From Myxococcota bacterium (GTDB lineage Bacteria; Myxococcota; XYA12-FULL-58-9; JALHOP01), in the NCBI GenBank assembly GCA_022842935.1, contig JALHOP010000001.1:496001-560000 (forward strand): a stretch of 64,000 nucleotides of DNA. The letters are read 5' to 3'. The notes beneath the pieces are model-generated. The model was not told where the DNA came from. It searched no databases and saw only the letters and a list, made by a program, of their open reading frames with translations. Of this stretch, positions 1-64,000 are shown in pieces. Position numbers and translations under genes: made by a program. Positions within the stretch are counted from its first letter, which is position 1. The number at the start of each line of letters is the position of its first letter.

Positions 1-648
1 AAACATGAGGACGCCTGGAACACCGAACGCCACCTCGGGTCCGAACTTCCGATAGAGGTATGGCGTCAGCATGGTGCTCAGGAATGAGCCGAAGTTGATG
101 ATGTAGTAGAAGATTTGGAAGACGACGTCGAGCAGGGGCTTGTTCTCGCCCTCGAACTGGTCGCCGAGATTCGCTGCGATGCATGGCTTGATGCCGCCGG
201 CGGCGAACGCGATGAGTCCGAGCCCGACGTACATCAAATTCTCGGCGCCCGCGTAGTCACCCATGACCGACAGACGACCGGCGACCGCGAGTACGGCGTG
301 GCCGACACAGTAAATGAGCGAGACCCAGAAGATGGTGCGGTACTTGCCGAGCAGTCGGTCGGCGACGGTCGCCCCCAGCAGGGTGAACATATAGGCCGCG
401 CCGAAAAAGGTGTGCGTTACCTGTGTGGCGTGGATTTTGGCGTCGCTGACCGCTTCAGCGGGCAGGGTATTCTCCGACACGAAGCGGAGAAAGAGACCGA
501 CGAGGTAAATGTAGAGGATCTGGCGCATGCCGTAGTAGCTGAAGCGCTCGGCACCCTCGTTGGCGACGATGTACGGGATGCCGCCGGGGAACCTTGGTCG
601 TGGCGCCTGCTCGGAAGACGGCGCCAGCCCTTCTGCCTGATTGGCCAT
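1..648 (-). CDS. POT/PTR-family proton-coupled oligopeptide transporter (C-terminus outside window)
   Basis: The frame runs from an ATG at 648 to the left edge without a stop, giving the first 216 residues. Residues 31-39 read EGAERFSYY, the ExxERFxYYG signature of proton-dependent di/tripeptide transporters on helix 1. Hydrophobic helices follow, and a conserved-looking helix rich in G/A lies near residue 150. Members import small peptides across the inner membrane using the proton gradient. It is the last gene in a same-strand run after the DUF2520-like protein (50 nt gap). The family is clear; the substrate is not readable from this fragment. Confidence 0.85.
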   Translation of the reverse strand, partial: MANQAEGLAPSSEQAPRPRFPGGIPYIVANEGAERFSYYGMRQILYIYLVGLFLRFVSENTLPAEAVSDAKIHATQVTHTFFGAAYMFTLLGATVADRLLGKYRTIFWVSLIYCVGHAVLAVAGRLSVMGDYAGAENLMYVGLGLIAFAAGGIKPCIAANLGDQFEGENKPLLDVVFQIFYYIINFGSFLSTMLTPYLYRKFGPEVAFGVPGVLMF

Positions 649-698
649 GCGAAAAACCTCGCTTGGCCGAATGGGCTATCGCCTTTGGCCGCGAATGA

Positions 699-1517
699 TC
701 AAGCGCCAAGCGCTTTGGCGACCGCGTCGACCTTGTCTTTGGCAAGGCCCCGGTCTGCCGCGACCGCGAGCGCTTTGAGCGATGCCGCGCGATAAAGTGC
801 AAGGTCCTGAGGATTCGCCAGCGCGCCCAGGTGCCTCTCGATGGTCGCGACGTCGCCGCGCAAGACGGGACCAGTAAGCGCGTCCGTCGGTCCGCTCTTT
901 GCGACGTTGTCGAGCGCGGACCGGGCGAGACCCATGAGTCCGTCTGCGAGGTCGCGACTGACCAGATCGGTCGCGCTCGCCATGCTGGCGACCACGAAGT
1001 TCGACGCAAACACCGCCGCGGCGTGGTAACGCGACTTGTCCTCCGCGCGGAGCGGCACAGGCCGTCCGCCAAGTCGACGCACGAAGAGGCTCGCGCACTC
1101 GCTCGGCGCGGCTCTTCCCTCGATGGTGATGATCGCCCCCGTCAGTGCGTCCGAGCCAGCTGTGGGGCTGGCAATGGAGAGCATTGGATGGACGGCCGCA
1201 GCGTCGTGTCGGCCGAGCACGCTCGCGGGCAATGCCCCGGAGAGATGCACGAGCGTCCCTTTGCGGTGGACGACGCGTTTTGCAACGTCGGCAATAGCGT
1301 CGTCCGCCACCGCGATCATGGTGATGTCAGCGTCGCTCGCGATCGGTTCGTCCAGTGAGAAAACGCGCGCTCCTGGCAACAGCGCTGCGGCGCGTTGGCG
1401 ACCCACGGCTCCACGATTCCAGATACCACGCACGACGATGCCGCGTCGCCGCGCTGCCAAAGCGAAGGCGAGGCCGGCGTTGCTGGCTCCGATGAGCGTG
1501 AGGCTGTCGATGGCCAT
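699..1517 (-). CDS. Rossmann-fold protein with DUF2520-like C-terminal domain
   Basis: About 272 residues. The N-terminus (LTLIGASNAG) is a glycine-rich dinucleotide-binding beta-alpha-beta turn. It is followed by an NADP-oxidoreductase-like half (AVADDAIADVA, HLSGALPASVLG) and then a helical C-terminal half that starts around AVHPMLSIASP, the arrangement of Rossmann-like/DUF2520 proteins related to ProC/F420-NADP reductases. The frame is open back to 1661, but that would overlap the upstream hydrolase. The ATG at 1517 begins the Rossmann strand directly, and 1577 is an alternative. Physiological substrate unknown. Confidence 0.75.
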   Translation of the reverse strand: MAIDSLTLIGASNAGLAFALAARRRGIVVRGIWNRGAVGRQRAAALLPGARVFSLDEPIASDADITMIAVADDAIADVAKRVVHRKGTLVHLSGALPASVLGRHDAAAVHPMLSIASPTAGSDALTGAIITIEGRAAPSECASLFVRRLGGRPVPLRAEDKSRYHAAAVFASNFVVASMASATDLVSRDLADGLMGLARSALDNVAKSGPTDALTGPVLRGDVATIERHLGALANPQDLALYRAASLKALAVAADRGLAKDKVDAVAKALGA

Positions 1518-1608
1518 GAAGTGCGCAGCTTCGCAGCGACCCGCTGTGTCGGGCAAGCGCTGAGCTAAAGCGCTCATCGCTTGGGAACGGCGCCAGACAC
1601 CAAACGGT

Positions 1609-2622
1609 TCAAGGCGAGTGAAGAGCGCCAGAGGCGTTGCCAACGGCCGCGGACGCAGCACTTGTGCGACTCAGCGGGCGCTCCTGTTTGCGGGCCGGCG
1701 CAACGAAGTCGACGACGCGACGAACGGTGCTGGCGTCAGAGAGGATGCGCAGGTGGCCGAGCCCTCGCGTCAAGACGAGCTCAGCTCTCGGCCAAGCGAG
1801 CGCTAAGGCCTTGCCTTCTCCGACGTCGATCTCGCGGTCGGCGGCATCGTGCACGATGAGGAGCGGCTCGTGCCGCTTTGGCGCGATGGTCTCGGGATGC
1901 AGATCGGCAAAGCTGACCCCAAGCTCATGCTCGGCGCGCCGAACCAAGCGCTGGAATACGACAGGCGAGACACCGACGCCGTCGCGGAACCGGGACCAGA
2001 AGGTTCGGTACGTCGCCGGTGGCGCGATGAACGCCGCACGCGCTACCGGAAGTCCTCGCGCCATAGCTACCGTGGCCGCCGCAGCACCGAACGAGTGGGC
2101 GATGACCGCCTGCGGGGCGCCAAACTGCTCGGTCATAGCGTCCATCGTGTCAGCGAAGTGAATGAGCGACGAAAGGCGCCCGCTCGACTCGCCGTGCGCG
2201 GGCATGTCCGCAACGAGTACGCGAAGGCCCGCCCCGACAAGGGGCTCAATGAACGAACCCATGTGCCCGGCATGGCCTCCCCAGCCGTGAATCAAGAAGA
2301 CCGGTGCGCCGTCACCGAAACTCAGTCCCCGTACATCGCCATGACGGACACGCATACGAAACGTTGCGCCCTGGGCCAGCGACGCGGCTTCCGTCGGCTT
2401 CAAGGGTGCCCGGAGCGGGTGAAAGAAGAGTTGCCGCGCCACGCTTGCGGCGAGCCCAGGCGCGACGGCGCCAAGCGCGCGCATGCTTTGCTTGAGCAGC
2501 CAGGGGGCGGGGACGGGCTTTGGGGTAAATGCAGGGGTAGCGACCAGTAGCGATGAGATTTTCGACCGACCGATCGTGCTTTTTTGTGGCTGAGAGGGAC
2601 TGGGGTCTTGGACGCTGTGCAT
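1609..2622 (-). CDS. alpha/beta-hydrolase fold protein
   Basis: 337 residues. IHGWGG (oxyanion loop), DMPAHGES and the nucleophile elbow AHSFGA are seen in order, followed by the acid region (LLIVHDAADREI) and the catalytic His in GLGHLRIL. That completes a Ser-Asp-His triad. The first ~70 residues are an extra N-terminal stretch. It lies 31 nt downstream of a TetR gene on the same strand, so the two are probably one operon, and its 5' coding end contains a near copy of the TetR-gene operator. Likely an esterase, lipase or acyl hydrolase; substrate not inferable. Confidence 0.85.
   Translation of the reverse strand: MHSVQDPSPSQPQKSTIGRSKISSLLVATPAFTPKPVPAPWLLKQSMRALGAVAPGLAASVARQLFFHPLRAPLKPTEAASLAQGATFRMRVRHGDVRGLSFGDGAPVFLIHGWGGHAGHMGSFIEPLVGAGLRVLVADMPAHGESSGRLSSLIHFADTMDAMTEQFGAPQAVIAHSFGAAAATVAMARGLPVARAAFIAPPATYRTFWSRFRDGVGVSPVVFQRLVRRAEHELGVSFADLHPETIAPKRHEPLLIVHDAADREIDVGEGKALALAWPRAELVLTRGLGHLRILSDASTVRRVVDFVAPARKQERPLSRTSAASAAVGNASGALHSP
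2565..2580. promoter_or_regulatory. second copy of the TetR operator-like motif
   Basis: Read on the minus strand this 16-mer is AGCACGATCGGTCGGT. It matches the motif in the tetR promoter (AGCACGACCGGTCGTT, 3277-3292) at 14 of 16 positions. It lies inside the 5' end of the hydrolase gene, 42-57 nt past its start codon. It may be a second operator acting as a roadblock, or chance similarity favoured by coding for STIGRS. Inferred only. Confidence 0.35.
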
Positions 2623-2653
2623 ATGGGACTCCTTGGTTTTGGCGAATGCGCCT

Positions 2654-3265
2654 TTAAGAGCGGGAGGCGCGGCTTCGTTCGACGAGCGCCGCGAACGCCG
2701 CGGTCGCGCGTTGCTCGGCGCGGGGGTCTTCGAAGAATCGGGCGGCGTGCTGATAGAACGTGAAGATGCCGAGGAGCTCGTAGGCGAACTGCTCGGGGTC
2801 GAGCGTTGCCTTGAAATGCTTTTCCTGAATGGCGATGGCGCACGCCTTGGTGAGCGTCTCGAACCACGAACGCTCCGCGACGACGAGCTTGTCTTTCACG
2901 CGGCCGCGTTGGTTTTGAAACTCGTATTGAAGCTGGGTTAGCAGACATCCGCGGCCACCGCTGGCGTGGTTTCCGACCCAGGCGAGATAGCGCTCGAAGA
3001 GGGCACGCAGTCGTGGTTCACCGCGCGCCTTGGCGAACGCGGGCAGGATGATGCTGGCGATGAAGCGGTCGGCGAGCTCCTGAATCACCTCGAGCTGGAG
3101 GTCTTCCTTGGATTCGAAATGAGCGAATAGCCCGCTCTTCGAGACATCCAAGGCCGAGGCAAGCTCGCCGAAGGTCAATCCCTCGAGACCAACCGTTTGG
3201 GCCATGCGCAGGGCCTGGTCGATGATCTGCGCGCGCGTTTCTTCGCCCTTGGTCGCGGCTGCCAT
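2654..3265 (-). CDS. TetR/AcrR-family transcriptional regulator
   Basis: 203 residues from the ATG at 3265. The N-terminal helix-turn-helix is clear: RAQIIDQALRMAQTVGLEGL, then FGELASALDVSKSGLFAHF with the ESKEDL helix. The ligand-binding half is helical and compatible with TetR_C domains. The gene is transcribed with the hydrolase that follows after 31 nt, and a perfect 12-bp palindrome lies between its promoter boxes, the layout of an autorepressed TetR. Upstream in-frame codons back to 3334 would place the promoter inside the gene, so they were not used. Confidence 0.9.
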   Translation of the reverse strand: MAAATKGEETRAQIIDQALRMAQTVGLEGLTFGELASALDVSKSGLFAHFESKEDLQLEVIQELADRFIASIILPAFAKARGEPRLRALFERYLAWVGNHASGGRGCLLTQLQYEFQNQRGRVKDKLVVAERSWFETLTKACAIAIQEKHFKATLDPEQFAYELLGIFTFYQHAARFFEDPRAEQRATAAFAALVERSRASRS

Positions 3266-3271
3266 GAGCAC

Positions 3272-3299
3272 AAAATAGCACGACCGGTCGTTTTTGCAA
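3272..3299 (-). promoter_or_regulatory. tetR promoter with embedded palindromic operator
   Basis: On the minus strand TTGCAA (3294-3299) and TATTTT (3272-3277) are separated by 16 nt, a good sigma-70-type pair. The spacer holds the perfect palindrome ACGACCGGTCGT (3280-3291). Only six bases lie between the -10 box and the ATG at 3265, so transcription would begin at or next to the start codon and the mRNA would be leaderless. Autorepression is inferred from the operator position. Confidence 0.6.
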
Positions 3300-3417
3300 G
3301 GGCGTCGAGGCCCTGACCAGGCGGTCAAGATCACCGGCGACGCGACACCCTGCGACTCCCGTCGCGAACCGTTTCCGTCGGCATCCGCTTAACTCGCCAA
3401 CCAGAAACCGGCGAGCG

Positions 3418-4263
3418 CTAGCCTTTCGCCTTCTTCTTGGGCGAGGCGGCCTTCTTGCCGGCCTTCTTGGCTGGCTTGCGATCCTCAGCCGCCGGGACGG
3501 ACGACCCCTTCTTCTCGAGGGACGCGCGCAACGCGGCCATCAGGTCGACCACCTTGGCGCGGGGCGCTTCCTCCTCCTGCACGGTGATGTCTTCCCCTTG
3601 GACCTTCTTCTCCACGAGAGCTTGCAGGCGCTCTTTGACTTCGTCGCGGTAGTTCTCGGGGTGAAATGCTTCGGACGTGCTTTGTTCGATGAGCTTGAGA
3701 GCGAGGCCCATCTCCGTGTCATCGACATTGCCGGTTTGACGCGGGATTTCGGCGAAGTCCTTCACCTCGTCGGCGAAGTGGAGCTGCTGCAGAAGAAGAC
3801 CGTCGTCTTTCGGCATCACCGCGACCAGGTACATCTTACCGCGCGCCGCATATTTGGCGATGGCGACCCGCTTGGTCTTGCGCAGCGCCGCTGACAGTAG
3901 GCGATAGGCGCGGTCGCCACCTTTGTCCGGGCCCACGTAATAGCTCTTGTCGTAGTAGATCGTGTCGATCTCTTCGAGGGGAAGGAACTCCGTAATCTCG
4001 ATGGTCTGGGTCGACTGTGCCTCGATGGCGTCGAGCTCCTCGGAGGTGAACGTGACGTATTTGCTCTTGGCGAACTCGTAGCCGCGCACCAGGTCGTCGT
4101 AGGAGACGACCTCCTCGTCGGTCGGGCAATAGTACTGCTGCTTGATGCGCGTACCGCACTTGGCGTGGATGAGGTTGAAGTGCACGCCAGCGCTGCTCGA
4201 GGCGGTCGAGAAGAGCTTGACCGGAATCGACACGAGGCCGAACGAAATGGTGGCCGTGGCCAT
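3418..4263 (-). CDS. ku: Ku protein (non-homologous end joining)
   Basis: 281 residues from the ATG at 4263 (MATATISFGLVSIPVKLF, the usual Ku beginning); an ATG at 4278 would add five. Ku-core features follow: FNLIHAKCGTRIKQQYYCP, YEFAKSKYV, and the acidic stretch TIEITEFLPLEEID. The protein ends with a Lys/Ala-rich tail (PAKKAGKKAASPKKKAKG), as in DNA-sliding bacterial Ku proteins. Bacterial Ku is a homodimer that encircles broken DNA ends and recruits LigD. No LigD lies in this window, and the LigA at 41.9 kb is not its known partner. Confidence 0.95.
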   Translation of the reverse strand: MATATISFGLVSIPVKLFSTASSSAGVHFNLIHAKCGTRIKQQYYCPTDEEVVSYDDLVRGYEFAKSKYVTFTSEELDAIEAQSTQTIEITEFLPLEEIDTIYYDKSYYVGPDKGGDRAYRLLSAALRKTKRVAIAKYAARGKMYLVAVMPKDDGLLLQQLHFADEVKDFAEIPRQTGNVDDTEMGLALKLIEQSTSEAFHPENYRDEVKERLQALVEKKVQGEDITVQEEEAPRAKVVDLMAALRASLEKKGSSVPAAEDRKPAKKAGKKAASPKKKAKG

Positions 4264-4385
4264 GGAACGTGGAGCCATACGCCCAAGTGTGTGGTCTCCC
4301 GTGGAAACGCGCAAAAAAGCGGTTGTCACACGTCGCGTTCCACTCACCCAGCAGCATTCGCCACGGGCGGTACGACGGAGCGCCC

Positions 4386-6917
4386 CTAACTCGCGGCGCG
4401 TGTCGATTTGGAGCGACTGCGCTTCTTGGTGACCGCGACGGCCCCATCGCGCAAGGTGACGTTGGCGAGGTCGCCGGCTTGTAGGTCGGTCGAGAGCACG
4501 CGCTCGGCAATGGGGGCTTCGACGTAACGCTGGATGGTGTGGCGCATGCCGCGGGCGCCGGTCTCCGGGGCGTAACCTCCGTGGTCCAACAGGAAATCGA
4601 GCACCGCGTCGTCCCACTGCAGCGTGATGGCGCGTTCGGAGAACAACGCCGCAGCGGACTCGGATAGCTGCAGTTTGGCAACCTCGCGGACCTGCGCACG
4701 CGATAGCGGATCGAAGACCATACGCTCGTCCAAGCGGCCCCATAGCTCAGGGGCCATCTCATGGCGCGCGGCTTCGAGGACAGCCTCGCGATTGGTCCCA
4801 ACGGCATCGCCGTCGCTCGCGGTGAAGCCGATACTCTTGCCCGAGCGGCCAATGACGCCGGCACCGAGGTTCGAGGTGAGCACCACGAGGGTGTTCACGA
4901 ACGAAACACGGCGACCCCGCGAATCGGTGAGGTGACCTTCGTCGAGGATCTGCAACAGAACGTTCAAGACGTCGCGGTGCGCCTTTTCGATCTCGTCGAA
5001 CAACACGATCTGGAACGGGCGACGGCGCAGCTTCTCGGTGAGCCAGCCGCCATCTTCATAGCCGACGTAGCCGGGCTGCGCGCCAATGAGACGCGCCACC
5101 GAGTGTTGCTCGGAGAACTCGCTCATGTCGACGCGCACGATGGCGTCTCGGCGCCCGAAGAGGAACTCCGCGAGGATCTTCACGAGCTCGGTCTTGCCGA
5201 CGCCCGTTGGGCCCAGGAACAAGAAGCTCGATATCGGCCGCTTACCGTTGAACCCCGCAAAGCCGCGCCGGATGGCGCGCGCGACGGTCTCGACCACATG
5301 CGGGTGACCGATGAGCTTCTGACCCATTAGCTCTTCGGCTCGCGCAAAACGATCCGCGTCAGCGTCCGCCAGGCGCTCGAGCGGCACCCCGGACCATTCG
5401 TGGACGACGCGCGCGATATCGATCCGTTCGACGCGTCGCGCACCGCGCCGACGGCAACGTGAGCCCGCGAGGTCGACGACAGCGAACGCTTTGTCTGGGA
5501 GGTGGCGCTCGTTGATGAAGCGATGGGAGAGCTGCACCGCCGCGTGTACAGCGTCGATACTGTAGGCCACCTGATGGTGGTCGGCATAAGCGGCGATGGC
5601 ACCTTCGCAGATCAAGATCGCTTCGTCGGGCGTTGGCTCGGCCACCGTGATGGGCGTAAAGCGACGCTCGAGCGCCGCGTCCTTCTCGACGTACTTCTTG
5701 AACTCGTCGTGCGTCGTGGCGCCGATGCACGGGAACTCACCGCGCGCGAGCGCCGCTTTGAGCTCGTTGGCGGCGTCTTGCGCGCCTTCGCCAGACGAGC
5801 CAGCGCCAATCAAGGTGTGCAGCTCGTCGATGAACACGACGATCCGTTGGCTCGCGCGAGCGACTTCGTCCTTGATGGCGCCAAGACGCTCGCTGAAGGC
5901 ACCCCGTAATGAGGTACCCGCAACCATGGCGCCCGTGTCGAGCGAAACGACGTACCGATCGCGGAAGTGCGCGACGTCGTCGTCGCCGCGAGCGATCTTC
6001 ACCGCCAAACCTTCGACGATGGCCGTCTTACCGACGCCGGGTGGGCCCACGAGGATGGGATTGTTGGCACGGCGTTTTCCGAGAATATCGATCAGCGCTT
6101 CAAGCTCGCGCTCGCGGCCGATGGCGATGTCGAGGCGGCCGCTCTTGGCTTGTTCGGTGAGGTCGATACCGCAAGCCGCGAGCGTTGGCGCCAGCTCCTC
6201 GAGCTTTGGCCTCGGTGCCGCTTGCTTTTCCGGCTCGACCGCCGTTGTCACCGTGGTCGTCGCCGGCTTTGCCCCGGGAACGGTCGACACATGTCTGCCA
6301 TAGCGGGTCGGTGGTGGCGGTGGTAGCGGTGGCGGCGGTTTTCTGAGTACCGCCGGTTTGGCAGGCTCGGGCTGGGCTTCGAGGTGCTGTAAATCGCGGT
6401 CGTCGTCTTCCGCTGGCTCGCGATCGAGCACCTGCGACGGCGCGACCCGTGTGCGACGAGGCTGGACGTAGGTCGTTTCTGTGGGCGGCGGGATGGTGCG
6501 AAAGCGACGCGGCAGAGACCCGGTGACGTAGCTGACCGCGACGTTGCGCAGCGCGGTGAGCGAGCTACCGCACTTGTCGAGTAGGGTGTACGCAAACGCG
6601 TCGCGCAGCCGCGTGATGGCAATCAAGATATGCAGGCAATCGACGTCTTCGGCGCCGACGCTCTTGGCGATGTCGCGCGCGCGGTCCCGTAGGCGCTGGA
6701 CGGTGCGTTTCGGCTCGTCCTCGAGCATGCGGATCTGCGCGATGATGCGTTCTTCGTCGACGCCCCGCTCGGCGAGCAGGGTCTGCGCACGGTTCGGGAA
6801 GCAGAAGAACGCCAACAAAAGATGCGCTGACGAGAGCGGTTGCCCGGCCTTATCGGCGATGTCCTCAGCCTCGAGGAACGCGCGAACAGCCTCTGGGTTC
6901 TCGGGCAAGAGCGGCAC
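4386..6917 (-). CDS. ClpA/ClpC-like AAA+ ATPase with long proline-rich linker
   Basis: 843 residues from a GTG. Domain order: Clp N-domain repeats (1-~130), a low-complexity linker rich in Pro, Arg and Thr (~150-245, including PPPPLPPPPP), AAA1 with Walker A GPPGVGKT (~291) and FIDELHTLIGAG, a very short middle region, then AAA2 with GPTGVGKT (~569) and VLFDEIEKAH. SNLGAGV is followed by KSIGF (~692), the position and sequence of the ClpP-docking loop ([IL]G[FL]). It is therefore likely an unfoldase feeding ClpP rather than a ClpB disaggregase. The coiled-coil middle domain of ClpB/ClpC is reduced to about 25 residues. No clpP or clpS is adjacent. Confidence 0.9.
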   Translation of the reverse strand: MPLLPENPEAVRAFLEAEDIADKAGQPLSSAHLLLAFFCFPNRAQTLLAERGVDEERIIAQIRMLEDEPKRTVQRLRDRARDIAKSVGAEDVDCLHILIAITRLRDAFAYTLLDKCGSSLTALRNVAVSYVTGSLPRRFRTIPPPTETTYVQPRRTRVAPSQVLDREPAEDDDRDLQHLEAQPEPAKPAVLRKPPPPLPPPPPTRYGRHVSTVPGAKPATTTVTTAVEPEKQAAPRPKLEELAPTLAACGIDLTEQAKSGRLDIAIGRERELEALIDILGKRRANNPILVGPPGVGKTAIVEGLAVKIARGDDDVAHFRDRYVVSLDTGAMVAGTSLRGAFSERLGAIKDEVARASQRIVVFIDELHTLIGAGSSGEGAQDAANELKAALARGEFPCIGATTHDEFKKYVEKDAALERRFTPITVAEPTPDEAILICEGAIAAYADHHQVAYSIDAVHAAVQLSHRFINERHLPDKAFAVVDLAGSRCRRRGARRVERIDIARVVHEWSGVPLERLADADADRFARAEELMGQKLIGHPHVVETVARAIRRGFAGFNGKRPISSFLFLGPTGVGKTELVKILAEFLFGRRDAIVRVDMSEFSEQHSVARLIGAQPGYVGYEDGGWLTEKLRRRPFQIVLFDEIEKAHRDVLNVLLQILDEGHLTDSRGRRVSFVNTLVVLTSNLGAGVIGRSGKSIGFTASDGDAVGTNREAVLEAARHEMAPELWGRLDERMVFDPLSRAQVREVAKLQLSESAAALFSERAITLQWDDAVLDFLLDHGGYAPETGARGMRHTIQRYVEAPIAERVLSTDLQAGDLANVTLRDGAVAVTKKRSRSKSTRAAS

Positions 6918-6924
6918 GAGAGCT

Positions 6925-6954
6925 TTTATGCACGGGGTCGATCGTCGAGCGCAA
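6925..6954 (-). promoter_or_regulatory. candidate promoter of the Clp ATPase gene
   Basis: On the minus strand TTGCGC (6949-6954) and CATAAA (6925-6930) are 18 nt apart. Seven bases then separate the -10 box from the GTG at 6917, and no Shine-Dalgarno sequence fits in between. As for the TetR gene, the transcript would be essentially leaderless. Identification is by eye. Confidence 0.35.
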
Positions 6955-7306
6955 CGCTACAGTACCGAATTCCGCGCGACGCCGCGTACGCGCTACCAGC
7001 CACCCGGCGAAGCACCCGTGTGGGACGCGTGCGGTACGGAACTGCTTGACGGCGAACCTCGGCCTACGGCGGCAGGGCTCTGCCGGGCGTTGCCATCTGG
7101 TTCTCGGCATCTTTGCGCTCGGCCGCGACATCGGTTCGCCTCGGTCCGTGGACATGAACGAGGTAGACACCCCCACGCGGCCACGCGACCTGGCCCCACG
7201 GTCTCGAGGGCGGTTGCTTCGCGATTTTTGGCGCCGAGCTCCCACCTGCCCATGGCAGACGGTCCAACCAGGAGAAAAGTGACCAGGAGTTGCAGCGCCA
7301 GCCGCT
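6955..7306. other. intergenic stretch without a recognisable gene
   Basis: About 350 nt between the glucosidase stop and the Clp promoter. Open frames on both strands here have arginine-rich, low-complexity translations without family resemblance. I found no tRNA, SRP RNA, tmRNA or RNase P RNA signature motif. Confidence 0.4.
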
Positions 7307-9958
7307 TTAGCGGTCTCTTCGGCGCGTGCGATCACGTGCGATGTCTTCGATGCAGCGCGCTACCAGAGCGGTCCAACCCGTCTGGTGGGAGGCGCCGAGC
7401 CCGCGCCCGTCGTCGCCATGGAAGTATTCGTAGAAGAGGACGAGGTCCTTGAAGTTCGGGTCGTCGGTGTACAAGCGCGAGTCGCCGTGACAGGGTCTGC
7501 GGCCATCGGGGCCAGTCAAGAAAATACTGGCGAGCCTCCGCTCGAGCGCGCGCGCCACGTCGCGCAAGGTCATCATCACGCCCGAGCCGTAGGGCATCTC
7601 GACCTTGAGGCTTTCGCCGTAGAAGCGATGATATCGTTCGAGAGACTCGATGAGGAGAAAGTTGAGCGGGAACCAGATGGGACCCCGCCAGTTCGAATTG
7701 CCGCCGAAGACCCAGCTCTGCGAGTCGCCGGGCTCGTAGCCCAACCGATAGCTCTGACCGCCCGCCTCGAACGTGAACGGTGTCTTCCCGTGCGCTTTCG
7801 AGAGCGCGCGCACGCCATGCGGCGCGAGCATTTCCTCTTCGTCGAGCACATAGCGCAGCACGCGCACGAGCCTCTCGCGTGACGGGATAGCGAGAAGCCG
7901 TAAGCCCTTTCCGTCGCCGTCGCTGTCGTGAAAGGCAATTTGACCGGCCAAGTCCTGGCGGTTCTCGAGGAACCAACGCATACGCTTGCGAAAGCCGGGA
8001 AAGCGCTCGAGCTGGACGTCGTCGAGGATGCGCGCCGCGAACAGCGGAATGACACCGACCATCGAACGGACGCGTAGGGGCACGCGTTTTCCTGCCGCGT
8101 CGAGCACCGAATAGTAGAAGCCGTCTTCTTCGTCCCATAAGCCCGATCCGCCGAAGCGGTTGATGGCGTCGACGATCGCGATGAAGTGCTCGAACAGCTT
8201 CGACGCGATGTCTTCATAGGCTGGGTCGGTGACCGCGAGCTCCAGCGCGATGCCCACCATGACCGCGCAGAAGAAAGCCATCCAAGCGGTGCCGTCGGCC
8301 TGCTCCAGGTAGACTCCGGAGGGCAGCGGCTGTGAACGATCGAAGATGCCGATGTTGTCGAGCCCCAAGAAGCCGCCATCGAAGAGGTGGCGACCGTTGG
8401 CGTCCTTGCGGTTCACCCACCAGGTGAAGTTCACCAGCAGCTTGTTGAAGACACGCGACAAAAACAGGTGATCGCGGCGCCCGGACAACTTGTAGACCTG
8501 CCAGCAGGCCCAGGCGTGGACCGGGGGGTTGACGTCCGCGAAACCGTACTCGTACGCAGGGATCTGGCCGTTCGGGTGCATGTACCACTCGCGCAAGAGC
8601 AGCACGAGCTGGTCCTTGGCGAACTGCGGGTCAATCCGCACGAATGGAATCATGTGGAAAGCGAGGTCCCATGCGGCAAACCAAGGGTATTCCCAGGTGT
8701 CCGGCATCGAGAGCACATCCCGCATGAAGACGTGTTGCCAGTCGCGGTTACGGCCGTAGAGGTGACCCGCTGGCGGCGGTGGCGCGATGGGGTCGCCCTC
8801 GAGCCAGTCCTTCACCACGTAGGTATAGAACTGCTTCGACCAGATGAGCCCCGCGTACGCCTGGCGGTGCACACGCTTCTCGTCTTCGCTCATGCCGTGG
8901 ATCACCCGCTCGGCGTAGAACGCGTCGGCCTCGGCACGGCGCGCCTCCACAACGCCGTCAAAGCCGGTGAAGCTACTCGTCTTGCGCGCAAGCCGCAGCC
9001 GCAGCACGCGCCGCTCACCCGGCGCTAAGCGGTCGCTCCATAGCCAAGCGCCTTTGGTGCCCTGGCCGGTGGCGCGGACGGCCGCGTGCTCGCCGTTCAC
9101 GACGTAGCGATGGAAAGCGTCTTTCACGTGCGGGGACGCGTTTTTGGTACCGAAGAGCCGCTCGTTGTTGGTCTCGTTGTCGGTGAAGAGGTGCCGCTCG
9201 ATGCCCGCTGCGTCATCGATGGACAAGACATACGTACCGAGCTCGCTGTGCGTGGCCGTCATGTGCAGCGGGTCGGTCGCCTCGATGATTGGCCTTGGCG
9301 GATAGCCTTCGCCGCTCCGTCCCCAGCTCCACGTGTTGCGGAACCACACTGTGGGGAGCACCCACAATGGCGCCACCTTTTCCGATTGATTGACGATGGC
9401 GATGCGGATGAGGATATCGTCTGGGTCCGCTTTGGCGTACTCTACTTGGACGTCGAAGTAGCCGCGCTGGAAGATGCCGGTATCGACGAGCTCCGCCTCG
9501 GGGAGCGTCAGGTCGCGCTTGCGCGCCTCGGCTTCACGCAACAGCCACTCGTAAGGGAACCTCTCATGCGGGTACTTGTAGAGCGCCTTGAGGTACGAGG
9601 CGGTGGGCGTGGCATCGAGGTAGTAGTAGAGTTCTTTGACGTCTTCTCCGTGGTTGCCCTCGGGGCCAGTCAGACCAAAGAGGCGCTCCTTGAGGATCGG
9701 GTCGTTGCCGTTCCAGAGGGCTACTGCAAAGCAGAGCCGCGCTTGCCTATCGCAGAAGCCGAGGAGGCCGTCTTCGCCCCAGCGGTAGGCACGGCTACGG
9801 GCCTGGTCGTGGGTCACGTACGCCCAGGCATTCTGGTCGTTCGAGTAATCCTCGCGCACTGTTCCCCACTGGCGCTCGGCGAGGTAGGGACCAAAGCGCT
9901 TCCAGTAGCGATCGCGTAGCGCGTCTTCGGCGAGGCGTTCGTCTTCGACAGTCGACAT
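7307..9958 (-). CDS. GH63-like glucosidase / (alpha/alpha)6-barrel glycoside hydrolase
   Basis: 883 residues from the ATG at 9958 ([20 protein letters not shown]). The open frame continues to 10132, but that part crosses the divergent gene and looks non-coding. Tryptophan- and glycine-rich barrel motifs are seen: [51 protein letters not shown] and [19 protein letters not shown]. These match large bacterial proteins annotated as glucosidases with a GH63 C-terminal domain. No signal peptide is visible, so it is probably cytoplasmic, acting on trehalose-, maltose- or glycogen-like oligosaccharides (inference). It is divergent from the methyltransferase, with 16 nt between start codons. Confidence 0.8.
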
Positions 9959-9974
9959 GAGGGACCAGCCAACT

Positions 9975-10835
9975 ATGGCCGACAACTTGACCCCGATCGA
10001 GCATGTCTCCGACACGGCCCTGTGGGTAGCAACCTTTCGGGCCCGTGAGGGTCGCCGTAAGAAGCCTCTGTTTCGCGACCCGTATGCCGGTATCCTCGCG
10101 GGCGAGCGCGGCGAGTGGATCGCGCGAACCATGGAACGGAGCCGCTATATCGCCTGGACGGTGGTTATTCGCACCGTAATCATCGACGCCTACATCGCGA
10201 TGTTGATCGCGGAGGGTGCCGACGCCGTGCTGAATCTCGGTGCCGGTCTCGATACCCGCCCGTATCGGCTCGACCTCCCCAGCGACTTCCAGTGGTTCGA
10301 GGTCGACTACGAGCCGATCCTGGCGCTCAAGAACGAGAAGCTCAGAGGTACGCCCGCCCGCTGCGCGCTCGAGCGTTGGGCGGTGGACTTGAATGACGCG
10401 AAGGCCCGCGAGGCTCTACTCGCGCAAGTCAGCGAGCGCGCCCGCAACGTCATCGTCCTCACCGAAGGTGTCGTTCCGTATCTCGCTCCCGAGCAGGTTG
10501 CCGACCTCGCCAAGGCCCTCCGACGCTTTCCCTCCATGAAGCACTGGATCGCGGACTACATGACGTCGGTCGTGAAGCCGTGGCTCACCGGCAGACATGC
10601 CCGGCAGATGCGCAACGCGCCGTTCCAATTTTTCGTCGACGATTGGCACGGCTTCCATGCCGGCAACGGCTGGAAAGCCCGCGAGGTTCGCTACTACGGA
10701 GACGAGTCTTCCCGACTCGGCCGCCAGTTCCCGATGCCTCTGTGGGCGATGCCTTTCATGCTCTTGGCTTCGAAGAACCGCCGTCGCGCGATTGGTCGTC
10801 TGGCCGGCTACGCCCTGCTCGAGCCGAAAAATTGA
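9975..10835 (+). CDS. class I SAM-dependent methyltransferase, LCM/TIGR00027 type
   Basis: 286 residues from the ATG at 9975; an in-frame ATG at 9957 would add six. The SAM-binding motif LNLGAGLDTRPYRLDL followed by WFEVDYEPILALKNEKL is diagnostic for leucine carboxyl-methyltransferase-like (PPM1/TIGR00027) enzymes, supported by VIVLTEGVVPYLAPEQV. In bacteria these methylate small hydroxyl- or carboxyl-bearing metabolites, often of secondary metabolism. The target is unknown. It is divergent from the glucosidase and 33 nt upstream of the TPR lipoprotein. Confidence 0.85.
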   Translation: MADNLTPIEHVSDTALWVATFRAREGRRKKPLFRDPYAGILAGERGEWIARTMERSRYIAWTVVIRTVIIDAYIAMLIAEGADAVLNLGAGLDTRPYRLDLPSDFQWFEVDYEPILALKNEKLRGTPARCALERWAVDLNDAKAREALLAQVSERARNVIVLTEGVVPYLAPEQVADLAKALRRFPSMKHWIADYMTSVVKPWLTGRHARQMRNAPFQFFVDDWHGFHAGNGWKAREVRYYGDESSRLGRQFPMPLWAMPFMLLASKNRRRAIGRLAGYALLEPKN

Positions 10836-10868
10836 CCGTTCCAGCGGGCGACCTTACCGTCGCACACG

Positions 10869-11639
10869 ATGCGCCGACTTACGTTCATATTCGTCCTTGG
10901 ATTGACCGCGTGTGGTCACACAGCCTCCGAGCAAGACCAGGCTCAGGCGCGGCTGCAGTACGACATGGGCGTAACGTCGCTAAAGCGTGGTGATACGCGC
11001 GCTGCGCTGCGCGACCTGATGACTGCCGCCGAGAAAGATCCGGAGCTACCGCAGGTTCACAACGCTCTCGGCCTCGTTCTGCACTCCTTGGGTCGCGCCG
11101 ACGACGCTCTCGCACACTACGAGCGCGCTATTGCACTCAAGCCGGACTTTTCTGAGGCGCAGAACAACATGGGCACCCTGCTGACAGACATGGGTCGCTA
11201 CGACGAGGCTGTCGCCGCGCATCAGAAAGCGATGGGCGATATTCTCTACGGCACCCCATGGCTCGCCGAGGGCAACATGGCGTGGGCCCTTTACAAGCGT
11301 GGCGATGTGGCTGGCGCCCGCAAGCACCTTCGCAACGCCTTGGCGACCAATCCCAAGTTCTGCCGTGGCTACGAGTGGCTCGCGCACATCGACCTCGAGC
11401 AGGGGGCGGCCGATGACACCGTTCAGAGCTGTATGCGCTTCGAGCGCTACTGCGCGGCCGATCCTGAGATCGCCGACCAGATCCAACCCGAGCTCCTCCG
11501 CGAGATGCGGTACTACCTCGCCATGGGGCACCTCAAGCGCGGTGACCACGACGCGGCGCGTGACGCCTTCACGCAGTGCGCTGACGAGACGGATGGGTAC
11601 GGCGCGCGTTGCCGTACCTCGCTTGCGACCTTGAACTGA
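10869..11639 (+). CDS. TPR lipoprotein, Tgl/PilF-like
   Basis: 256 residues. A short signal peptide ends in the lipobox LTAC (Cys15). At least four tetratricopeptide repeats follow, e.g. AHYERAIALKPDFSEAQNNMG and ARKHLRNALATNPKFCRGYEWLA. The C-terminus carries paired cysteines (QSCMRFERYCAADP, QCADETDGYGARC). This is the architecture of PilF/PilW/Tgl pilotins that help PilQ secretin assemble in the outer membrane for type IV pili. No other pil gene is next to it, so the pilotin role is inferred. Confidence 0.75.
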   Translation: MRRLTFIFVLGLTACGHTASEQDQAQARLQYDMGVTSLKRGDTRAALRDLMTAAEKDPELPQVHNALGLVLHSLGRADDALAHYERAIALKPDFSEAQNNMGTLLTDMGRYDEAVAAHQKAMGDILYGTPWLAEGNMAWALYKRGDVAGARKHLRNALATNPKFCRGYEWLAHIDLEQGAADDTVQSCMRFERYCAADPEIADQIQPELLREMRYYLAMGHLKRGDHDAARDAFTQCADETDGYGARCRTSLATLN

Positions 11640-11855
11640 AACCCGCTAGCGCCGTTCTAAGACGCGGTCGACCAGACGGTCGGCGCACGTGACGCGCGGC
11701 GGAAGTAGTCGCGCGCCTTGTGTCGCCGGGACGGCCACCGGGTCCAGGTCAACCGCTGCGGCGGTAGTCGTAAAGAACCACCTTCGTTGCGCGGAAAAAC
11801 AACCGACTTACCTGGCCCATTGCGTGCGGCGGTGACCCGGGGGTAGCGGAAGGTC

Positions 11856-12470
11856 ATGGAGTTGCGCGGCGTGGTGGTTCACACCACGAGCTTCGACGAG
11901 TCGAGCCGGGTAGTCGAGCTACTCACGGCCGAGGAGGGCCGTCTCGCGTGTGTGGCTCGCGGGGCGCGCGCTTCGAAACGGCGCTTTGCGGGGGGCCTCG
12001 ACCTCTTCGCCACCTTGGCCGTCGAGGTGTCCCCGGGAGGCAACCTCTGGCGCCTCGAACGTGCGGGCGTGGTCGACCCGCGTGTCGGCATTCGTAGCAG
12101 CCTTGAGGCCTTCGAGCGGGCGGGGCGCATCACCGAATGCGCGCGCGCGCTCACCAATGCGCACCAGCGCTCGACCGAGCAGTTGAGCGCGCTCGAAGCG
12201 GGCCTCGACGCGTGCGCACGGGGCGACCTCGAGTCCGCGATCACTGCGTATCCGCGTTTGCTGACGGCTGCCGGCATCATGCCCGACGAGGAGGGCCTGA
12301 CGTGTGCTCCGGAGGTTCTCGCGGCGTTGCTGTCGGGAGATGCGCCGACCCCTGGGATCGCCGACTCGGTCGAGGTTCTCGCGATGAAGTGGATCGAGCA
12401 TCACGTTGGCCATCCGCTCAAGACGCGCGTGACACCGGTCGCAGGCAGCGATAAGCGACATCGGCAATGA
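11856..12470 (+). CDS. recO: DNA repair protein RecO
   Basis: 204 residues. The N-terminal OB fold is typical of RecO: VVVHTTSFDESSRVVELLTAEEG, then ACVARGARASKRRFAGGLDLF. The helical C-terminal part is short and has no Cys-x2-Cys zinc pair, so it is below the usual ~230-270 residues. RecO loads RecA on SSB-coated single-stranded DNA in gap repair. Its stop overlaps the start of the next gene by four bases (ATGA). The 216 nt upstream contain no gene I can support. Confidence 0.85.
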   Translation: MELRGVVVHTTSFDESSRVVELLTAEEGRLACVARGARASKRRFAGGLDLFATLAVEVSPGGNLWRLERAGVVDPRVGIRSSLEAFERAGRITECARALTNAHQRSTEQLSALEAGLDACARGDLESAITAYPRLLTAAGIMPDEEGLTCAPEVLAALLSGDAPTPGIADSVEVLAMKWIEHHVGHPLKTRVTPVAGSDKRHRQ

Positions 12471-14839
12471 ATCACATCTTGATGGTCGTAGCGTTAGTTG
12501 GTGCCGGCAGCGCCGACATGACCCCCGGCGGTGTTTCGAACGTGCGTGGCTTTGCCCGTGGCGTCGACGCGCTCACATTCGACCCGGCGGGCACTGCGTT
12601 CGTCGACGGGCTCGAGCTGCAGTATGAGCAGTTCTCCATCAAGAACGAGCACAGCCTCTTCGGAGCCTACGGCATCGTGCCGATGGGACCCCTGCGCGTG
12701 CAGGCAGGCTACGAGTGGGTGCCGCTCACCAATCGCTCGTTCGAGCGCGGCAGTATCGGCCTCTCGGCGAAGCTGTCCGAGACCCTTGCCGTCGGATTCA
12801 CTTATCGTGGCTACCGTTCCTATCAGCGCGAATTTCGCGAAGGCGGTACGTGGGATATTGGCCTCTTCGCGACGCCGTTCCAGTGGCTGTCGATTTCGCT
12901 CGGCATCGACAATGTCGGCAGTCCCTACCTGTTGGATGCGCGGCAGAACTTCCGCTATAGCGGAGGTGTCGCCATTCGCCCGGTTCTCGCTGCTCCCTGG
13001 CTGACCGTGGGCGCACAGAGCCAGCTCGACGGCCGGACGCACGACTTCGCCCAAACTCGCGCCATCGTCGATGTTGGCGCGCGAGGCGTACATGTCTATG
13101 GCGCCTACGATTTTCAGAACGAGTTCGTCGCGGTCGGTCTGCAGCTGGGCTTTGGTCCGCTCGAGCTCCGTCAGGCGTTCGATATGCAAGCGGGTGACGA
13201 GGCGCGCTCCGGCACGGGCCGCGAGGAGCTCGCCTCCGCCACCGTCGTAACGTTTCGCTCGAACCCCGCGGAGAGCCTCGGTGAGTGGCAGAGTGGTCGT
13301 ACCGTTGAGCTCGCGCTCTCGGGTGAGCTGACGCGTAAGGGTGACGGCTTGTTTGGGACGCGCGAGATGACGCCCACCATCGGCTGGCGGCTGCGTCGTC
13401 TTGCCCGCGAGCCCACAGTCGGCACCGTCGTGCTGAAGGTCGGCCAGCTCTCGGTCGGCATGGGCTTCGTCGACGAGCTACGCGCCGAGATCATGAACCT
13501 GCGCGCCGCTGGCAAGCGTGTCATCGCCGAGATCGGGTACGCCGATGACAAGACCTACCTCGTGGCAGCGGCAGCGGACGTCGTGCGCCTCGACAAGTCG
13601 GCCATCATCGGCGTCGATGGTTTCGCCTTGTTGGCCTACTACTTTGGCGCTGCGCTCGAGCACATCGGCATCCGTTTCGACGTTGTCGCCATTGGACGTT
13701 ACAAGTCGGCACCAGACGCATTGACCAGCGACAGGCCGCGTCCCGAGGACGACGAGGTACGTAGTGAGCTCCTCGCACAGGCCCAGGCGACCCTCGAAAC
13801 GGCTCTCAGGGAGCGTGGCCTCGACGACGAGCGTGTCGCAACCGTGTTGCGGCGCGGAGGGGTGCGGGCGGACGAAGCTCGTGGCTTTGGCCTCGTCGAC
13901 GAAGTCGTCGAGCTCGACATCGCGCGGCCAGACAAGGAGCGCGCTCACACCGCGGATGACCTGCTCGACCGGCCGGCCGCAACGTGGGGTCAAGCGCCGA
14001 TCATCGCGGTGGTTCCAGTGGTCGGTACAATCGTGCGCGATGATGACGACAACCCCCTGCCGGGCGAGTCCGCTTCGGCGAAACGTATCGTCAAGCAGCT
14101 CACCGACGCGGCGAACGATCCGCAGGTCGCGGCAGTCGTCGTCCGGGTCGACAGTGGCGGCGGTGAGATCTTCGCGTCCGAGCTCATCTACCGCGCCGTC
14201 CTCGAAGTGCAGCGCAAAAAGCCCATCGTGGCATCGATGGCGGACACGGCGGCGTCGGGGGGGTACTACGTCATTGCGGGTGCCGACACGATTCTTGCGG
14301 AGCCCAATACGCTGACGGGCTCGATCGGTATCTTCCAGCTGAAGATGGACTTATCGGGCCTCTACAAGCTCACCGACATCAAGCCATACACCTACCGCAC
14401 GGGGCCACTCGCCGACTGGCGCTACACGACGCATGGCTTCAATGACGACGAGCGGGCGCGGCTTACGCAGATCCTGGGCGAAGAGTACGAGGAGTTTCTC
14501 GGAAAGGTCGCTGCCGGTCGCAAGCTTCCTAAGGAACGCGTGCGCGAGCTCGCCGAGGGCCGCGTCTACAGTGGACTGAAAGCGCTGCAGGTCGGCTTGG
14601 TCGATCGTCTCGGTGGGCTTGCCGACGCAATCGACGAAGCTCGTCGCCGCGCCCGGGTCAACGACGAGGTCGAGGTAAGGATGCCGAGCGCCGAGTTCTC
14701 TCTCGGCAGCGCTGTCAGCAAGGCGGCGAGCGTGACGGTGTCGCCACTCGAGCACATCGAAGCCCTGCACCGACGCTTGTCGCGCTGGGAGCACGAGCCG
14801 TTGGCACTCATGCCCGAGACGATCGAGGTGGTGCCCTGA
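12467..14839 (+). CDS. sppA: outer-membrane-barrel-like domain fused to signal peptide peptidase SppA (S49)
   Basis: 790 residues. A short signal peptide is followed by a beta-rich region (~20-270) with FadL/PorV-like character (GVSNVRGFARGVDALTF, DPAGTAFVDG, alternating aromatic strands such as LRVQAGYEWVPL). From ~300 it is a two-repeat SppA: the first half carries the general-base lysine (GRYKSAPD, Lys413) and the second the nucleophile (DTAASGGYY, Ser597). SppA normally degrades cleaved signal peptides at the inner membrane. A barrel-like extension would place this one differently or give it an outer-membrane partner. It overlaps recO by 4 nt. Confidence 0.85.
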   Translation: MNHILMVVALVGAGSADMTPGGVSNVRGFARGVDALTFDPAGTAFVDGLELQYEQFSIKNEHSLFGAYGIVPMGPLRVQAGYEWVPLTNRSFERGSIGLSAKLSETLAVGFTYRGYRSYQREFREGGTWDIGLFATPFQWLSISLGIDNVGSPYLLDARQNFRYSGGVAIRPVLAAPWLTVGAQSQLDGRTHDFAQTRAIVDVGARGVHVYGAYDFQNEFVAVGLQLGFGPLELRQAFDMQAGDEARSGTGREELASATVVTFRSNPAESLGEWQSGRTVELALSGELTRKGDGLFGTREMTPTIGWRLRRLAREPTVGTVVLKVGQLSVGMGFVDELRAEIMNLRAAGKRVIAEIGYADDKTYLVAAAADVVRLDKSAIIGVDGFALLAYYFGAALEHIGIRFDVVAIGRYKSAPDALTSDRPRPEDDEVRSELLAQAQATLETALRERGLDDERVATVLRRGGVRADEARGFGLVDEVVELDIARPDKERAHTADDLLDRPAATWGQAPIIAVVPVVGTIVRDDDDNPLPGESASAKRIVKQLTDAANDPQVAAVVVRVDSGGGEIFASELIYRAVLEVQRKKPIVASMADTAASGGYYVIAGADTILAEPNTLTGSIGIFQLKMDLSGLYKLTDIKPYTYRTGPLADWRYTTHGFNDDERARLTQILGEEYEEFLGKVAAGRKLPKERVRELAEGRVYSGLKALQVGLVDRLGGLADAIDEARRRARVNDEVEVRMPSAEFSLGSAVSKAASVTVSPLEHIEALHRRLSRWEHEPLALMPETIEVVP

Positions 14840-14955
14840 CGACGCAACTGTCGCCATCGCGCCTCGGCGCGCAAGACCTGGCCGGCTTCGCCCGGCAGAA
14901 GAAGAGCGGCCGCGTCTCCTGGACGGTTCAAGGCAAGGTCTACGCGCTCGAGCTC

Positions 14956-16047
14956 GTGAACGGACGCCCGGTGCGAGCCATCGGCGCGTCGGGACAGGCC
15001 AACGACGACCGCGCCGCGGTGGTGAGGACCTTGCGCGCATTCGCTTTGGCGGACAGTGGCACCTTCGACTTCAGCGAAGGTTTCGTCAGCGGCGATTCTT
15101 CGGTCGATACGCTCGGAGAAATCTTGCTCGAGCTTGGCCGTGGGCTTACGCCGCAACATGTTTCCGCCATCGCGGCTGCGCACCGCGACGTCGCGCCGTC
15201 GGCCGAATACGAACGTCTTCGCGATGCGGTTGCGCGTGTTTGCGGGACGCCGCCTAGCACGACGATGGCTGCAGATCGTGCGACGGTCATCGTGTTCGTG
15301 TTGGGGGGGCTCGTGGCGAAGCCTCCGGCCGTACTCCAGGAGATCGCCGCAGCGCACGCCGAGATGGCGACGCAGGACCACTACGCGTTCCTGGGTGTCG
15401 GGCGCAACGCCAAAGCCGACGACATTCGTAAGGCCTACTTCGACCACGCCAAGCGGTGGCACTCGGACCGCTTCGCTGGCGTCGACCTCGGCGACTACCG
15501 CGAGAAGGCGGACGCCTTGTTTCGCCGCGCAGACGAGGCGCAGAAGGTCTTGAGCGATCCGCAGCAGCGAGCAGACTACGACGACTTGCTCGACCGCGCG
15601 AAGCAGGGCCTACCCACGGACGTCAACGTCGTGCTGGAGGCCGAAGGGTTGTTTCGCAAAGCTCAAATCTTCGTGCGCCGTGGCCAGGCCGATGCCGCCG
15701 AGCCCGTTCTTGCTCAGGCCATCGCGCTGAACAAAGGCGAAGCGGAGTTTTACGCCTATCATGGCTATGCCCTGTTCGCCGCTAAGGGCGCGTCTGCCGC
15801 GGCGGAGGCCATCGCGGAGATTAACAAGGCGCTCGCGATGAACCCCAAACTCGACAGCGCCTACGAATTTCTCGGCAAGATCACCCGCGTGGAGGGCAAG
15901 CTCGACCTCGCCGTGAAGCACCTCAAGAAAGCGCTCGAGCTCAACCCAAAGAATCGTGAGGCTGAGCGCGAGCTACGCTTCGTCCAGGGTCAGCTCGCCA
16001 AGGCTCCCCAGGGTGGGGGACTCCTCAACAAGCTGCTGAAGCGATAG
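14956..16047 (+). CDS. J-domain protein with PATAN-like N-terminus and C-terminal TPRs
   Basis: 363 residues from a GTG, but the frame is open upstream to the SppA stop, and codons 14842-14955 look coding (LAGFARQKKSGRVSW, a PATAN/DUF4388-like strand pattern). A non-ATG start such as CTG at 14836, overlapping the TGA of sppA, is likely. The J-domain (DHYAFLGVGRNAKADDIRKA ... LSDPQQRADYD, residues ~137-215) has HSD where DnaK co-chaperones carry HPD. Three TPR-like repeats follow, e.g. LDLAVKHLKKALELNPKN. It probably acts as an adaptor rather than a standard DnaJ. Confidence 0.8.
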   Translation: MNGRPVRAIGASGQANDDRAAVVRTLRAFALADSGTFDFSEGFVSGDSSVDTLGEILLELGRGLTPQHVSAIAAAHRDVAPSAEYERLRDAVARVCGTPPSTTMAADRATVIVFVLGGLVAKPPAVLQEIAAAHAEMATQDHYAFLGVGRNAKADDIRKAYFDHAKRWHSDRFAGVDLGDYREKADALFRRADEAQKVLSDPQQRADYDDLLDRAKQGLPTDVNVVLEAEGLFRKAQIFVRRGQADAAEPVLAQAIALNKGEAEFYAYHGYALFAAKGASAAAEAIAEINKALAMNPKLDSAYEFLGKITRVEGKLDLAVKHLKKALELNPKNREAERELRFVQGQLAKAPQGGGLLNKLLKR

Positions 16048-16296
16048 TCGTCTCGAGCCTGGCTAAAACGAGGGCACGAGGTCGCCGAGCTCGCCTCGCG
16101 AGAACGCGCGCTGCGCAGCGTTGAGCCGATCGCGGCTGGGTGACCACTGGGATGTTCTCGCTTGCCGCGTGAAACGCCCGCGGCGCGAGCAACTCCGGCG
16201 CCATGTAGGTTACCGCCGAGAAGCCAGCGTGAGGATGCGGCCGAAAGGTTGGCTCGTCAGAAAGAACTGACGATCGGTAGACGATACGGTGTGACC

Positions 16297-16623
16297 ATGA
16301 AGTCAACGTCCGGCAAACGACCTGCAGCGCTTCGTGGCGGCGCACAGACGAGGCCTACCTCGAGCTTCCTCGGCCACGTGCTCGTGGGCGTCGCGAGTCG
16401 GATGCGCGATGCCACAGCCAGCGCCCTCGCGAGCCTCGACCTGTCGCCCCGCGAGTTTGGCCTTCTCAACCAAGCCGTCCACGAGCCACAGCGGACCCAG
16501 TCACAGCTCGGCGAAGCCTTGCGTATCGCTTGCAAACGCGGACGCGGCGACCGGCTGAGACGCGATGTGGATCTTGACTTCATCACGAGGGCGCGAACGC
16601 GTGGTCTGATCCCAGCTTCGTGA
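16297..16623 (+). pseudogene. truncated MarR-family regulator remnant
   Basis: The translation contains a MarR-like start of the winged helix (LASLDLSPREFGLLNQAVHE, then RTQSQLGEALRI). It continues into a degraded recognition-helix region (DVDLDFITRARTRGLI resembles a MarR helix plus wing entry) and stops after 108 residues, without the wing and the C-terminal dimerisation helix of a normal ~150-residue MarR. No frame continues the domain downstream. I read it as decayed. The flanks 16048-16296 and 16624-16744 contain nothing I can assign. Confidence 0.5.
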
Positions 16624-16744
16624 GGGCAGTGGAGGCGACCGGGCGAGACAAGCTCGTCATGTGCGGGTTGTGGATGGAGGTCCGCCTGGCTCAGACCGTG
16701 ACGTCCGCCGCGGGTTAGTCACCCTTTTGTGGGCGCTATCGCGG

Positions 16745-17668
16745 TCAAAGGATCTGCCAGCTTCTTCCAGCTCGCCCGACAACAGGAACGGCGAGACCGC
16801 GCGCGGCGATCGCCTCCTTCATACGTGCGAGCGTCCCAGAGTCCACCGGCGCGAGCAGCTGGATAGCCACGAGTGCGGTGTTCGGGAAGGCTACCGCATA
16901 CGTCCAGTGGTTGTTGTAGTCGGTCCCTCGGGCCTCGCGCAGACGTGACGGGTCGAGGCGCGCTGGGTCATAGAGTAGCGCGACCTCGCCAAACCCCGGG
17001 TTTGCGAGCGCATCGACCTCGCGGGTCGTAAGCAGTGGACCTTTAGCGAGAATGCGGGTGCAGTCGGCACGCCCCAGGGTTGGCGTATCGCGTGGGTTCG
17101 TGAGATCGAAGATGCCGTCATAGTTGGCCGTGCGAAGGATCTCCGGAACGACTTGGGCGCGCGTGCCATGCGCAAGCAAGATGCTCGTGCCATAGCGTTT
17201 GGTACGCCCGAGCTCCGCAGTGAGCCGATGGTTGGCGGCGGCGGCGGCCGCGAGCTGCTTCACGGACGGATTCTCGAGCGCCCTGAGCTCCTCGGCTGCT
17301 GCCCGGTCGGTTTGGGCGAAGAAGCGTTCGAGGTCGGGTGGCAGGTCGAAGGTTACGCCCCAGGCTGCCCGGTCCTTCTTGACCTCGCCGAGCACCCAGC
17401 GCGCGTTTGCCACGCGGGCCGTGTGATCACGACTACCCGAGGCGCTTGTCGTCGTCCTTGGGACTGTCGCCGAAGCTCGCATGTCGAGGCTATCGGCAGG
17501 ACCGAACCGAGGGTTGCTTGTCGCGCCGCCGCGAAAGCCACCGACTCGGGCCAAGCGCATAGGATACCGCATTGCGTACAAGCGTCTCGCGCAGTCTGCG
17601 CCACCAAGTCGCGGTCGGGATGGCATCTTGAGCGCGCCCGCGGTTTCGTCGATGGTCTTCACCTGCAC
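16745..17668 (-). CDS. hypothetical protein
   Basis: Up to 307 residues. No family recognised. The part after residue ~85 has ordinary soluble-protein composition (FDLPPDLERFF, YGTSILLAHGTRAQVVPEIL, HWTYAVAFPNTALVAIQLLA), whereas the first ~60 residues are Arg/Gly-rich. The start is uncertain: GTG 17668, GTG 17662 (GAGG nine bases upstream), ATG 17572 and ATG 17482 are all possible. It faces away from the gene at 17703. A + strand frame over the same DNA (17153-17797) is arginine- and histidine-rich and looks like its shadow. Confidence 0.55.
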   Translation of the reverse strand: MQVKTIDETAGALKMPSRPRLGGADCARRLYAMRYPMRLARVGGFRGGATSNPRFGPADSLDMRASATVPRTTTSASGSRDHTARVANARWVLGEVKKDRAAWGVTFDLPPDLERFFAQTDRAAAEELRALENPSVKQLAAAAAANHRLTAELGRTKRYGTSILLAHGTRAQVVPEILRTANYDGIFDLTNPRDTPTLGRADCTRILAKGPLLTTREVDALANPGFGEVALLYDPARLDPSRLREARGTDYNNHWTYAVAFPNTALVAIQLLAPVDSGTLARMKEAIAARGLAVPVVGRAGRSWQIL

Positions 17669-17702
17669 GCGCCTCGAACCGCCAAGCTAAGGTTAAAAGA
17701 CA

Positions 17703-18395
17703 TTGCCTCGCTACCTTGCTGTTGCCTTCGGCGTCCTGGTGGCCTTAACGGCAGACGCCGCGCTGGCGCGCAGCATCGGCACCTACAGCGGCTGTAAGCC
17801 GCTCGGGAAATACAAGCAGGCGTGTCTCGACTGCGTTGGCGGCGGGAACTTCTGGCAGTCGGGTCAAAACGTCTGTGGCCTGCCTGGTGCGTCCAAGCCG
17901 AAGTCGGCCGCTGCCGACACCGATGCGTCGGAGGATGAGGATGCCGAGTCCTCTGAATCGAGCGGCGGTGGTGGGGGGGGCATGGGGATCCTCTCGGGAC
18001 TCTGGCTACTTCTCCTCGGGATCCTGGGTGCCGCCAGCCTGATCGTGGCCTGGCAACCCAACGCCAAGCAGCTCATGGCCAAGGTGGCGCCTTACCAAGG
18101 GTGGATCGGCGCGGTATCCGCACTGTGGGGACTCTGGAGCGTCATCTCCGCGATCTTGAACCTGGGCTGGTTGTCCGCCGCCCCGCTCTTCTGGCTTTTG
18201 TTCGCGGCGAGCGCACTGTTGCAGCTAACCCTCGGCATCGTGCTCGGCGTCGGCGTCATCAAGACGTTCCTCAAGTATGAAAAAGCGAGCGCCACCATCG
18301 ATAACACCGTGCTCAGGCTCGTCCCCTACCAATCGAAGCTTGGTCTTGCAGCCATCGCGGTCGGCGTGTTGCTGATCGTCGTCGCGATACTCTGA
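17703..18395 (+). CDS. exported membrane protein with four-cysteine GTYSGC module
   Basis: 230 residues from a TTG with AAGG upstream. A signal peptide (cleavage near ALA-RS) is followed directly by the motif GTYSGCK ... ACLDCVGGGNFWQ ... CG (residues ~24-59). Then come an acidic, serine/glycine-rich linker (SESSGGGGGG) and about four hydrophobic helices to the end. The cysteine module recurs in the next gene, which has a different downstream domain. Function unknown. The module could bind a metal, be disulphide-bonded, or be a recognition tag for extracytoplasmic assembly. I recognise no named family. Confidence 0.75.
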   Translation: MPRYLAVAFGVLVALTADAALARSIGTYSGCKPLGKYKQACLDCVGGGNFWQSGQNVCGLPGASKPKSAAADTDASEDEDAESSESSGGGGGGMGILSGLWLLLLGILGAASLIVAWQPNAKQLMAKVAPYQGWIGAVSALWGLWSVISAILNLGWLSAAPLFWLLFAASALLQLTLGIVLGVGVIKTFLKYEKASATIDNTVLRLVPYQSKLGLAAIAVGVLLIVVAIL

Positions 18396-18445
18396 GCTTC
18401 GATTGTGTTTCGATGCTTGAATCACCACCCATGGAGTTTGGACTG

Positions 18446-19441
18446 ATGCGTTCTTTCGTGCTCGTTGCAGCCTTGTTTCTGTCCGCTATCGCGTCTACGG
18501 CGCGGGCTGGAAGTGTCGGCACCTACAGTGGCTGTAAGTCTCTGCGGGGTGAGCGCGCCGCGTGCGAGAAGTGCGTGGGAGGTGGCAACTTTTACCAACC
18601 CGGCCAAGGCTGCGGCATGGTCGAAGGCATGCGCAAGTCGAAGCCAATGCCCGCGGTCAAGCCGCCGCCGCGCCCCACGGCGATGCCAAAGACCGGCGAC
18701 GACTACGTGACGATCAAGCCGCAACCATTCGCGATCGGTGCGCGCAACCTCGACACGGACAAGGATGACTCGAAGGAGGTCTTCGGTACAACCGTGACCC
18801 TCACGCATCCCTTCAAGATGAAAGCCACGGAGGTCACCTATGGCGAGTGGTACTTCGTGACCGGACAGCTCCCGTATCCGTACGACAAGGAGTGCGGCAT
18901 GAACTGCCCAGTCGGCGGAGTGACCTGGCGCCAGACGCTCGACTATCTGAACTTGCTCTCGAAGCGAGAGAAGCTCGAGCCTTGTTACACGTTCAAAGAC
19001 GGCCTGGCGCAGTGGCCAAAGGGCTTCGAGTGCAGCGGCTACCGCCTCCCCACCGATGCAGAGTGGGAGTACGCGGCCCGTGGTGGTCTCGAAGAGCCCC
19101 GCTATGGCGAGCTGGACGAAATCGCTTGGCACTACGACAACAGCAACGGCAAACCCCACCCGGTCGGCAAGAAGAAGAAGAACGCCTACGGGCTCTTCGA
19201 CATGCTCGGCAACGCTTGGGAATGGGTGTGGGACGCTGAGGACTTCAAGCCGTATCCAGAAGACGTCACCGATCCCATCGTTGGTGGCCTCACCCTCGAG
19301 TCGGACGGCCAAAATCGCGTCATGCGCGGCGCGAGCTACAAGGACGGCATCATCTACCAGCGGGCGACGCATCGCTTTCAGTACCTCGCCAATAGCGGCA
19401 GCGAGAACCACGGCCTCAGGCCGGTGCGCACTGTGAAATAG
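18446..19441 (+). CDS. exported SUMF1/FGE-sulfatase-domain protein with four-cysteine GTYSGC module
   Basis: 331 residues from the ATG at 18446 (GGAG nearby upstream); in-frame ATGs at 18413 and 18431 would extend the signal peptide. After the signal peptide comes GTYSGCK ... ACEKCVGGGNFYQ ... CG, nearly the same as in the preceding gene, then a proline-rich linker. An FGE-sulfatase domain follows, with TYGEWYFVTGQ, GYRLPTDAEWEYAARGG, AYGLFDMLGNAWEWVWD and VMRGASYKDG. Such domains include formylglycine-generating enzymes and many non-enzymatic binding proteins. No sulfatase lies nearby, so enzyme activity should not be assumed. 50 nt separate it from the partner gene. Confidence 0.85.
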   Translation: MRSFVLVAALFLSAIASTARAGSVGTYSGCKSLRGERAACEKCVGGGNFYQPGQGCGMVEGMRKSKPMPAVKPPPRPTAMPKTGDDYVTIKPQPFAIGARNLDTDKDDSKEVFGTTVTLTHPFKMKATEVTYGEWYFVTGQLPYPYDKECGMNCPVGGVTWRQTLDYLNLLSKREKLEPCYTFKDGLAQWPKGFECSGYRLPTDAEWEYAARGGLEEPRYGELDEIAWHYDNSNGKPHPVGKKKKNAYGLFDMLGNAWEWVWDAEDFKPYPEDVTDPIVGGLTLESDGQNRVMRGASYKDGIIYQRATHRFQYLANSGSENHGLRPVRTVK

Positions 19442-19484
19442 CGCATAAATCCGGGCCAAGTGCCTGGCGCGTGCGGGTTCGCGG

Positions 19485-21428
19485 TCACAGCCTCGCGAGG
19501 AATTCTTCGGCCAGCTCCCAGTCGCCGAATCGTGGACAGGCTGGGAGGCTGCGCAAGAAGACGCGGCCGTAACTTTTCTGCGTGATGCGGCGGTCGAGGA
19601 TCGTCACCATGCCGCGGTCGTCGCCGCGGCGGATGAGGCGTCCGAAACCCTGGCGGAGGAGGAGCGCCGCTTGCGGCAGCTGGTAGCCTCGAAACGCGTC
19701 TTCACCCCGGCTCTTCATGTGCGCGACACGGGCTGCGACCAGCGGGTCGGAAGGCGAGGCGAACGGGAGCTTGTCGATAATCACTGAGCGAAGCGCACGT
19801 CCGGCGACGTCGACGCCGCTCCAAAAGGTCATGGTGCCCAGGAGCACCGCGTTGCCATCGCTACGGAAGCGCTCGATGAGCTCCGCCTTCGGCGCGTCCC
19901 CTTGCACGAGCACCTGGTGGTGACTCGCGAGGCGCGAGCGGACGATCTGCAGCATGCGGTGCGACGTGCAAAGTACGAAGGTGCCGCCGCCTGCGGCGTT
20001 TACCAACTCGGTGATACGAGCGGTGGCGCGCTCTACGAAGTCAGGTGCGTCGGGCTCGGGGAGATCGTTGGGAATATAGAGGGCAGCGTTATTCCCGTAG
20101 TCGAAGGGAGAACCGACCGCGAACTCGGCGGCATCGGTGAGGCCGAGGCGCTCCTTGTAGTGGTCGAAGCTATCGCCTACGCGCAAAGTCGCCGATACGA
20201 AGATGGCAGTCGGCGCTTTGAGGTGCGACGCGAACAGATCGGCGACGTCGATGGGCCGCGCGACCAACGCGCGCGTCCGTCCGTTCATTTCGGTATAGCG
20301 GACGAATGGTGTGGTATCGGAGGGCGCGTCGTCGTTCTCAGCGACCAACGAAGCACGCGCCACATCACCAACGCAGAACGCCAGCTCGCCGGCGATTGTC
20401 ATGGCGCGTCGAGCAAGGGGACCGCGATCGTCGAGCGCGCTGGCGATCAGCTCGTTCTCCAGCGCCGCAAGCAGAGTGTCGAGCCGCTCTCGGCGCTCCA
20501 TGACCTCCGCTCCATAGCCGCGCGCGAGCCGCCCGCGGCCGTCTTCGTAAGGCAGCGCGTCGAAGAGCTCCCGACTCCGCAGCTCGATCTCTGCGGCGAT
20601 GCGCGAGAAGCGCGCCACGATCCCTGGTTCGCCCCGGACTGCTCGGCCGACGTCGAGCAGCAACTCGTGAACCCGGCGCTCGGAAACGTGGACCCCGAAG
20701 TGTTGGGCCGCGACATCGTCGAGCTCGTGCGCTTCGTCGAAGACGACGACGTCATGCTCGGGCAGTAGCGTCAATTGCGCATCGGGCATCCGCGCACGGA
20801 GCGTGAGGTCGGCGAAGTACAGATGGTGGTTGACGATGACGAGCTCGGCGGCCTGGGCGCGCCTGCGCATCTGCGTGACGTGGCAGCGCTCGTAGTGGGC
20901 ACAGGTTCGGCCCCGACACTGGTCAGAGGTCGAGCTTACGAGTGGCCACTCCGCAGCGTCGTCGGCAAGACCCGAGAGCGTTACGCGATCACCGTCCGTG
21001 GTGGCCGCTGCCCACGACTGCAAACGTTCGAAAACCATCCGCTGCGGCGTACCGGGCAAGGGTGGAGTGCGCATGTACTCTTCGGCACGTAGCATGCAGA
21101 GATAGTTGCTGCGCCCCTTCATGACCTGAAAGTCGATGGGACGTCCCAACGCCTTGGCTAGAAGCGGCAGGTCCTTGTCGGCGAGCTGGTCCTGCAGCGC
21201 CTTGGTCCCCGTCGAGATGACTGCCTTCTTCCCCGCAGCGAGTAGCGGCCCGAGATACGCGAGAGTCTTGCCCGTGCCAGTGCCTGCCTCTACGACCAAG
21301 TGACCGCACCCGCGCAGGTGTTCAGCGATCCGGGCCGCGACCGCGGACTGCTCGCTGCGGCTCTCGAAGCCGGCGAGGGTGCGGGCCAGGGGACCCTCGG
21401 CGGTGAACAGCTCGGCAACCTGAGTCAC
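19485..21428 (-). CDS. DinG/XPD-type ATP-dependent DNA helicase
   Basis: 647 residues from a GTG whose bases overlap the TGA of the upstream protease (GTGA). Superfamily 2 motifs: Walker A EAGTGTGKTLAYL, DEAH box VVFDEAHELDD, VSATLR, and the C-terminal QGFGRLIRRGDDRG. Four cysteines between motifs Ia and II (YLC, QCRGRTCAHYERC) are the 4Fe-4S cluster ligands of XPD/DinG helicases. Such enzymes unwind 5'-to-3', resolving R-loops, D-loops and similar structures. No exonuclease domain is present. The open frame extends to 21782, but that part is the antisense shadow of the protease gene. Confidence 0.92.
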   Translation of the reverse strand: MTQVAELFTAEGPLARTLAGFESRSEQSAVAARIAEHLRGCGHLVVEAGTGTGKTLAYLGPLLAAGKKAVISTGTKALQDQLADKDLPLLAKALGRPIDFQVMKGRSNYLCMLRAEEYMRTPPLPGTPQRMVFERLQSWAAATTDGDRVTLSGLADDAAEWPLVSSTSDQCRGRTCAHYERCHVTQMRRRAQAAELVIVNHHLYFADLTLRARMPDAQLTLLPEHDVVVFDEAHELDDVAAQHFGVHVSERRVHELLLDVGRAVRGEPGIVARFSRIAAEIELRSRELFDALPYEDGRGRLARGYGAEVMERRERLDTLLAALENELIASALDDRGPLARRAMTIAGELAFCVGDVARASLVAENDDAPSDTTPFVRYTEMNGRTRALVARPIDVADLFASHLKAPTAIFVSATLRVGDSFDHYKERLGLTDAAEFAVGSPFDYGNNAALYIPNDLPEPDAPDFVERATARITELVNAAGGGTFVLCTSHRMLQIVRSRLASHHQVLVQGDAPKAELIERFRSDGNAVLLGTMTFWSGVDVAGRALRSVIIDKLPFASPSDPLVAARVAHMKSRGEDAFRGYQLPQAALLLRQGFGRLIRRGDDRGMVTILDRRITQKSYGRVFLRSLPACPRFGDWELAEEFLARL

Positions 21429-22294
21429 GGCATCACGATGAAGAAGGGAACGGGGATGAACGTCAAGGCAAATGCCACCAATGCACCGACCCCACGTACG
21501 CGTTGTGCCCGCGATAGCGGCAGCTCGCGATCGACGACCTCGGCGTGTCTGGTGTTGAAAAGCACCAACAGTATCGCCCAGCTCACCCACAAACCGCCCG
21601 TGAGACGGGCCGGCGCCAGGGTATCGATGCCGAGCATGAGCGCGCCGGCGACGAGCAAGGCTACCGACGCGCCCAGCGAGAGCGCGGCATGGGCTCGCCC
21701 GAACAGTGCATAAGCGACGTGTCCGCCGTCGAGCTGCGCCGCCGGGATGAGATTCAGCGACGTAATGAACAAGCCGTACCAACCGGCTTCGGCCATTGGG
21801 TGTAGCTCCAAAAAGCGCGCGTCGGGCACGAGCAACGCACGCAACGCCCCGAAGAGCAGCGAGTCACCGAGGACGATGTCCGACGGCGGCTGCGCAGCGG
21901 CGACCGAATGCGCGAGCCCCCACGCCACGGCCGGGACGGCGAGTAGCAGACCGGCGTAGGGTCCCATCACCGCGATGTCGAGCAACGCTCCGCGATTGGG
22001 CGGCTTCGACCTGAGGAATAGAAGGGCCCCCATGGTCCCCAGGCGTGTGGGCGCCGGGATGAAGTAAGGCAGTGTTTGACGTACGCCGTTCTTTCTCGCC
22101 GTCAGGTAGTGTCCCATCTCGTGCGCTAGGAGAATGCTCATCAAGGTCGCCGCGAACGGTACGCCCGCGAGCAAGAGCCGTGGCTCGCGGACGAGCTCGT
22201 CGACTCGCGTCACCGGCAAGTGCATCGACGCCACGGTCAAGCACGTCGCGACGAAGAGGAGGACGTTGACCCAAGGCCTGCTCCGCCCCGTCAA
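21425..22294 (-). CDS. site-2-protease-type (M50) membrane metalloprotease
   Basis: 289 residues with about seven hydrophobic segments. The zinc motif AHEMGHY (HExxH) is in a helix near residue 58. The third ligand motif, LNLIPAAQLDGGH, lies near residue 190. It has no PDZ domain and resembles the plant-EGY/archaeal-type short S2P group with an N-terminal helical extension. Substrate unknown; anti-sigma factors are common S2P targets. It is translationally coupled to the DinG-like helicase downstream and starts 3 nt after the LpoA-like gene. Confidence 0.88.
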   Translation of the reverse strand: MTGRSRPWVNVLLFVATCLTVASMHLPVTRVDELVREPRLLLAGVPFAATLMSILLAHEMGHYLTARKNGVRQTLPYFIPAPTRLGTMGALLFLRSKPPNRGALLDIAVMGPYAGLLLAVPAVAWGLAHSVAAAQPPSDIVLGDSLLFGALRALLVPDARFLELHPMAEAGWYGLFITSLNLIPAAQLDGGHVAYALFGRAHAALSLGASVALLVAGALMLGIDTLAPARLTGGLWVSWAILLVLFNTRHAEVVDRELPLSRAQRVRGVGALVAFALTFIPVPFFIVMP

Positions 22295-22297
22295 GCA

Positions 22298-24298
22298 TCA
22301 ACCCTGCGGCTTCGTGGGACGCCACACCTGGATGGTTTGCTCGTCGATCGTGAGCACGAAGGGGTCGCGAACTGTCTCGCCCTGTGTGTCGAACTTGAGC
22401 GTTCCAGTCACGCCTGGGTAGCCGGGGAAGGCCTCGAGCGCTCGGCGTAAACCCTCGCGGTCGGTGATCGAGCCGCTGCTCATCACCTGTGCGAGCACGC
22501 CGCCGGCATCGTAGGCCTGCGCGTCGGAGAGCATGGCCTCCGAGCCGGTCTTCTCGCGAAACGCCGATACGAAATCACGGACACGTGCATCGGTGCTCGC
22601 CGCGTAGAAGCCATCCACGAAGATCGCCTGGTCGCAATAGCGCTCACACTTCTCGACCATCTGCTGGGTGTTCCAGGTGCTTCCGCCCATGAGCGTGATG
22701 GGCTTGAGGTTACGATCGCCAGTCGCCTTGCGCATGCGCTCGAGGCGTCGCGGATCGTGTTCCATGACGATGTCCTCGTAAGCCAGTGCCGGAGCGATGA
22801 GACCCAAGTTGGTGGCGCCGTCCGGAATCACGATGGCGTCGAAGTCGACCACTGGCTTTAGGCTCTTTTCGGCCTTCTCGATCGCCGACTGCAGACGCGG
22901 ACCGGTCAGACCCTGGTCACGCAGCTCTTGAATAGCCTGGTAATAGTCGTGGCGCGCGCCACGGTAGTAGCGGCCGACCAGCTTGCTTGCTGGCTCGCTG
23001 AAGGTCGTCTGGTCGTTGTCGTAGGCCTGGGCCCCACGAATTTCGCCTCCCTTGGCCTCGACCTCGCGCCAGAAGGCAGTGGTGAAGGCGACGCCGTAAG
23101 GCGTGCGCGGGTAGAGGAGGGCGAAGCGCTGCATGCCCATCTGCTCCATCGCGACCTTCACGAGGCCCTTCGCCTGCGCTTCGACCGTGAGAGCCGCACG
23201 GAATGTGTAGCTACCGACCTCGGGGATGCCTTCGGCGTACGAGAGGCTCAAGATAGGTACGCCGAGCTCTTCGGCCTTTTGGGCAGCTGCGAGCGCGGGC
23301 GCCGAGAACATGTCGCCAATGATGGCGATGGCGTTGTTCTTGAACACCAGCTCCTCGACAGCCTTGCCCGCGAGCAGCGGGTCACCTTTGCTATCCTTCA
23401 CCACGACCTCGAAGCCGGCGCGCGAGAGCGCCATGTCGAGGGCTTTGGCGGCGCGCTCACCGTACTGCTGGAACTTTCCGGAAAGAGGCAAGACGGCGCC
23501 GATGACCTTCGGGTTGACGCGGCTGCGCGCTTTCAAACCGTCGATGAGCGTCTGCGCCTGGGCGGCATATGGGCTCGAGGCGAAGCGGCTCGTAACCAGC
23601 TGAGCCATCTCGTTCGCTTGTTCGTAATCGCGGACGTGCAAGTACATCTTGGCGAGCTTGAAAGCCATCGCCGCGTGCAGAGACTCATACGCGGGATCGT
23701 TCTGGTGATCTTTCCACAAGCTCTCCGAGTCTTTGACCGACAGGCCGCTCGCGACCGTATCCAATGCTGCCTGCTGATTCTTGATGTCGACGTAGAGCTC
23801 GACCGCGCGCGCGCCTTGCCCCGACCCGCGCAGCGCCTCGGCGAGCATGCCCGCGAGGCGCGCCTGATCTGAGGAGGCTCCGTTTTTGTACATCGGCTGC
23901 AAGACGGTTGCGGCGTCGGCGTTTCTGCCGGCTTGGATGAGGAGCTTCGCATATGGCTCGCGGATACCGTCGACCCCTGGATGCGTCGGTCGGTAGTAGA
24001 GAAGCTTCTCGTAGTTGCCGATGGCCTCTTCGGTCTTACCGGCCGTCTCGGCCGCTCGGCCGCGCGCAAGGTAGATGTCGGCTGCCGCGCTCGTGCCGGG
24101 ATACTTCTGGACGACCTCGTCTGCTTTGCCCTGCGCCGAGAGGGATTGCGCTTGCGTCTCTTCATCGGCGGAAGGGGGCTTGGGGCGCTCGGGGCCTGCC
24201 CCGTCGGGCGGCGGCACCTTCACTGGCTGCGTCGAACGCGTACAGCTGGCGACGCTACCGAGAACGAGGACGGATAGACCTAAGCTACGGAGCTTCAT
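22298..24298 (-). CDS. TPR plus periplasmic-binding-protein lipoprotein (LpoA-like)
   Basis: 666 residues. The lipobox is at SVASC (Cys19). A proline-rich linker is followed by TPR-like helical repeats (~50-255), then a type I periplasmic-binding fold starting KVIGAVLPLSGKFQQYGERA and continuing DSKGDPLLAGKAVEEL. The order TPR - Peripla_BP_6 is that of LpoA, the outer-membrane lipoprotein activator of class A penicillin-binding proteins. Branched-chain amino-acid receptors share the second fold but lack the TPRs. No transporter genes accompany it, which favours the cell-wall role (inference). Confidence 0.75.
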   Translation of the reverse strand: MKLRSLGLSVLVLGSVASCTRSTQPVKVPPPDGAGPERPKPPSADEETQAQSLSAQGKADEVVQKYPGTSAAADIYLARGRAAETAGKTEEAIGNYEKLLYYRPTHPGVDGIREPYAKLLIQAGRNADAATVLQPMYKNGASSDQARLAGMLAEALRGSGQGARAVELYVDIKNQQAALDTVASGLSVKDSESLWKDHQNDPAYESLHAAMAFKLAKMYLHVRDYEQANEMAQLVTSRFASSPYAAQAQTLIDGLKARSRVNPKVIGAVLPLSGKFQQYGERAAKALDMALSRAGFEVVVKDSKGDPLLAGKAVEELVFKNNAIAIIGDMFSAPALAAAQKAEELGVPILSLSYAEGIPEVGSYTFRAALTVEAQAKGLVKVAMEQMGMQRFALLYPRTPYGVAFTTAFWREVEAKGGEIRGAQAYDNDQTTFSEPASKLVGRYYRGARHDYYQAIQELRDQGLTGPRLQSAIEKAEKSLKPVVDFDAIVIPDGATNLGLIAPALAYEDIVMEHDPRRLERMRKATGDRNLKPITLMGGSTWNTQQMVEKCERYCDQAIFVDGFYAASTDARVRDFVSAFREKTGSEAMLSDAQAYDAGGVLAQVMSSGSITDREGLRRALEAFPGYPGVTGTLKFDTQGETVRDPFVLTIDEQTIQVWRPTKPQG

Positions 24299-24302
24299 GG
24301 AA

Positions 24303-27107
24303 TTAACTCGCTACATTGATGGAAGGCCGAGCGTTGAGCCGGGCCACCGCCAGCATGGCTGCCTCGCGGCATATGGGGTCGGGGCTCTCGCGCGCCGCTT
24401 CGACGTCGCCCACGAGCGACTGAATGCTCATATCCGCTGCCGCGATCGCGGCGCAGGTCACGAGCCAGGCGTCGCCGCTCATGAGCAGAGCCTTGACCCG
24501 CGCGTCGCGTGACAGCCTGGGGAGCTTGAAGGCGCCAGAGGCGAACTCGAGCTTTTGCTCGACGGTGGTGTCGTCGACCACGGGGATCACCAGTTGCTTG
24601 TCGTCCTTCTCGAGCAGGTTGTCGAGGACCTCGATCGCGTTGCCGCGTACCGCTGCTTTGGCACTCGCGAGATTGCGAATAGCTGCATCGACCGACGCAT
24701 CGCGACCTAGCAGCGCCACGAGCCCGAGAATGCGCTCGCGAGCGGTGCGCAGTCGATGCTTCAAGGCGTCGGCGAGCAACGGTGATGCGGAGCCGACATC
24801 GCGCTCGGCGGCGAGTAGCTCGAAATAGCGTCGTGCTTCATCGCGCAACGTCTTGCGGACCGCCTTGACGTTCATCACCAGCCGAACGTCGGTGGCTTCG
24901 AGGCGCAGCAACGCTTTGACGACTGCGCTACGGATGCGTGGGTCGGCGGAATCGAGCTCACTCGTGAGCGCCGTGACGCTCGCGTCATCGGCAAACCGCG
25001 CGAGGACGCGCGTCGCTTGCAAGCGTCCCTCGCGGTCCGCGCTCTCGTCTGCCAGCAGCTTGATGGCCGCCTCTCCGCCGCGAGCGCCGACCCGCACCAA
25101 GGCGTTCACCGCGGCTCCGGCAAGACGAGGCGCCGAGAGGGCCAAAACCAAAGCATCGATGAGCTGGGGACTCGCTAGCTTGCCCGCCGCATCGATGGCG
25201 GCGCGGCGCACGCGCACGTCAGTGTCTTTGAGGAGCGGTACCAGCGGCTGATAGAACGTCGCCACACCAACTTCGCCCAAAATCCACGCGGCGCGCTCGC
25301 GTGCCCGGAAATCCGCGCTGGTGGTCATGGCCTTGAGCTCACCCGCGCTGCGAACCACCCCGTCTAGTCCGCCATGGCGGATGAGGCCGGCCACGGTGGC
25401 GGCGCGCACGCCGACGTCGGGGTCGGTAAGCAAAGGCGAGACGAGCTCCGACGCGCTCTCTCGCTGAATCGCGGTGAGAGCCTGCACCGCCGCAGCTCGC
25501 ACCATGGGCTCGGCGTCATCGAGCCGCCGTGCGATGACCTCGACGTTGTCCGGCTTGTCGGGTGTCGAGGCGAGGAGGCGCAGAGCCGCAACACGGACAT
25601 CTGCGCTCGCGTGAGAGAGGAGGCTGCTGACGTCCGTGTCCAGCGCTTCGCGTGCCCGCGCCGGTACGCTCGCGAGCAGCTCGATCGCGTGCAAGACGTC
25701 GCCGACGCGCGAGCCCTTCAGCGCCGCTGCGAGGGTTCGGAGGGTCGATTCGTCCTTGACCTCGAAGCTCGCGTTCGCAAAGTCGAGTCGGCGTTGCTCG
25801 AGGGTCTGCACCAAGCTCTGAACATAAACGCGGCGCAGGCGTACGAGCAGGGTGAGCCATCCTGCGAGGAGCAAAGCGACGCCCCAAGCAAGCGTGCTGG
25901 CGCTGACCCGCGGCAGCCCCTTCAGTGCGGGGACGAACGCGCCGAGCGAGCCAACCGCCGCGGCGAGCAACAGGCCTGCGGCCCCGACCGAGATCGGCTT
26001 GAGCACCCCGTCGATGAAGGTCTTGGCGCGGCTGCGCATTGCCTGCGGCAGCGGGAGATAGAGGAGTTGCACTGTGCTGTCGTTCACGGTGTAGCGTAGG
26101 GAGTTCTCCGCGCCTTTGGTGAACACCACCATTGCGAGGGCCGGCACGAGTGGTACGAGCCCAAGACCAACGGAGCCCGCGAGCAGGGTTGCTGGAAGGA
26201 TAGCAAGCGCAACCAACAATCCGCCGCGCTCGAGGATTCGCGACACGAAGAAGAGTTGCACGACACCCGCGAAGACACCCGTCCAAGCGTAAAAGCCGCC
26301 GAGATAGGCGCTACGAGCGTCTTTGGATGTGATGCTGTCGCCGACGATCGCTTGGAACTGGTAGTCCACGATCGTGGACACGAGGTACGTGACAACGACC
26401 ACCATGGCGAGCAGGCGCACATGTTGCGACGACATCAGGCGCTGCTTGAGCGCGGGGGTGTTGCTCTTCTTGCGCCCGCGCGCTGCCTCGAGCTCACGCG
26501 ACGCCTCGCGACCGAGCATGGTCACCATCATCAGCGCCAAGAGGAAACACCCGCAGATCAAGAAGAGTAGGTTCTCGGTGCCGAGATGCTGCACCGCCCA
26601 GTTCACAGCGAGTCCGATAACGACGTTGGCCATGACGCCGCCCGCGCCGATGACCGCGAACAAACGCTTGGCTTCGCGCGCGTGGAAAAGCTCACCGGCC
26701 AGCTGCCAGAACTGGATAACCGCGAAGGTACCGTAGATCTCCACCCAGAAATAAAACGCCCAAGCCGCTACCGAGTGGTTTACGGAAAGCGCGAAGCGGA
26801 AGCCGAGGGTGACCAGTGTGAGCAGCGCGAGTGTTACTGCGTTGGTGCGATCGCGACGGAGAATGCGTTCGACGCGCTGGTAGATGGTCACTGCGAGCGA
26901 GACGGTGACCGCCGTGCCAATGTACGCGAGCGGCAGGAGCTGCTTGAACTCGGGGATCTCGAGAAAAAAGACAGTACGCGCGACACGGCCGACGATGAAG
27001 GCGCCGATGGCCGCGAAGAGGTAGACGAAGGCTAGACCCGTCCGCCGTGCCTCGTTCGGCCTTATCTTGAAGATGTCGAGGATTAGGGCTGCCACCTGGG
27101 CGCGCAT
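24303..27107 (-). CDS. ADP/ATP-translocase-like (NTT/Tlc) membrane domain fused to HEAT repeats
   Basis: 934 residues. Residues 1-~430 form about 12 hydrophobic helices of the NTT/MFS type (FYFWVEIYGTFAVIQFWQLA, LFAVIGAGGVMANVVIG, FTKGAENSLRYTVNDSTVQL). Residues ~440-930 are a cytosolic solenoid of HEAT-like repeats, e.g. SSLLSHASADVRVAALRLLA and RAREAAWILGEVG-type helices. Free-living bacteria with such fusions are not energy parasites, so ATP import is unlikely. The solute and the role of the repeats are unknown. It is the first gene of the four-gene minus operon and is divergent from tatD (106 nt). Confidence 0.8.
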   Translation of the reverse strand: MRAQVAALILDIFKIRPNEARRTGLAFVYLFAAIGAFIVGRVARTVFFLEIPEFKQLLPLAYIGTAVTVSLAVTIYQRVERILRRDRTNAVTLALLTLVTLGFRFALSVNHSVAAWAFYFWVEIYGTFAVIQFWQLAGELFHAREAKRLFAVIGAGGVMANVVIGLAVNWAVQHLGTENLLFLICGCFLLALMMVTMLGREASRELEAARGRKKSNTPALKQRLMSSQHVRLLAMVVVVTYLVSTIVDYQFQAIVGDSITSKDARSAYLGGFYAWTGVFAGVVQLFFVSRILERGGLLVALAILPATLLAGSVGLGLVPLVPALAMVVFTKGAENSLRYTVNDSTVQLLYLPLPQAMRSRAKTFIDGVLKPISVGAAGLLLAAAVGSLGAFVPALKGLPRVSASTLAWGVALLLAGWLTLLVRLRRVYVQSLVQTLEQRRLDFANASFEVKDESTLRTLAAALKGSRVGDVLHAIELLASVPARAREALDTDVSSLLSHASADVRVAALRLLASTPDKPDNVEVIARRLDDAEPMVRAAAVQALTAIQRESASELVSPLLTDPDVGVRAATVAGLIRHGGLDGVVRSAGELKAMTTSADFRARERAAWILGEVGVATFYQPLVPLLKDTDVRVRRAAIDAAGKLASPQLIDALVLALSAPRLAGAAVNALVRVGARGGEAAIKLLADESADREGRLQATRVLARFADDASVTALTSELDSADPRIRSAVVKALLRLEATDVRLVMNVKAVRKTLRDEARRYFELLAAERDVGSASPLLADALKHRLRTARERILGLVALLGRDASVDAAIRNLASAKAAVRGNAIEVLDNLLEKDDKQLVIPVVDDTTVEQKLEFASGAFKLPRLSRDARVKALLMSGDAWLVTCAAIAAADMSIQSLVGDVEAARESPDPICREAAMLAVARLNARPSINVAS

Positions 27108-27213
27108 CGTGCCACCTCACTATCAGGTCGCGCCGCCGACGGCGAGCGCCGCACATTGGCCACTCCCGAGCGGCCCACGGGCGGAGCGTTGCCAGAAGGG
27201 CAAGCGAAACGCT

Positions 27214-28002
27214 ATGCCGCTCCCGATGTTCATCGACTCGCACTGCCATCTCGAGCGTCACACCTTCGCCGACGAGCTCGATGGGGTGATCGAGCGCGCC
27301 TTCGCCGCCGAGCTCTCCCACATGGTTGCCGTCGGTGCTTCCCGTGTCGCCGAGGGCGCCACCGAGGCCATCGCATTGGCTGAGCGTGTAGCTAACATCT
27401 ACGCGACCGCCGGTATTCACCCGCACGATGCGGGTAAAGCAACCGATGCCGACCTGTCCGCCATTGCGGTCGCGGCCCGCGGCGCGAAGGTCGTGAGCGT
27501 CGGCGAGATCGGGCTCGACTACCACTACGACTTCGCGCCCAAAGACGTGCAGCGGAACGTCTTCGTCCGCCAGATTGCCATTGCCCATGACGTCGACAAG
27601 CCGATCATGCTGCACGTGCGCGAAGCCCACGAAGACGCCTGGCAGGTCCTCGACGATGCCGGCATGCCGAGGGCTGGTGGCATCGTGCATTGCTTCACCG
27701 CTGGGCCTCGGGAGGCTGAGGAGTATCTCAAGCGCGGCATGCACCTGTCGATTCCAGGGGTCGTCACTTTTCCGAAGAGCGTCGAGCTGCAGGAGGCGGT
27801 GAAGATGATTCCGCTGGAGCGGATGCTCATCGAGACGGATACTCCGTATCTTGCGCCAGTCCCGTTTCGCGGCAAGCGCAACGAGCCTGCTTACGTCGTG
27901 CATACCGCCGCCAAGATCGCCGAGCTTCGTGGTAGCACGCAGGCGGCCATCGGCGAGGCAACACGCCGGAATGCACTCGCGATTTTCCGCATCGGAGCGT
28001 AG
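27214..28002 (+). CDS. tatD: TatD-family metal-dependent hydrolase / 3'-5' DNase
   Basis: 262 residues from the ATG at 27214 (GAAGGG upstream). Metal ligands of the TIM barrel are all visible: DSHCHLE (HxH), VGEIGLDYHYD (Glu), MLHVREAH (His), GIVHCFTAG (His) and IETDTPYLAP (Asp). TatD enzymes are nucleases acting in DNA repair and RNA processing. Transcribed alone, divergent from the HEAT/NTT operon. Upstream codons to 27067 overlap that divergent gene and were excluded. Confidence 0.93.
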   Translation: MPLPMFIDSHCHLERHTFADELDGVIERAFAAELSHMVAVGASRVAEGATEAIALAERVANIYATAGIHPHDAGKATDADLSAIAVAARGAKVVSVGEIGLDYHYDFAPKDVQRNVFVRQIAIAHDVDKPIMLHVREAHEDAWQVLDDAGMPRAGGIVHCFTAGPREAEEYLKRGMHLSIPGVVTFPKSVELQEAVKMIPLERMLIETDTPYLAPVPFRGKRNEPAYVVHTAAKIAELRGSTQAAIGEATRRNALAIFRIGA

Positions 28003-28082
28003 TCGCAGGGCCACGCATCCGAGACCTGCGTGTGGACCTGGCTCCCCAATGTCGTCGTCCGCGCTGAAGCAAATTCAGGGGG

Positions 28083-28111
28083 TTAGCCGCGCCGGGGCGT
28101 GTGGGTAATAC
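28083..28111 (+). promoter_or_regulatory. candidate promoter of the lipoprotein/haem/DUF1501-like cassette
   Basis: TTAGCC (28083-28088) and TAATAC (28106-28111) are spaced by 17 nt. Transcription from near 28118 leaves a ~24-nt leader before the ATG at 28142. That supports this ATG over the in-frame ATG at 28118. The -35 box is a weak match. Confidence 0.4.
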
Positions 28112-28141
28112 GGCACGATGTGTGCTTGCGTCCAGGCAACC

Positions 28142-28693
28142 ATGCGTTACGCACTTTTGTGGCTCGTTGGCCTCACAGTCGCCTGCGACGGCGCCATCGG
28201 TGACGCGCCGGATGCCCCGCTCGATGCGGAGGCCGAGCGCGATCCGTCCCTCGACCTCAACGTGCCGGCCTTTGCTCAGCCGGCCGTACAGGTGCGCTTG
28301 TTGCCGTTCAGCGTGCGCTTGGCGAAGGTCTCGGCGGTGGTTGGCAAGCCGAGCACCGACCCCATGTTCAGCGAGCTCCTGCGCAGACGGTATCAGCTCG
28401 GCGACTACGACTTCGCGAACGGCATCGTCGCTGACAACCAATGGTCGGCGTCTCGCATGACCAACTGGGTCGACGCGCTCAAACCGGTGTGCGCTTCGGC
28501 AGATATGGTGACACGCTTCCCGGACCTTGCGGGGCGCGACCTGGACGCCTTTCACAAGTCAGCCACGGGGAGGACGCTCACCCAAGACGAGCTCGTGGTA
28601 TTCGGAGAGGCGCTTCTGGGGCTGACCGGTGCCGAGCGTGACACGACCACCTGCCTTGCGGTCTTGTCGTCGTTGGAGTTTGTCGCCCAATGA
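28142..28693 (+). CDS. small lipoprotein of unknown function
   Basis: 183 residues from the ATG at 28142, which gives a compact signal peptide ending in the lipobox TVAC. The acidic region after the Cys (DAPLDAEAERDPSLDLN) suggests an outer-membrane or surface linker. The rest is helical, ends with a loop bearing LTGAERDTTTCLAV, and has no recognised family. It overlaps the next gene by four bases (ATGA), so the two proteins are probably made in similar amounts and work together. Confidence 0.75.
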   Translation: MRYALLWLVGLTVACDGAIGDAPDAPLDAEAERDPSLDLNVPAFAQPAVQVRLLPFSVRLAKVSAVVGKPSTDPMFSELLRRRYQLGDYDFANGIVADNQWSASRMTNWVDALKPVCASADMVTRFPDLAGRDLDAFHKSATGRTLTQDELVVFGEALLGLTGAERDTTTCLAVLSSLEFVAQ

Positions 28694-29835
28694 AGCGCCT
28701 CGTCTTTGGCATAGCGATACTCACCGCGTGCCAGGAGATGGAGAAGCTCCCACCGATGGAGCAGCCCACTCAAGCCCAGAGGCCGGCAGAGGTTTTCGTG
28801 CTGACGGCGCCGCAAGCGACGACCTATCTCGCGCGCCTGGCGCCGATGCTCGCCGGCCGGGTCCTCAACGACGAGGAGCTTGGGCGCATCGCACAAGATC
28901 CCACCGCAGCCGTTCGGACCATCGTTGGTGCGTGGACGCGGGCGCCATATTTCAAGCACGCGGCGCGCGACTTGATCGCACAGAAGCTCTTGGTGAGCGG
29001 CGAGAGCGGCGGCATCGACTTCGACCTACCCGGTAACCTCGCCGAATACATCGTCGCCAACGACTTGCCCTACGCGACCATCCTCACGGCCGACTACTGC
29101 GTCGACGGCTCCGGCAGCAAGCGGGCCTGCGATACCGGCGCGCCGTTCGCTGCAGGAGTCCTCGGCACTCGAGCATATCTCGCGAGCCGCGCAGGGCGCT
29201 TCAACCTGACGCGCAGCAGCACCATGATGCTCGCTTTCGCCTGCAGCCGCTATCCCATGGACACCGCGATGCAACCGCGCGTCGAGCGCACGCAGCTCAT
29301 CAGCATGTTTCAAGCCGAAACCCTCGATGACCAGGCCGACGACCGCGCACGCTCGGGTTTCGGCAATGGGGAGCAGTGTTACACCTGTCACGGGCAGTTC
29401 GCCGCGCACGCCCAAGTGTTCGTGCGCTTCGACGAGACCGGACTATGGCAGGCGAACGCAACCGGCCAGCAGGACACTGGACCCGAGGCGGAGCTCGGCC
29501 GCGCCGCGGACGGGTTGTACACTTCGCACTTCGTCGATCCGACGCGTGCGGCGAGTGAGCAATCCCAGATGATGGGCGTCGAGGTGTCGAACCTCGCTGC
29601 CGCAGCGAAGGTTCTGGCCTCTAGCCCGCAGTTCGTGTCTTGCGGGGCGCGCAACCTGGTCGAGTACGTTTTAGCGGTCGATGGCAACACCAGGGTAGAC
29701 GAAGACGCACTGCATGCGATCACGGAAGCGGCGCGGGCGGTCGCAACGGATCCGACGCTCGCCACGATCGCTGTCGAGACCTTCAGTAACTCGCGCATCG
29801 TCCGGTCCGTCGTTCCCAAGGAGTCCGCCCCATGA
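28690..29835 (+). CDS. lipoprotein with one haem-c motif
   Basis: 381 residues. The N-terminus MKRLVFGIAILTACQ has a lipobox (LTAC). The first half is helical and the centre carries EQCYTCHGQF, a single CxxCH covalent haem site (residues ~231-236). The second half resembles the C-terminal region of planctomycete/myxobacterial DUF1585/1588/1592-type proteins only in general layout (FVSCGARNLVEYVLAVDG), so I do not assign the family. Predicted extracytoplasmic. The four-base overlap with both neighbours links it to the small lipoprotein and the Tat-exported protein. Confidence 0.75.
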   Translation: MKRLVFGIAILTACQEMEKLPPMEQPTQAQRPAEVFVLTAPQATTYLARLAPMLAGRVLNDEELGRIAQDPTAAVRTIVGAWTRAPYFKHAARDLIAQKLLVSGESGGIDFDLPGNLAEYIVANDLPYATILTADYCVDGSGSKRACDTGAPFAAGVLGTRAYLASRAGRFNLTRSSTMMLAFACSRYPMDTAMQPRVERTQLISMFQAETLDDQADDRARSGFGNGEQCYTCHGQFAAHAQVFVRFDETGLWQANATGQQDTGPEAELGRAADGLYTSHFVDPTRAASEQSQMMGVEVSNLAAAAKVLASSPQFVSCGARNLVEYVLAVDGNTRVDEDALHAITEAARAVATDPTLATIAVETFSNSRIVRSVVPKESAP

Positions 29836-31361
29836 AGATTCACGAGCTCCGTGGCATGTCCGTCATCGACCGTCGTCGACTACTGAAGATCCTCGGTGCG
29901 ACCGCTGCGCTGCCGGTTGCGACGCGGCTCGCCGCGACCGACGTGTTGATGGGGAACGCGCACGCTCAAGCGGCGCAGGAGCCCATGTACTTCATCGAGA
30001 TCAATCTGCGCGACCAGTGGGACCATGGCCACGTCTTCGTGGCGCCGTCGCTCGCGCGCAACGTCAACCTCCGCCGCGGCGCGACAGGTCGCCTCGCTGC
30101 CATCTACGCGCCAGCCTCGGAGATCAAGCAGGTCCCCGGCACCGATATCTTTCTTACCAACGACTCGTTGCCTCTCGAGCCCCACGTCGACACCATTGCC
30201 ATGATCGACTGCTGCGAGCTTTCTGCGGGCGACATCCACGGCCACGAGGCGGCGAACCCTTTGCGCTCGCCCGGTCGCACCAAGCAATCGAACAAGCCCG
30301 GCTATTTGCCGATGTTCAACAACGAGCGTGGGTCGAACCATCCTCAAGGCTGCGAGGCCTATTACTCCGCGACCCCTACAGTCGCCGCGCTCCACAGCCA
30401 TTACGCCAAGGTGGTCGACCGGAACACAAAGGTCGGAATCGCATTCAAGGGTGTCGGACGCACGCTCCACACCGTCTATCATTACGGAGCAGGCCTCCCG
30501 AACGGAGAGCTCGATCGCCTGCGCAGTCGCAACGAGCTCTTCGAACACTTCCCCGACACGGTTGAAGACTTGAACGTGCTCGCCAAACCCGAGGATGCGC
30601 GTGCGCTCACCAACATCTTGCGGCGGATCGACCCGGCCTTTCTTGCCAAGCGGAAGGTCGCCGATAGCGGTGGCGTTCAGCACGGCGCAAACCTCGACGA
30701 AGCACAGCGCCTACTCTACGTGGGAGAGCCTCGCGTGGTCAGCTTGCCGCTGACACAGGAAGAGACCGCTTACTGGAGTGCGGGCGTGCCGGCTCAGGTC
30801 TCCGAGTCGCCTCGCGCGCAGATCTGGGAGCAGGTCGCATGGGCCTTCAAGCTGGTGTCGAACGATCTCTGCCGAACGGTCGCCATCGAATTCGACTACG
30901 TCGACGTCCACGATCAGCGGCAAGAGTCGCAGGTGCGCGTGCAAGCCAAACAGATCGCGTTGCCGCTCGCGCGACTGATCAGCAAGCTCAAAGAGGCAGG
31001 GATCTACGATCGGACCGTTATCGCGGTCTACACGGCGGACGGTAGCCGCGCTCCGGCCGCCAACTCCAGCGGCGACGAAGGAAAGAACACCATCATCCTC
31101 GCGGGCGGCATGGTGCGCGGCGGCTATTACGGCGACATCTCGGTGGCCGGTAACGACGGTGACGGGCACGTCTATGCGTATCACATGCCGGATCTTGCGA
31201 GCGGTGTCCGACTGTCGACTGGCTCGACGAACAACTCTGGGCGGGTTCCGGGCAGCGCCGTCTGGCGAACGGTGACGCGCGCGCTGAAGATTCCAGACAG
31301 CTACTTGCAGTTTCCTGACGTCGTGAACGCGCAACCCTTGCCGTTCATGCTGCGCGCCTGA
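29832..31361 (+). CDS. Tat-exported DUF1501-like (phosphatase/sulfatase-fold) protein
   Basis: 509 residues. A twin-arginine signal (DRRRLLKILGATAALP) is followed by a region starting MYFIEINLRDQWDHGHV. The C-terminal third has the pattern seen in DUF1501 proteins of the alkaline-phosphatase superfamily: FDYVDVHDQRQ, LISKLKEAGIYDRTVIAVYT, then NTIILAGGMVRGGYYGD. Metal-ligand positions cannot be confirmed by eye. Export in folded form fits a cofactor-bearing enzyme. Third gene of the overlapping cassette. Substrate unknown. Confidence 0.7.
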   Translation: MKIHELRGMSVIDRRRLLKILGATAALPVATRLAATDVLMGNAHAQAAQEPMYFIEINLRDQWDHGHVFVAPSLARNVNLRRGATGRLAAIYAPASEIKQVPGTDIFLTNDSLPLEPHVDTIAMIDCCELSAGDIHGHEAANPLRSPGRTKQSNKPGYLPMFNNERGSNHPQGCEAYYSATPTVAALHSHYAKVVDRNTKVGIAFKGVGRTLHTVYHYGAGLPNGELDRLRSRNELFEHFPDTVEDLNVLAKPEDARALTNILRRIDPAFLAKRKVADSGGVQHGANLDEAQRLLYVGEPRVVSLPLTQEETAYWSAGVPAQVSESPRAQIWEQVAWAFKLVSNDLCRTVAIEFDYVDVHDQRQESQVRVQAKQIALPLARLISKLKEAGIYDRTVIAVYTADGSRAPAANSSGDEGKNTIILAGGMVRGGYYGDISVAGNDGDGHVYAYHMPDLASGVRLSTGSTNNSGRVPGSAVWRTVTRALKIPDSYLQFPDVVNAQPLPFMLRA

Positions 31362-31378
31362 AGAGGGCTCTCGCGGCG

Positions 31379-32602
31379 CTACAACAAGATGCCGGCGATA
31401 GCGGCTGAGATGAAGTTAGCGAGCGTTCCCGCGAGCATGGCGCGAAATCCGAGCTTTGCGAGGTCCGCACGGCGCTCTGGCACAAGCGCGCCGATGCCAC
31501 CGATCTGGATACCCACCGACGAGATGTTGGCGAATCCGGCTAGCGCGAACGACGCGATGGTGAACGAGCGGGGGTCGAGTGTCTCTTTGAGCGGACCCAG
31601 CTGAGCATACGCGAAGAACTCGTTGAGGACCGCACGCGTCCCCAAGAGACCGCCGATGACGCCGCTATCCTTCCACGAGACCCCGAGCAGCCAAGCCACT
31701 GGACGCAAGACCCAGCCCAGCACGGTCTGCATGTTCTCGGGGAACCACGGCAGAAATCCGTGGATGCCCTTCATCATCCCGTTGAACAGAGCGACCAGCG
31801 CGACGAACGACACCAGCATCGCGATGACGTTGAGCATCAAATGCAAGCCTTCGCCCGTGCCGCGGGTCGCTGCTGCGACCACGTTGACGTCTTGCTTTGG
31901 CATGTCGAGCTTCACGTTGCCGAAGGTCTCGGGTGTTCCCGTTTCAGGCTCGAGCAACTTCGCCATCATGATGGTCCCGGGAGCCGTCATGATGACCGCG
32001 GTAAGCAAGTGGCGCGCTTCGACGCCAAACGCGATGTATGCGGCCATCAGAGAGCCCGAGATGTGCGCCATGCCAGCGGTCATGACGGTCATGAGCTCCG
32101 AGCGCGTCATGCGCGGCAGAAATGGACGAATGGTCAGCGGCGCCTCGGTCTGTCCCATGAAGATGCTGGCCGCAACGTCGAGGCTCTCCGCGCCGCTTGC
32201 ATGCATCAGCTTCGCCATCACCATGGCGAGACCCCGCACGACGAGTTGCATGACGCCGACGTGGTAGAGAATCGCGAACAGTGCGGAAACGAAAATGATG
32301 GCAGGCAAGATCTGAAACGCGAAGATGACGCCGAGCGACGAGTTGGGTGCGCCGATCTCGCCGAACACGAACTTCGAGCCCTCGTAGCTGTAGTGCAGGA
32401 TGGCTGCGACGCCTTCACCCAGCGCGCGGAAGAGCTGCTGCCCAAAGGGTACACGCAGGACGAAGACCGCGAAGAGAACCTGCAGCCCGAGGCCCCAGGC
32501 GACGATCGACCAGCGAATCGCGCGTCGATCGCTCGATAGAAGCACGCCCACGCCAACGATCGCTGCGATACCGAGCAAACCAGAGAAACGGGCGATATCC
32601 AT
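31379..32602 (-). CDS. concentrative nucleoside transporter (NupC/CNT family)
   Basis: 407 residues from the ATG at 32602 (MDIARFSGLLGIAA); in-frame ATGs further up would precede the first membrane helix. CNT hallmarks: SSLGVIFAFQILPAIIFVSA, FMGQTEAPLTIRPFL (the G-Q-T-E-A-P substrate site), LTAVIMTAPGTIMMAKL, NEFFAYAQLG, and FANISSVGIQIGG near the end. It imports nucleosides with Na+ or H+. Convergent with the DUF1501-like gene (17 nt) and divergent from the rimP operon. Confidence 0.93.
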   Translation of the reverse strand: MDIARFSGLLGIAAIVGVGVLLSSDRRAIRWSIVAWGLGLQVLFAVFVLRVPFGQQLFRALGEGVAAILHYSYEGSKFVFGEIGAPNSSLGVIFAFQILPAIIFVSALFAILYHVGVMQLVVRGLAMVMAKLMHASGAESLDVAASIFMGQTEAPLTIRPFLPRMTRSELMTVMTAGMAHISGSLMAAYIAFGVEARHLLTAVIMTAPGTIMMAKLLEPETGTPETFGNVKLDMPKQDVNVVAAATRGTGEGLHLMLNVIAMLVSFVALVALFNGMMKGIHGFLPWFPENMQTVLGWVLRPVAWLLGVSWKDSGVIGGLLGTRAVLNEFFAYAQLGPLKETLDPRSFTIASFALAGFANISSVGIQIGGIGALVPERRADLAKLGFRAMLAGTLANFISAAIAGILL

Positions 32603-32724
32603 CGAGTCCTCGAACGTAGCAAACGCCCGAGTCATAGGGCGTTGGGGGGCTACGTCGGGGCGGAGTAATGCACGAGCCTGCTTTTCGCGTCCATCGCGAA
32701 TACACGCCCCAAAACGGCGCTCCG

Positions 32725-32754
32725 TTGACAAATCGCAAGCCGGATTGCTAGGAG
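32725..32754 (+). promoter_or_regulatory. promoter of the rimP-nusA-rnpM-infB operon
   Basis: A consensus TTGACA (32725-32730) is followed after 18 nt by TAGGAG (32749-32754), preceded by an extended -10 TGC. Transcription would start near 32761 and reach the leader terminator about 50 nt later. This is the best -35 box I saw in the window. It lies in the divergent gap with the nucleoside transporter. Confidence 0.55.
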
Positions 32755-32760
32755 GCGCGT

Positions 32761-32833
32761 GACGTTTGGTTGCTGTCCCTAGGCTTAACGGCCGGGCAGC
32801 TAGGCTGGATGGGCTCTCGACGAGCCCTTTTTT
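32761..32833 (+). ncRNA. rimP operon leader RNA / candidate attenuator
   Basis: About 73 nt from the predicted start to a terminator. An upstream stem pairs GCTGTCC (32772-32778) with GGGCAGC (32794-32800, one G-U). The hexamer TAGGCT occurs twice (32780-32785, 32801-32806), giving alternative pairings before the terminator stem. A rimP-leader attenuator is known in other proteobacteria, and NusA, encoded here, stimulates termination. Feedback attenuation is therefore plausible but is my inference. The RNA could also be a stand-alone small RNA. Confidence 0.5.
32811..32833 (+). terminator. Rho-independent terminator ahead of rimP
   Basis: GGGCTC (32811-32816) and GAGCCC (32822-32827) form a perfect 6-bp stem with a 5-nt loop, followed immediately by six T residues. 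Its orientation stops + strand transcription, though the only upstream + strand DNA is the short rimP leader. It sits 45 nt before the rimP ATG, so it must be read through or relieved for the operon to be expressed. Confidence 0.75.
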
Positions 32834-32877
32834 GTTTCTAGTTTCGCCGCTTTTTCGAAGGGCGGCCGGGTGCCTTT

Positions 32878-33369
32878 ATGAGCGAAAGTCTCGTGCAAGC
32901 CATCGAACGGGCGATTCTGCCCGTCCTTGCGCGCGACGGCTACGAGCTCGTCCTTACCGAGTACGTCGCGCGAGCGAAGGTCTTGCGGCTGTACATCGAT
33001 AAAGAGGTGGGCGCGGAGGTCAACGCCGATGGCTCGAGCGGTATCTCGCTCGAGGACTGTCAGCGGGTGTCGCGACTCGTCAGTGACGTCATGGACGCCG
33101 AAGGGCTGTCAGACGGTATCGACGGACGCTTCACGCTCGAGGTCTCGTCACCGGGGCTCGATCGCCCGCTGGTGAAGCCACGCGATTTCCAGCGCTTCGT
33201 TGGTCGCAAAGTTCAGCTTTCGACCCGCGAGATGCTAGAGGGGCGTCGCAAGTTTTCTGGCGCGCTCACCGCGGCCGACGAAGGCGCCATCAAGGTCGAT
33301 GTCGACGGCAAGCCGTGGACCATTGCTTACGACGTCATCGAGCGAGCGCGGCTCGTCCCAGAGTTCTGA
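32878..33369 (+). CDS. rimP: ribosome maturation factor RimP
   Basis: 163 residues. RimP pattern: AIERAILPVLARDGYELVLTEY, LRLYIDKE, SLEDCQRVSRLVSDVMDAEG, YTLEVSSPGLDRPL-like (FTLEVSSPGLDRPLVK), then the C-terminal SH3-like barrel. It acts in 30S subunit maturation. First gene of the nusA-infB operon. A GC hairpin (GCCGC/GCGGC around 32845-32862) lies over its ribosome-binding region. Confidence 0.95.
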   Translation: MSESLVQAIERAILPVLARDGYELVLTEYVARAKVLRLYIDKEVGAEVNADGSSGISLEDCQRVSRLVSDVMDAEGLSDGIDGRFTLEVSSPGLDRPLVKPRDFQRFVGRKVQLSTREMLEGRRKFSGALTAADEGAIKVDVDGKPWTIAYDVIERARLVPEF

Positions 33370-33456
33370 AAAAAGAAAGCGTCCGCATCGGATCCAAGTG
33401 GTCCCGCCCTGAGGCGGAACAAGCGGTACGCAGCAAAACAAAAGGAAAGAAGTGTC

Positions 33457-35187
<1,731 letters not shown>

Positions 35188-35258
35188 CTCAAACGTTGGA
35201 TGTTTGCCGTGCGGGCCCAACCATCAGCGGGCCCGCTCGGCGCGTCCTATGCGAATCG

Positions 35259-36005
35259 ATGAAGAAGAACGACAGATCCCATGGCCGCCGCGATGAGCGC
35301 GCGGGCGGCAAAGACGGCGGACGCCCTCCCCGTCAGGGCGGCTTCGCGCATCGCGGGCAGCGCCAGGATCCGCTAGAGGCGCGCCGCGCGCAGCAAAAGG
35401 CGGCGATCGAGCACGAGCCGCAGCGCACCTGCATCATCACGAAGAAACAGCTTCCGCCGGCCGAGTTATTGCGCCTCGCCTGGGCTGAAGGGCAAGTCAT
35501 TCCCGGCCCCAAAGGCGGCGGTCGGGGCGCCTACATCAAGATCGCCCGTGACGTCTTCGATCAGCTCGATGCCAAGGTTCTGAGTCGGGCGTTCCGTGAT
35601 CAGGTACGGGACTTCGATCGCGACCAATTCCTCAACGATCTTCATGCTATGGCGGAGCGCCGCGTGCTCGAGTCGGTGGGGCTCGCGCGCCGCATCGGTA
35701 TCTTGGTGACGGGCACTGACAACGTCCCTGGCAGTGCCCATGATGGCGTGCTGCTGATTGCGGACGATCTGGCGTCGCGGTCCCGCGCCAAGCTCGGTGT
35801 GACCCCTTTCATCAGTGGGGCTGCGCTCGGACAGGCGGCTGGAATGGGCTACGTCGGCGCGGCTTTCATTCCAGGGAAAACGCATCACATCACGAACGAG
35901 GCTGCCTATTGGCTCGCGGTGTGGTACGAGTCCGACCCCCGAGGGCCGGCCCGTTCGCGCGAACAGACAGGTAACGAGGGGCAGAACGAGGCATCGCATG
36001 AGTAA
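35259..36005 (+). CDS. YlxR/RnpM domain fused to an L7Ae-like RNA-binding domain
   Basis: 248 residues from the ATG at 35259. A basic leader (first ~55 residues, Arg/Gly-rich) precedes a YlxR/DUF448 domain (QRTCIITKKQLPPAELLRLA, GGGRGAYIK). A C-terminal L7Ae/L30e-like half follows (ESVGLARRIGILVTGTDNV, LGVTPFISGAALGQAAGM). In Bacillus the two are separate neighbouring genes (ylxR, ylxQ), and YlxR (RnpM) modulates RNase P. The stop codon TAA is overlapped by the start of the 25-codon frame at 35998. Confidence 0.85.
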   Translation: MKKNDRSHGRRDERAGGKDGGRPPRQGGFAHRGQRQDPLEARRAQQKAAIEHEPQRTCIITKKQLPPAELLRLAWAEGQVIPGPKGGGRGAYIKIARDVFDQLDAKVLSRAFRDQVRDFDRDQFLNDLHAMAERRVLESVGLARRIGILVTGTDNVPGSAHDGVLLIADDLASRSRAKLGVTPFISGAALGQAAGMGYVGAAFIPGKTHHITNEAAYWLAVWYESDPRGPARSREQTGNEGQNEASHE

Positions 36006-36075
36006 GAAGCGGGTTCACGATTTGGCAAACGAAGATGGCGGTTTGGCCCCCGCGCATGCCGAGGTGTCTCAATGA
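35998..36075 (+). CDS. 25-codon leader ORF copying the IF-2 N-terminus
   Basis: It reads MSKKRVHDLANEDGG and so on to a TGA after 25 codons. The first seven residues are identical to IF-2 ([14 protein letters not shown]). It has its own GAGG (35988-35991). Its ATG overlaps the rnpM stop by eight bases, and its TGA overlaps the infB ATG (ATGA). It may be a translation relay that couples rnpM to infB, or a relic of a local duplication that displaced the true start by 74 nt. Whether the peptide is made is unknown. Confidence 0.55.
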   Translation: MSKKRVHDLANEDGGLAPAHAEVSQ

Positions 36076-36094
36076 GTAAGAAGCGCGTTCACGA
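35998..36094 (+). repeat. imperfect tandem duplication of the infB start
   Basis: The 23 bases from ATG at 35998-36020 and at 36072-36094 differ at one position only. A GAGG motif lies six or seven bases before each ATG. The copies are 74 nt apart, which is not a multiple of three, so the upstream copy is out of frame with infB. Identity decays after the first 23 bases, though both copies still encode similar residues (D/E-L-A-N/K-E). Confidence 0.85.
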
Positions 36095-39000
36095 GCTCGC
36101 GAAAGAGTTTGGTTTGGAAAACCGGGAAGCTGTCCTTTTGCTGCAGCAGGGTGGGGTCGACGTAAAAACCCACTCGAGCTCGGTCTACGAAGACGAAGCA
36201 CGCGCCGTATTGATGAAAGCCAAAGGCAAACCGGCTCCAGCCGCGCCCGCTCCGGCGCCCGGCGCCGTAGCTCCGGCGGCAGCGCCAGCCTCGGCGAACG
36301 CGCCCAAGCGCGTCGGCATGATGATCGTCAAGAAGAAGTCATCCGACGAGGTCGGCGGCTCGACCGAAGCGCCAGCCAGCACGCCAGCCTCCGCGGAAGC
36401 TGACGAGCCGCGCGTCCAGCAAGCGGCACCCGTCGAGGAACGTCCTGTCGAGCACGAGCCTCCACCACAGGTCGAAGCGCGCGAAGAAGAAGAAATCGAA
36501 GCCCCCGACGAGCGACAGACCCGCGCGCCCGACCCGCGCCCAGCACCACCCCCAGTGGCTACCCAGCCGCGCGAAGCCGCTCCACGTTCGCCCTACGGCG
36601 GTCAGCCATCGCGGACCGGCGGCAGCCGCCCCGCGGCCTACCATCGCGATCCTACGCAAGACCGGCAGCGTCCGGGCGAACAGCAAGAAGCCACCGAGCC
36701 TACCGAGGCGCTGCAAGGCGAGGCTGCAGCCGCACCCGCAGGTCCGGGTGAAGCTGCTCCACCCGCGGCGCAGCAGCGCCCGGGTGCCGCACAAGTCGTT
36801 CGCATGATTGATCGCGACAAGCTCCTCGAGCGTATCCCGTCGCGTCGTCTCGGCGGCGGCCAGGGTGGCCCGCGCCCAGGTGGCTATGGTCCGCGACCCG
36901 GCGGCCCCGGTGGCCCGGGCGGTCAGCGTCCCGGCGGTCCCGGCGGTCCTGGTGGTCCCGGTGGGCAACGCTTTGGCGGAGTTACCGAGCTGCGTGTCGT
37001 CACCGATCCGTTCGGTCGTGGTCGCGAAATGGTCGACGTCAATCGCCGTCCCCCGATGGGTGGTGGCGGTGGTGCGCCGGGCGCGCGTCCCGGTGGCTTC
37101 GGTCCGCCACGCGGTCCCGCTGGTAGCGGTCCCGGTCAGAACAAGGGCCGCCCCCCGAGCAAGCGCCAAATGGTCGAGATGCGCGAGCGCGCCATGCACC
37201 CGGCGCGTCTCAAGAAGAAGAAGACCACCAGCCGCACCGGCAAGCAGACCGTGGTCACCCAGCCGAGCGCCGCAAAGCGCGTCGTCAAGATGGGCAAGAC
37301 CATCACCGTTGCCGAGCTTGCCTCTGAATTGAGCGTGAAGGCCACGGAGCTCATCAAGAAGCTGATGGGTCTCGGCATGATGATTACGCAGAATCAGCCG
37401 GTCGATTTCGACACCGCGACATTGCTCGCGGCGGATTACGAGTACACGGTCACGTCCGAGGCATTCGACGAGACCAAGATGCTCGACGCCGGCAAGCCCG
37501 AAGAGGCCGAGGAGACCGAGAACCTAAAGGCCCGTCCGCCGGTCGTGACCGTCATGGGCCACGTCGACCACGGCAAGACGTCGTTGCTCGACGCGATCCG
37601 CAAGGCGAAGGTCGCTGCGGGCGAAGCGGGTGGTATCACCCAGCACATCGGCGCCTATCAGGTGCCGGTGCCGGGCAAGGGCTTGGTCACCTTTCTCGAC
37701 ACGCCGGGCCACGCCGCCTTCACCCAGATGCGCGCGCGCGGTGCTCAGATCACCGACATCGTCGTTTTGGTCGTCGCGGCGGACGACGGCGTGATGCCGC
37801 AGACCGAAGAGGCCATCAAGCACGCGCAGGCGGCGGAAGTGCCGATCATCGTGGCGGTCAACAAGATCGACAAGCCCGAGGCACAGCCCGACCGCGTCAT
37901 GCAGGAGCTCTCGAAGTTCAGCCTGCTCTCGGAAGCCTGGGGTGGTGACACGATGTTTGTGAACACCTCGGCGACCAAGGGCACGGGTATCCCGGAGCTG
38001 CTCGAGGCCATCCTGTTGCAGGCCGAAGTGCTCGAGCTCAAAGCGAACCCAGACCGTCCGGCGATTGGCTCGGTGGTCGAGGCTCAGCTCGACAAGGGCC
38101 GCGGCGCCGTCTGCACCCTCCTCGTCGAGACCGGTACGCTCCGCCAAGGCGACGCTATCGTCGTCGGCGAGTACTCGGGTCGCGTTCGCGCCATGGTCAA
38201 CGACGAAGGCAAGTCCATCAAGGAAGCTGGACCCTCGACGCCAGTCGAGGTCATTGGTCTTGACGGTGTGCCGGACGCCGGCGACCAGCTCAACGTGGTC
38301 GAGGACGCCGACGCCGCTCGTGAGATCGCCGAGAACCGCAAGGCGACGCGCAAGGCCGACGAGCAGGTTGTCGAGCGCAAGATGTCGCTCGACGACATCA
38401 TGAAGCGCATGGCTGGCCAGGAGTCACTCGAGCTCAAAATCGTGCTCAAGGCCGACGTCCAGGGCTCCGCTGAAGCGGTCAAGGAAGCTTTGAACAAGCT
38501 CACGACCGCCGAGGTGAAGGTCAACGTGATCTACTCGGGCGTTGGCGGTATCTCGGAGTCGGACATCACGCTCGCGGCCGCCTCGACGGGCATCGTCGTG
38601 GGCTTCGGCGTGCGTCCCGATGCCAAGGCGCGCACCATTGCGGAGCGGGAAGGTGTCGAAATTCGCACCTACGCCATCATCTACGAGATGCTCGACGACG
38701 TGCGGAAGGCCATGGAAGGCCTCTTGCAGCCGGAGTCGCGCGAGAAGATCATCGGGCGCTGCGAAGTGCGCGAGATCTTCCGAGTCTCGAAGATCGGCAC
38801 CATCGCTGGTTGCCGCGTCGTGGACGGCAAGGCGCAACGTTCGGCCCGCATCCGTGTGCTTCGCGACAACGTCCAGGTGTTCGATGGCAAGGTCGCCTCG
38901 CTGCGTAGCTTCAAGAACGATGTTCGCGAAGTGGACGCCGGAGCGGAGTGCGGCGTGAGCCTCGAGGGCTACCAGGACGTCAAGCCTGGTGACGTGCTCG

Positions 39001-39101
39001 AGTTCTATCAGGTCGAAGAGGTGGCTCGCCGCCTCGATACCTCGCCGGCCGGCGGCGCACGTCGTGGGCCAGCGGCTAGCGAAAATCGCCCGCAAGCGTA
39101 G
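36072..39101 (+). CDS. infB: translation initiation factor IF-2
   Basis: 1009 residues. The IF2_N helix domain ([21 protein letters not shown]) is followed by a very long Ala/Pro/Glu-rich, then Gly/Pro/Arg-rich linker (~50-375, with GGPGGPGG repeats). A second IF2_N-like segment ([20 protein letters not shown]) and the GTPase domain with GHVDHGKT (~494), DTPGHAAF and NKID follow, then domains II-IV. It places initiator tRNA on the 30S subunit. The linker is longer than in E. coli. A cruciform-like structure follows the stop. Confidence 0.97.
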
Positions 39102-39116
39102 TCAGCGCTAGAACAC

Positions 39117-39156
39117 CTCTCATGGCCTCGCGCTACCTCAGCGCGGGTTGTGAGAG
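39117..39156. terminator. hairpin between convergent infB and the next gene
   Basis: An inner stem CGCGCT/AGCGCG (39129-39134 with 39140-39145) sits inside an outer stem CTCTCA/TGAGAG (39117-39122 with 39151-39156). It lies between two converging stop codons and could serve both, but there is no T-tract, so termination is uncertain. Confidence 0.4.
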
Positions 39157-39165
39157 ATGCACTAG

Positions 39166-40641
39166 CTAGGTGAGGCCAGCTTTGGCGTCGAGCTCGGCGC
39201 GCTTCTGGCCCGCGCTCGCTTGGGCGCGCTCGATAGCCTCGTCGAAGAGCTCCTCGCTGTTCGCGAGTTTCCTTCGGCGCCGTACGTCCGGGTATTCGAA
39301 CGCGTGGAAGGCCTCCGCGTACTCTCCGAGGCGACGCGTCGTGCTCGGCTGGAGGTTCGCGACGACGCAGTTCCCAACGGCCTGCGTGAGGTACGGCTCT
39401 TCGAACTTTCGCGGATCGTCCAGCGACTCGGGGCCCAGCTCTGCGATGACGCCGGCCACCCAGCGATTGAGCGCCTCATAGATGGCTTCGACGCTGCCAG
39501 CGTCCTTCGAACGCTGTGCCATCACATCGATGATCAGATTTTTCAGTAGGTCGCGCATCTCTGGCGTCGCGAGCACCGCGTCGCGAATGGGATAGACCTT
39601 TGAGCCCTTTTGCGTGTGCGTGCCGTTGAAGTATCCCGCATTGTCGAACCGCAGCAGGTAATTCTTTTCGCCATCGACGAAGCAGGGCTCGAGCTCCATG
39701 TACATGGCATGCGCGAACGTGTTGACCGGGATGAGCTGAACCGTGAGCTCGCCGTTACCGGCTGCGAGCGCCGAATCGATTTTGCGCAGAATGGCCTCGG
39801 CCTCGTTCGCCAAGGCGGCGCGCATGAGCCTAGCGTCGGCTTTCTGCGTGATGACGTACACACGGCGCTCGATGTGCAGTGCTTCCGTCGTGACCGCGAT
39901 CTCCCGCGTTAAAGCCTTGCGCAAGCCCCGGTCGTTCGCGCCGCTCTGGGCGACCATGCCGACGAGAGAACGAATACGCATCTCTAAGGCCGATTCGGGG
40001 TTCCAGCCCTCTGCCTTGAGGATCCCCGGCACGTCAGCTGCGTCCTTGAGGTGAGCGCAATAGAGCGAAAGCTGGTCCGCCTTATTCAGAATGCGTTCGC
40101 TGCCACCGCTGATCGACAGCGCGACGCGATCGAGATCGGCATCGCTTGCTTCGGCGGGAATCGCGGCCAGCTTCTCGGACACCCAGGCAAGGCTCACGCG
40201 GTTGGGATCGATGAGGGCTTCGCGCAGCTTAGGCGTCTCGAGGAAGCTGCGGGCGGTCTCTTGCTGCCCGGCATTGAGCGCGATGTGAACCGCCTGTAAC
40301 CCAGCCAGCGTCTGAACATTCAAGGCCGCGCCGAGACCAGCATAAACGGCAGCGAGCTGGGGCAGACCCCGCCGAGCCGCGTCAAGCACCGGTACGAGAC
40401 CAGGAGTCCCCATCGGATAGGCGAAAACGCGGCCGCGCTCGCTCTCGCTCATCGGAGTCAAGGCTTTGCGAACTTCGATGACGTCGAGACCCGAGAGGGC
40501 GACGGGGATTGCCGGCGCGTCGGCGGCTGGCGTCTGCGAGCTGGCCGTATCGACCGGCGATCCGAAGGCACGTTGAACGCTCTGGCTCTCGCGTACATGC
40601 GTCATGCGATAGAACCCACGGTTGTCAGGATCTCGCTCCAT
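39166..40641 (-). CDS. large protein of unknown function with a QAVGNC motif
   Basis: 491 residues from ATG 40641 (ATG 40605 also possible). No signal peptide or membrane segment. Residues ~55-200 are helical and repetitive in feel (VLDAARRGLPQLAAVYAGL, GLQAVHIALNAGQQETARSFL), perhaps ankyrin-like. The C-terminal part contains RFDNAGYFNGTHTQKG and, at ~421-428, QAVGNCVVAN with Cys425. A G-N-C/W motif with upstream polar residues appears in papain-like effector domains, but I cannot confirm a His or Asp partner. I do not assign a function. Confidence 0.7.
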   Translation of the reverse strand: MERDPDNRGFYRMTHVRESQSVQRAFGSPVDTASSQTPAADAPAIPVALSGLDVIEVRKALTPMSESERGRVFAYPMGTPGLVPVLDAARRGLPQLAAVYAGLGAALNVQTLAGLQAVHIALNAGQQETARSFLETPKLREALIDPNRVSLAWVSEKLAAIPAEASDADLDRVALSISGGSERILNKADQLSLYCAHLKDAADVPGILKAEGWNPESALEMRIRSLVGMVAQSGANDRGLRKALTREIAVTTEALHIERRVYVITQKADARLMRAALANEAEAILRKIDSALAAGNGELTVQLIPVNTFAHAMYMELEPCFVDGEKNYLLRFDNAGYFNGTHTQKGSKVYPIRDAVLATPEMRDLLKNLIIDVMAQRSKDAGSVEAIYEALNRWVAGVIAELGPESLDDPRKFEEPYLTQAVGNCVVANLQPSTTRRLGEYAEAFHAFEYPDVRRRRKLANSEELFDEAIERAQASAGQKRAELDAKAGLT

Positions 40642-40791
40642 TATCGGCGGTCATATTCCCGAGTTGCGACGGGCAGATCTGCCACAGCGTCCAAAAAGCG
40701 ACTGCCAGCGAGCACCAGCTGGGGTCGTGCCGCCGATACTCAACAGTGACCACGACGATGGTCTTTGTGTGGCCGTCAAGAGGAGGCAGCG

Positions 40792-41037
40792 ATGGTGAAC
40801 GGCATAGCTCGCCCAGGTCTACGCTTTGCGCCGGCCGAGCATCTTCGCCCAGCCGAGGCGCCCGTACAGCAGCGCCTTCAAGCAGCGCAGGCCGTCGCAG
40901 CCTTGAATCACGACGTCTCGGTGCGGGCCGCGGACCACTCGACCAAGGTCGCACAGTGGGCGTCGCGCAATGGACGTGGCGCCGTGGCGCCGCGATCGAC
41001 GCTTGCGGCTCTGACTTTACCGTCAACCTACGTCTAG
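40792..41037 (+). CDS. small hypothetical protein
   Basis: 81 residues. Supported mainly by a strong ribosome-binding site: AGGAGG (40781-40786) five bases before ATG 40792. The translation is Ala/Arg/Gln-rich (EAPVQQRLQAAQAVAALNHD) with one possible amphipathic helix and no family match I know. It ends 42 nt before the DUF503 gene. It could be a genuine small gene or a chance frame. Confidence 0.4.
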   Translation: MVNGIARPGLRFAPAEHLRPAEAPVQQRLQAAQAVAALNHDVSVRAADHSTKVAQWASRNGRGAVAPRSTLAALTLPSTYV

Positions 41038-41079
41038 CGCTCTTGCCTCCAGCTCCTGCCGCCGCTAGCTCTGGTGGCG

Positions 41080-41367
41080 ATGGTCGTCGGAGTCATGGAG
41101 TTGTCGCTCGCGCTTTACGACAACGAGTCGCTGAAAGACAAACGCTCGGTCGTTAAGCGCGTCATCAACCGCGTGCGGCAGACCTTCAATGTTTCCGCCG
41201 CCGAGGTCGACGACCTCGACTTTTCCGATCGCGCGACCATCGGCATCGTCGCGGTTGGTAACGACCGGCGCTACATCATGGGCATGCTCGACAAGATCGA
41301 GGGCTTCGTCGACCGGATGGCGATCGCCGACATCCTCGACGCCGCAAAGACCCTCGAGAATTACTGA
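41080..41367 (+). CDS. DUF503 / YlxP-family protein
   Basis: 95 residues from the ATG at 41080; a GTG two codons upstream is possible. The pattern VVGVMELSLALYDNESLKDK, VVKRVINRVRQTFNVSAAEV and GNDRRYIMGMLDKIEGFVD is that of DUF503, a small ferredoxin-like protein usually encoded between infB and rbfA. Here it is separated from infB by about 2 kb. Function unproven; a ribosome- or RNA-linked role is assumed from context in other genomes. Confidence 0.9.
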   Translation: MVVGVMELSLALYDNESLKDKRSVVKRVINRVRQTFNVSAAEVDDLDFSDRATIGIVAVGNDRRYIMGMLDKIEGFVDRMAIADILDAAKTLENY

Positions 41368-41368
41368 C

Positions 41369-43916
<2,548 letters not shown>

Positions 43917-43919
43917 GAG

Positions 43920-46289
43920 TCATCCCGGCCAGCGCCAATCCCGGATCGCGTCGCGGTCGACGCCCTCCGCGTGAGCGTACGCGAGGCTATCGATGATGCG
44001 CTCTTTCAGCCTCTCTTTAAGGTGAGCCGCTCGGGTCGCAAGGCCTGGGACGCGGTTGATGACGTCGATGCAGAGGTTGTAGCGGTCGACCTGGTTGATG
44101 ATGGCGAGCTCGAAGGGCGTGTTGATGTTGCCCTTCTCCTTGTAGCCGCGGACGTGAAAGTTCCCGTGGTTTGCGCGACGGTACGCCAGCTTGTGAATCA
44201 GCGCCGCGTAGCCGTGGAAGCAGAAGATCACGGGCTTGTTGGTCGTAAAGAGCGAGTCGAAGTCGCCGTCTGATAGGCCGTGCGGGTGTTCCGAGCTCGG
44301 CATGAGCCTGAACAGGTCGACGACGTTCACGACGCGGACCTTCAGCTCTGGTAGTTTCTCACGCAGCAATGCCGCCGCTGCCAGTGTCTCCATCGTGGCG
44401 ATGTCGCCAGCGCAGGCAAGAACAACGTCCGGCTCGCTTCCCTCGTCATTGCTCGCCCAGTCCCAGATGCCGATGCCCTTGGTGCAATGGTGTACTGCGG
44501 CGTCCATCTCGAGGAAGGTGAGGTGGGGCTGCTTATCAGCGACGATGACGTTCACATAGTCGCGTGAGCGCAAGCAGTGGTCGGCGACCGACAACAAGCA
44601 GTTGGCGTCTGGTGGCAGATAGATGCGAACCACATCTGGGCTCTTGTTGGTGACCAGGTCGAGGAACCCGGGATCCTGGTGCGTGAAACCGTTGTGGTCC
44701 TGGCGCCAGACCAGCGAGGTGATCAGCATGTTCACGGACGCGATCGGCGCGCGCCACTCGGAGCACTGCTTGGCTTTGTCCAGCCACTTGGCGTGCTGAT
44801 TGAACATCGAGTCGATGACATGGACGAAGGCCTCGTACGTAGAGAAGAGACCGTGCCGCCCGGTCAGGACGTAGCCCTCGAGCCACCCTTCGAGTGTGTG
44901 CTCAGAGAGCATCTCCATGACGCGGCCGTCCGGAGCGAGCTCACCGCCATCCTTGTCTTCCGGCAGATATTCGCCCAGCCAGGTCTTCTTCGATGCAGCG
45001 TAGACGCCATCGAGCTTGTTCGAGGCTGTCTCGTCGGGCCCAAATAGCCTGAACGTCGTCATGTTGCGCTTCATGACTTCGCGCAGATAGCCCGCGAGGA
45101 CCTGCGTTGGCGATTGCAACTCACGGCCGGGCTTCTTGACCGCGACAGCGAACGAGCGAAAATCCGGCAGGTCAAGTGCCCGCCTTAGCACACCGCCGTT
45201 TGCGTGTGGATTGGCGCTCATACGACGCCGGCCCTTCGGCGCGAGCTCGCGCAGCTCGGGCACGAGCTTTCCCTCGGCGTCGAAGAGCTCCTCGGGCCGG
45301 TAGCTCTTGAGCCACTTCTCCACCGCAGCGAGACCCGCTGGATTCGTCGCTGCGTCGGCGATCGGCACCTGGTGTGAACGCCAGTAGCCTTCGACCCGGT
45401 GCCCCGAGACCTCTTTGGGGCCAGTCCAGCCTTTGGGAGAGCGGAGCACGATCATGGGCCAGCGAGGACGCGTGAGGTCGCCCGAGTCGCGGGCGTGTCG
45501 CTGAATGGCGCGAATTTCCGCGAGACACTTGTCGAGCGTGCTGGCCATGAGCTGGTGCATCACGGCTGGCTCGTCACCCTCGACGAAGTGGGGAGTGTAC
45601 CCGTAGCCTCGGAAGAGCTGGGCCAGCTCCTCGTGCGGGATGCGCGCGAGGATCGTGGGATTGGCGATCTTGTAGCCGTTCAGGTGCAGAATCGGTAGCA
45701 CGGCGCCATCGCGGACAGGGTTCAAGAACTTGTTGGAGTGCCAAGAGGTCGCGAGCGGGCCCGTTTCTGCCTCGCCATCGCCGACCATCGTCGCGACGAT
45801 GAGCTGCGGATTGTCGAAGGCCGCGCCGAAGGCATGCGAGAGGCTGTAGCCGAGCTCGCCACCCTCGTGAATCGAGCCAGGTGTCTCGGGGGTGCAGTGG
45901 CTCCCGACGCCGCCAGGAAATGAGAACTGCTTGAAGAACTTGGTGAGGCCACGTTCATCTTCGCTGCAATCGGGGTAGATCTCCGAGTAGGTGCCCTCGA
46001 GGTAGGCGTTCGCGAGGGTTGCTGGCGCGCCATGTCCGGGGCCCGAGATGAAGATCATGTCGAGGTCGTGACGCTTGATGAGGCGATTGAGATGCACCCA
46101 AGCGAAGGATTGGCCGGGATCAGACCCCCAGTGACCGAGCAGACGGCGCTTGATGTGCTCGGGGCTCAGAGTCATTCGCAATAGCGGATTGTCGCGCAGA
46201 TAGATCATGCCCGCTGATAGATAGTTGCAGGCTCGCCAGTAGGCATCGAGCTTGCGCAGCTCGTCGGGGGACAACGTCGTGTCTTGCAT
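43920..46289 (-). CDS. xfp: xylulose-5-phosphate/fructose-6-phosphate phosphoketolase
   Basis: 789 residues, the usual length. Family motifs include [59 protein letters not shown]-type and [20 protein letters not shown] (thiamine diphosphate site). It splits sugar phosphates to acetyl phosphate plus glyceraldehyde- or erythrose-phosphate. It starts 2 nt after the acetate kinase stop on the same strand, so the pair converts acetyl phosphate to acetate with ATP gain, or the reverse. Confidence 0.97.
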
Positions 46290-46291
46290 GG

Positions 46292-47482
46292 TCAGGTCTC
46301 CTTGTCGTCGAGCACGAGGCAGGCAGCCTCATATGCGAGCTGTAGATCTTCGCGCGCGGGGATCACCCATGCGTGCAAGCGTGAGTCGTCGGAGGTGATG
46401 CGGCCGTCGCGGTCGATGGTCGCCACATTGCGAGCCGTGTCGATTGAGAGACCACACCAGGTGAAGTGCCGACAGACGCGCTCGCGCACCCATGGTGTGT
46501 TCTCGTTGATCACACCGCCCAAGAGCAGTGCATCAGCGCCCCCGAGCACCGCAAGGTAGGCGCCTACGTACTTGACGATGCGGTGACAGAACACCTCGAG
46601 AGCGAGGCGCGCGCGAGCGTCTGTCGGAGACGCCTTCACGAGAAGGCGCGTGTCCTCCGTCGTCTCCGAGAGCGCGCGCAGGCCAGACTGCCGGTTGAGG
46701 ACATCGATGACCTCGCGCGTCGAGAGATTCTCTCGCTGGGCCAGGAGCTCGATGACGCCAGGGTCGATATCACCAGCGCGTGTGCCCATGACCAGCCCTT
46801 CGAGGGGCGTCATCCCCATGGACGTTTCGACGCTGCGGCCGCCCGCGACCGCGGCGGCCGAGCACCCCCCTCCCAGGTGGACGGCGACGAGCTTCGTCTT
46901 CTCGAGCGGTATTCCCAGGCTTCGCGCGTAGCGGCCGACCATGTAGCGATAGGCGGTGCCGTGAAATCCGTAGCGACGAATGCCGTGCTTCTTCGCCAGG
47001 GCAGGGGCGATGGCGTAGGTCGCTGCGACTTCCGGAAGCGAGGCATGGAATGCCGTGTCGAAAACGGCCACATGGGGAATCTTCCGCAGTCGTTCACGCA
47101 GGGTCTCGATCGTCCGGCGAGCCACCGTGTTGTGGAGAGGCGCGAGCTGGTCGAGAGTCTCCATCGTTCGCAACATCGCGTCGTCGATGCGTGTTGGCGC
47201 GCTATACGCGGAGCCACCGTGCACGACACGATGCGCGACGAGGTCGATGGACGCTAGCGCGTCGCCCGCCGCGGTAAGTAGCTCGAGAGCACCGTCGGCG
47301 TGGCTGTTCGAGGTCGCCGGACGCTTGTCGCCGTTGAGGACGAGCTTCGGGGTGCCTTTCAGGTCTTCGATCTTCGCCGAGAAGCGGGCCTCGCAGTCGT
47401 CGGGGCTGGCTGGCCGGGTCGATGCCACCACCAATTGCAACTGCACCGACGAGCTGCCTGTGTTCACGACGAGGATACGCAT
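46292..47482 (-). CDS. ackA: acetate kinase
   Basis: 396 residues. ASKHA-fold motifs: [62 protein letters not shown] and [15 protein letters not shown]. The loop usually reading HLGNGAS is HLGGGCS, a mild change. It interconverts acetate/ATP and acetyl phosphate/ADP. First gene of the ackA-xfp pair, divergent from the acylphosphatase gene (91 nt). Confidence 0.96.
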
Positions 47483-47573
47483 GGCGGTTTTCGCATCGCA
47501 TGATGCTCACGGTCACGCCAGAGGGCCACCCCTGGCCGTCCCCCCTTGCGAGGGCTTACAATCAGAAGACGCC

Positions 47574-47858
47574 ATGACCGAAAACCTCGCACGCGTCACG
47601 CTGTGGATCACCGGCCGGGTCCAAGGCGTCTTTTATCGTGCCTCGGCTCTCGAGAAGGCCCAAAGCTTGAGCCTCTCGGGCTTCGTGAAGAATCTCTCCG
47701 ACGGCAGCGTCGAGATCGTCGCCGAGGGTCCGCGTTATGCTCTCGAGCAGTTCGTCGACTGGGCGAAGCTCGGTCCGCCTGCGGCCGAGGTCGAGAACGT
47801 GAGTGCCCGCTGGGGCACCTACCTCGAGGAGTTTCGCACGTTCATGATCGTCCGCTAG
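47574..47858 (+). CDS. acyP: acylphosphatase
   Basis: 94 residues. The signature GRVQGVFYRASALEKA contains the catalytic arginine, and SGFVKNLSDGSVEIVAEG the catalytic asparagine. It hydrolyses carboxyl-phosphate bonds such as those of acetyl phosphate or 1,3-bisphosphoglycerate. It lies divergent to ackA-xfp, whose shared intermediate is an acyl phosphate. A TACAAT box (47557-47562) sits just upstream without a clear -35. Its last 17 bases overlap the end of the convergent gene at 47842. Confidence 0.95.
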   Translation: MTENLARVTLWITGRVQGVFYRASALEKAQSLSLSGFVKNLSDGSVEIVAEGPRYALEQFVDWAKLGPPAAEVENVSARWGTYLEEFRTFMIVR

Positions 47859-48387
47859 AGCCGACCTTCTCCAGCGGTGCCGAATCTGCACCTGGGCTCG
47901 GTTCATCGGCGGCGTTCAGGCCGGTCGCTAGCACTGGCACCGCCAGGTGTCGTGTTGCGGCAAGGCGTTTCGGCGCCTCGTCGCCCGCCTGGTCCGCGTC
48001 GATATCCGCGGACATCATCCTACCGACGTGCGGGTCCGAGGTGGACTGCTCCGCCAAGGCCACTTCGTGCAGCTCTCGTTTCGCGCGTGAAATCTTCCCT
48101 CTGATCTCGCCGACTCGCTCGTCGTAAGCTTGCTGAGCCGAGGTATTGACCTTGCCGTCGGGGCCAGGTCGGGGCGGCTGCGTCGCTTCCAGCTCGGCAA
48201 TCAATGCCGCGAGGGCCGCTGCTACATCGTGTTTCACCCGATTGATGGCATTCGCGAGGCCGAACGGCGTCTCAGAGCCCAGACTCGTCGCTGTGCCGCT
48301 CGTTGTGTGGGTGTCGTAGATGCGAATCATGTTGGTGCCCGCGCCGCGAACGGTGTGATGTTGAACGTACGACGTTGGTTGCAGCAC
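47842..48387 (-). CDS. hypothetical protein
   Basis: Up to 181 residues (ATG 48387); the ATG at 48330 (MIRIYDTHTTSG) is the more natural start. A helical charged middle (NRVKHDVAAALAALIAELEA, ERVGEIRGKISRAKRELHEV) may form a coiled coil. The flanks are low complexity. No signal peptide or family. Its 3' end overlaps acyP. Moderately likely to be real. Confidence 0.5.
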   Translation of the reverse strand: MLQPTSYVQHHTVRGAGTNMIRIYDTHTTSGTATSLGSETPFGLANAINRVKHDVAAALAALIAELEATQPPRPGPDGKVNTSAQQAYDERVGEIRGKISRAKRELHEVALAEQSTSDPHVGRMMSADIDADQAGDEAPKRLAATRHLAVPVLATGLNAADEPSPGADSAPLEKVGSSGRS

Positions 48388-48440
48388 TGGTTTGCGGCAG
48401 GAGATGACGCCCAGGCATGTCTAAATGTAGGTAAATCCCC

Positions 48441-49118
48441 TCAGGCCTCGACACGCCCGAAATCAGGTGTGGGAGTCCAACGTGCGCCCTGTTGCGAGAC
48501 CGCAATTCCGCGCAAGACAAGCTCGGTAGTTTCGCGCATGACCCGGTTGAGCTGTTCGACCGTACGGTCAGGATTCATGACCCAGGCCATGCAGGCGTAG
48601 TCGAGCGCACCGAAAACAAGGTGTTTGACGATGCCCGCGTCGATGTCAGAGCGGAAGTGGCCCTGGCGTTGACCCATCTCGATGGTCTCACCCCAGGTGT
48701 CGAGGTAGGTACGCACTGCTTTCTGGGCGTGAGTTTTCACGAACGCGCTACCACGGCGCAGCTCAACTGTGAGGAAGCGGGTTAGCGCTGGGTTTTCATA
48801 GGCCAGGCGTACGTGGAACCGAACCATGTGATGCACGCGATCTCGACCATCCGCGATGTCGGATACGCTCTTGTTCATGAGATCGTTGATGAAAGCGACC
48901 TTTGCCTCGAGCAGCGAGACGACCAGGTCGTCCTTGTTCTTGAAGTAGAGGTAGATGGTGCCGTCCGCGACGCCGGCCACGCGCGCGATTTCGGTCACCT
49001 TGGCTTCATGGAAGCCTTTGTCGGCGAACACCTCGAGCGCAGCATCGAGAATCCGGTGGTACTTCTCTTCTTGCTGCTTACGACCCTGCGCTGTATCGGA
49101 GTATTTCAGTCGCGCCAT
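48441..49118 (-). CDS. TetR/AcrR-family regulator, FadR-like
   Basis: 225 residues from the ATG at 49118. The DNA-binding domain KYHRILDAALEVFADKGFHE, TEIARVAGVADGTIYLYFKN is close to fatty-acid-responsive TetR proteins of the Bacillus FadR group. The ligand domain (FHVRLAYENPALTRFLTVEL) agrees. It follows the respiratory operon on the same strand after a ~200-nt gap with its own candidate promoter and palindrome, so it is probably a separate unit. Fatty-acyl-CoA as ligand is inferred from resemblance only. Confidence 0.88.
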   Translation of the reverse strand: MARLKYSDTAQGRKQQEEKYHRILDAALEVFADKGFHEAKVTEIARVAGVADGTIYLYFKNKDDLVVSLLEAKVAFINDLMNKSVSDIADGRDRVHHMVRFHVRLAYENPALTRFLTVELRRGSAFVKTHAQKAVRTYLDTWGETIEMGQRQGHFRSDIDAGIVKHLVFGALDYACMAWVMNPDRTVEQLNRVMRETTELVLRGIAVSQQGARWTPTPDFGRVEA

Positions 49119-49165
49119 CGATGTCACCCACGCCGACGTCCAAGACTGCGAAGTGCTCAACGCCC

Positions 49166-49224
49166 GTCCGCCTGGGCGGACCACCACGAGCCGTGATTAC
49201 GCGCTAGAAGTCGACCCGAGTCAA
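49166..49224 (-). promoter_or_regulatory. candidate promoter and operator of the FadR-like gene
   Basis: On the minus strand TTGACT (49219-49224) and CGTAAT (49196-49201) are 17 nt apart. Downstream lies an inverted repeat, GTCCGCC and GGCGGAC (49166-49172 and 49175-49181) with a two-base centre. An operator just after the start point would let the TetR protein block its own transcription. Confidence 0.35.
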
Positions 49225-49320
49225 CTACGAGATACGACGCAACTCGCGGTTTAGATCTTCTGGCGCCACGTTTTGGCGGACACTACAGTCGCGGTGCGCG
49301 TGTGCCGAAACGGTACACGA

Positions 49321-49947
49321 TCAGGTGACAGCCCACATGACCGACAACATCACGACCCATACGACGTCGAGAAAGTGCCAGTACTGCGCGCAGTAGCGAA
49401 CTCCTCGATAGCTCAAGCTCGAGTAGGTGCCCCGATACGCGTTGCGCACACACATCCCAAGAGGCACGAATCCGCCCACGACGTGTAACGCGTGCACACC
49501 CGTAAGCATGTAAAAGGTGAAGACGTAGAGACTCTTGGAATTCGGCGGCAGGTCATGACGCGCCATTCCGAGCCAGTTAATGGTCTGGCCGACCATAAAG
49601 CCAACCGCCAATACGAAGGTCGCGACGAGCCAGCGTCGCAGCCCATCGATGTCGTTCTTTCGGATGCTGCTGAGAGCGCGCTGGAGCGTGACACTCGCTC
49701 CGAGGATGACCACGGTGCTCGCGAGCAGTCCCAGAGGCAAGCCGGGCTGGTCCGCGGTGCGCCATGTCGTGTTGTTGAAGCGGACGATGAGATACGCCGC
49801 CATCGTGCCGGCGAAGAGCACGCCGAGCGAGACGAGGAAGATGATCATGCCGAGCTGGCCGGTAGAGACCTGCGGAAGGTCCCCAGAGCCGGTCTTGCCG
49901 GTGCCTCCATCGACGACCTGGAAGCGGCCGCGGCCAGTGCCAGCCAT
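49321..49947 (-). CDS. second cytochrome c oxidase subunit III-like protein
   Basis: 208 residues, five hydrophobic segments. Subunit III family motifs: GMIIFLVSLGVLFAGTMAAY, TFYMLTGVHALHVVGGFV, and QYWHFLDVVWVVMLSVMW at the end. It is smaller than the subunit III encoded two genes upstream (50347-51150) and has lost the long insertion. Last gene of the respiratory operon, 22 nt after the subunit IV gene. It may replace or accompany the first subunit III. Confidence 0.88.
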   Translation of the reverse strand: MAGTGRGRFQVVDGGTGKTGSGDLPQVSTGQLGMIIFLVSLGVLFAGTMAAYLIVRFNNTTWRTADQPGLPLGLLASTVVILGASVTLQRALSSIRKNDIDGLRRWLVATFVLAVGFMVGQTINWLGMARHDLPPNSKSLYVFTFYMLTGVHALHVVGGFVPLGMCVRNAYRGTYSSLSYRGVRYCAQYWHFLDVVWVVMLSVMWAVT

Positions 49948-49969
49948 GTGTAAATCCTCGTGAAAGCGT

Positions 49970-50332
49970 TTACTGAGCTTGGGCTTCCACGCGGCTCTGA
50001 ATGGCTGGTTGATACTGGGCGGTGTCCATCATCGAGAAGCTCACGAACAGCAACACGAAGAGCAGCGAGCCCATGAAGATGAGCAGGTTGAACTTGCGGT
50101 CGTAGAGCAAGTGCATGAAGAACAAACAGACCAGCGAGGCCTTCACCGTCGCGATCACCATGGCGATGACCAGGTTCGCGTACGCGCCGAAGTTGAACAT
50201 CGGCTGCGTCGCCGTGATGACCGTTACAACCGTCAGGACGATGAGTGCGCCCCAGACGCCGAGCAGCATCTTCGCGGACATCACGTGCGAGAGGCCGTGA
50301 TCCTGTGCGTGACCGTGTGTCGTCGTGCTCAT
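49970..50332 (-). CDS. cytochrome c oxidase subunit IV (prokaryotic type)
   Basis: 120 residues from ATG 50332; the longer open frame to 50482 is shadow of the neighbouring gene. A histidine-rich start is followed by three hydrophobic helices (KMLLGVWGALIVLTVVTVIT, VIATVKASLVCLFFMHLLYD, IFMGSLLFVLLFVSFSMMDT), the COX IV/CtaF pattern. It stabilises the oxidase. Position in the operon: after subunit III. Confidence 0.88.
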   Translation of the reverse strand: MSTTTHGHAQDHGLSHVMSAKMLLGVWGALIVLTVVTVITATQPMFNFGAYANLVIAMVIATVKASLVCLFFMHLLYDRKFNLLIFMGSLLFVLLFVSFSMMDTAQYQPAIQSRVEAQAQ

Positions 50333-50346
50333 CGGAAGAGACCTCG

Positions 50347-51150
50347 TTAGCGAATCAGGTAGAGGAGCGGGAAAAGGTAGATCCAGACCAAGTCGACCAG
50401 GTGCCAATACAGGGCAGCGAAGTCGATCGCGGCATACTGTTTGGGACCAAACTCGCCCTTGAGTGCCCGCCATAGCAGCCACACGTAGACGATGATGCCG
50501 GCGATCACGTGCAAGCCGTGCAAGCCGGTCATGGCGAAGTAGATGGAGAAGAAGATCGACGTGTTACGCGGCGTCGTGACCTTCGCTTCGCCGGCGGCTT
50601 CCTGCGTGATCGTGGCGCCCGGCGCCGTGGCGTGCTGACCCGAGTGACCTTCGGCGTCGGCAGTCGGGCTGTGTCCCGCCTCCTCGCCATGGCCGCCGGG
50701 AGCATACTTGGGGTTGAACTTCTCGCCCCACAAGAGACCGTCATGAAACTTGTGCGCGTACTCGACGTATTTGATTCCCAAGAAGCCGAAGGCGCACGCG
50801 ATCGTCACCACGATGCACCCGATCATCAGCTTGCGCTGGCCGAGCTGGGCGGCACGTACCGACCAAGCAGCGGTTAGCGACGAGCAAATGAGCACGGCGG
50901 TGTTGACGGCGCCCAGCGTGACATCGAGGTAGCGGTGAGCAAACTCGAAAATCTCTGGGTGGTTCGCGCGGTACACCGCATAAGCGCAGAAGAGTCCGCT
51001 GAAGAAGAGGACTTCCTGGATGAGAAACAGCCAGATGCCGAGCTTGCCGGAATCGAACTGCTGCTGAGGCGAATCGAAGTGATGTGCCAGGTGCGGGTCG
51101 TGCCCGTGGCCTTCCTCGCCGTGGTGGTTGTGGGCGGCTGCTGTCGACAT
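50347..51150 (-). CDS. ctaE: caa3-type oxidase subunit III with a hydrophilic insertion
   Basis: 267 residues. KLGIWLFLIQEVLFFSGLF, the ...VMIKYVEY-like helix (GFLGIKYVEYAHK), FFSIYFAMTGLHGLHV and YWHLVDLVWIYLFPLLY define subunit III. Between helices IV and V (residues ~140-195) is an unusual Gly/His/Ala/Glu-rich loop of about 50 residues. The N-terminus is also His-rich (HNHHGEEGHGHDPH). Starts 8 nt after ctaD. Confidence 0.93.
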   Translation of the reverse strand: MSTAAAHNHHGEEGHGHDPHLAHHFDSPQQQFDSGKLGIWLFLIQEVLFFSGLFCAYAVYRANHPEIFEFAHRYLDVTLGAVNTAVLICSSLTAAWSVRAAQLGQRKLMIGCIVVTIACAFGFLGIKYVEYAHKFHDGLLWGEKFNPKYAPGGHGEEAGHSPTADAEGHSGQHATAPGATITQEAAGEAKVTTPRNTSIFFSIYFAMTGLHGLHVIAGIIVYVWLLWRALKGEFGPKQYAAIDFAALYWHLVDLVWIYLFPLLYLIR

Positions 51151-51158
51151 TGTGTTCG

Positions 51159-52829
51159 TTAGCTCCTACGCGCGACGTAGCCGTCGGTCTTCTCGTCGTA
51201 CGAGAGGTGCGCGAAGTCGTAAGGGTCGTGCGCGGTCGGGGTGACCGCGAAGTTGTCGTGCGGGGGCGGCGAGCTGCATTCCCACTCGAGCGTCGCGCCA
51301 CCCCACGGGTTGGCTGACGCCTTGCGACCGCGGAACGCGCCGATCGCGAGGTTCGCGAACGCCAGAACGATGCCGAAGCCTAGGAGGTAGGCACCCAGCG
51401 TCGACGCGATGTGGAACGCCTGGAACTCTGGGAGGTACGTGAAGTAACGGCGCGGCATGCCACGCGTCCCCATCACGAACTGCGGGAAGAAGGTGACGTT
51501 GAAGCCGATGGTGACGAGCACGGCGCCGACCTTGCCCCACATTTCGTTGTACATGCGGCCGAACATCTTGGGCCACCAGTGGTAGAGCCCGCCGAACAGG
51601 GCGAGCAACGTGCCACCGACCATGACGTAGTGGAAGTGCGCGACGACGAAGTAGGTGTCGTGCAGGTGGATGTCGACCGCCATAGCCGCCAAGAACAAGC
51701 CGGTGAGACCGCCGATGACGAAGAGAACGATGAAGCCGAAGGCATACCACATCGGCGTCGTCAGCTGCAGTGAGCTCTTGTACATGGTGGCGAGCCAGTT
51801 GAAGATCTTGATGGCTGACGGGATCGCGATGGTGAAGGTGATCGCGGAGAAGATGACCGAGGCGAGTGCCGACTGGCCGCTGGTGAAGAGGTGGTGACCC
51901 CACACCAAGAAGCCGAGCAGCGCAATCGCGAGCGAGCTGAACGCGATGAAGCGGTAGCCGAAGACGTGCTTACGACTATGGACGCCGACAATCTCCGAGA
52001 TGATGCCGAAGCCGGGCAAAATCATGATGTAGACGGCGGGGTGTGAGTAAAACCAGAAAAAGTGCTGGAAGAGCACGGGGTCGCCGCCGAGCGACGGGTC
52101 GAAGATGCCGACGTGCAGAGTGCGCTCGACGGTCAATAGCAACACGGTGATGGCGAGCACTGGCGTCGCGAGCACCTGGATGACCGAGGTCGAGTAAATC
52201 GCCCAGAGGAAAAGAGGCATGCGAAACCAGGTCATGCCCTCTGCGCGCAGCTTGTGAATGGTGACGATGAAGTTCAAGCCCGTAAAGATCGAGCTGAAGC
52301 CAAGGATGAACACACCCATCGTCGCCCAGATGACACCGTTCGCCGGAGTGGTGACGCTGTAGGGAGTGTAAAACGTCCAGCCCGTATCGATGCTACCGGC
52401 CACCATGGCGGTGACGAAGAACACAGCACCGAAGACCCAGAGGTAGTAGCTCGCGAGATTGAGCTTGGGAAACGCGACGTCTTTGGCGCCCAGCATGATG
52501 GGCAGTACGAAGTTACCCAGCGCTCCTGGGATCGCGGGGATGATGAACAAGAACACCATGATCGCGCCGTGGAGCGTGAACATGCGGTTGTAGGTGTCGT
52601 GCGACATGTCCAGGATACCTGGACCGGGCGTGAGCAACTTCGTTCGCAATAGCAGAGCGAAGACGCCGCCGAGCATCAGAGCGCCCACGGTCGAGCAAAG
52701 ATACATGACTCCGATGCGCTTGTGGTCGAGCGTGAGGAGCCACGATTTTATGCCGTGTGCATGCGTGAGGTAGTTGTCCTCGGCGTGGGAGGGGGCGCTG
52801 TGGCCCATGGTGGTGTCGAGACTGCTCAT
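51159..52829 (-). CDS. ctaD: caa3-type cytochrome c oxidase subunit I (A2-type haem-copper oxidase)
   Basis: 556 residues, 12 helices. Haem and CuB ligands are all present: TLHGAIM, SHPAVYI (His263, crosslinked Tyr267), [19 protein letters not shown]. Residues 261-264 read YSHP, where A1-type enzymes have a glutamate (GHPE). The YS pair marks the A2 subfamily, as in Rhodothermus and Thermus caa3 oxidases. It reduces oxygen to water and pumps protons. Confidence 0.97.
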
Positions 52830-52839
52830 GGAACGAACC

Positions 52840-53817
52840 TCACTTCAGCGTCTTGAAATATTCGATGATGGCGGTGATGTCGCGATCCTTTAGCTTGCCC
52901 TGGAAGGTGGGCATCACCGGGCCGTAGCCAGCGACGACCTGCGCCTGGGGCTGCAAGATCGAGGTACGGACGTAATTCTCATCGACCGTCAGCGACGAAC
53001 CGTCTGCGAGCTTCTCGTTGCGGCCCCAGATGCCCTTCCACGTCGGACCAGTGGCCGGGCTACCGTCGAGCGAGTGGCACTGCAAACAGCCGCGCTGCTT
53101 GACGAGGAGCTCGCCTGCCTCGACCGGGCTCATGCGTTCGTGGATGTTGCCCGCTTGCGCCAGCCACTTGGTGAAGTCGCCTTCGGCGTGAACGACGACC
53201 TTCGAGAGCATCTCGCTGTGTTTCGTGCCGCAGTATTCCGTGCAGAAGATGTCGAACTCGCCGACTTGATTGGCCTCGAACCACTCTTCAGTATAGCGAC
53301 CTGGCACGACGTCTTGCTTGGTGCGGAAGGCCGGGATGAAGAGCGAGTGAATCACGTCTTCGCTGCTCATCACCAAGCGCACGGGCCGGTTGACGGGCAC
53401 ATGCAGCGTGTCGCTCACGGTGCCGTCGGGGTAGGTGAACGACCACGCCCATTTCACGCCAGTCACGTTGACGACGTAGCTGTCGGCGGGCGGCGTATGC
53501 GTATCCATGTACCCGGTCAGGCCGAAGTAGAAGATGAACACGCAGAGGATCGCCGGGACGACGGTCCAGGTGACTTCGAGCGCGGTGTTGTGTCCCGCGG
53601 CGGCTGGCGGAGCGTTTTTCTTCGAGCGGAACTTGATCATGAACCAGAGGCCGGCCGCGATGATCAGAACCGTGAAGAAAACACTGATCCAGTAGATGAA
53701 GTAGTAGATCCAGTCGATGTCGGCCGCGGTCGTCGACGCTTGCGGCGGAAACCAATAGGTCGCTTCGCTCCCCGCGGTGACTGCCTGAGTGAGCAAGCTA
53801 AACGCCAACGTATTCAT
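52840..53817 (-). CDS. ctaC: caa3-type oxidase subunit II with C-terminal cytochrome c domain
   Basis: 325 residues. Signal peptide, two membrane helices, then the CuA cupredoxin domain ([16 protein letters not shown] and [13 protein letters not shown], giving the H, C, C, H, M ligands). The fused cytochrome c domain has CLQCHS as haem site and PVMPTFQG as likely Met ligand. Electrons enter the oxidase through this domain. Overlaps the Sco gene by 4 nt. Confidence 0.97.
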
Positions 53818-54755
53818 TGCCTGACCTCGTGCGGGACCTTGAGCCCTAAGGCTGCGTCGGCCGCGCCCCTCTTAGCCCTTCTGCGGCGTTCCCTCAACCA
53901 CAGGACACCCAGGAACGCACCAAAGAGCAGGACGAAAACTCCGCCGCCAATGCGCATGACGTTGGTGGCGATCATCACATAGCTTCCCGCCGTGGCATCG
54001 TAATGGAAGCAGTAGAGGATGACTTTGTCTAGCGGGGACCCACTCTTCCCTTCGGTCGCTTCGACGAGCGACAAGCGCAGTGTCTCTGGACTGTGCTGCA
54101 AGCCGTACATGTAGCGCGAGACGACGCCCTTGGGTGAGAGCAGCATCATCGCCGCGACGTGAAGGTATTCCTTGCGCGTCTCGCTGTAGGCGTAGCCGAA
54201 GCCGACGCTGTTCGCTAAGGCGTGAACGTTGTCGTCGCTGCCGACGAGGAAGTGCCAGCCCATCGTGGCGGAAGCTTCGCGTTCACGGTCGACGGTGTCG
54301 GGAGTAACCTCACCGATGGCAACGCCCTGACCTGCCTTGTCACCAGCGCGTGCGTAGTCCTTCACGTAGCGCGCCTTGGTGGCCGCAGCGCGCGCGGGGG
54401 TCTCCTTGGGGTCGAGGCTGACCGTAAGGATCTCGAACTCGTTGCCGACCATCCAACGCATGTCGCGCAACGACTTCACGAACTGATTGAGCTGCAGACT
54501 GCAGAGCATCGGGCAGTCGGAGTAGTTCATGGTGAGGATAACGGGCTTACCGCTCTTGAAGTAGTCGCCGATCGTCACGGCCTTACCCTCGGAATCCATG
54601 AACGCAAGGCCGGTCAGAACGTTGGCACCGAGCTTCTCGGTGATCGCGACGCCCTCGAGCTCCTTCGGCAGTGGCTCGGCACGGCCTGGACGCTCGTCCG
54701 CCTGCTCGGTCGCGCCGAGTACGGCAAACAGCACCGTAGCGGCGACTGAGATCAT
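53814..54755 (-). CDS. Sco1/SenC copper chaperone with C-terminal membrane anchor
   Basis: 313 residues. Signal peptide, thioredoxin-like fold with the copper site SDCPMLCSLQ (CxxxC) and a later His (EYLHVAAMM). A hydrophobic helix near the C-terminus (GVFVLLFGAFLGVLWL) is followed by an Arg/Lys-rich tail. The C-terminal anchor is different from the usual N-terminal one. It inserts copper into CuA of subunit II, which is encoded next. Overlaps both neighbours by 4 nt. Confidence 0.92.
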   Translation of the reverse strand: MISVAATVLFAVLGATEQADERPGRAEPLPKELEGVAITEKLGANVLTGLAFMDSEGKAVTIGDYFKSGKPVILTMNYSDCPMLCSLQLNQFVKSLRDMRWMVGNEFEILTVSLDPKETPARAAATKARYVKDYARAGDKAGQGVAIGEVTPDTVDREREASATMGWHFLVGSDDNVHALANSVGFGYAYSETRKEYLHVAAMMLLSPKGVVSRYMYGLQHSPETLRLSLVEATEGKSGSPLDKVILYCFHYDATAGSYVMIATNVMRIGGGVFVLLFGAFLGVLWLRERRRRAKRGAADAALGLKVPHEVRQ

Positions 54756-55183
54756 GGGCGTGGAATGGCTCGCGCCTTGGCCTTCTTGGGGGCCTCGGCA
54801 GGAGTTGGGTTTGGCGCAGCCGGAAGATTGCCCGAGGTCGTCTCGGACGGCTCATCGAGGCTGCTATCGCGAACGCTGTCGAGCTTGTGCGAGCTGGCGA
54901 GCTCCTTGGTGACTTTCGCCATGGCAATCTCGATGGGCAGGTGCACCGTGCGCGCTTTCTCGTCGCTCCAACGGTAACCACCTCCCAGCTTTTGACGCTG
55001 CTCTTCCTGATACATCGTCAGACTGCGAGGCTTATTCTCGATCACCTTGATGCGCTCTTGCTCTTCCGAGAGCTGCATGAAGGCAACGCGAGTCAAGGTG
55101 ATGAACACGTAAACGCCGATGACCGAGCACACACCGATGACGGTGATTCTCGCGACGTCGACATCATCATGCATTGCAGCCAT
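54752..55183 (-). CDS. single-pass membrane protein of the respiratory operon
   Basis: 143 residues from ATG 55183 (ATG 55216 and 55174 also possible). One hydrophobic helix (ITVIGVCSVIGVYVFITLT) is followed by a charged helix and a proline-rich tail (ANPTPAEAPKKAKAR). The middle (LGGGYRWSDEKARTVHLPIE) resembles the small unnamed genes next to alternative complex III clusters, and it may be an ActG-like or assembly subunit. That is inference from position. Overlaps sco by 4 nt. Confidence 0.75.
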   Translation of the reverse strand: MAAMHDDVDVARITVIGVCSVIGVYVFITLTRVAFMQLSEEQERIKVIENKPRSLTMYQEEQRQKLGGGYRWSDEKARTVHLPIEIAMAKVTKELASSHKLDSVRDSSLDEPSETTSGNLPAAPNPTPAEAPKKAKARAIPRP

Positions 55184-55223
55184 GGGGCGTGCTCCGTCGC
55201 GCCACGTGGCGCGCAAGCGAAGA

Positions 55224-56459
55224 TTAGATGTTTTCGAATTGCAGCGCTTCCGTGACGCGCGGATCTTTGAGCGGCACGAGCGAACGGCGACTCCCGAGGA
55301 AGCCGACCACGGCGAGGAAGACGCCGATCATGCCGACCCAACAGAGGACTTCCATCGGGCCGAACGGAATGCCGTGTGCGTCGTGGCCGCCCACCGTTGG
55401 CAACACGTACCAGGCAATGTCGACGTAGTGCATAACGAGCAACCAAACCGCGAAGAAAGCGAGCGCCTTGCGGTTACGCTTCACATGTCGCGATAGCAGA
55501 CCTGCCATCGGGAACGCCCAGTGGCCGAGCAAGAGGAACCACGAGAAGGCGAGCCAAGGCCCCTGGAAGCGATGGAGGTAAAACTCGGTCTCCTCCGGAA
55601 TGTTCGCGTACCAGATGAGCATGAACTGCGAGAAGCAGACGTAGCTCCAGAAAAAGGTAAAGCCGAAAAGGAGCTTGCCTAGGTCGTGATAGTGCTCGGT
55701 GTTGAGGACGTTGACCATGCGCCCACTCTTTTGCAACGCCATGGCGAACAGGATGAGGAAGGACAGCGACGAGGTCGCGGCGCCGGCGAAGAAGTAGACG
55801 CCGATCATCGTCGAGAACCACGTCGGCGCGAGCGACATGATGAGATCGATGCTCGCGAACGTCAGCGTGAGCGCGAAGAGGATAGTGGCGGGGCCGGAGA
55901 CGATCTCCATGCTGCGCGTGAGCTTGGGGTCGCCAGAGGCATCTTGTTTGGTCGAACGCGACAGGAAGAACCAAGACAGCAACGCCCAGATACCGAAGTA
56001 TGCAACGCAGCGGACGAGGAAGAAGTTCAGGTTGAGGTACGGAGCCTTGTGCTCGAGCAGATGGCTCTGCTTGACGACCTCGTGGTCCGTCCACGTGTAC
56101 AGCGTATGGTTGCCCATGGCTGTCGCCACGATGATCGGAAGCGCCAAGATGGCCAGAGCCGGCAAGGTGCCTGCGCCTAGCTCGGCGAGCCGCCGGACCG
56201 TGACGCTCCAGCCCGCGCGGAACAGGTACTGGATGCCGACGAAGAAGAGGCAGCCCAAGGCGACTGTGAGGACGTAATAAAACGCCAAGAGGTACGCGTG
56301 CAGAAAGCGGCCCAGGTGGTCGTCCGCCGCAGCGCCCATGGCTGCAGCGCCACTGAGGGCGAGTACACCGACCACAGCGCCGATCGTGGTGAGGCGTTTG
56401 CCGGCCGCACCGAAGCTGTAGTTGTCCTTGGGGAGCTCGACGAGAGTTGGGCCGTTCAT
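55224..56459 (-). CDS. actF: alternative complex III membrane subunit ActF
   Basis: 411 residues, about ten helices, shorter than and related to ActC (NrfD/PsrC-like). Motifs: GRFLHAYLLAFYYVLTVALG, FLVRCVAYFGIWALLSWFFL, CFSQFMLIWYANIPEETEFY. The latter (YANIPEET) recurs in ActF proteins. It forms part of the quinol-binding membrane arm. 4 nt from actDE. Confidence 0.9.
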   Translation of the reverse strand: MNGPTLVELPKDNYSFGAAGKRLTTIGAVVGVLALSGAAAMGAAADDHLGRFLHAYLLAFYYVLTVALGCLFFVGIQYLFRAGWSVTVRRLAELGAGTLPALAILALPIIVATAMGNHTLYTWTDHEVVKQSHLLEHKAPYLNLNFFLVRCVAYFGIWALLSWFFLSRSTKQDASGDPKLTRSMEIVSGPATILFALTLTFASIDLIMSLAPTWFSTMIGVYFFAGAATSSLSFLILFAMALQKSGRMVNVLNTEHYHDLGKLLFGFTFFWSYVCFSQFMLIWYANIPEETEFYLHRFQGPWLAFSWFLLLGHWAFPMAGLLSRHVKRNRKALAFFAVWLLVMHYVDIAWYVLPTVGGHDAHGIPFGPMEVLCWVGMIGVFLAVVGFLGSRRSLVPLKDPRVTEALQFENI

Positions 56460-56463
56460 TGCA

Positions 56464-57705
56464 TTACCTCAAGGCGCCGCGTTGGTCGGCGGGGACGTCG
56501 TCGACACTGCCGGCCTGAGACCGTTGCAGCGCGCGCAGGTAGAGGACGATCAACCAACGATCTTCCTCGGTCACTTGTGAGGCGTAACCGGGCATGTTCC
56601 GCACACCGTTGGAGATGACGTTGTAGAAATAGCCCAGCGGTTCGTTCGCGAGACGCGGCTCGTGCAGCGAAGTCGGCGCGACCCACGTGCCCTCCGCGAG
56701 CTCTTCGGCGCGACGCGCGACCATGCCATCGCCGTAGCCCGCCAAGCCGTGGCACGGGGCGCAGTAGATTTCGAAGCGCTCGCGACCGCGCTGCATGGCG
56801 CCAGCGTTCACCGAGAATTGCGGCGGGAAGTCGCTGATGAACTTATCGTTCGTGCCTGGCTCGACGCCGCGCGAGTACCGATCGTCGAGGGCCAGGGTGT
56901 CTTGCGCCACGGTGCCCGGGATGGGCGGACGCATCGTGCGCTTGTCCGCGAAAAACGATGTACCGCGCTGGCTCTTGTACTTCTCCTGATAGTCCATGTT
57001 GGACACCAGGTTGAACCGCGGGTCGGTCGTCTTGGTGTAGCGAGCCTGCGCGATGCGAGCCATGGGGACGAACGACAGGAACGTCGCGATCAGCAGTCCG
57101 TACACAATCGGTCGGGGCAATGCCGAGTTGACCTTGCGGTCGTCCTCGACCGTCTCGAGCGCTGTTGGATGCGTGCGCTCTAGCAGGCTCTTGGTCTTCT
57201 GCTCGTCGAAGAGTTTGTCATCGGACTCGATCGAGATGAAGAACTTGTCGTCAGTCGCTTTGGCGAAGCGCTTCTTCTTGAAGAGCGGGTGATAGAGATC
57301 AGGCAGGTTGTTCAGCACGAGACAGCCGCCGAACGTGGTGAGCGCCGACAGCAAGATGGTTGTCTCGAAGGCGACTGGCACGAAGGCCGGAACCGACCAG
57401 AGCGGCTTGCCGGAGATGATCCAGGGGTAGTCGAAGGCGTTCAGGCCGATCTGCATGACGAGACCGAGCAACATGCCGGTGAGGCCGGCACCGAGAACGA
57501 TCCACGGCAGGATGGTCGGGCGAATGCCCATCGCCGGGTCGATGCCATGGACGGGGAACGGTGAATACGCGTCCCACTTTTTGTATCCGGCATCGCGGAC
57601 AGCTTTGCATGCCTCGATGAGCGCCTGCGGCGTCGGGTACTCCGCGAGATAGCTGTACACCTTGGTGTCGCCGCTCGTTCGTTCCGGAACCTTGCTGTGT
57701 GCCAT
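56464..57705 (-). CDS. ActD-ActE fusion: DUF3341 membrane protein plus mono-haem cytochrome c
   Basis: 413 residues. Residues ~15-195 are ActD: LAEYPTPQALIEACKAVRDA, WDAYSPFPVHGIDPAMG, two membrane helices. After a third helix (~220) and a linker, residues ~300-400 are a class I cytochrome c: FEIYCAPCHGLAGYGDGMV, with NMPGYASQV as likely Met ligand. In many clusters actD and actE are separate genes; here they form one frame without a stop. The haem would receive electrons from ActA/ActB on the periplasmic side. Confidence 0.9.
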   Translation of the reverse strand: MAHSKVPERTSGDTKVYSYLAEYPTPQALIEACKAVRDAGYKKWDAYSPFPVHGIDPAMGIRPTILPWIVLGAGLTGMLLGLVMQIGLNAFDYPWIISGKPLWSVPAFVPVAFETTILLSALTTFGGCLVLNNLPDLYHPLFKKKRFAKATDDKFFISIESDDKLFDEQKTKSLLERTHPTALETVEDDRKVNSALPRPIVYGLLIATFLSFVPMARIAQARYTKTTDPRFNLVSNMDYQEKYKSQRGTSFFADKRTMRPPIPGTVAQDTLALDDRYSRGVEPGTNDKFISDFPPQFSVNAGAMQRGRERFEIYCAPCHGLAGYGDGMVARRAEELAEGTWVAPTSLHEPRLANEPLGYFYNVISNGVRNMPGYASQVTEEDRWLIVLYLRALQRSQAGSVDDVPADQRGALR

Positions 57706-57708
57706 GAC

Positions 57709-59151
57709 TTAGTGGGCCCCCGCGGTGTGCGCATGCTTCGTGGCCGGACCGTGGTGGTCGCCGTGCGCGTGCGCCTGAGGCATGACGGTCTTCATCTCCG
57801 CCATTGCGATGATGGGCAGATACTTCAAGAACAAGAAAAACAACGTGAAGAACAGACCGAAGCTGCCGACCAACATCATGATGTCGATGTGCGTCGGCTG
57901 ATAATACGCCCACGACGACGGCAGCGAGTCGCGGTGGAGCGAAGTCACGGTGATGACGAAACGCTCGAACCACATGCCGATGTTCACGAAGATGCACAGA
58001 ACGAACATCACGGGGATGCTCGTGCGCAGCTTTTTGAACCAGAAGAACTGGGGCGAGATGACGTTGCAGCTCACCATGGTCCAGTAGGCCCACCAATAGG
58101 GACCAAACGCGCGATTCTTGAACGCGAATACTTCCTGCGGGTTGCCGCTATACCAGGCGGTGAAGAACTCCATCCCGTACGCGTAGCCAACCATCATGCC
58201 GGTCGCGAGGATGACCTTGTTCATGTTCTCGAGGTGCCGCATCGTGATGAGGTGCTCGAGCTTGAAAATGGCGCGCGCCGGAATCGCGAGATTCATGACC
58301 ATCGCAAAGCCAGAGAAGATGGCGCCGGCGACGAAGTAGGGCGGGAAGATCGTCGTGTGCCAACCAGGTAACTGGGAGACGGCGAAGTCGAACGAAACGA
58401 CTGAGTGCACGGAGAGGACCAGCGGAGTCGCAAGACCCGCGAGCAACAGATACGCGCGCTCGTAGCGGTGCCAGTGCCTGGCGCTACCCGTCCATCCCAG
58501 AGAGAAGATGCCGTAGCCGATCTTCGCGATGGTCGACTTGGCGCGGTCGCGCAAGGTTGCCAAGTCCGGGATCATGCCGAAGTACCAGAAGAGAATGGAC
58601 GTGGTGGCGTAGGTGCCGACCGCGAAAACGTCCCAGAGCAGCGGTGAGCGGAACTGGGGCCACATCTGCATCTGATTGGGGATGGGGAAGAGCCAATACG
58701 CGAGCCAGGCGCGACCAACATGGACGCCCGGAAAGATGGCGGCGCAGATGACCGCGAAGATGGTCATCGCTTCCGCGAACCGGTTGATCGACATGCGCCA
58801 CTTCTGACGCATCAAGAAGAGCACCGCAGAGATGAGCGTGCCGGCGTGACCGATGCCGACCCAGAAGACGAAGTTCGTGATGTCCCAGGCCCATGCGACG
58901 GGGGTCATGTTCCCCCAGACGCCAACGCCCATCCACACGAGCCAGCCGATGCAAGACACCAGCATGACCGCGCCAACGGACGCGACACCAAAACAAATGA
59001 GCCAGCCGATGGGTGGCTTGGCCTCGGCGACGCCAGCGACCGCTTGGGTCACATCTCCGAAGCTCGAGTCGTTGGTGACCAACGGTGCCCGTTGGGTCGG
59101 GTCATCGATGGTGTTGTCGCGCATCAGCTCGGCGTGGGAGACGGCGCTCAT
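57709..59151 (-). CDS. actC: alternative complex III membrane subunit ActC (NrfD/PsrC-like)
   Basis: 480 residues, ten or more helices. NrfD-like pattern: [80 protein letters not shown]. It binds menaquinol and anchors ActA/ActB. Overlaps actB by 4 nt. Confidence 0.94.
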
Positions 59152-62100
59152 GATACGAGACCTCCGTTCGGGTTAACGATCTTCGCGAGGTAGCTCGTGC
59201 GCGGCTTCACGTTGAGCTCTGCGAGCACGTCGTAGTTGCGGGGCAAGGCTTTGAGCTTGGTCACCCGCGCGTTCGGATCCGACAAGTCGCCGAAGACGAT
59301 GGCATCGGTCGGGCATGCCTGAGCGCAGGCCGGCGTGATTTCACCGTCCTTGATGGCGCGCTTGTCGTTCTTGGCGGCGATCTTCGTGTTTTGGATGCGT
59401 TGCACGCAGTAGGTGCATTTCTCCATCACACCGCGGAAGCGGACAGTGACCTCGGGGTTGTTCATCATCTTCTTCACTTCGTTGCGACCGTCTTTCAGGT
59501 CCTCGTGGAAGTTGAAGTAGTTGAACCGGCGCACCTTGTACGGGCAGTTGTTCGAGCAGTAGCGCGTGCCGATGCAGCGGTTGTAGACCATGTCATTCAG
59601 CCCTTCCTGGCTGTGAATGGTGGCGCCTACCGGGCAGACCTGCTCGCAAGGAGCATTTTCGCACTGCTGACACAGCATGGGTTGAGCGCCCAGCGTGGGG
59701 TTCTCTGGATCGCCGCGGAAATAGCGGTCGATGCGAATCCAGTGCATTTCGCGATTGCGGAGCACCTGCTCCTTGCCGACGACCGGGACGTTGTTTTCGG
59801 CAGTGCAGGCAACGACGCAGGCGCTGCAGCCCGTGCAGCTCGTCAGGTCGATGGCCATGCCCCAGCGACGCTGCTTGTACTCCCACTCCGAAAAGAGCGA
59901 CTCGAGCGGCGGGTGATGGACGACGTGTTTGGCGAAGTCCGGCTCGTGTTTGTACTCGTCGATCGTGCCCACGCGGATGATCTCGCCCGCGCGGCGCTCG
60001 CGCTCGGTCATACCGGCGGCGTCGATCAAGAAGTGGTCGACGGTCGTCGCCAGCTTGAAGCGCTCGCCAGTCGGCGCGACCTTGACGCCAGCCACGAAGC
60101 TCACCGTCTCGGTGCCGCGAAGCACGTTGGCATCGAAGCCAGCGATCGTGTGGTCGAGCTCGCGCTCCATCCAGCCGCCAACGCGGCCCGCAGCGGTGCG
60201 TCCGTAGCCCATCGCGAGCGCCATGCTACCCAGCGCTTGGCCGGGCTGCACCAACACGGGGACCGTAAGCTCGCGTCCATTGACGGAGAGCTTCACCATG
60301 CCTTCGTCCTCGAGGCCGAGCGCCTTGGCGGTGGCGGGGCCGACGAGCAGGGCATTGTCCCAGGTCAGCTTGGTCATGAAGTCCGGCGTCTCTTGCAGCC
60401 AAGCGTTGTTGGCGTGGCGACCGTCACCCATGCGGCTGTCGACGTAGAAGGTAAGCTCGAGCTCACCGTTCTTGGCATCGGTGCGCGAGGCCGGCGCCTC
60501 TGCCGCGCTGACGGTGAACGGCTGCAGGGTCGGCGTGACCTTCGCGAAGCTCGTGTTGTTGATGACGCCGTCAAACAGACTCTGGCGCCACGCACGCTCG
60601 AACCCGTTGAAGAGCACCGGGAGCTTGGCCTCCGTCGCGGCGGACGCGCCCTCGGGGACGGGACCTTGAGAGTCATAGTCCGGCGAGACGACCGCGGTGA
60701 TGGCCTTGGCGTCGGCTTCGACTCCAGACAGCTTGGCGAAGGTGCGGCGCACCAGCTCGTAGCCAGTCTCCGCGACGCCGTTCTCTTGGGTCGCGGCCAG
60801 GAGCATGCTCATGACCTCGATAGCGGACTTGCCATCGTAGAGCGGCTTGATCATGGGCTGCTGCACGGTGACGGTGCCGTCGTAAGAGCGGCTGTCACCC
60901 CAGCTCTCGAGCCAATGAGCGGCGTTCAAGTGCCAGGTGGCGGTGCGCGAGGTCTCGTCCAGGTAGTCGGATAGGTGAACCCGGTTCTTCACCTTGGCAT
61001 AGGCGTCCGAGAAGCCGAGTGCACCTGGTACCGAGTACACCGGGTTGCTACCCAGGATGACGAGAGTTTCGAGCTGCCCTTTGCTCATCGTGTCGATGAG
61101 TCGGGCCATGTTCATCGTCTGGTTACCGTCTTGCGCGCCCAGCGCGTGGTCGAGATACGTGACGGTCTTGCCGGCATTGCCGAGCGCCACGTTCAAGCGG
61201 TGCGCGATCGCGTGCACTTCAGCCGACTGACCTGCGCCCACCGTGACGACACACGCCCCCTGGTGGCTCGCCAAATCCTTCGCAACCGTCTGAGCAAAGC
61301 GCGTGACCTCGGCGTCGAGGCCGACAGGGGCCGGGCTCTGACCATCGATGCTGACGCCGCTCTGACGAAGTGCCTGCTCCACCGCCAAGGCGAACGCCTT
61401 CACGTCGCGCGATCGGACAGGCAAACGGTGGTCGGCACACCCACCGGTATTCGAGAGTCGGCTCTCGACCACGTACATACGACTCATGGTCTCGCCCTGC
61501 TCGGGTCGTCGCGCTGTCGCCCAGTCTCGCGCGTACTTGACGTGAGCAGGGTGTGCTCCCAAGAAGTCGTCGTCCAGGGACAAAATGACGCGGGCGCGAG
61601 CCAGCTCGAGCATCGTGCGGACGGGCTTGCCGAACGCAGTCATGGCGCCTTGGCGGAGGTTGTCACGCGAGATGCCGTCGAAGGTCACCCATGTGGCCTG
61701 CGGAAGCTTGGCCTTGAGCTCCGCTACGAGACCCATGAGGGTCGGCGACGAGGTCGTGCTGGTCAAGAAAGCAACGCGGCTGCCGTCGCCCTTGAGCGCG
61801 TCTTTGGCGAACTTCTTGAACGCATCCCACGACGACTTCTTGCCGTCGGCGAGCACCGTCTTGCTACGGTCCGGATCGTAGAGCTCGAGCACCGAGCCCT
61901 GCGTCGTTATGTCGGAGCCGCCGTGGCTCATTGGGTGCTTTGGGTTCCCGTCCACTTTGATGGGGCGGTAGTCGTAGCTGGTGACCATGACCGGCTGGGC
62001 AATCCCGTCGGTCTCGTATGCGCTCGCGAAGTACTTGGGCTTGCCAAGGACATGCGACTGCGGCGAGCGGGTGAACGAGTGGATGTTGTCTTTCTCCCAG

Positions 62101-62360
62101 CGACACCCGGAGGCGCCGGCGAGGGCGAGCGAAGCACCCATGACCTGGACGAAGCGCCGACGTGAAACGCCACTCTCGGCATCGCCAACGTCGGTACCGA
62201 ATTCGCGGGCCAAGGCGGCATCGAACTCTGCCGTGCCTTCGAGCTCGCTAAGGGAGCGCCAGAACTCGGTAACGCGCGTGTCGCTCGCCGCGACTGGGCT
62301 CGCCTCATGGGGCGATGCGTTTTCTTCGGGGGCTTTGGCGACGATGGTGACGGTTTTCAT
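59148..62360 (-). CDS. actB: alternative complex III iron-sulfur/molybdopterin-like subunit ActB
   Basis: 1070 residues from ATG 62360; GTG 62378 would overlap the actA stop. An internal Tat motif ([20 protein letters not shown], ~50 residues in) is followed by a large molybdopterin-oxidoreductase-like domain (~90-770) without a visible Mo ligand site. An FeS domain (~800-1030) has four cysteine clusters: [42 protein letters not shown] and CTYC with CAQACPTDA. Electrons pass from ActC quinol site to the haems of ActA. Confidence 0.95.
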
Positions 62361-62365
62361 CGATG

Positions 62366-63013
62366 CTACCTGTGACACGTCGAGCAGTCGGTTGGCGGAT
62401 TGATGTTGTTCTTTTGGCGAATCTCGGCGCCCAGCTCGAGCTGGGGCCGCTCGGGGGTGTAGTCCATCACCGTGATGAGGTCCTGCGGTCGCAGGTGAGC
62501 CTCCGGGTTACGATGACAATCAAGGCACCAGCCCATGCTCAGGGTGTGTTCCTGGGCGACGACTTCCATCTTGTCGATGCGGCCATGGCAGGAGACGCAG
62601 CCAACGCCACGTTTGATGTGCGCCGAGTGGTTGAAATACACGTAGTCGGGGAGGTCGTGGACCTTCACCCAATCCACGGGCTCATCTTTCGCCCAGCTTT
62701 CCCGAAGCGGCGCGAGCTTGGCGCTCTTCGTCTTCACCATGCCGTGACAGTTCATGCATGTCTCGGTCGTCGGCACGCTGGCGTGGGCGCCACTGCCGGC
62801 GACGTGGCAATACCGGCAGTCGATTGCGAGTTTCCCGGCATGGAGAGCGTGGCTGTACGGAATGGGTTGTTCGGGTTGGTAGCCAACGTCCGTGGTCTTG
62901 GGCGAGAAGCCCCAGGTCACGAGGCACGTCACGTAGACGAGCCCACCGGCGCCCAGCACGCCGACGAGGGGTCTGATCTTGTTGGTCCAAGGAGGGAAAT
63001 TGAAAGACGTCAC
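62366..63013 (-). CDS. actA: alternative complex III pentahaem cytochrome ActA
   Basis: 215 residues from GTG 63013 (VTSFNFPPWTNKIRPLVGVL); GTG 63043 adds ten. One N-terminal helix anchors it, followed by five CxxCH sites: CRYCH, CMNCH, CVSCH, CLDCH and, at the last residues, CSTCH. Five haems is the ActA number. First gene of the operon actA-B-C-DE-F ... ctaCDE. Confidence 0.94.
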   Translation of the reverse strand: MTSFNFPPWTNKIRPLVGVLGAGGLVYVTCLVTWGFSPKTTDVGYQPEQPIPYSHALHAGKLAIDCRYCHVAGSGAHASVPTTETCMNCHGMVKTKSAKLAPLRESWAKDEPVDWVKVHDLPDYVYFNHSAHIKRGVGCVSCHGRIDKMEVVAQEHTLSMGWCLDCHRNPEAHLRPQDLITVMDYTPERPQLELGAEIRQKNNINPPTDCSTCHR

Positions 63014-63074
63014 CGGCCACCCCGATGGAGTGCTGCAGTTCACGCGCTGATTCGCGGACGCCGCGCGAGGTGCG

Positions 63075-63102
63075 ACTACACGAAAACGAATCGGCAGCGC
63101 AA
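63075..63102 (-). promoter_or_regulatory. candidate promoter of the respiratory operon
   Basis: On the minus strand TTGCGC (63097-63102) and TGTAGT (63075-63080) are separated by 16 nt, about 60 nt before the actA start. It is the best pair I see in the 229-nt gap between actA and the L,D-transpeptidase. Weak evidence. Confidence 0.3.
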
Positions 63103-63242
63103 GCCAGGATAACGCCTCTCAGATCGCGGTGTTTTGTCGCAGCTCCGGGTCATTGCGAACGCTTCTTAGTCGCAGGGTATCCGGCCTCGTGGTGCCCATG
63201 CGCTGCCCCACCTCGGACACTACGTTATAGCGAGCAGACCGC

Positions 63243-63704
63243 TCACTCGAGCCGGATGCTGGTACACTTGGCCTTCTTCATCCAAGCGGCAATAAAGTCG
63301 ATTTCGGCATCACTCGCCACCGCGATGCAGCCGAGCGTCCAGTCGGTGGCGACGTTCACCTCGCCAAGAAGCTCGGTACCCCGCGCTGGACCATGCACCC
63401 CGACATCGCTGCCGGTCATGCCTTTGGCGCGCTGCTCCTTGGTCGGGTAGCCCAGCAAAATAAAGGTGTGAAAGCTCGCCGAGTAACGTCCGGGTGTGAG
63501 CGGATAAACGCCGAGCGGCGTCTTGGCGTCGCCCTGGCGCTCCTTACCGATACCGCCCGAGCCGAGGGCCACCTTGTACTCAGCTTTCGGTTTGCCCTTC
63601 TCGCACAGCACCATCTGGTGGGCCCCGGTGTCGACGACGATCTCAGTCGCGTTTCCTTGGCAGCCAGCGGTGGCGATGAACAACGCAAGCGGAAGGATGG
63701 GCAC
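63243..63704 (-). CDS. L,D-transpeptidase (YkuD domain) lipoprotein
   Basis: 153 residues from a GTG; the upstream frame is closed by a TAA. A short signal ends in ATAGC, a likely lipobox. The catalytic region reads GVHGPARGTE and then DWTLGCIAVASDAEID, the conserved His and Cys (GC) of L,D-transpeptidases. It forms 3-3 peptidoglycan crosslinks or links proteins to the wall. The signal has no positive N-terminal residue, which is odd. Confidence 0.85.
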   Translation of the reverse strand: MPILPLALFIATAGCQGNATEIVVDTGAHQMVLCEKGKPKAEYKVALGSGGIGKERQGDAKTPLGVYPLTPGRYSASFHTFILLGYPTKEQRAKGMTGSDVGVHGPARGTELLGEVNVATDWTLGCIAVASDAEIDFIAAWMKKAKCTSIRLE

Positions 63705-63729
63705 GACCAGATTTTACCCCGGCACGCGC

Positions 63730-64000
63730 CTACGCGCCGGCTTGCTCGACGATCGCCATCGCGGCATCCATGGCTCCCCGTTCCGAGCGCACGCGACGAC
63801 CCATGGCTGCGGCGTGCTCCTGAAAACCCGCGCTGGTGCGGGCTAGTGCGATGGCCGCGGCGAGCCGACGCGCCGTTAGCTTCCGGCGTGGGATCGGGGC
63901 TGGCCCGAGACCAAGTTGGTGAACGCGGCGCGCCCAGAAGGGCTGGTCGCCATGAAACGGCACCACCACCGCAGGGATCCCCGCGCGTAGCGCCGCCGCA
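63730..64000 (-). CDS. GT1-family glycosyltransferase, C-terminal fragment (5' end outside window)
   Basis: The last 90 residues. VVVPFHGDQPFWARRVHQLG and then GLGPAPIPRRKLTA give the donor-binding C-terminus of GT1 (MGT/sterol glucosyltransferase-like) enzymes, where H-G-D-Q contacts the sugar nucleotide. It probably glycosylates a lipid or small molecule. The right edge cuts the N-terminal two thirds. Confidence 0.8.
   Translation of the reverse strand, partial: AAALRAGIPAVVVPFHGDQPFWARRVHQLGLGPAPIPRRKLTARRLAAAIALARTSAGFQEHAAAMGRRVRSERGAMDAAMAIVEQAGA

What the first reader, a model, noticed from the sequence alone, without database searches (positions are those of the whole stretch)
32725..32877. 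Terminator-bearing leader ahead of rimP-nusA: possible NusA-controlled attenuation
A consensus promoter is followed by a ~70-nt leader with a stem (32772-32800), a repeated TAGGCT hexamer that allows alternative pairing, and a perfect GC stem plus T-tract (32811-32833) only 45 nt before the rimP ATG. Only leader DNA lies upstream of this terminator on the + strand, so the operon must read through it. NusA, encoded in the operon, stimulates termination, giving a simple feedback loop. A rimP leader is known elsewhere; whether this is the same RNA class I cannot tell.
Basis: partly seen in the sequence, partly recalled or inferred. Interest (0 to 1): 0.75.

Follow-up and report, generated by a model that had tools for sequence, protein, structure and literature searches.

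The report
Self-limiting RNA switch before rimP-nusA
Ahead of an operon for ribosome and transcription factors lies a known type of built-in transcription stop signal; its relatives across the myxobacterial phylum carry a matching strand at the very start of the RNA that can hold the stop signal open, a co-evolved partner that an earlier survey of this leader reported as not visible.

Summary
A promoter, a folded leader of about 50 nt, and a GGGCTC-TCGAC-GAGCCC-T6 terminator (32811-32833) stand 44 nt before rimP, the first gene of rimP-nusA-ylxR-infB. This is the 'rimP-leader' attenuator of Naville & Gautheret 2010 (GGGc...gCCC plus T-tract), for which NusA feedback was proposed there and reported since in B. 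subtilis. It is not Rfam RF01770 (no match). The TAGGCT repeat is absent from same-order relatives.

What is new came from about 140 Myxococcota rimP upstream regions. The first nucleotides of the predicted transcript (typically CATTTTTCGA, 7-9 nt past the -10 in 35 of 40) pair with the 5' arm/flank of the terminator, ending on the first G of GGGC. The helix covaries: 96% of cells paired against 84% shuffled and 39-60% slid; 40 double-sided changes against 12.5. A one-leader-per-family permutation never reached it in 50,000. It forms in all 42 leader prefixes folded, before the terminator's 3' arm exists. So the leader looks like a two-state attenuator whose 5' end is the antiterminator strand. 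The window's copy is divergent: 9 pairs (5 G-U), overlapping its short terminator by one base. NusA control remains inferred.

The parts
32725..32754 (+). promoter: -35 TTGACA 32725-32730, extended -10 TGC-TAGGAG 32746-32754, predicted start about 32760-32763
   Evidence: the same register of -10 and 5' box in 35 of 40 leaders with a recognisable promoter (7-9 nt)
32763..32771 (+). 5' box CGTTTGGTT, 5' strand of helix P1 (proposed antiterminator strand), at the predicted RNA 5' end
   Evidence: homologous position to the CATTT... box of relatives
32772..32800 (+). inner hairpin P2 (GCTGTCC...GGGCAGC), variable in relatives
   Evidence: fold; length and sequence vary in alignment A1
32803..32811 (+). 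GGCTGGATG, 3' strand of helix P1; its last G is the first base of the terminator stem
32811..32833 (+). intrinsic terminator GGGCTC-TCGAC-GAGCCC + TTTTTT, the rimP-leader GGGc...gCCC motif
32878..33369 (+). rimP (ribosome maturation factor)
   Evidence: Pfam RimP_N and RimP C-terminal SH3
33457..35187 (+). nusA, proposed feedback regulator
   Evidence: Pfam NusA_N, S1, KH_5, HHH_5
35196..36005 (+). ylxR-like gene
   Evidence: Pfam YlxR
36072..39101 (+). infB
   Evidence: Pfam IF-2, IF2_N, GTP_EFTU

Best explanation
It is a transcription attenuator of the rimP-nusA-ylxR-infB operon, a Myxococcota variant of the rimP-leader. Transcription starts at about 32761. The first nucleotides of the RNA pair with the stretch just before the terminator (helix P1 enclosing P2) as soon as that stretch is made. 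When the 3' arm emerges, the terminator hairpin competes with P1 for the shared bases: in most relatives the (A)AAGTG part of its 5' arm, in the window only G32811. Formation of the full terminator releases a short RNA; persistence of P1 lets polymerase read into rimP. NusA, encoded second in the operon, most likely favours terminator folding and so limits its own synthesis. Shown here: anatomy, conservation, covariation of P1, predicted folding order. Inferred: that P1 antiterminates, that NusA (or NusG) tips the balance, and the start site.
For: Terminator motif and position match the published rimP-leader. P1 pairing: cognate score 1004 against permuted 780 +/- 23, 0 of 20,000, for 61 dereplicated leaders including the window; one leader per family 344 against 254 +/- 15, 0 of 50,000. 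Named-structure counts: 96.1% of cells paired, shuffles 83.6 +/- 1.1, slid registers 39-60%, 40 both-side changes against 12.5 +/- 3.2; the same picture in a reduced set without the window. All 42 prefixes ending at GGGC fold with P1; in the full leader the terminator form is lower by 2.8 kcal/mol on average, so the two states are near in energy. The 5' box lies 7-9 nt after the -10 in 35 of 40. Families without the CATTT box use other 5' sequences that still pair with the AGTGGGC arm (for example L014, L023, L042, L086). B. subtilis NusA autoregulates by NusA-stimulated termination in its leader; S. agalactiae has a short terminated rimP leader RNA.
Against: In the window P1 and the terminator exclude each other by one base pair only (-30.6 against -31.4 kcal/mol), so switching there may be weak. 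The window's 9-pair P1 alone would arise in 11% of shuffles, and a model built without it scores it only 12 bits and does not pick it out of the whole genome. Permutations deal with relatedness only in part; alignment A1 was chosen for leaders with the box and at least 6 pairs, though the tests were not. No RNA data and no NusA data exist for this lineage.
Confidence: 0.7

Rival explanations
1. Plain rimP-leader: NusA (or NusG) acts on the terminator hairpin alone and P1 has no switching role; P1 is a 5' stem that only stabilises the RNA or helps pausing.
For: In the 2010 survey no antiterminator was visible; in S. agalactiae termination comes 31 nt after the start, leaving little room for a P1; in the window P1 and terminator nearly coexist.
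Against: P1 ends on the first G of GGGC in every aligned relative and overlaps the terminator arm, with covariation; a mere 5' stem need not use the terminator's own arm.
Confidence: 0.2
2. The two arms are a DNA operator (inverted repeat) for a repressor at the start site.
For: Arms are near-palindromic in many relatives (CATTTTTCGA / TCGAAAAGTG) and one lies at the start site.
Against: Distance from the 5' box to the terminator varies from 22 to 63 nt; position 3 is a U-G pair in 37 of 42 and other G-U pairs are frequent, which pair in RNA and not in a DNA palindrome.
Confidence: 0.05
3. An insulating terminator with no regulatory role, against stray upstream transcription.
For: Compact terminator just upstream of an essential operon.
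Against: The only neighbour upstream is divergent and the conserved promoter lies upstream of the terminator in relatives too.
Confidence: 0.05

Closest known systems
rimP-leader attenuator (Naville & Gautheret 2010, PMC2965389)
   Same: Upstream of rimP-nusA-infB; short stem with GGGc...gCCC; T-tract; within 4-130 nt of the start codon; NusA proposed as regulator.
   Different: The paper saw no antiterminator for this terminator and its main text does not mention Myxococcus or Deltaproteobacteria; here a covarying 5'-end helix overlaps the terminator arm.
Rfam RF01770 rimP (gammaproteobacterial rimP leader)
   Same: A CCC...GGG hairpin followed by the GGGC...GCCC terminator; E. coli K-12 also has CAGTTAT complementary to ATAACTG in the same register, not part of the Rfam structure.
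   Different: No match by the Rfam model in the window or in 195 phylum genomes; no T-tract after P2, no metY tRNA upstream.
B. subtilis nusA leader (NusA-stimulated termination, reviewed in PMC12288461)
   Same: Terminator in the leader of the nusA operon, feedback by NusA.
   Different: Experimentally shown there, only inferred here; its leader sequence was not compared here.
S. agalactiae gbs0413-gbs0418 leader (PMC4448216)
   Same: Short terminated RNA and long transcript from one start, same operon.
   Different: Terminator ends 31 nt after the start, so no room for an enclosing P1-P2 hairpin.

Membership tests
rimP-leader (Naville & Gautheret 2010) | lies in the 5' UTR of a rimP-nusA-infB operon | tested here: met
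   Pfam hits of the genes; coordinates
rimP-leader (Naville & Gautheret 2010) | terminator stem with GGGc(...)gCCC followed by a T stretch | tested here: met
   GGGCTCTCGACGAGCCCTTTTTT; definition
rimP-leader (Naville & Gautheret 2010) | 4-130 nt from the gene start | tested here: met
   44 nt from the end of the T run
Rfam RF01770 | covariance-model score of at least 47 bits | tested here: not met
   no match in the window, nor at E up to 10 in 351 bases; 0 of 195 phylum genomes, E. coli control positive
Rfam RF01770 | upstream CCCG...CGGG hairpin followed by a U-tract | tested here: not met
   P2 of the window has CCC/GGG but no T-tract after it
Myxococcota P1 variant described here | RNA 5' end pairs with the terminator flank up to the first G of GGGC | tested here: met
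   window 32763-32771 with 32803-32811, 9 pairs; weak on its own
Myxococcota P1 variant described here | match to a covariance model of the relatives | tested here: inconclusive
   model without the window: 12 bits, E 0.62 in 64 kb, a different site scores higher in the whole genome; model that includes it: 20.4 bits
NusA-autoregulated attenuator | NusA stimulates termination at the leader terminator | not testable with these tools
   needs in vitro transcription or NusA depletion

The most novel reading that the evidence does not exclude
The antiterminator strand is the first dozen nucleotides of the transcript, so read-through into the nusA operon may be set by the exact 5' end (start-site choice, slippage at the T run, 5' processing), with NusA tipping the balance. 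The same register in E. coli (CAGTTAT:ATAACTG) hints that this P1 design is older than Myxococcota.
Probability: 0.25. Interest if true: 0.75.

Novelty: new variant of a known kind. Interest (0 to 1): 0.5.

Why it matters
The rimP-leader ranked first in the 2010 survey of genes controlled by attenuation, and that survey saw no antiterminator for it, so a protein was assumed to be the whole switch. A covarying antiterminator made from the RNA's own 5' end, found across a phylum, gives that proposal an explicit two-state structure that can be tested by compensatory mutation, and supplies covariance models that detect the leader where Rfam has none.

Tried and rejected
TAGGCT repeat as switch: not in the same-order relatives. 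Rfam membership: rejected by tests. RNAalifold on the alignment predicts the terminator only, as expected for two mutually exclusive helices, so P1 was tested as a named structure instead. The first duplex test, with GGGC included, was confounded by generic CCC-GGG pairing in GC-rich DNA, though still p = 0.00035; it was replaced by the flank-only test. An early pass read minus-strand loci in the wrong orientation and was redone. A gammaproteobacterial covariation test was not possible because the genome search accepts only genome handles of this phylum as centre. The genome-wide scan by NusA protein returned only two named relatives.

Full report
Observation. The window holds, on the + strand, TTGACA 32725-32730, an extended -10 TGC-TAGGAG ending at 32754, a leader, and the hairpin GGGCTC-TCGAC-GAGCCC at 32811-32827 followed by TTTTTTG, 44 nt before the ATG of rimP at 32878. 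The terminator scan finds exactly this site, but 1.8 such sites are expected by chance in 1.6 kb, and the leader folds only moderately better than shuffles (z -1.9), so sequence alone is not decisive. The operon is rimP, nusA, ylxR, infB by Pfam; the gene upstream is a divergent nucleoside transporter. The window most likely lies in a Myxococcota genome: two same-order relatives are, by name, a 'Deltaproteobacteria bacterium' MAG and a 'Myxococcota bacterium' MAG.

Known class. Naville & Gautheret 2010 describe the rimP-leader as the most ubiquitous attenuator in their survey: a short stem with GGGc...gCCC and a T stretch, 4-130 nt before rimP, with NusA as best candidate regulator and no visible antiterminator. 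The window meets each sequence criterion. In B. subtilis NusA autoregulates by stimulating termination in its leader (review PMC12288461); in S. agalactiae a short RNA ending 31 nt after the start was mapped (PMC4448216); E. coli has terminators t1 and t2 upstream of rimP (PMC6511841). The Rfam family RF01770 is gammaproteobacterial and does not match the window or any of 195 phylum genomes, while E. coli is found as control.

Comparison. RimP was found in 180 of 195 genomes of the phylum (first 97). About 140 upstream regions were fetched and turned to the coding strand. Most carry the terminator, commonly AAAGTGGGC...GCCC(A/G)CTTTT. Upstream of it, at a nearly fixed distance from the -10 (7-9 nt from its end in 35 of 40 with a recognisable promoter), stands CATTT followed by a variable stretch.

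The helix. The CATTT... box is complementary to the stretch that ends with the first G of the terminator's GGGC: CATTTTTCGA:TCGAAAAGTG, CATTTTCG:CGAAAGTG, CATTTAG:CTAAGTG (same order as the window), CATTCA:TGAGTG, CATTTGGT:GCTGAGTG, CATTTAGT:GTTAGATG, and CGTTTGGTT:GGCTGGATG in the window. For 61 dereplicated leaders, not selected for pairing, the summed contiguous helix score is 1004 against 780 +/- 23 when boxes and flanks are exchanged among leaders (0 of 20,000); with about one leader per family it is 344 against 254 +/- 15 (0 of 50,000), and 346 against 210 +/- 11 for shuffled upstream sequence. On alignment A1 (42 leaders) 96.1% of cells pair (shuffled 83.6 +/- 1.1; slid registers 39-60%), with 40 cells changed on both sides (12.5 +/- 3.2); a reduced set of 29 without the window gives the same picture. 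Relatedness inflates such counts; the slid controls and the family-level test guard against it only in part. A1 was restricted to leaders with the box and at least 6 pairs.

Competition. In most relatives helix P1 uses the A-tract and GTG of the terminator's 5' arm. Every one of 42 prefixes that end at GGGC folds with P1; in complete leaders the terminator form is on average 2.8 kcal/mol lower. So P1 should form first and be displaced as the terminator's 3' arm appears. The third pair of P1 is U-G in 37 of 42, which would ease displacement. Weak A-U and G-U pairs at the base of the stem mark terminators assisted by NusG, and distal U-tract interruptions those assisted by NusA or NusG, in B. 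subtilis (PMC8060035); many relatives have both features (for example CCCGCTTTTCGCGTTTT). Families without the CATTT box still pair other 5' sequences with the AGTGGGC arm (L014, L023, L042, L086).

The window itself. Its leader is a divergent instance. Its terminator has no A-tract arm, so the two structures conflict only at G32811 (-30.6 against -31.4 kcal/mol). The helix alone would be found in 11% of shuffles. A model of relatives without the window detects 146 of 195 genomes with one site each at E up to 0.01, and 59 of 89 fetched rimP regions (part of them are in the model), but scores the window at 12 bits and prefers another site in the whole genome. Assignment of the window's P1 therefore rests on register and position, not on a strong independent score. 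A few of the 146 sites are not beside the RimP match listed for that genome (for example G054 and G079) and I did not follow them all.

Outside the phylum. In E. coli K-12 CAGTTAT, upstream of the first terminator, is complementary to ATAACTG ending on the first G of GGGC, the same register; 3.2% of shuffles do as well, and the prefix folds that way. The Rfam structure line does not include it. This is a lead only.

Verdict. A known kind of attenuator, here with a covarying 5'-end antiterminator that I did not find described in the papers I could search (subscription literature is not covered). NusA control is a reasonable inference, not a result.

Noticed in passing
L094 (E. coli K-12), about 57 nt upstream of the GGGC terminator: CAGTTAT is complementary to ATAACTG in the same register as the Myxococcota P1; the RF01770 structure leaves it unpaired.
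   Followed up: partly
L024, L030, L066, L076, L077, L082, L084, L085, L093: rimP upstream regions of some families of the phylum show no such terminator in the scans; in some of them the RimP match or start may be wrong or the operon arranged differently.
   Followed up: no
G079:C10:25661-25731: Leader model hit (E 7e-10) on a different contig from the RimP match used for that genome, suggesting a second or the true rimP locus there.
   Followed up: no
window 32834-32890: The stretch between terminator and rimP ATG is GC-rich, has only a weak Shine-Dalgarno-like GAAGG, and can fold over the start region.
   Followed up: no
L009, 189 nt upstream of the RimP match: A second strong terminator (AACGGCGGGAAG...CTTCCCGCCGTT-T7) lies about 130 nt upstream of the rimP-leader terminator, just after what looks like the 3' end of a tRNA gene, recalling metY of E. 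coli.
   Followed up: no
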